Positions 1-64,000 of a DNA stretch of 64,000 nucleotides are shown piece after piece (the first letter of the stretch is position 1; every line of letters begins with the position of its first letter). The stretch comes from Antedon mediterranea. Lineage: Eukaryota; Echinodermata; Crinoidea; Comatulida; Antedonidae. Location of the stretch: contig NC_092680.1 in assembly GCF_964355755.1 (NCBI RefSeq), forward strand, positions 501,001 to 565,000, given 5' to 3'. The position numbers were made by a program, and so were the translations under genes. The notes under the pieces are model-generated. The model had not been told where the DNA came from. It ran no database searches and was given only the letters and a program-made list of their open reading frames with translations.

Positions 1-142
1 ATTACTATTTGTGGAAAAAAAAGAGAAAAAGATGTACAGCAATAAAGATGATAAATTAACAACAGTTAAAAGATTTTAATCTTTTAACATTTGTGATATT
101 TTACTACATATGTACCAAATTGTGGAACGTGATTTCACTAAC

Positions 143-1800
143 CTGGGGTTCACCTACGGCAGGCATTTGTAAAGCACTCACAAAGTCTATCTGATCAAAT
201 TCATCCAATACAACCAAATCATACTCCTTAGTTTGCTGAAAAAAGGTTTTCAAAATATTTGTATTATTTATAGCAAGTCGGATAACAGAGTATTATGTAT
301 GAATAATTTAGAAAATTGACCGTAGTAAGACAATCTGTAATTTTTGTTAACCTTTTTCTTAGCATCTTTGGCGCCAAATCTCATTTGTCCAATTGCCATT
401 TGGCCCTCTTCCCATTTCTTCTGTTCATAGCCGGCCATTTTCTCATCTCCTTTTGGCTCAACATACCTCTCTTGCGGTTTCTGAAAAAAAGAAGAATTAT
501 TTTCTAATTTCATTAACATAACGAAATGTGTCTGTAGTATAAACATGTTCTACTCAACCACAAAAGTATAAAACCAACATGCAGTTGGTTGGTTTAACTT
601 TACAAATCATTCTGAGTGCAAATTAAAACAAATTTGGGATGGGGTTATAGTCCCAGGGTGGGCCTATCCAGCCATGAATATTGAATATGGTTTAATAGTT
701 TAAATTTTATTCATTTAATGTTAATTGAAAGTTATTAAACTAATAATAGTTAATAAATGCAAATTTTCATTTTAATTACAGTATTTAAGATATTCAAGTA
801 AATTTTCTTTTGGATGATCCAAAATTATATAACAACCTATTAAAGAGGAGGCCCCGACAATCCCATTTGGGTAAAACTGAACGATCTATAGATGGCGCTA
901 TACCATATACGAGATATGGTAACAAGTCCAAGTAACAGAGACTCACTCATGATTAAGCTGCGTCGTTGACCAGCGAAAGCTAGAGATAAAACGTAAGTTA
1001 TACGATTTTATTTGACTTGAATACTATACAGAGATCAAAATGAACCTTTTCACTAAAGTATTTAAGATTTATAGCTAAATACAAACAGTACATTTTAAAT
1101 TATCTTTTTATCATACTCACAGCATCATCTGTTGGAATATAGTAACGGTCTTCCTTTTCTTTATCTCCTGCTTTATCGTACCTTTTTGTTAAATCTAATA
1201 TAGTCTTTTTATATTCAAGATTTCTTTTCTCTTTTTCAGTCAACCTATTAAATTAAAAACATAATGTTATAATTCAGTTTTTACTCTTTTTTAAAAAGGT
1301 GTATATATAAAAACATATATTCAAAAAACTTTTTCTATGCCTTGAACTAATATATAATTTTTGTTGTATATTTCTGAATTTTCTGCACACTCATCCCTGC
1401 CTTTGTAACAGGATAATAATCTTAATTAATAGTAGCTTAATTATGTAAATTCTCTTTTAAATAATTCAGTTATACAATGAAAGGAAATTGTTCTACTTCT
1501 TCCATTTAATATAATATATATATTTGTATTTGAAAACAAATTCAAATAACTTACTCGACACCAGAATATAAATATTCATCATCCTGGACGTCCATCTCCA
1601 GCTCGTCTAATTTGTCACCCTTCCTCATCTCCAGATATTTCCTTCTGGATTTCTTTCTTATATCTGGAATCATTTTCTTTTTGTTCTCGTCATCCATTTC
1701 TAATCGTTTCTTGGCTTCTTCATATGCCTAGAAATAACAATGTGTACATATAAATTATTAATACGACATGTTTCTAAGCCATTCAACTACTTATATAAAT

Positions 1801-1835
<35 letters not shown>

Positions 1836-3371
1836 CAATCAATCAATAATTTTTATTTTTCAAATAAAAACAAAATACAGTTAACATTTTCTAAAAATAA
1901 TAGATAATAAATAAGTTAGTCACTTAAGCTTTGTCTAAAATGCAATATCAAACATTATGTGAAAACAAAATGTGATGTGCCCATATATGGACATGATGAT
2001 GTCATATCACTACCATATTTGAGCATATCACTACCATATTTGGGCACATCACTACCATATGTGTTTATGTTTCAAATTACCTCTTTGTTTGATTTATCAA
2101 GAACATTCTTAGTGTTATCTTTGTCTTTCTTTTTCAATCTATTTGCAAACTCATCACGCTCTTTAAGATCCTTGATTCTTTCCTTCTCTTCCTTGTTCCA
2201 TTCATCAGAATCTGAACTTGTGTCTTCTTTAAATCGAAGCTTTTTACTAAAAAAAAAGTTAATAAGTAATAAGTTCCAGGAAATTCCCAAAATCAAATTC
2301 ACATATTTATGACTATTTTGATTCTCCTCTGTGAACAATTTATTGCTATTATGTAGTATTCAACATACCTGTCTCTTATTTATTGCTATTATGTAGTATT
2401 CAACATACCTGTCTCTTATTTATTGCTATTATGTAGTATTCAACATACCTGTCTCTTTCATCTTCCTCACTTTCACTAGATGACGATGTTTCTACTTTTT
2501 TCCTAATGTTACGTTTCTTGGATTGGCTAGACTTTAAAATAAAATAAAAAAAACAAAACATAAATTTAAAGTTTATAAATACAGCCACTGGAGTTGAATT
2601 ATTTATGCTAAATTCCTATGCTCAGCATTCAATCAATAAAATCTTGCAGTTACCCACAATGTTCAATGTTAAAATGGTAGTGTCACTGTGGTTCTGGGTT
2701 CAAGTCTGCCACAGATTAGTATCAGAATTTATAATGATATTTACAGTGCCACCACTAATGAAATGTGACTTTTTTCTTCTCTATTATTTACAACTTAATT
2801 TGTAGCAACAATTACACCAAAATGTTGGCTCAATAATTATACTGTACCTTTTTAGTTGCTGATTTTGTCTGTAGCATCTCAACGTCGTCATCATCATCAG
2901 ACAAGACCTTATAACTTTGATTCTGTTGTCGTTGTATGATGGCAGATTTCTCCCTTGCTCGATTTACAACTGACGTACTAACTTTACGGGGTATCTGTAC
3001 AAAATGATAAATTTCAAACACTTCAAATAAACATTTGTTTAGCTATTGGTTGCTTATTCCAACTCGGGCTTAAGTTTTGTTTTTTTAATCAATTAGAGAT
3101 GAGGGAGCAGTGCTTTATTTTGAGTAAGTGATTATTTGGAAGAGGTGTTTATTATATTAAGACATACCTTTGACCAAAGTTGATTAGCAAATGCAATGGT
3201 TCGATCATCAACATCTATTGTTCCCGTTTTTTCAATAGATTCAACAAAAGCTGTTGAAGTACTGGACTTTTTTGCAAGCCCTATCAGAAACTCTGCAATG
3301 TATCGATCACTGATACCTAGAACATCATGAAGCTGGTCATGAACCCACACATCTAGGCCCCTGTCTGCCAT
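143..3371 (-). CDS. DHX16: DHX16, pre-mRNA-splicing DEAH-box RNA helicase, N-terminal part (8 exons)
   Basis: DHX16 is the nuclear ATP-dependent RNA helicase (yeast Prp2 relative) that activates the spliceosome before the first catalytic step. Coding exons on the minus strand: 3371-3168, 2994-2848, 2531-2449, 2246-2081, 1727-1555, 1244-1121, 480-352, 235-143. They sum to 1119 nt (373 codons) with consistent phases and GT-AG junctions. The start MADRGLDVWVHDQLHDVLG matches the family N terminus. It is followed by a charged Lys/Asp/Ser-rich region (DDDDDVEML, SSSSESEEDERD, SSDSDEWNKEEKERIKDLKE), the conserved KKKDKDNTKNVLDKSNKEAYEEA stretch in two adjacent exons, then RYYIPTDDA and KKWEEGQMAIGQMRFGAKDA. 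The RecA-like helicase domains are not in the window; they should follow at lower coordinates, off the left edge. The exon 3 donor is present in three tandem copies. Identity is from recalled family similarity and I am confident of it. Confidence 0.93.
1807..1833. repeat. poly-T tract in DHX16 intron
   Basis: An uninterrupted run of about 27 T followed by ATCAATCAATCAAT and a T/A-rich stretch. Read on the minus strand this resembles the A-tail of a degraded retroposon, but no body is recognisable. Confidence 0.5.
1924..2064. repeat. MITE family 1, copy A (DHX16 intron, right end missing)
   Basis: It begins TTAAGCTTTGTC, continues through the family core GTGCCCATATATGGACATGATG, and ends 16 bp short of the DHX16 exon at 2081-2246. 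The right terminal repeat is absent. Extra copies of the CACTACCATATTTG module are present. Confidence 0.75.
2339..2456 (-). repeat. 40-bp tandem triplication carrying the DHX16 exon 3 donor
   Basis: Three near-identical 40-bp units start at 2341, 2381 and 2421. Each contains, on the minus strand, the end of the exon and its donor (GAGACAG|GTATGTTG). The junction nearest the exon body is at 2449/2448; the two others lie 40 and 80 nt further into the intron. Confidence 0.9.
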
Positions 3372-3965
3372 CTTGTTGACAAAGGTTGCCTAACTGCAGG
3401 CTAGAAAATATCCAAATAAATTATAAATTTATTTTGAAAACAATTACGGTATATTATGTAGTCATTCTCAAATAAAAGTGTTAAGACGTTGAAGGGTCCT
3501 CAACAACCCAACAATCCACATTGTATTGTCACTGCTACTGCTTTTAATGTAAAACATTCATTAATAGTAATTGGATTGTATTTATAATATTGAATGCAGT
3601 AATTACAGTTCAGTAATCGCCACACTAATATATTCTTCAACTCGAAATACTGAAAATCAGCCTAGGCCTAAGTGGGTCGCAGAGTCTGCTGTGTTCGCAG
3701 GCGGGTTCGTCTAGGAATGAGTGGTTGGGCGACCTGCCTGAGCGAGCCTAGCTAGCTACAAAATAGGCCTAGACACTGTATTCTATTTTAATTTTGCTTA
3801 GGCATTAACCAGAGCTTTAGTTTATTTATACAGTATTAAGTAATCATCAACATTATAATAGTATAACCATATATACCATGTAAAATGAAAACTTTTAACT
3901 TACAAAACTTTTTGTTTTGATGAGCTCCAAAACACACGTTCTCTATACGAACCTCCTGAGGGCAG
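3372..3965 (-). other. DHX16 5' UTR with probable noncoding first exon
   Basis: Just upstream of the DHX16 start codon a CTGCAG acceptor would place the 5' end of the coding exon at 3393. A GTAAGT donor at 3903-3898 (minus strand) could close a noncoding first exon at about 3904-3965. The roughly 510-bp intron between them carries several AGGCCTAG-type palindromes (3660-3780). The transcription start is inferred, not seen. Confidence 0.4.
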
Positions 3966-4358
3966 TACAATATGCTATGGTACGCCAATGATGCATTTAA
4001 ATGGATAACACTAGAAACGTATCTGTGCTTAATACTGTACTGTATTTATTATCAACCTATGATATAATTTATTCACTTACAATTTTTGAATTAACATCAC
4101 AACTACATTATATTATGTCTTCAACTCTATATTATGATATTATAATCATATACAACATTTAGTATTAAAAATCCAAACAGAAAAAATGATTGTTCACAGT
4201 GACATTTAAAACATAGGCTTGGTAATAAAAAAAACAAAACTATAACAATACAAAAAAAATAAATTATTAGAATATATTTCTATAAGTGGACGGATTGTAA
4301 TACACTTTAATATTCTAAAATAAATACAATTGTTATATCCTTTTATGCTATAAATCTA

Positions 4359-4499
4359 GGTTGGCTCCCATTAACACACAGGGATGTAAGCGAAACGATG
4401 GGATATAAGAGCAACACAAGTGAGTTGACCAATGACAAAACAGATAATCTATTACTTGTGTTGCGCTTACATCCTAGCCTCATCATAGTAGGAACCAAA
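4359..4499. repeat. Degenerate inverted-repeat element (MITE-like)
   Basis: The left arm GGGATGTAAGCG...ACACAAGT is mirrored by ACTTGTGTTGCGCTTACATCCT on the right. The outer ends (GGTTGGCTCCCATTA and TAGTAGGAACCAAAC) are imperfect complements. About 140 bp, no coding capacity. Confidence 0.55.
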
Positions 4500-5229
4500 C
4501 TAAAAGACCTTTGGCATCACCTTTTCAAAGCACTAACAACACTCCTCTCATATAACCCTCACATTTAAATAAATGAAAACATTGAAGAAACTTGCGAATG
4601 TTAAAGAGCCTATTGAGTGAGTTCCATATTATCACTTGGTAAATTTAATAAAATTATAGTTGTTCCTGGAATGTAAGTCTGGGTTGTGATTTTAGCTGTA
4701 TCTAAGATTTTCTTACAGGTATCTTAAAACAAAGCATTGTTTCAACCCTGTAATTGGTGGATTGCCTTGTCCTTATGTCAACAACTACAGCCTCTAAGTT
4801 CGAAATATTTGATGCAAGGTGTTTTCAAATCACAAAATTAATTAAACATAAAAAAGGTACATAATCAAAGTAATTCAAGGTATCAAACTTGCTTTTGTGC
4901 ACATAATTGCATATAATATAAATAAATGTCTTACATAGCCTAATGGTGCATATTATGATGTTTGTACTACCATGGACCTATGTACTACTACCATATCTTT
5001 TACCAAGTTAAAAGATCATTTATTGACAAAATGATTGTTTGTGGTTATAAGTTTTGTTTTACAACTAGTCCTCTGACATTCAGACAATTACAATAAAAAC
5101 TGTTAACTGACATGGGCAATAAAATCAATTTATTTCTTCTTTTAACTCAAGACTTTCCTTCAATTACGGTATGTTTTGGACCTATAGATGCCTTCTATAA
5201 GTGCACTAAATCCCTTTTAACACAGAAGG

Positions 5230-5330
5230 CTGTGCCCATATATGGACAAGATGATGTCATATTACTACCATATTTTGAGGATATCACAATTTTGTTGTCA
5301 AACTAATTTGATAGTGTAGACAGAACTTAA
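5230..5330. repeat. MITE family 1, copy B (right half)
   Basis: Contains the GTGCCCATATATGGACA core and the right terminus TAGTGTAGACAGAACTTAA. The left terminal repeat is not recognisable. Confidence 0.75.
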
Positions 5331-5638
5331 GATTACTTGGCTAAATAGGAGCATCTCTCTCTCTCTACCACAGCATTTGTGCCATTAAACTTCTCACCAT
5401 AAAACTAATAATATGAATCTGCTAAAGAACGAGGCACTGTCAACCATGCATGTAATTTAAGTTTTCTATATCTTCTGACACTTTACAATAGACACATGGT
5501 CAACTGGTCAACTCAGATAACAAGCATGGTTCATCAAAGGTCAAACCAAACCATCCTAAGCTTTTTCCTGGAAACACGTATACATGTACAAATACTATCA
5601 ATATATGGATAATAATCAACGGTATCTAGTAAGTCCAT

Positions 5639-8600
5639 TCACCACTTCATAGTTTTTAGTTGTCCTAACGTACTGGCTTTTACCGTTCCATACGATTGGC
5701 TGTAGCTGCCTAGTGAGGATTTCGCTGATCCTGAAGAACTTGTATTTTTCAATCCAAACTGTTTGCGTCCATATGAGACAGCAGTCCTCTGTGATTGCTG
5801 CTGTCGGCTAGCATCTTTCCCCGATAGTGGTCTTTGTTGTGGAATCTGTAAACAGTGTTCAAATATAAAATTAGATGAATTATGCTTACCACTAACATAC
5901 TGTATTCATGGTGGCACCAAACCCTATTAGTTACACAGCTCATTCAACCCTTAGGCCTTGTCTAGACTATTAAACTTTATGTGATAACAAAATGTGATGT
6001 GCCCATATATGGACATGACGATGTCATATCACTACCAAATTTGGGCATATCAATACCATATTTGGGCACATCAGTCTTTTTTTGTCAAACCTAGCTTTAC
6101 TCTTCCCATTGTCTACTTAAATTTGAAACAAGTATTAAAACCTACAACTTTAGATGTTGTTACTCCTAGGCCCCCAGCATTGCTTGTCACTCCCCTGTCG
6201 GTATCTCTCGTGATTGTTGCATTTTTCATACCGGCTGAGAAGGAACGAGTTCTTTGGTGGCCGACTGGTTTTCTTGTGGTCCTGTGGCTGTTCTCATTTC
6301 CATACCCGTTTAACTAGAATAAAAAAAAAAGGATAATGTATACATTTAACAACTGAACTTTAATACTTTAATACTACAATAAGCCCACATGAAGAGGAAG
6401 TTATAGAAATATGAACTTGATAATATTAATTTTAATTTTACTACAATAAGCCCAGATGATAAGCTCAATAATTCTAATTTTCTTGAGAAGCATTTCATTA
6501 TTGTGTAACTTCATTTTCTTCTAGTTTCAATAATCAATTATTAATGGATAATATTAAGCATTTAGATTGAGACCAAAATGAATAGATTGGATAACAATTC
6601 AACAATCAATGGACAGAAATAAGTAAAAAAATAATAATTTTTTTATTTCGAATCCATTAATCATATATATCATACATAAAAATAAAAAACAAAGAAGAAA
6701 CATTTGATGATGATGATTTGATGATTGGGACAACCCAAATAATCATTAAAAAAAAAAGAATTAGTTTCCATTGAACTTACTGTACTTTCGTTAGGTTGAT
6801 GCCTAGTTGAATAATCTGTTGTTTTAGATGACCTGTGGGCATTGCCTGCTGAAGATGCATACTGATTACGATTTGTACGAGCTGTAACAATAAATAATTT
6901 AACTTTATTAAAATATTAGAAAATGATATTTCAATAACATTATTGAATACAATTTCACAAAATAAACAGCAGTAGAGTAATGTTAAGATCAAGTAGAGGA
7001 TAGCAGTGACAATCATTAGATAAATAAAGGCTTGTTTCCATAAAATTCAAAAGAACTGCATTGAAAAGAAGGTCAACAATGTTCCTTAATTGTTTTATCA
7101 CAAAGGGTACTAGCCACACACAGTCGACCGTCTGATACAAAACTTGATACTAAATACACAGTTGGCCATGTCAATAGTCAAGTCAAGAGACCGAGTATAT
7201 ATTATGGAAACCTGCCATTGCAAATAAGAAAAAAACAAGTAAAAAATAAGAACCCCTTGGAAAGTGGAAGACAATAAGTATTAAATAAATGCCAATATAC
7301 ACAGACGAGTGGTAACGGTAATGAAAATATAGAATCTATGTTATTCCATATCAAAACTTACACAGGTTAGATACAGATTCTACGTTGGACAAGCTACACG
7401 GTTTCCCGCTTACCGTTACCGCTCGTCTGTGTAAATTGGCCTTAAGACAGCAGCAAAAAGTGTTAATGTAAGCATGAAAATGTAGATATAATGCAATCAA
7501 GTTTTTGGGATAATCACCTGGCAAGAGTGTGGAAGAACCATAAGGATGTTTGGAGTTGGAGAGAGGATAACGCACCGTGTTGGCTGATAACGGTGGTCGA
7601 TGCAATCTACGTGCTAAACACAAGACAAAGCAAAATCACAGCTAGTTCAAAACAAAGTTAAAGCTCTGTCTACACTATCAAACTTTATGTGACAAAAAAA
7701 TGTGATGTGTCCATATATGGACATGATGATGTCTGCCATATCACTACTATATTTGAGCATATAGTTACTATACCATATTTGGGCACATCACACTAGTGTG
7801 ATGGTGTAGACAGAACTTAAAATATACAAATAAGGTTAAAATATGTAAAATCACAGTTACAACAAAATCAGTATTGTAAATATCACATCAAGGATGTGAA
7901 CAGAAAATATAAGAGTGACCTTTCATTTTCACAACACGACATGCGCTATATAGCTGTAGAGTAAAAAAGTCATTCTGCTAAAAATATGAGCATGCGCAGA
8001 ACTTGATTGCGTAGCATATGCTGTAAAAACGAAATGTCGCTAGTCACTGCAATAAGAATACTATACTAAACGTATAAAATCTGGGTTAAAACGTTCAATC
8101 ACGGAAAAGAATATTTCAAATAAGGTGACAAAAAAGGTCATTTAAACACTATTGAAAAGTTAATATTCATTTCACACAACACAAACAATTAACCAAAATC
8201 CTGTCAAACCTAGTAAAATGTTCCATCGTTTTTGTAAACTTAAAGCACATTGGGATATTGTACATAAATAACAACATGTTATGTGTTTTCCTGAAGTTGA
8301 AATATTTGCTAGTATTAATCATGTAAAAACTCACCTGAATACTGGGTATATGATGAAGGTACTGCACCAGCAGCATTAACCGTGGCAGACTTTGGCCTAC
8401 CAGATATTCCTTGATGCGATGTCACAGAATCAGAGCTGTAAGGTTCGGTTGGAGAGATTTCTTTGGTTACAGGTTCGTTCTTAATTTCTCTCCGTATCCT
8501 CCTACTCTGTGCCTTTTTCTCTCGCATCATCTATGGTTTTTACAGAGACAGAATGTGAAAATGTAATTCTCTTGTAGCATGTAACTGTGTGTTGATATAT

Positions 8601-11600
8601 GGAATTTAGGATGTATTGTATTTGTTAAGTATTTATTAACATTTCTACCCAATTATCAGTACTATATTTATAGTTTGTTCTATCTACACTATCAAACTAG
8701 TTTGACAAAAAAAAAGTGTGATGTGCCCAAATATGGTGGTGATATGCCTAAATATGTCACATAAAGAACTTTAGTTTAACTCAGTATACACATTAAGAAA
8801 CAAACCTCATAAAGTTTTTCTCTGTACTCGTTAACTGATAATTGTACATCATCATCTAATGGAGGGATGACATCATAGTCTAAGGATGTTTCCTCTTCTG
8901 GATTGTGAAACCTGAAAAGTGGAGAGAACAACAATGTGAAATAGAAAAATCCATATAACGTTTTTATGAATCTTTGTATTACCACAATAAAATTAATTTC
9001 CCCGTAGAGATTGGGATAATAAAGTTTTATAGAAATGAATTAAAAATGGTAATAATGTTCTATTGTTAAAAAATCTATTTTTGATAAGCCTTTATCACCA
9101 TTATCAAGTATTTTACTGAGTACATACTTGTGCGACTTGAGAATATACATACATACCTAGCAACATAAGGGTGTTCTAGAGCCTGCTCTGCAGTTAGTCT
9201 CTTGTCTGGGTTGAAGAGAAGAAGCTTAGATAGAAGGTCTAAAGCATCTGCTGGTGCCTCTGGTAAAACATCTTCAAATCTCAATTTATGTCTACAAAAA
9301 ATATGGTTAAATGTTATGCAAATAATAAATGTGTATTAGTAGACAAACAAGTACCACAGCATGGACAAGATTAGTGAAAGACAGGAACAACTGGCACCAG
9401 TTGGTAGAGGTATTTGCCCGGCATTGGGACGATATGGGCTGAAGAAAGAAGTAGAGTAGTATAGTAAAATGAATAAAAAATTGTAATGAGTTGAAGGAAC
9501 AGTACATCTTTGACAGACCTACTGTATTGTGGATGTTAAAGGCAAGTCATAAAAAAAGTATGGCTCTCGGGATATATACATTATACCTGGTGCACAGTGA
9601 GTGGCGCAACACACAGGGTTAAGCACTCCTAAGGGGCCCTCCAAAGCTGGGTAGTTGTGAGTGGCGCAACACACAGGGTTAAGCACTCCTAAGGGGCCAT
9701 CCAAAGCTGGGTAGTTGTGAGTGGCGCAACACACAGGGTTAAGCACTCCTAAGGGGCCCTCCAAAGCTGGGTAGTTGTGAGTGGCGCAACACACAGGGTT
9801 AAGCACTCCTAAGGGGCCATCCAAAGCTGGGTAGTTGTGAGTGGCGCAACACACAGGGTTAAGCACTCCTAAGGGGCCCTCCAAAGCTGGGTAGTTGTGA
9901 GTGGCGCAACACACAAGGTTAAGCACTCCTAAGGGGCCCTCCAAAGCTGGGTAGTTGTGAGTGGCGCAACACACAGGGTTAAGCACTCCTAAGGGGCCAT
10001 CCAAAGCTGGGTAGTTGTGAGTGGCGCAACACACAGGGTTAAGCACTCCTAAGGGGCCCTCCAAAGCTGGGTAGTTGTGAGTGGCGCAACACACAGGGTT
10101 AAGCACTCCTAAGGGGCCATCCAAAGCTGGGTAGTTGTGAGTGGCGCAACACACAGGGTTAAGCACTCCTAAGGGGCCCTCCAAAGCTGGGTAGTTGTGA
10201 GTGGCGCAACACACAAGGTTAAGCACTCCTAAGGGGCCCTCCAAAGCTGGGTAGTTGTGAGTGGCGCAACACACAGGGTTAAGCACTCCTAAGGGGCCCT
10301 CCAAAGCTGGGTAGTTGTGAGTGGCGCAACACACAGGGTTAAGCACTCCTAAGGGGCCATCCAAAGCTGGGTAGTTGTGAGTGGCGCAACACACAGGGTT
10401 AAGCACTCCTAAGGGGCCCTCCAAAGCTGGGTAGTTGTGAGTGGCGCAACACACAGGGTTAAGCACTCCTAAGGGGCCCTCCAAAGCTGGGTAGTTGTGA
10501 GTGGCGCAACACACAGGGTTAAGCACTCCTAAGGGGCCCTCCAAAGCTGGGTAGTTGTGAGTGGCGCAACACACAGGGTTAAGCACTCCTAAGGGGCCCT
10601 CCAAAGCTGGGTAGTTGTGAGTGGCGCAACACACAGGGTTAAGCACTCCTAAGGGGCCCCCCAAAGCTGGGTAGTTGTGAGTGGCGCAACACACAGGGTT
10701 AAGCACTCCTAAGGGGCCCTCCAAAGCTGGGTAGTTGTGAGTGGCGCAACACACAGGGTTAAGCACTCCTAAGGGGCCCTCCAAAGCTGGGTAGTTGTGA
10801 GTGGCGCAACACACAGGGTTAAGCACTCCTAAGGGGCCCCCCAAAGCTGGGTAGTTGTGAGTGGCGCAACACACAGGGTTAAGCACTCCTAAGGGGCCCT
10901 CCAAAGCTGGGTAGTTGTGAGTGGCGCAACACACAGGGTTAAGCACTCCTAAGGGGCCCTCCAAAGCTGGGTAGTTGTGAGTGGCGCAACACACAGGGTT
11001 AAGCACTCCTAAGGGGCCATCCAAAGCTGGGTAGTTGTGAGTGGCGCAACACACAGGGTTAAGCACTCCTAAGGGGCCCTCCAAAGCTGGGTAGTTGTGA
11101 GTGGCGCAACACACAGGGTTAAGCACTCCTAAGGGGCCCTCCAAAGCTGGGTAGTTGTGAGTGGCGCAACACACAGGGTTAAGCACTCCTAAGGGGCCCT
11201 CCAAAGCTGGGTAGTTGTGAGTGGCGCAACACACAGGGTTAAGCACTCCTAAGGGGCCCTCCAAAGCTGGGTAGTTGTGAGTGGCGCAACACACAGGGTT
11301 AAGCACTCCTAAGGGGCCCTCCAAAGCTGGGTAGTTGTGAGTGGCGCAACACACAGGGTTAAGCACTCCTAAGGGGCCATCCAAAGCTGGGTAGTTGTGA
11401 GTGGCGCAACACACAGGGTTAAGCACTCCTAAGGGGCCCTCCAAAGCTGGGTAGTTGTGAGTGGCGCAACACACAGGGTTAAGCACTCCTAAGGGGCCCT
11501 CCAAAGCTGGGTAGTTGTGAGTGGCGCAACACACAGGGTTAAGCACTCCTAAGGGGCCATCCAAAGCTGGGTAGTTGTGAGTGGCGCAACACACAGGGTT

Positions 11601-14600
11601 AAGCACTCCTAAGGGGCCCTCCAAAGCTGGGTAGTTGCATTGGGGCTGTTCATGTTCTGGGGCTCCTGGTTAGCCATTATACCACTGTGCACACTACAGG
11701 TTGAATTTCAATGATTTGACCTGGCACCTTACCTTACACAAGCTTTGTCTAATACTGTTGCTCCATAGTTTGACTGAATTGAATCAACATCTTGCTTTGT
11801 TGGTCTTTCTATTAAACTCATGATTCTTTCTATTTGATTAAATGTAGATGTACCAGGAAAAAGGGGCTTTCCCTTTAATAGTTCAGCAAGAATACAGCCT
11901 ACACTCCACATGTCCACTCCTTTAGTATATCTACAAAATACAAACAATAGTAATACTGTATCAACTACTTCACTTCTTATACTCGATTCAGTTGGAAATT
12001 TGTTTTTAGGCTTAGCTATAAAATCAAAGTAGAGTTTCACAGTTGTCAGACCATAGCTCTGGTGGTAGAAAAAGTCGGATAAGTACTGGTGGTCTAGTGT
12101 ACACATCTGGCTTGTGTACACTTGAGAGACCCCAGTGCATCTTTTAGAAAAGTAGTGGGTTACCCTGGTATACTGGCCCCTGAATTGACTAATACTGTAC
12201 CTTTTTGAAGCCAGAAGAATTTCTGGAGCACGATACCATCTAGTTGCTACATATTCAGTAAGGGCTGGGTTGGCTTGATCAAAATCATCATCTAATTGAG
12301 TTATTGAGCGGGCTAGACCAAAATCAGCTAGTTTTAAAAAACACTCTGAATCCAGTAGTATATTTGACGGCTGCAAAAAAAATTTTTACTGATTATAAAT
12401 GATGCAATCTTTATCATTGTAGAAAAAACTCACAAACCTTGCTAATCAATTTTTTGTTTAAAATCTCGAATCACGATTTAATCCACACCATTTAAAGAGT
12501 GCATGGCCTCTTCAACAAATCTGGATTGTCTAAACACATACATAGGATGTAAATCCCATTTTGTGGATTTTGAGGGCTTACCCTGGTACCATACAAATGA
12601 CTAGCACTTTTTGTTTATGTGTTTTTTCTACCTTTATGATATCAAAATCAATCAAATCAAGTATATTACCTTCTTATCTCTGTGTATAACATTTCCAGAG
12701 TGCAAGTATTTTGTTGCCTTTAAAAGTTGGTACATAATGTACCTTTTGTGTACATCCTTTAGAATTCCACCTTTCTTTATCACTGCATGTAAGTCAGTAT
12801 CTAAAAACAAAAGATTTTAGATATGAAAAATTAAAATGTTAATAATTACTGCATGGTTTTCTTCATTTCATTATAGTATATTAGCAATAACTATTAATTA
12901 ATTAAAATTTGATAAACCAGTACCCCATGAAAAATGTGTTTAAACATAGGATAACCTCTCTGATATATTTTAAGGGAGTGGGGCGGGGGGTATCATTCCC
13001 ATCTTCATATACAAAAGAGGATACCATATAATCAGAATTTGTTTAGGGAATTTGTAATTGAATGAATTAGCTGGCTCTCGAAAGGAGAATGCTTTTCTTT
13101 TTTTCATCTCCTCAGAGATGCAAGCATTGTTATGAATAAAATTTATTTTATAAACTTGCAATGCCAAACTCTATTAACATATTGTACTTATACTTACCCA
13201 TAAATTCAAATACTAGGTAAATATCTTTGTCATTCTCTGCTCTCATAACATTCAATAACTTCACAATATTTTCATGTCCACTAAATTCCTAGTTAAAAAG
13301 ATTTCCATAAGTCTTAATCTTAATATCATTGTATGACAGCCTGTCTGTTTCTAGTGAGTCAGATATTGTTGACTGTATAATTAGTAACCATACAGTATGC
13401 TAACCTCTGTCTACACTATAAAACCATATATGGACATGATGATGTCATATCACTACCATATTTGGGAACATCACACTTTTTTTGTCAAACTAGTTTGATA
13501 GTGTAGACAGAGCTTTAGACGATTGTAAACAATGTGAGATAGAAAAGTTTAATTTGTAGCAGTACAGAAAAAAAAACTTAAATAAATATATAATAATATA
13601 AGAAAAATTACATACCTGAAGAAACATTATTTCTCTGAAAGTTCGCTGAAAAAGTTCATTAAAAAAATTATAAAAACCACTAAAAAAACATGTTTCTGTA
13701 CATTACAGTTTAAAAAAAAATTAATGACAATGAAATGAATATTTTCTTATGAAAATTTCTTATATTTTTCAAATGAGGTTCATTTTAAAATTAGATATGC
13801 ACACATACAGTACATACTTTGTTATACATGACTGATCAAACAGGGCTTTAAAACTGGTAATTGATTTACGACATTTATACCGGAAGGGAAAATTCAATTT
13901 TGCATGCATTTGGGGCTTTGATTCTATTGTATTGTAGTTCCCGATAACTAGTATTCTTACAATAACATACCTGAGCGTCAGTCTGATTTCTAAAGGCATC
14001 AAATATTTTCTTTAAGGCAACAACTTCTCCCGTTTTCCTATCTATCGCTTTCCATACAATTCCATATGCCTTGACAAATATAATTAAGATTTAATATCAA
14101 AATCAAAATACACAATTTCTTTATTACTCGATGGCATTTATTTTATTGCTTTGAATTATTTGTTTGGTGAGTGAATTGCAAGTTATAAATTTAAGCTTTA
14201 TAAACAGCTCAGCTGAAATAACTGGCAGCCATCAATATGATCAGACACCACAGAAAATTTAATATTAATTTTATAGGAATTATTGATAAATATTGTCTGC
14301 ACTATCTAGGCCTATGCCTAGCCTAGGTAGGCCTACATCAATTCTTTCTATTATAAATTGAGTCAATAAAACCAATTTTAAAAACTATTAGGCCTAGTAG
14401 GTAGGCTAGGCCTGGCTTTCTATATAGGTCTAGTAGTAGAGGGAGGGGCCTAGTGTGACAGGGACAGGGCCTACTAGGCCTAGGCCTAGTTAGTAGAGGC
14501 TAGGCCTACTAGCCTTAAAAATATATTTTAAAAGAACAATGTAAAAGATAAAGACCCGAACATATAACTTACTCCTTTTCCTAGTCTTTTTTTAATTTCA

Positions 14601-14638
14601 TATTTTTTCATCACATGGTCTTCAATATCTGAACTCAT
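5639..14638 (-). CDS. MAPK15: MAPK15 (ERK7/ERK8), atypical MAP kinase, complete, 14 exons
   Basis: Atypical MAP kinase associated with basal bodies, cilia and autophagy; Ser/Thr kinase with an autophosphorylated TEY loop. Exons (minus): 14638-14573, 14069-13971, 13645-13616, 13288-13198, 12800-12670, 12370-12201, 11930-11733, 9291-9157, 8911-8806, 8530-8335, 7613-7518, 6881-6781, 6313-6164, 5845-5639. Total 1776 nt, 591 aa plus stop, phases consistent. Visible motifs: glycine loop GKGAYG (20-25), VALKK lysine 42, HRD 135-137, DFG 155-157, activation loop TEY 177-179 in [14 protein letters not shown], then [17 protein letters not shown] and HPYVAR near residue 302. The long Ser/Thr/Arg-rich tail ends [17 protein letters not shown], resembling the vertebrate MAPK15 C terminus. 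The exon 13 donor (GTAACA) is weak and that boundary is the least certain. Intron 7 contains the 60-bp minisatellite; intron 6 is 270 nt and stop-free. Confidence 0.95.
5951..6096. repeat. MITE family 1, copy C (MAPK15 intron 13)
   Basis: Nearly full length: TTAGGCCTTGTCTAGACTAT at the left, the double CACTACCA/ATACCATATTTGGGCA module, and TTTTTTTGTCAAAC at the right. It lies about 70 bp from the exon 13 donor. Confidence 0.75.
7291..7440. repeat. MITE family 2, copy 1 (MAPK15 intron 11)
   Basis: 150-bp palindromic element. The left end GCCAATATACACAGACGAGT with GGTAACGGTAATG is mirrored by CCGTTACCGCTCGTCTGTGT and AAATTGGC. A second copy is at 35901-36407. The right end carries an open reading frame by chance; the real exon starts at 7518. 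Confidence 0.75.
7660..7820. repeat. MITE family 1, copy D (full length)
   Basis: Best preserved copy. Terminal repeats AAGCTCTGTCTACACTATCA and GATGGTGTAGACAGAACTT are both flanked by TTAA. The internal GTGATGTGTCC...GGGCACATCAC forms a second, inner inverted repeat. Confidence 0.85.
8676..8765. repeat. MITE family 1, copy E (short, internally rearranged)
   Basis: Starts TCTATCTACACTATCAAACT and contains GTGATGTGCCCAAATATGG. It is shorter than other copies; the right end runs into unrelated sequence near MAPK15 exon 9. Confidence 0.6.
9598..11637. repeat. 60-bp minisatellite, 34 copies, in MAPK15 intron 7
   Basis: Thirty-four head-to-tail 60-bp units, each starting GTGGCGCAACACACAGGGTT on the plus strand. 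They differ at only two visible positions (CCCT/CCAT/CCCC near base 40; CAGGG/CAAGG near base 16). Because 60 is divisible by 3, one minus-strand frame is open through the whole array: a 701-codon frame from 11624 to 9519 repeating a 20-residue unit containing [19 protein letters not shown]. It sits between spliced exons at 11733 and 9291, so I treat it as intronic and non-coding. Flanks carry a short inverted repeat, GGTGCACAGTG (left) and CACTGTGCAC (right). Confidence 0.97.
13404..13516. repeat. MITE family 1, copy F (MAPK15 intron 3)
   Basis: CCTCTGTCTACACTATAAAA on the left and ACTAGTTTGATAGTGTAGAC with AGAGCTTT on the right. The left internal segment is deleted relative to copy D. Confidence 0.8.
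14300..14520. repeat. Cluster of AGGCCTAG palindromes in MAPK15 intron 1
   Basis: More than ten overlapping TAGGCCTA/AGGCCTAG octamers within about 220 bp. Similar clusters occur at 3660-3780, 17780-17860, 28370-28590 and 29560-29640. This looks like a genome-wide sequence habit rather than a specific element. Confidence 0.6.
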
Positions 14639-15772
14639 CGTAATTGTTTTCTATACAAAATAAAAGTAAAATAGTTGCTCAGGCCAGGCCTCACAATAGC
14701 AGAAATCTTCTGCCTGCGCTGTCCACTTTTTGCCGCCGTGGAATTTGTTTTTGTCAACATCAACATTTACGCGCGGAGCAGAAAGTAAACCCTTCATTTT
14801 TCATTGATAGGATATTTTATTATACAAAATAATACATTTTTCAAAACACAACATTATAGTATGTGAATTATAATACTATTCTTTAAATATTAAGTATCAA
14901 TTCATAATTTAAGTGAATTAAATTAGAAGACGCGGATTGATATTATTTTATTGATGATCGCCGCCATCTTGTTTTTCACGGTCCACTGTTTTTCTTCATT
15001 TCGTTGTTTACACGATGCCATAGCAACAATCGTTACATACAATTAAAGATGTATTGTCCCCTTGAAAAAATTATTCTTACAAATTTTTTTTTAATATGCC
15101 ATTTTATTGTCACCTAATAGTTATTAACTTTGACCAAAAATTAGATCGAAAACAAATAGTCAAATTGGTTTTTATTGGTTGAATTTAACCATTTATTTTG
15201 TCATTTTATAAGTAAAAACATTAATTTTTTTCGTTTATTTTTCTACGGAAGTGATTAACTTTATTAAAACTACAAAAGAATATATTCAAAATCTGATTTT
15301 ATTATTCTTTATTTTTTTTGTTTTTGGGGACAATACATTTTTAATTACCGGACCATAACAAATCAGAATTTTCCTATTATATGTCTATGCGCATTATGTT
15401 AGCTTTTAACGTCAACTAAATAATTAATAATGAATAAGCTGCTAAAAGTATTTTTCTAATCTTGCACACATAACAAAAGATAAATAAAATAGTATACAAA
15501 CTTATTAGTTCATTTCCTTTTATTAAAAAATAAAAACTACTTAACATGATCATTTCAGAAACTATATTCTTGCTGAACTAGGATTTTTCTTTTTTTTCTT
15601 TTACTGAATTTTACTGTTCCAAATTTGCTGGATGAATGTGTAACAAATAATAAGGGAAGCACCCCCTCTATATACAGTATACCACTGGTCAAGCCTTTGA
15701 GAGAAATTCTTATTAAATATTTTGTTTGCGATTGTTCAATATAACAATTCTTTGGAGAAAAAGTGTTTAACG
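14639..15772. other. Intergenic: MAPK15 promoter region and TMEM14 downstream flank
   Basis: No coding sequence recognised. The MAPK15 5' UTR and promoter must lie here, with GC-richer patches at 14700-14790 and 14930-15040. Beyond about 15050 the sequence is plain AT-rich DNA. Confidence 0.5.
15012..15027. promoter_or_regulatory. X-box (RFX)-like motif upstream of MAPK15
   Basis: ACGATGCCATAGCAAC resembles the RFX palindrome RYYNYY-N(1-3)-RRNRAC: the right half AGCAAC fits and the left half GATGCC has one mismatch. It lies about 375 bp upstream of the MAPK15 start codon. RFX factors drive ciliary genes, so the place makes sense, but the motif is short. Confidence 0.3.
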
Positions 15773-15778
15773 TTTATT
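15773..15778 (-). terminator. Polyadenylation signal AATAAA, TMEM14 gene
   Basis: AATAAA on the minus strand, 67 nt past the TMEM14 stop codon. It is the nearest canonical hexamer downstream, so a short 3' UTR is likely. Confidence 0.55.
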
Positions 15779-15844
15779 AACTGAAACATTTTGCAAAGTT
15801 GTGACAGTACATTCTCCATACTGCACTCGGTAGAGCGTCCTCTA

Positions 15845-16005
15845 CTAGTTCTTGTAAGTCAACCGATATCCATACCTCACCACCATCATAACACTAAAAA
15901 AGAAATACAGAGAATAATATCTCATTAGTTACTGTCTATTTTATTTAGAAAGGTAATTGGTTTGGTAATGTCTTTCTTTTATTTCTTTTCTTTCTTCTAT
16001 CTTCT

Positions 16006-16036
<31 letters not shown>

Positions 16037-17974
16037 GTCATGTATATTTCCAATCTGTTCAGTTTGATTAATATAGAAAAAACTATCACTACCACATTTA
16101 AGAATATCACCACCATACTTGGGCACATCACACGTTTTTGTCAAACTAGTTTGATAGTGTAGACAGAGCTTAAAAATGATTGAAGACAGAGCTTTAAGGT
16201 GCAAAAATGGGACATCAGTTCACAACTTCATTAAAAAAAATTGTTAGGCCACTGAACCCCCACCCATCCTCTACCCGAACTATTACAAAATGCTTTACCT
16301 TATTGCAGCTACCAATCCTGCTGGCATAAACTTGCCACTCTTTACAAACCTCATTCCCATAACACCACCTAGAACTGCTGATGTTCCTGTTGCGTGAAAG
16401 AAGGAATGAGATACCATTCAGATTATTATTAAGCGGTAAAAGAATATTGATAACTAATGGATACAGGCATTACATTACAAATTAAAAATAATATACAGAT
16501 AAACAGGTTGGCATTTTTCAATATTTGCTTATAATCCATTATTTATAGTAATATGCAATTGATCGATCTTCACTAAGAAATTTAGAATTCTGTCTTTGCT
16601 TAAGTCAAGATAGTGTGCTTATGTGAAACACTGAGAATCTATTATATCAAATTATTTTTATCTTATGGAATAGACTTTAGGCCATTTTTAAAACTAACTT
16701 GATAAATGACGTATAATGTTATTCATTTCACTGCATTCATTCAAACACTGTAGTGTAATCCAATCAAATAAGATAAAGAAAACGGATTCTTTTGGAAAAA
16801 AAATAAAAAAAATAAAATATAATAATACTACATTTTTTTGAAATTTAATTTTGTATATATTTCAAATAAATGAATTTTGTGACTACTAGCAACTTACCCA
16901 GAATAACATGAACGTTTCTTGGGTTATTTGAGGTAAGAGATGCACCATACCCTGCCAAACTGCCAAATAGTAATCCCATTGCAAGAGACATCGCACTACC
17001 TATTAACATCTATCATTAGTTTTTCTATATTTAAAAGTTATATACAAAAAATGTGCATTTATTCATATTTTAAAAATCATTTTATACTAAAACTATTTTA
17101 TTATATTATTACATTATTTTATCCTGTAATTGGTGTTTGTAGGATGGAAATAAATAAAATTAATAAAATGAAATTAATAATAAATATTTAATGGTTGCTC
17201 TTTCTTTACTAAATACGTCTTTACTGTCACGTCATACAGTACTGTCACGTCATACAGTACTGTCACGTCATACAGTACTGTCACGTCATACAGTACTGTC
17301 ACGTCATACAGTACTGTCACGTCATACAGTACTGTCACGTCCCGGGGTCACGTCATACAGTACTGTCACGTCATACAGTACTGTCACGTCATACAGTACT
17401 GTCACGTCATACAGTACTGTCACGTCATACAGTACTGTCACGTCATACAGTACTGTCACGTCATACAGTACTGTCACGTCATACAGTACTGTCACGTCAT
17501 ACAGTACTGTCACGTCATACAGTACTCACAGTAAAAATGCACTGCATTACAGTAAAATCTAATTTCAGTGTTTCTGGTTGTTGGGTAGAGTTTTATCAGT
17601 AAAATCCTTCAAATTGAAATATTATTTTAAAAAAGAATAATTTCTGAGAATATAGAGCGGCAGTATATTGGCTTATTGCAACTTCACTAGTTTCCAGTAC
17701 CTGTATGCAACATTGCACATGCCGCCTGGTGGGCCGAAACGTCCATGGACCCTGCTTCGCATAGCTAACTATCCCTACAGTAGGCCTACTAACAGTAAAA
17801 AGGATTAGCCAGAGGTATGGCCAGGCCTAGCTACCGTAGCTAGTAGCAGGCCTACCGTCGTCGTTACGTAAAACATTGCAATATTTATATAGTTAAAATA
17901 CCTGCTTTCACATATCCCATAACACCGCCTGCAGCTACAAGAGCAGCATAACCAAAGCCTAAAATATCAGTCAT
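15845..17974 (-). CDS. TMEM14: TMEM14-family small transmembrane protein, complete, 4 exons
   Basis: Small multi-pass protein of the TMEM14 (UPF0136) family; vertebrate TMEM14C is a mitochondrial inner-membrane protein needed for protoporphyrin import and heme synthesis. Exons (minus): 17974-17902, 16999-16898, 16386-16299, 15893-15845; 312 nt, 103 aa, typical family length. The start MTDILGFGYAALVAAGG is followed by VMGYVKAGS. Later come AMGLLFGSLAGYGA, NNPRNVHVILGTSAVLGGVM, and RFVKSGKFMPAGLVAAIS with MMVVRYGYR near the end. Four hydrophobic, glycine-rich helices are apparent, and the KSGKFMPAGL signature is clear. Whether it is orthologous to TMEM14A or TMEM14C cannot be settled here, so the symbol is generic. 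Intron 1 contains an 18-bp tandem array. Confidence 0.93.
16005..16037. repeat. T11-G22 homopolymer block
   Basis: A T run followed directly by 22 G in TMEM14 intron 3, abutting a MITE fragment. G-runs of this length are rare, so assembly or sequencing slippage is possible. Confidence 0.8.
16083..16172. repeat. MITE family 1, copy G (right half, TMEM14 intron 3)
   Basis: ATCACTACCACATTTAAGAA through GGGCACATCACACG to the right terminus AGTTTGATAGTGTAGACAGA with GCTTAA. The left half is missing and the G22 tract lies 45 bp to the left. Confidence 0.75.
17223..17527. repeat. 18-bp minisatellite with TGACGTG motifs, TMEM14 intron 1
   Basis: About 17 units of CTGTCACGTCATACAGTA: six perfect copies, one broken by CCCGGGG at 17341-17347, then ten more. 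Each holds the self-complementary-like core CAGTACTG and, on the minus strand, ATGACGTGAC (a CRE/ATF6-type half-site). It is open in a frame on both strands because 18 is a multiple of 3; I do not call a protein. Confidence 0.95.
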
Positions 17975-18049
17975 TCTGTTTTCGGAAAGGCAGTGATTCT
18001 AGATATATTTTTTGCAAGAAGTAGCAATAATTTATATCCAGGTACGTCT

Positions 18050-18058
18050 ACCGGAAGT
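18050..18058 (+). promoter_or_regulatory. ETS-type motif ACCGGAAGT near TMEM14 start
   Basis: ACCGGAAGT, about 76 bp upstream of the TMEM14 start codon, with a related ACCGGATGCGCGCG 25 bp further upstream. ETS sites of this form are typical of TATA-less housekeeping promoters. Confidence 0.4.
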
Positions 18059-19548
18059 AAAGTACAAGTTCGTATACCGGATGCGCGCGAGGAAGTCGCT
18101 CACTAAATACCATATTCGGTATGAGGGCGCTTATCTTGTAGGGTGCTTATTTTTCAACATTTTTTCAACGTGAAACAGGAAAATAATTGTATTTATGATA
18201 ATAATTGATAATAATAATAATAAATAATATTGATAAATCAATTTAATTGTTAAAACGATTATAGCATGATGGTTTAATAAAGGCCCATGCATATACAAGG
18301 ACGATTACTAGATAAATGCATTTATTTTACTTAGGAAAAAAAAAATTTGACAAGTTTTGATCTTAGAATTTAGGATAACTCTATTTACTGCCTTAGATGA
18401 AAATAATATTTTCATACGTCCAATAATGAAGTCATGATTTGAGAGGAAAATTATAGATTTAGTTTAATGGCTGATTCGTAAAGCAGTTGTGAAGACGCAC
18501 TGAATGCAATTTTAATATGATTGTATAAATGTATTTTTAATGTATTTGGCGGCAATATAAATTATTTAATTAATTTGTCAACACAATACACAATGTTTTG
18601 TGTTTGTGCAAACAATAATGTAATTATTTATAATGTAAATTTGTCTCCTAATTTAGGCCTACTCTCAATTCATAAATGAGTAAAAAACAAAATATGAAAA
18701 CAAATTTTGGTCGAAATCCGTGTGGTGGGAGAGGGGTTAAATCTGATAGATCCATGGTTAAATCCGTCTTAATCAGGGACCCGCCGTAGCTTAATGTTCA
18801 CAAAAGTAGTTATGACAACTTAGCCCAAACAGGATAAGAACAATGTGTGGCATCATGGAACTATATGGTGGCATTAATCATAAGAAGCTACTTAAAGATT
18901 TCACACTCCTCTTTATTTAGAAACGATCCTTTTATTTAGTTTGGTTAACGTTTAAGTAGTCGGTTAAATTTACTGCAACACTGGAGAGTTCTATACCGAT
19001 CTGGTATTTCTAATTATTGTGATTTACTACTGAAATATTTTAATTACTATCTTTGACGGTGTTACGAGTAATTTTGAGAAGTATCTGATCTGAAAAAAGA
19101 TTTTAAACTGAACTTAATAATAAAGAATAATGAATATCGTATACATTCAATAAATAGCCACTATTCGTCTGTAACAATCAAAGGAGACACACCATACAGA
19201 ATTCTTTTATTGTCCAAGAAAATGGAAATGACATTGATCATGGCTGCCAAATACAAATCTTAAATTATGGAGATATTAGTCTTAAATCGTAATCTCTTCT
19301 TAATTATCGAAGTTTGTCTGTTTATCAACAGAATATTGAATAGATAAAACATATAAATATGTCTAACGAAGATTATTAATTTATTTTAGTATGATAAACA
19401 AAATATATGTCGATACGATCATTGTTGTACCAATTATTAATATTATTATTCATCAAGCAAGATATTAAACACGTCATCCTTAACAGGAAAGGGAGATTGC
19501 GGTTCTTATTGTACCTATGGTACCTATTGTTATTATTCACGGTCACAG

Positions 19549-19556
19549 TATATAAG
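19549..19556 (+). promoter_or_regulatory. Possible TATA box, POFUT1
   Basis: TATATAAG about 250 bp before the chosen POFUT1 start codon. AATATAAATT near 19628 is an alternative. The 5' UTR start is unknown, so this is tentative. Confidence 0.2.
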
Positions 19557-19807
19557 TACACGTGGAGGGTAAACGTTGGCCACCCTATTTAAGAAGGTGC
19601 GGTAGAGGGTAACAATAGGTCTATAGAATATAAATTCCATACAACAATAGATTACTGATTTATCTACCTTTAGTTATGCTAATTTACCTGACTCTCATGA
19701 ATGATTTCTAGCAACTTATGTGGCGTTATCGTAAGCCATCGTCGCATTCAGCCGGTTGCAGACGTTCAGTTAGTAGTACATTAAAAGCCTACCTACAAGT
19801 ATACAAG

Positions 19808-22800
19808 ATGGCTTCGATAGGATTCAAAGCAGGTTTACTTCTTGTTGTATTGTTAAAGATCTGCTCTGGAAGAAACCTTCTGCAACATGAATGGGATCCC
19901 AAGGGATACGTGATGTACTGTCCGTGTATGGGTAAGTTAATTGTGGGTGATTGTAGCTATATCTGCTAGGTTAGGTTTGCGTACGAGGAATCTTGTAATT
20001 TTCTCGATTCCTCCTGTTGTTATATTGACTCTATTTATGGTGTTGTGGAATCGATTCTACGCTAAATTATTCATAAACAATTACATTCCTTATGTACGTT
20101 TCAATGTAAGAACATTTAAGGAAATTGGTTTTTGGAATTTAGAGAAAATAGTAGTAAGAATAGAGAATGTATTTCTTGAGGCGAACCTTTGCCTTACTCA
20201 GCAAGGTCGTGGAAATTAGGGGAGCAATGCCATTGGCCAAAAGTAAAGTGGCGCGCACCAGTTTCGTTATGGTACATCGTCGTCAAACTGGCATAAGTTC
20301 CGATGTGGCGACAATTGTAGTTATGGTTTTGGTGGCACACTTAAGGTCTGTTTACACTATCAAACTTTATGTGCAAAACAATGTGATGTGCTCATAATAG
20401 ACGTGATGTGCCCATTGTATGGACATGATGATGTCATATCATACCATTACGCATATCACTACCATATTAGGGCACATCACACTTTTTTTGTCAAACTTAT
20501 AGTACTACTTTTATTTATTGAGTTATATATATTTATATTTGTTATCAATGTTATTCATCTGATGATTGAATGTAAATTATAGTATATACAGTGATTAGTA
20601 TTAGTAGTATGTAATGTTTGTATACTTATATGTCACATGTTACATATTGTAATGTTTTAGGGCAATTCTCTGGGCAGACGGAACAGTTCCTGGGAGCACT
20701 ATCATTTGCTAAAGGAATTAACAGAGTTCTTGTTATTCCTAACTATATAAATTATCCATGTGGAAGGAAACGTCACGCCCATCCAGGAGCCATCAGCCTT
20801 CCCGTTTCTCGACAGCACAATGTAAGAATCACATGGTGATGTTAGATTACACTATAGTACCTCCTTTGAACTGTTCTACTTGCCGTCACCAAGCCTTATT
20901 GAATCTGGTCAAATATTTATTTTTCTATAAAACAAATTTTCAACAAAATTATTCATTTGTTTCGTTTCAGGACGCTTTGGTAGCCAAGTAGACCAGTTCT
21001 TAGGAGCATGCCATTTTGCTAAAACAATCGGTCGAGTTCTAGTCATCCCGAAATTCATAGAATACCAGCATGAAAAAGGTCATGATGTACCAAATGTAAG
21101 GCATACAATTAATAATTCAAATATGCTATGATTACTGTATATAAACACAAACATGTTGGTTGTGCTTGATAGTTGTGCCAATTGATTTTCTATTGCTAAA
21201 ACATTGTTTTGAAAACTGTCTATCAATGAAAATTAAGGTAATGTTAGAATTAACAAATAATACCATAGACATTAGTTGTTGTTTAATATATAATATAATC
21301 TCAAATATAACACATAACCTCAAATCACCGTAGTGTTATTATGTTGAATAGCTTCCTTCTAACACGTGTACAGTAGCTAAGTACATTCCAAATTTTCCTT
21401 TGTAAATCCTTTTTATTCATAACAAAAAAAAAGGATTGTTAAAAGGATTGGTTTAAAGCAAGGACGTGTTACAATGCTATTGGTTAGTTAGAATCTGTCA
21501 TGCATCACTACTCCTATTCTTCTGGTAACCATGTTCTTTTTTTTAATGCAGGCATGAATTGGCCTATTGTTATAAAAATAATAACAACTCCTCATCTAAC
21601 AAAACCTATTTAATTAACTGAGTAAACCCCCTAGCTTGTTGATTTTCTGTCTTGAATACTGTACACAGTAACTATATATTAACTACAGTATAATACATTT
21701 TTTCATTTTATTATTTCCATATAATATAAAACAACAATTTTCTAAAAATCACACCCAAATATATTTTATTTTCTAGTACTTAGTGCAAAATTGATGAATA
21801 ATTATCAAGATAGTTTGCAAATAAGAATTTAAAATAATTTGATACTTTTCTTTTAAGATATATAAATCTTTTGATGATTATTTCAATCTTGATAAAGTGA
21901 AGGAATATTATCCTGATGTGATTTTAATGGATGAATTTATGGATGCATTCGGAGATAAAGAATGGTCTGAAGGAAAGCGTTTAGCTTACTGCTCAGAGAA
22001 GGCAGCAGAATTCAATGAAGGCGCTTGTCCAAGAGTAAGTTCCACAAAGTAAATTCAATAAAACATTATTATCACAAACTCCAGGGAAATTCATTTGGTT
22101 CTGGTACAAAGTATTAAATTAATAGATTTGTTTCTTTAGAAGTTTTGATCTTTCAATGAAAAATTAAACACGGGTATCAGGATCAGAATGGTGTTGTTTG
22201 ATCATGGAGCAATCTAATTATTACTCCATGGTTTGATGGAAACTGTTTATAAGTGATGTCATCGCTAATAATTTACTATGAAATGCAATAAAATATAGAC
22301 CAACAGTAAATAAACCCAAGTTATTATTCCAAGTTATTATTCCAAGTTATTATTCCAAGTTATTATTCCAAGTTATTATTCCAAGTTATTATTATTAAGT
22401 TATTATTCTATTTTATTATTATTAAGTTATTATTCTATTTTATTATTATTAAGTTATTATTCTATTTTATAGAAAGGAAACCCATTCTCTGAATTCTGGG
22501 ATCATTTTGACATAAAATTTGATGGTTCAAAGGAATGGTCAGGAGATTTTCACTTCAATGTTGAATATGACCAATGGAGACAGAACTGGGAAGAAGAGTA
22601 AGTATTGTTTGTTCAATACTGGAAAAAATGTCACCATGGCAGTTCTGGTATTTTGAGCTTTCTATCAAATCATGGACATGATGATGTCATATCACTACCA
22701 TATATGGGCACATCACACTTTTTTCATCAAAAATAAGTTTTACTGTAGTATCAAAATCTCTCTCTCTAGTACATGCGTCTACTTCCTCTAAAAAACTCAT

Positions 22801-24290
22801 TTCCTACGAGAACATCTTAAATTCTTGCAGTAGAAATAAAGTCAATCCTCTTTTTTTTAGTTATAAACCTAAAGATCACCCAGTGCTTGCTTTCATGAGT
22901 GCCCCGGCCATCAGTCCCCTAACAGAGGTAGCTGGCAAACTACAAGAGTATCTGGAATGGCAACCAACTATAGTGGAGAAGTGTGACAAGATCATTGAAG
23001 AGAATCTGATAAGACCATATATCGGTATTCATCTTAGGAATGGAGCTGATTGGGTAAGAGGTTTTTTTAAACTTTTAATATTAATAACACAATACCATAC
23101 ACATTTGCAACATAATAGTAGGATAAATTATAATAAGTTGTTAAAAAAAACGAAGTTTAACAAATGTTGTTAAAATTAAATATTTACATACTGTGCAAGA
23201 TTGATTCAGGAATATGTACCTTCCAAACAATAAATATTGCATGGTAATAATATAAATATCACTGTGGAAACATATCCTATGCAGAATTGTTTTTTGGTGT
23301 GAGGCGATTTGTTAAAAGGGCCATAGAAATGATAAAAATAAATAAATAAAAGAAATAAAAAGCATGCCTAATAATCCTCTTTTGTACACATTTTAAGGAG
23401 CTATAATATTTATAATATTTGGACCTTTTCTAAATAAAAACAAATTATAATTTGTGAAGGTTCGCACTTGTCAATTAGCCGAGGAAGGAGAATATCAACA
23501 ACTGATGTCATCCAGACAGTGTACCGGTGTTACACATGACGACACCATCAAAATTGATCACAAAATGTGCATCCAATCAGAGGAGCAAGTGATTAAGGAT
23601 CTTGCACACGTTGTTAGGAAGGAACAACCTAAATCAATATTTGTTGCTACAGATCATGAATCTATGGTTGAAGAACTACAAGAGGCCTTCCCAGAGGTTA
23701 GTAACATGAACTTGTCCTATGCTATTAAGTCTATAGATCTTTAGCCACTTTTCGTTTCATGACTCGTTTATCGATTAAAAAGATCATTCTATGCATGCTC
23801 ATATGTTTCTGGTGCATTGTAAAAAATGAAAGGTCGCTATTCCTGTATCCTATCCTGCGTATTTGCGCAGATCAACAATCTATGGTGTTATATTTCAAAT
23901 AATGTATATATTCTAAAAAAATGTTGATAATTAAGGGAGAATCAATAGAATAATATAGGTTTGGAAAAGAAATAATAATAAACTTTTATAAAGTGCAATT
24001 TACTGAGGTCTTGCAGCGCTAAAAGACCAACAAGGGGAGGTTTTAGAAGTGACTTGTATTCTTGAAAAGAACTGTAATTGAATTTTAATTTTTTCTTTTG
24101 AATATAGATCAAAATATTTCATCTTGATCCAGAGAAACCAGAGCATGATATGTACATCCTTGGCCAGTCTGACCATTTTGTTGGAAACTGCGTCTCAGCT
24201 TTCTCGCACTATGTAAGACGTGAACGTGATGTCTTCAGCAAACCTAATACCTACTTTGGTTGGAAGAGTAATTACCATGATGAGCTTTAG
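19808..24290 (+). CDS. POFUT1: POFUT1, GDP-fucose protein O-fucosyltransferase 1, complete, alternative exon 2
   Basis: ER-lumenal GT65 enzyme that transfers fucose from GDP-fucose to Ser/Thr in EGF repeats of Notch and related proteins. Exons: 19808-19931, then 20661-20821 (2A) or 20971-21095 (2B), 21858-22034, 22473-22597, 22861-23053, 23460-23696, 24108-24290. Isoform B is 387 aa, about the usual family length; isoform A is 399 aa. The start at 19808 gives a signal peptide (GLLLVVLLKICSG); an in-frame ATG at 19718 would bury it. Motifs: WDPKGYVMYCPCMG (29-42), exon 2 G[RQ]F..Q..QFLGA..FAK, HPVLAF, RPYIGIHLRNGADW with the catalytic-type Arg (243 in B), FVATDHES, LGQSDHFVGNCVSAF, and RRERD. 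The C terminus HDEL is an ER-retrieval signal. The exon 6 acceptor (TTTGTGAAG) has a poor pyrimidine tract. Confidence 0.97.
20341..20498. repeat. MITE family 1, copy H (POFUT1 intron 1)
   Basis: TTAAGGTCTGTTTACACTAT at the left, a partly duplicated GATGTGC module, and GGGCACATCACACTTTTTTT GTCAAACT at the right. It lies 160 bp upstream of exon 2A. Confidence 0.8.
20661..20821 (+). CDS. POFUT1: POFUT1 alternative exon 2A (divergent copy)
   Basis: 161-nt exon between TTTTAG and GTAAGA. It reads GQFSGQTEQFLGALSFAKGI, then NRVLVIPNYINY and a basic tail (GRKRHAHPGAISLPVSRQHN) 12 residues longer than in 2B. Compared with the family motif GRFGNQ it lacks both the Arg (Gln here) and the Asn (Gly here). 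It enters in phase 1 and leaves in phase 0, exactly like 2B, so either exon can be joined to exons 1 and 3. Confidence 0.85.
20971..21095 (+). CDS. POFUT1: POFUT1 alternative exon 2B (canonical copy)
   Basis: 125-nt exon between TTTCAG and GTAAGG. It reads GRFGSQVDQFLGACHFAKTI, then GRVLVIPKFIEYQHEKGHD. It keeps the Arg of GRFGNQ and has Ser in place of Asn (residue 46). Length and sequence fit the family norm, so this is probably the enzymatically standard form. Confidence 0.92.
22316..22472 (+). repeat. AT-rich tandem repeats forming the POFUT1 exon 4 acceptor region
   Basis: About six copies of the 13-mer CCAAGTTATTATT pass into about three copies of a 24-bp unit AAGTTATTATTCTATTTTAT T. 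The last unit ends in TTCTATTTTATAG, the acceptor of exon 4 (22473). Confidence 0.9.
22660..22733. repeat. MITE family 1, copy I (fragment, POFUT1 intron 4)
   Basis: TTCTATCAAATCATGGACAT through GATGATGTCATATCACTACC to GGGCACATCACAC. Terminal repeats are largely lost. Confidence 0.65.
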
Positions 24291-25242
24291 ATAACTAAAA
24301 CAATCGCAATGTTTTACTGTATTCTCTTAATTATGTACTGTAGTTCATATCAATGTTTCACAATTGGGGGAAATAAATGAATAACGCTTGCAATTATTGT
24401 TCCCAGGAAAATTTATTATTAATTTATTTATTTATTATTTATTTTCAATCTTTCTACATAACAAAAAATATAAAGTATAACAGGGGAGTAGCGGAAAAGT
24501 AATAATACCTTCAATTTTTCGACGATAACATTTTTTTTATAGGGATTTAATTTCATAGAAACGCCTTGAACATGCTATGCATTAATTTGAAATTTATTTT
24601 GTATGTATTTATCACTTTTGTATGGTTAAATAAATAATGTTGACAATAATTAATACGGTTTTATTATTTATTTATAATACAATCACACAAAATGGCTTAC
24701 TTTACAAGGTTGGACAAAATCTTGTGGAAACAACTATATATGGACAGACTATTATGTTAGTGTTCCCCTGTTTAAAAAACCCTGCATCCACAGGAATAAT
24801 AATATCCTTATTAGTGAAACCTCTAAGCGCTGAACATTAACAAGTATGGAACTATACTCCCATAATGCAGCTAGTAAGCAGCGCAGAGTTGTGTCTTGAT
24901 CTAACCGGTACCATGACATTGATTTGGGAAGGCAAGGGTAAAAATGACACACCTGTCTTTTTAAGAATTTAAATTTTCGGCATAATTGTTATTTAAATAA
25001 TGAAACGGAATGTTTTTATCATATTTCATTGACGTAAGGTTCTAATATGAAAGAATGAAATTTAACCATTGGGCTAGCTGACCTTGGGTTGTGTACTTTA
25101 CAAGAATATCTCTACCAAACAGAATTGCAACTGAATTTACTTTGCATTTATTGCAACTATTACATTTATTATAAACATGACAGTATTACCCTCAATCAAT
25201 GTTGATACAAATATTTAAACACAAGTTATGAAATGATTAAAC
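24291..25242. other. Convergent intergenic region, POFUT1 / CIMIP2C 3' ends
   Basis: Holds both 3' UTRs. Minus-strand AATAAA at 25147-25152 and again near 25165 could serve CIMIP2C. A GC-richer patch at 24740-24950 contains short open frames on both strands with no recognisable protein. Confidence 0.45.
24372..24377 (+). terminator. Polyadenylation signal AATAAA, POFUT1
   Basis: First AATAAA after the stop codon, 82 nt downstream. The following sequence is T-rich. Confidence 0.55.
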
Positions 25243-28200
25243 TTAACGTCTCTCAAAGTGTACATCGCGCATTTCACGATCTCTTACGGATGATTGACTA
25301 TTTGGTGTATGAAAGGTCGGAGGTCGAAGTACAGATTTGTTACTCGTAGCTCTTGAGTTTGCTTCTAAAAGAACATCCATTTTTTCTTCCACTCTGGAAA
25401 TAAATAAAAACATAACAAGTATTAAAAGGTTATTACTGGGATCAAAACTTTTAAAATGGACATGAAATGATTTTAAAAATTCAAGTTCTGTAAACATAAT
25501 TTTGAAATGTTAAGATACCTCGAAATCTACCAAAACATATCAGTGGTCATTACAATTCTTGACCGTATGAATCACATCGGGCCAATTGACCCTCTGGATG
25601 GTGCAAGTGAAATTGGCTTGCTTACCATGACACGGACGCGGAGCAACATCATGGGTAAATGACATAAAAGAATAAACTGGGCAAGGATTGGTAGCAGTAT
25701 CATCATCAGCTCTGAATGTTGACGTGAAAAAGTGATGACCATCGCAACGCGATTCGCGCCAACGGACTAAGAGAGAGACCATGTACTGCTGTTAGAACCG
25801 CATACTGCCAAAGTACAACAACGAATGATTTTGTATATTCGTGAATTGGAATAAATTCAAACACACACAGTTTACATACGGTAATTTTAAACAAAAAATT
25901 CATTTCTTGTCCATCTTAAATTGAAAATTAAGATAATAAGAAAACAAAAACACGTAATTGCAATACACCATGCAAATCTAATATAATAAAGTTGATCAAA
26001 ATTAGTAAACAAGTTGGCAGCGATGAATCAAAGGAGATTGCATAATTCGTTGTGTATTCCTTATTTCCTTTTCCATAACTGACAAATAATAGAAGATTCC
26101 GCTTCCCTTAAGCTACACTATCAAACTGTATGTGACAAAAAAATGTGATGTGCCTATAAATGGACATGATGACATCATATGTTGTCAAACTAGTTTGATA
26201 GTGTAGATCGAGTTTTACTCGGTTCTTACCAACAAATCTAAATATAACTTATGAACATTTGGGATCGGAATAACATGAAAAATGATTTGAAAAATATTGT
26301 TGAGATATGAAATTAGAAGATATAAAATGAACAAAAAATCGTAAAACTGTGAGAAAAGCTTATAGTAAATTTAATTGGAGTAATTAGGAAAGTAAGAATA
26401 GAAAATGTAAAGATGATAGTATTCATTGAGGTTAGCAGTATCTGTTGTTAGTATTAAACTAAATATAAAAGTGTTACAATTACTAACTATAATGCAAACA
26501 TTTAGATGAACTATGAAGAAACAAACAATCATCCTTAGTATCTGTATTTTGATTAAAATACTATGATTGAGTATAAAAAGAAAGGATATAATGATGTAAC
26601 ATGCTAATTTCAATCAGGAAAGCTTGTAGTTAATTTAAAAACAAAATGTAATTTTAACTAAAGCAAGCAAGCATATATTCATGAGATTTTTAGCAACAAA
26701 GTGTTAAAGCTTAAAGAAAAAAAGAAAAAATTCCATTTAAATATACAAAAAAAATCAGGATATTTTCTATTCCTTTCATGCATTTAGGTGCATTTGTAAG
26801 AAATATTTATTTACCAAATAAATTTGTTTGTTTGTTGGAGTTTTGATTAAAACCATGCAAGAACATCAATAGAAACAAGCAATTGAAATGAAATAAATTC
26901 TTTACTAAGGCATAACAAACACTAATCATGCAAAGCAATATAGTAACTATTAGCTAACATGCATTAACAATAGAAGGAAAGCAGCCTTCCATAAAAATAA
27001 TAACTTACTCTTCAGGATATATTTTCAGGAAAAGGTTGTATCACCGCAATAAATAACTACATTTTTACAACAAATCAACATATTAAACATCAATAACTTG
27101 TTCTTGCTAACAATCGTATTCATAAGGTATGGTAAAGCATTGTGGGGGTTTATCAGTGAGTGCATTGAATGTTATGATAGCACAAACAGCTGTAGTGAGT
27201 GAAAAAGTGTATTCACAGTAAAATATGTCTTTATTTTATTAAGTCGATACATTTTAAAAGGTTTCCCTTATTCAAGAAGTGTAAATATCACAAATGGTTT
27301 AAAAGTCTTGGACATGTGTTGTCTAATCTTCACGTAAGTTATAAAATTAATAATTAGTCTTTTTCAAATATTTTTAATAAACTTTACAGATATAACCAAG
27401 TTAAGATGGCTATAATATTGTCACGATTTTAAAACTTTTTTTCACTGCGCAGTTTAATCTCATCTCTGTGGGTAATTTTTTTTGTAATGAAAAACTAGTC
27501 AATAGGCAAATCTGTTTACATAAAATTAAACTTTGGCCATTATTCCTTGAAAAGAAGTACTATAATATTTAGTGAATATTACTTACTGTCCAGCATCCTG
27601 TTTGTACATGTCCTCTGCCTTCTTTGGGATCAAAAACTCATCCACTCTGCCAACCGTTCCTGTTCTGTCTTTGTAGTGGTCCCTGTGCTGCTGGGCAAGC
27701 TGTACACAATGATAATAAACATATTTAGTGGACGTGGTGTGAGAATTGAGTTGAGATTTAAGAATATGCTTTGTCAATTTAGGAAGCTAAATTACAGTAT
27801 GTTAAATAGTTCTCAACTTGCTTAATTGATTTCAGTAATTTTGACAGAAAATATCATTATTTTTGTATGTGCTGCATCAAACATGAGTGTGCGAAGAACG
27901 ATTTTTCAACTTGACATTTATGTAACTGGTTGACCGTTGATACACCATGAAAATGAAAGGCTGCAGCGTGCTATGTTTTGACACTTTAAAAAAAAATGTT
28001 ACCTTATCAAATGACTGTAGCTGATCCTGCCTGTCGTGTTGAACATTATTTAATGAGTATGGTGGCGCAGTTCTCCATCGTTCCCGTGTTCTCTCCCTGT
28101 TTGGGATTACTAGGTCTGGGTTATGAGTGTATACAGTTGGAAATTGACCACCATTTGCATAATTTGTTTGGCTCGTGTTAAGCGTTTTGGAACGGTAATC

Positions 28201-28742
28201 TTGAAAGTATTTAGCAGTGGCGTTACCGTATGTCTCACCATAATCGTACTTCAGAGTTGGGCAGTGACCTTTATACCTGAAATACAATAAAAAAAAGGCT
28301 TTAAAAAAACTTACAAGACAGACAATTATTTACTAACTTCATTTGTTTCCTATTTAAAAATGCCTATCCCTAGGCCTATTAGTATTGTGATTTAATAATA
28401 ATTATTATTACTATGTAACTAGGCCTAGCCTAGGCCTAGGCTAAGCCTACGCTACTCAGCCTTCCTAATTTATCTTAATAAGCCTAGTCTAGACAGTCAC
28501 AGTGTGCACCCTGCACAGCAGCTGCTTGGTTGTTGGGTCACCCTAAATGCTAGCCTAGGCCTCCCAGCACTAGGCTCTAGTAGTAGTAAATACTAATAGA
28601 TATGCCACATGATCATTTCACTCAATTAAATATTGTTGTAAAGTTTATATCACACAGATTTTTTTACTTACCCTGGCATGAGTTTTGGAGGTATATAAGT
28701 TGCCTGGTGAGTAGTGGTCAATGTTCCGGCTGCTTTTGACAT
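25243..28742 (-). CDS. CIMIP2C: CIMIP2C (FAM166C), ciliary microtubule inner protein, complete, 4 exons
   Basis: Small protein of the FAM166/CIMIP2 family, found inside the doublet microtubules of motile cilia and sperm flagella. Exons (minus): 28742-28672, 28276-28003, 27699-27587, 25393-25243; 609 nt, 202 aa, close to the vertebrate protein. The start MSKAAGTLTTTHQATYIPP is followed by the family signature KLMPGYKGHCPTL and YGETYGNATAKYFQDYR. Next come NGGQFPTVYTHNPDLVI, RERTRERWRTAPPYSLN, the third exon LAQQHRDHYKDRTGTVGRV, and a C terminus VRDREMRDVHFERR that resembles the Arg/Phe end of the human protein. No signal peptide or membrane segment. Intron 3 is 2.2 kb and contains a stray coding-looking segment (25540-25790) and a MITE. 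Identity rests on recalled family similarity, and the order of motifs fits well. Confidence 0.93.
25540..25790 (-). other. Unassigned coding-like segment inside CIMIP2C intron 3
   Basis: A GC-richer minus-strand stretch whose open frame contains VRWRESRCDGHHFFTSTFRA, then NPCPVYSFMSFTHD, RPCHGKQANFTCTIQRVN and KNCNDH before a TGA at 25540. It has five cysteines and a composition unlike the surrounding intron. A pyrimidine-rich acceptor TCTCTCTTAG ends at 25767 and a good donor CATG|GTAAGC at 25626 would cut out a 141-nt exon. Joined to CIMIP2C exon 3 in phase, it hits a stop, so it does not belong to that protein. I do not recognise the family; it may be a nested gene, a decayed exon or a captured fragment. 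Confidence 0.35.
26109..26216. repeat. MITE family 1, copy J (CIMIP2C intron 3, short form)
   Basis: TTAAGCTACACTATCAAACT on the left and ACTAGTTTGATAGTGTAGAT on the right. The internal module is shortened, so the ends are only about 100 bp apart. Confidence 0.8.
28370..28590. repeat. AGGCCTAGG palindrome cluster in CIMIP2C intron 1
   Basis: Overlapping CTAGGCCTAGCCTAGGCC units around 28425-28450 and 28550-28580, embedded in the only locally GC-rich part of the intron. Confidence 0.55.
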
Positions 28743-30392
28743 TTTGAAAGGTTTTTATTCAAATATATTTAGAAGAAAAAGTCTTGTACACCGCTGAAAA
28801 CTACAGTATATTGTGTTGAAGACAGAGATACCGATTGCTGAGAGAGAAATCACCACACCACAATGTTTTTATTTACACCCCGCCGCATAACCTTAACATT
28901 AACGTGATATATTATTCCGCAAAAATTAAAGCACGTAAAAAATGATTCATTAATCATCAAAATGCAAACATTCCAATTATAATTGTAGGATTGCAAATAT
29001 CTAGTTATTAGTAAAATAATAATTATTCTAATATTCACCATATTATGGTTTTTAATGAACTATTTTCTATTATGTTAGTTGGCTCCCGGTATCCTTAACA
29101 ACGGAATAAGCCATTCTTACTATAGAGGGCGTAAACAAGATTTCCAAGAAAAAAGTAAGCAGTCAAAATTCTAAAAATAGTAATTCCGGATGTGCGTTAG
29201 ATATCATACGCGCGACAACTTCCGACGCACAATTTCCTACGCGATAGTATCTTAGAAAATTAAACGAATGTAAATTGTAAACAAACCATATTCTATCTCT
29301 CTATAATATCAAAGATAATAAAATATATACCTATTTATATTCTTTGATAATATCAACAAACACACAGAACGAGCCTGGTTATATTAGCTGGTGGTAGTAC
29401 ACTTCTCACCTGTAAGGAAATTAATGTTATTTTACAATTTTATAAACAAATTTGAAACTAAATGATTTGTTTTCAGATTAATTTTTAAAATAATTTGTTT
29501 TAGAAAGTTTTCAGCTAGTTGTAATGTAGTACATAACATAGTAAATATTTATTAACTACTAGGCCTAGGCCTATGACTTCACTCAAACAAGGTAATTTCT
29601 ACTATGGCCCAGTACAGTATTATAGGCCTAGCAGTAATAGTATGAATATATAGTAGTTTACAAGAGATAAAAGTTTATAATATTATTATTAATATAGTGT
29701 AAGATTTTAAGTAAGGATTTAATTATACGATTTTTCAGCATATGAATAAAACATATAATAGCTCTAAACATTGGGAAATATTGGGAAAAAAATATCTTCT
29801 CAATACCTATTTATAAAAAATTAAAATACACTTTACTTCTAGCATTAAACATGGTGTACAATAAAAAAAAAAAGAATTGACAAATGAACACCCTCATCTT
29901 ACATCTTTATTTATAAAATGGATCACCTACAAGTATTTCTCATTTGGCATGCAAAACAAGATAAAGTGGGAGAAGCAGAAAAAACATGGAATCAACAAAA
30001 ATGATTCACTGAATTCCATTATTTTACATTTAATTGTCTTACAATTTAGAACTACAAATTACAAACACAGACACATTCACTAGCCAAAAAAAAAAAAAAT
30101 GGTTGCATTCTCACAATAATATTACACAACCGTGTCATTAATTGGGTGAAATTACCAAATTCCAGTTAAAACCAGTCGGAATTAACTGATTTAAATGTTA
30201 TTTGGTTACTGGTATTAACTAGTTTACTGGTACGATAACTGATTTTTATTATTTTAAAATTTTCCAGTTGATTATCAACAACCAGTTAAAACAAGTTTAC
30301 AATTGGAACTTGGTTACTGGTGTTGACTGTTTACCGGTATGTTAACTACTTTTAATCATTTTCCAGTTTTTCCAGTCAACGAGTTGCAATTT
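28743..30392. other. CIMIP2C upstream region
   Basis: Contains the CIMIP2C promoter (GC-richer, 29070-29240, with ATTCCGGATGTGCG and CTTCCGACGC ETS-like sites). The rest is AT-rich DNA without a recognised gene. Degenerate versions of the adjacent minisatellite motif (CCAGT/GGTTACTGG) begin near 30160. Confidence 0.45.
29086..29103. promoter_or_regulatory. X-box (RFX)-like motif upstream of CIMIP2C
   Basis: CCGGTATCCTTAACAACG: the half-site AACAAC is consistent with RRNRAC, spacer TT, and the other half GTATCC has one mismatch. About 350 bp upstream of the start codon. Confidence 0.25.
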
Positions 30393-30800
30393 GGTTAATG
30401 GTATTAACAGGTATCAAACTTAAGTTGGTTACTGGTATTAACAGGTATCAAACTTAAGTTGGTTACCGGTATTAACAGGTATCAAACTTAAGTTGGTTAC
30501 CGGTATTAACAGGTATCAAACTTAAGTTTGGTTACTGGTACTAACAGGTATCAAACTTAAGTTTGGTTACTGGTACTAACAGGTATCAAACTTAAGTTGG
30601 TTACCGGTACTAACAGGTATCAAACTTAAGTTTGGTTACTGGTACTAACAGGTATCAAACTTAAGTTGGTTACTGGTACTAACAGGTATCAAACTTAAGT
30701 TTGGTTACTGGTACTAACAGGTATCAAACTTAAGTTGGTTACTGGTACTAAACAGGTATCAAACTTAAGTTGGTTACTGGTACTAAACAGGTATCAAACT
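30393..30800. repeat. 34-35-bp minisatellite, about 12 copies
   Basis: Units of GGTTACTGGTATTAACAGGT followed by ATCAAACTTAAGTT, with C/T and ATT/ACT variants and one-base indels. It lies in the flank between CIMIP2C and EYA. Confidence 0.95.
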
Positions 30801-33800
30801 GGAATTTAGTGCATAATAAATGAATGTGTACAGAATACAATAAATACATTCATATAATAAATTAAAACGTGTTCAAGGTACCCAAGAAATCTAACTAATG
30901 TTCTATTTACACCATTGCTAATTTATCAAAAATTTAGGGAATTTTATTTCTTGGAATTTCAAGTTTTAAAACAATATAATACTCCAGAAATAAAAGATAA
31001 TTATTAAAAATAAATATAAAACAATAAAGAACATTACAAAACATGGCAAACACCGTAAACTGTATGCAATTGTAGAACAATATCATAATAAACATCTTTG
31101 GAATATTTTTAAAAATTAATAAAAGTTAAATTACAGTTTACATTCCTTAAAATTAATGCATTATTGGTAAATTGAAATATTATTAATAGATTACTTGTCT
31201 GAACAAGCAATTAAAAAAAAAAAGGAAAATTTCCCAATTTTTGTTGTTGCAATATTTGCATTTAAAATTTAAACTTATTGACAAATGGGAATAGACATTT
31301 GGAATGACATAATAATAGTTAACAAATGAGTATGAATTATTACTGGATATAATTGTAAGTATTATCAACAAATCGTTAAATTTCGAACATTCTTAATAAA
31401 GATAAAAATCATTTTTCCAAAAGTGATCCAAAATTGTTTATTGTGAAATGAGGTAATGTATTTGTGAACCGCATTACTAAATTTAATGGATTTTGGAAAA
31501 TAAATTACCCTGGAATGTTGATCATTTATTTCTGGAAAGTATTGAACCCATTGGACACACACCCTTATCATTGGACACACCCCTATCCTTATCATGTTTA
31601 AAATATTCAAATACAAAAACTATATTTTTTTAACTTGTATTGTAAAATCTTTTGTATTGGTACTTAAAGAATATAATATATAATTATAAAACTTTCCAAA
31701 AGTTTTTGAGTTATAGAAGGATTAGTTATTATTTAAAGGAAAAAGAAAACAAAAAGAATATCAATTTAGTTAATATTTTGAATTACAATGTTTGTTAAAC
31801 TTAAAATGTTGTGTCTGTGATAGCGTTGCGCATTTGGTTGCTCTACCAAAATTAAGAATGTACTATTTTATGATGATGATTTTTAGGTTTACAAAGTTAT
31901 CAACTGTTGTGTGAGTTACAGCAGCAAACATGTGCAGGGATTGAAAACATTAAATCAGAGTTGTTGAACTGGGTGTTACCTACATTAATACGTTCATTGG
32001 TCATGTAAACTAAGCACCCAATTCTCTGTACTGTATCTTCGCATGTGGCATTACTGTGTAAGTACAGTATTACAGGCGAATTCTGTAATACAGCATCACA
32101 TATGTATCATATGATGCATGTATTATGTTATGGTCAAGCATTATTTTTTCCTCCATGGGTCAAGTGTATGACCAATTATGATACAGGTGTCATATGTGAT
32201 ACATATGTGACACTGTATCATAGAATTTTACTTTGATACTGTAAAAATTATAATGAGCTGAGAATTGAGTAATCTAAGGTACTTTTATACAATGTATATA
32301 CATGCTGCATCCATATACATAATAATCATCAATGTAATTGCCATGTGTACATATACAGTATGATGTACTGTACTGCTTATTTATAAAATATAAACTTTCA
32401 TTCATGCTGATTTTATAACAATTTAACATACAACATCGCACAAACAATTATGTTTTGTACTTGGAAAAACAAGCAGGCAAGCATATCATTGCATACATAT
32501 CTGTGTATAATATGCAATGACATTGTACCCCAGGTGTAATAAGCCCAATGCAAATTTGGATACATCTGACAGGGATAGGTCAAACCACTTTAGCCATCCC
32601 AAGGTATGAGTGGTCAAGGCTTTAACCAGAGTCAGTATATGGTATATATTTACATAATTACATTTTTAATATGCATTATATCAATATATGCATATGAATA
32701 TGCAGAACACCTAAGGTTGTGTGCGGAACACGTGCACACGTGACGTGCATAAAACACATTAACACATATATAACTTGAGTGAATGCATTATACCCTGCTT
32801 GGTTTATATCTTTTTTTTCATAACACACATTTAAATTGATAATTTATGCTGAATAATCACATGACATATTACTATACAGTGCAGAAGCGTTTTTCTGTAT
32901 CAACAAAGACAATCAACATTGGTGGCGCTACAACCAATGCTCATTTACACAACGTTTATCTACTTAAAATTCTATTTATAGTCTATTACTCACAAAATTA
33001 CTTTACAAGACCTTTGTTTCAGAAAGTCCAGACAATTTTATATTGCAAATGGCGCATAATTTACACATATTTTTGTTCTGAGATCAACTCTATAAGAAGA
33101 TAAAACACACTATTACGCTTGTACAAAAGAAATCTTTTATAAATGTGAATATTGAGTTTACAAGCTATTCACTACCCTACAAAAAACCATTTTAATACCC
33201 TAGCTTAAACTAACATATTTTTTAGAATAATTTCATTCAGCGAGTAACCCTAGGAACGACTGAACCTGCTCCCTGGGTAACTTTCATTAGCTTTGATGGA
33301 AAGCTGTAAAATATAACATTAATGTTAGGTAATGCATTGGTTTGTAGATGTGATATTCGCATTCTATTTCAAACAATGTCAATAAGTACCAAAACATGGT
33401 CAACAATTGGTACTTCTACAGGCCTACTGTTACTGATGCACTGTCTTTCCAAGTTTATTGTTTTTTCCCTGCTAGCATCTCATCCTCCGCAGCATGTCAA
33501 CATTTTATACAGTCAGTTTTCTGTCTTTAACATGCCTTTGGTATAATAGTTTGTCGCCCTCGCAGTAGTTTTAAATTTGGTCATCGTACAACTTTTAGGT
33601 TTCCAACTCCAACAGCTTATTTCTACGCTCCATTGCACTTACTTTGCAAGATCCTTTTCTTAAATAAAATGGCCGCCAACGTACTTGGCACATCAACAAA
33701 TTCTCCTGAATGTCTGAACATTTTAGTCACCTGCTTTGTAACAGTTCATCTGTTAAGCTTATTATTTTAAATTGCAATCTAATAAATAATTGTTGTGACA

Positions 33801-34005
33801 TTTATACTCAGACAGCGATTTTAGAAATACTTTGAAATATGTTCTATAGTCCGCATTAAAAGTATTCCAAAATTATAAATAGACACACACTTCCTTGAAG
33901 TAAGTTTGTTGAAGTCATTTGCGTGTATTCAAATATTTGTACATCTTCATTCATGCAAGCTTTGTGCAATGTCTCTATACATACAACCCTTTTGGAGTTC
34001 AAAGT
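30801..34005. other. EYA 3' UTR and downstream flank
   Basis: No gene recognised. It must hold the EYA 3' UTR, whose end cannot be fixed because minus-strand AATAAA hexamers are frequent. The short open frames here have no protein-like composition. Confidence 0.4.
32087..32216. repeat. Inverted repeat around a 75-bp loop
   Basis: CAGCATCACATATGTATCAT at 32091 is mirrored by ATGTGATACATATGTGACAC near 32193-32213. It would fold into a hairpin of about 24 bp stem, or could be a tiny MITE. Confidence 0.5.
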
Positions 34006-61108
<27,103 letters not shown>

Positions 61109-62620
61109 CTAGAAAATGTGAAAATGGAAATGTAAAACATTTTATAATTCATGTTCATACCAGTAAAAACTTTTGGAAACGTAAATAAATACAAGATGAA
61201 TATTTTGGATTAATGCGTTTGAATCACTCAAGCTGAATTAATAACATTTTGGTGACAATATAATTCAATGTTTTTTTAATAATCTGAATGAACAATTTCA
61301 TCATCATACATTTTGTTGTTTTGTCACAATCATCAGATTGTAATAATTACATCATTAATTATATTAATTACAGATTACAAACTGGAAGAACAATATTCCT
61401 TAAACCCTATTCATAAACAAAGACTATAGTACAACCTCTTCAATACTGGCTAACCAATGAGTATCATAAGGTCATGCACTGTTTGGTGGGGACACCATAG
61501 GTCAACCGCTGCCAATTACTGTATATTACCAAATCTCATTTATTAGCTGTTTTGATCAGCACTATCTATGTTATTTCTTAAAATCAAAAGACAATTAACA
61601 GCTATAATAACATGCAGTTTTTTTATTAATTATTTCTCGGTTTTCGGAGATGTTTGGGCCTACTTGTTGTAAAACAAAAAATAGTGCAGTACTAGGGTAA
61701 GGGAACTCTTGTTAAAAAGTGTAAGTAATGGGTTAAAAACGATCTGAAAAGGTTAATTATTATCTCGCACGAGGTAAATAAGGACCATCATTAGTATTTA
61801 TATCACGTAAAAAAACAGCAACGCTAATTGTTAATGCGTGATTGTTACTGTGCAAAACAAAAATTATGCAAATGTGATTTGATTAGTCCTAGCTAATTAA
61901 TGCAAACAGTTGGTCAGTTTTGCTTGAGTGACCTAAAGGTCATGAGAAAGAAACTACAGAATCGGTCTCTGTTCCCATCTGTAACTCGATAGTAGCGGAA
62001 AGAAATCATCGGCCTACGACTCTTTATTTGCGGTTTCACTGTCTGCATGCTGACGATTGGACAGAGATAACCGGTGCTTTACAGTAGGCCAGCATCAGAC
62101 CTTCATAATAAACAGACTTAGCTCATCAATTTCGTGTCGCTTCAGTAGGCAGCAAAGGACATTATGTCAGGCTAACATCACAGGAACAATTAACTATTAT
62201 ACCAGAAAGATACTACTTTAAAAATGACAATTAAACTATCCAGCCTAAAAGGCATAAATTAATGAATATTTTAAAACTGTATATTCAAAATTTGAATTGC
62301 AAACCTACTAATATTTTTATAAATCAAAATCGATATTCCAATATAAATAAAACTTGGGTTTGAAATGAAATTTTAATTTTGTTTAAAATTCAAAATATTC
62401 TCAAATTTAACAGAAGGAACTATTAAAGCAAACAACTTCCTGTGTTATCCATTATATTATGATATGATTTACAATCTTATTTAAATAATAAAGTAATAAA
62501 ATATCATCAATTATTAGCAGGAAACTTAAATTTAATTGTAATAATTTATTATATTATTTTAAACAAATAATAGTTATCTAAAATAATTATTAACATTTAC
62601 ATAGCTTAATAATTTCTTCT

Positions 62621-62874
62621 CAGTGACGGATCCAGAAAGGTTTTGTTTATGTACATATAAAATTAATAAAGGACAAAATCGGTGTGGGAGCTGTAAATTT
62701 GTTTAATTTTGTTTCTTCGCCAGGACCGCTAGAGGTCGTAGGTTGTAACATTATTATACGTAAATTAGCAACATTAGACGTAGTATACCTCTGCTTTAAA
62801 AAAAATATTTGTTGTAATTTTTAAATTTAAAAAAAAGAGTTGAATTGAGTTGTCCCTTTCTGGTTCCGCCACTG
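62621..62874. mobile_element. Small DNA transposon remnant with CAGTG termini
   Basis: The left end CAGTGACGGATCCAGAAAGG is mirrored by CCTTTCTGGTTCCGCCACTG. 254 bp, no open frame. CAGTG-type ends suggest a hAT-like origin, but no 8-bp target duplication is visible. Confidence 0.6.
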
Positions 62875-63072
62875 CTACTGAAGTGATGCAACTAAATCTA
62901 TCAAGAAGCACATGATATACATGCAGCAGACTAGTAAAAGTAGTGAATCTGTGGATATTTGGAGGTAATGAAAATGAATGGATAAAGGGTTTTTATGGAC
63001 TGACGACAGATAGATAAGCAGTAAACCACTATGTATACTGAAACTTAAAGGTAAATTACTTAAAACATAATT

Positions 63073-63224
63073 TAAATCTCTGTCTACACCATCAAACTTT
63101 ATGTGACAAAAAATGGGATGTACCTATATATGGACATGATGATGTCATATCACTACCATAATTGGGTATATCACTATCATATTTGGGAACATCACAATTT
63201 TTTTATAGTGCAGACAGAGCTTAA
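63073..63224. repeat. MITE family 1, copy L
   Basis: AAATCTCTGTCTACACCATC at the left and TATAGTGCAGACAGAGCTTAA at the right, with TTAA at both edges. The inner CTATCATATTTGGGAACATC module is retained. Confidence 0.85.
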
Positions 63225-63381
63225 CACGGGCATTCATTACTTTATTGATAAATTTACCAATTTACTAAACTTAATTTTGAAAAGTGGACATTTGGTAGGC
63301 ATACAGTTGAATCCATATTAAAGACAGGAAAGTGTTGTCATATTAAAAGGTATTTATTGTAGTGTCACTATAACTTCATTA

Positions 63382-63563
63382 TATCTTTCTCTTTATGTTT
63401 TACTGTAGTAAAATGGCTCTCTTATGTTATCTTTCTCTTTATGTTTTACTGTAGTAAAATGGCTCTCTTATGTTATCTTTCTCTTTATGTTTTACTGTAG
63501 TAAAATGGCTCTCTTATGTTATCTTTCTCTTTATGTTTTACTGTAGTAAAATGGCTCTCTTAT
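63382..63563. repeat. 46-bp tandem repeat, 4 copies
   Basis: Identical units of TATCTTTCTCTTTATGTTTT followed by ACTGTAGTAAAATGGCTCTCTTATGT. Perfect identity implies recent duplication. Confidence 0.95.
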
Positions 63564-64000
63564 TAGGTTTATCCCTCCTTCCCCAATAGACCTGCCCAAA
63601 GGATGGAATCGTTATTGCTAGCTTGCTGGTTTAATTGTTTACCCCTTGCATTTAAAATTAAATATTCTAGATCAATAATTGGAAAATTCATTTATTTTAT
63701 AGGCCAATATTCTTATAAGGAAACTAATATTTAATTTTTTTCATCTAATACTAGTTTTGTTTTAGCTGTTCTTACTACACACTTAATTAATAAAAATTGA
63801 AAACAGATAATTTTAAATTGCAAAAGGTTTTGACAATAATGGTTTTGAACATAATTGTTCTCTCTATATTCTCAATGTATTAAAATTAGAGATATGAATA
63901 TCTATATATACTCCAACAACTTGTATATATTGTACTTTAATCTACATTTTAAATGTTAGCTTAAAACTATTATTAGAATGGCAGGAAGTGGTAATGGACG

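Follow-up and report, generated by a model that had tools for sequence, protein, structure and literature searches.

A tandem pair of frame-incompatible exons in a diverged POFUT1-type gene of Antedon mediterranea

The gene and its surroundings

We observed that the window (the whole 64-kb stretch of DNA that was analysed) contains a POFUT1-type gene of seven exons on the + strand, running from exon 1 at 19808 to the end of exon 7 at 24290. POFUT1 places O-fucose on EGF repeats, and Notch signalling requires that modification. Exon 1 (19808..19931, 124 nt) carries the start codon and a predicted signal peptide, reads ...YCPCMG and ends in phase 1 (ATG G/gtaagt). It is followed by two versions of the next exon. 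Exon 2A (20661..20821, 161 nt; acceptor ttttag, donor AAT/gtaagaa) encodes GQFSGQTEQFLGALSFAKGINRVLVIPNYINYPCGRKRHAHPGAISLPVSRQHN, and exon 2B (20971..21095, 125 nt; acceptor tttcag, donor AAT/gtaagg) encodes GRFGSQVDQFLGACHFAKTIGRVLVIPKFIEYQHEKGHDVPN. An intron of 149 nt separates them, and the 3' end of 2A extends 36 nt (12 codons) past the equivalent point of 2B. The remaining gene is intact, with exon 3 (21858..22034), exon 4 (22473..22597), exon 5 (22861..23053, encoding HLRNGADW), exon 6 (23460..23696) and exon 7 (24108..24290), all on the + strand. Exon 7 ends in ...YHDEL and a stop, which places HDEL at the C-terminal end as a tail of the ER-retrieval type. Self-tblastn found no further tandem exon copies in the gene. 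A MITE-like segment is common to intron 1 (20419-20495, ~170 nt upstream of 2A) and intron 4 (22672-22731).

The neighbouring genes lie on the - strand, and include a MAP kinase of the ERK7/8 type (11729-12385) and an EYA (eyes absent) gene (34355-34660). A minisatellite at 9597-11637 (34 copies of a 60-bp unit, 98% matches) adjoins the MAPK15/ERK7-like kinase exons and is open throughout on the - strand (716 aa). An imperfect 17/51-bp tandem array at 42081-42741 is open in all three - strand frames.

A family search with gene models showed that the genome carries two other complete POFUT1-type genes, at C4:33645500-33655400 (near 33.65 Mb) and C11:20356500-20364500 (near 20.36 Mb), and a POFUT2 gene on C2. 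Sequence C2 also holds a truncated copy of 18S rDNA (C2:30756200-30758300) that continues as unrelated AT-rich DNA, and further 18S 5' ends are dispersed across it. The C4 paralogue is 49% identical to the human protein and ends in KTEL, and the C11 paralogue is 45% identical and has no ER tail. The window protein shows 42% identity with the human one, and 37% and 34% with the other two POFUT1-type proteins, and is by identity the most divergent of the three from human.

The earlier note had called the gene POFUT1. The family assignment stands, as the match to the human chain (5ux6) is full-length (E 1.5e-93) and the whole O-FucT domain (PF10250) scored 196.1 bits in the 2B form and 183.5 bits in the 2A form (cut-off 31.5). 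However, the gene is only one of three of its type, and the C4 protein is closer to human POFUT1 (356 bits, versus 317 for the window protein). Since the window gene is the most divergent of the three, it need not be the gene of ordinary Notch O-fucosylation. To our knowledge, three POFUT1-type genes in a single animal are unusual.

The intron after exon 1 has the same position and phase in the window gene and both paralogues. In the C4 and C11 genes exon 2 is single, carries GRFGNQ and is surrounded by the same intron phases; no doubled exon 2 was found in either.

Frame, homology and age of the two exon copies

Script translation gave an entry phase of 1 and an exit phase of 0 for both 2A and 2B, and the splice forms 1-2A-3 and 1-2B-3 were both open. 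When 2A was joined to 2B, the product read ...QHN DALVAK and stopped six codons into 2B, while the form skipping both copies (1-3) ended early, at ...MDI and a stop. Both stops matched exactly those given in the earlier note, and its claim of adjacent homologous exons of like phase was borne out by direct reading and by script. The frame thus permits one copy at a time, as had been proposed, since double inclusion and double skipping both end in a stop.

The splice sites of 2A had also been described as good, and its donor and acceptor indeed score like those of accepted exons. The donor reached 7.6 bits, against 7.2 bits for that of 2B, and was equalled by 7 of the 195 intronic GTs of the gene. 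The acceptor, at 9.3 bits, exceeded every one of the gene's 139 intronic AGs.

Frame-incompatible exons are one of the usual ways of exclusivity in the survey of Hatje et al. 2017 (PMC5740500), a class in which tandem homologous exons of the same phase shift the frame on joint inclusion and so lead to decay. The window pair consists of adjacent homologous exons of identical phases, joint inclusion or skipping of which breaks the frame, and is alike in phase and frame; it differs in that the two lengths are 36 nt apart. In the open literature (subscription papers were outside the scope) we found no POFUT1 gene described as having duplicated or mutually exclusive exons, in agreement with the earlier note. 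The pair would therefore be of a known kind, and its presence in a POFUT1-type gene appears, judging by the open literature, to be a new case.

We further estimated the relationship of the two copies. They share 20 of 32 residues in an ungapped block and match each other at E ~5e-10 (tblastn, within the window). With 2A as query against the whole 354-Mb genome, 2B was recovered at E=8.6e-6, far above chance, which upholds a tandem duplication of the GRFGNQ exon. The only genome-wide matches at E<=10 were 2A, 2B and exon 2 of the two paralogues. We also considered whether 2A belongs to a genomic repeat or derives from a transposon; this was ruled out, as its other matches in the genome are exon 2 of POFUT1-type genes alone. 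No related sequences were found among viral contigs, a collection without eukaryote genomes.

Over the 32 codons, pS between 2A and 2B was 0.80 (saturated) and pN was 0.29, with a bootstrap support of 0.9995 for pN<pS. These values support long-term selection that kept both copies coding. Of the 32 codons, 22 were identical at position 1, 23 at position 2 and 12 at position 3, an excess at positions 1+2 relative to 3 with p 0.002. Compared with the C4 paralogue, 2A gave 17, 25 and 12 of 31 (p 0.007 for 1+2 over 3), and the same trend was seen weakly with the C11 paralogue (p 0.10). When neutral copies were simulated at the observed third-position divergence, 0 of 4000 kept an open frame and 19 identical residues. 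The flanking introns showed no similarity by blastn beyond short chance words. Saturated synonymous sites with few protein changes and dissimilar introns indicate that the duplication is old and that both copies were kept coding. In this one genome, 2A thus appears to have been under selection as a protein for most of its life.

Taken together, we regard the window gene, on sequence grounds, as a diverged POFUT1 paralogue whose tandem exon pair is genuine, old and incompatible in frame. The anatomy, the phases, the stops in both wrong combinations and the long-term codon constraint form the established part of this account. The reading that we favour, at a probability of about 0.77, is that of a diverged POFUT1-type gene with an old tandem-duplicated loop exon, the copies of which were kept coding and are used singly, giving two ER-resident proteins.

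The best surviving alternative, although an unlikely one, is that 2A is a dead or dying old duplicate that is no longer spliced in, with the 2B form as the only product. It would account for the replacement of R40, G42 and N43 of the nucleotide-sugar motif in 2A (residues are numbered as in the C. elegans enzyme, 3zy2, by alignment) and for a tail that cannot be aligned. This tail is 12 residues longer than in 2B and had no counterpart in human or C. elegans POFUT1 by alignment; it could reflect a wrongly placed donor or a loss of constraint. However, the pattern of identity across codon positions in 2A, its open frame, its intact splice sites and the saturation of its synonymous divergence need long selection, and any loss of use would be recent. 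Human, C. elegans and the two paralogues all have the same residue at 16 reference positions; 2A keeps 11 of these, having lost A53 and T61 besides the three in the motif, and 2B keeps 12 (lost N43, L52, A53 and T61). As Leu52 is kept in 2A and lost in 2B, 2A is not merely a decaying copy of 2B.

We consider it very unlikely that 2A is mainly regulatory, its joining to 2B lowering the output of the gene through the early stop, with the 2A protein irrelevant. The stop six codons into 2B would serve such a role, and unproductive splicing is a known class (PMC12322889, PMC6547761). A poison exon, however, requires no conserved coding frame, and 2A has kept both its frame and its homologous residues. 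Least probable is a two-loop protein made by an internal donor of 2A (at 20760 or 20772): both GTs fit the frame and give exon lengths divisible by three, but by eye they are poor and weaker (CAT/GTGGAA, AAC/GTCACG), and the joined product would carry one structural element twice.

A candidate RNA element in the middle intron

The intron that separates 2A from 2B (149 nt) contains an element, CTCCTTTGAACTGTTCTACTTG (20861..20882, + strand), that is complementary to both copies at an equivalent offset in each and is a candidate docking site with modest support. It was noticed post hoc, without prior prediction. Its target in 2B (20985..21006, +) is 19/22 complementary, with a duplex of -27.8 kcal/mol. 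In the 2A target (20679..20697, +; duplex -21.7 kcal/mol) the core of the element, GAACAGTTC, is matched exactly. Complementarity to 2B of at least 18/22 occurred at a single place in the 64-kb window, namely in this intron.

When the element was compared with shuffled introns, the values obtained were 0.007 for 2B and 0.053 for 2A, and recoding with synonymous codons gave 0.003 and 0.037, respectively. Real adjacent sequence of the window gave a value of about 0.08. In the model ensemble, the 2B helix alone formed. Near exon 2 of the paralogues, no antisense element above 15/22 was seen.

The element may pair with either 2A or 2B and hide that copy, leaving the other exon free, a tentative proposal that we hold to be possible but on balance doubtful. 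In the 2B duplex the looped-out site would be the 2B acceptor, and in the 2A duplex it would be the 2A donor, so that each duplex would hide one exon. In docking-selector systems (insect Dscam exon 6, 14-3-3 zeta) one element matches a site of each copy, with one pairing at once, an arrangement that the candidate element may resemble, and a model for their origin by exon duplication has been presented (Ivanov and Pervouchine 2018, PMC6071210). Unlike those systems, the element of the window sits between the exons and has exonic targets, and its pairing would hide an exon, whereas docking-selector pairing selects one.

Active-site residues of the two predicted forms

In the C. elegans enzyme, only N43, R240 and W245 were described as critical for activity; N43A lowers GDP-fucose hydrolysis 25-fold, and R40A weakens GDP binding about nine-fold (from 0.35 to 3.1 uM) and slightly reduces activity (PMC3180450). 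We observed that R240, D244 and W245 (in exon 5), D309 and F357 are kept in the window gene. The catalytic Asn at position 43, however, is absent from both forms (2B has Ser there, 2A has Gly), so that the trio of N43, R240 and W245 expected for standard catalysis is incomplete. Position 40 is Gln in the 2A form only, and position 199 (F in C. elegans) is Ser in both. The loop beside GDP-fucose reads GQFSGQ in 2A and GRFGSQ in 2B, the latter being nearer the standard motif, and the extra tail of 2A lengthens the segment after the motif.

The earlier note had suggested that one of the forms might be catalytically altered. This would apply to 2A, from which R40 and N43 are lost, but not to 2A alone. 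Since 2B is itself altered (N43 to Ser, F199 to Ser), the contrast is not one of normal versus altered; we infer an alteration in each form, the greater one in 2A, and the consequence may be slower transfer, a use of other acceptors or a folding role. Compared with POFUT1 of human (5ux6) and C. elegans (3zy2), the window gene is alike in its full-length match, signal peptide, HLR.G.DW motif and ER tail, and is unlike them in these replacements, in the longer 2A segment and in coexisting with two other POFUT1-type genes. Each of the three genes departs at a different functional site: the C4 paralogue has Phe at W245, the C11 paralogue has Val at F357, and the window copy is changed at N43.

Under the favoured reading of two singly used coding copies, two forms of the enzyme are probably produced. 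Long ago, the exon that encodes the first nucleotide-sugar loop would have undergone tandem duplication, and 2A and 2B would have been retained as coding exons that are spliced in singly. The resulting two ER-resident proteins would differ in the loop adjacent to GDP-fucose and would have segments of unequal length after it. Both isoforms would be expected to be expressed, with wrong combinations cleared by nonsense-mediated decay, and the two forms may not be alike in how they bind the donor, in rate or in the partners they choose. A bolder proposal, which we consider improbable, is that an RNA switch in the middle intron chooses the active-site exon, giving forms with lowered or changed O-fucosyl transfer and a cell-specific modification of Notch-type receptors. 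The altered forms might possibly act as a folding helper or as an EGF-repeat decoy.

At 435 nt, the exon pair is a compact case in which constraints of frame and phase stand alongside a possible competition between RNA pairings. An animal having three genes of the POFUT1 type, with a GDP-fucose loop that can be exchanged in one of them, would be a natural experiment on the limits of active-site change, and would also bear on non-catalytic roles of O-fucosyltransferases.
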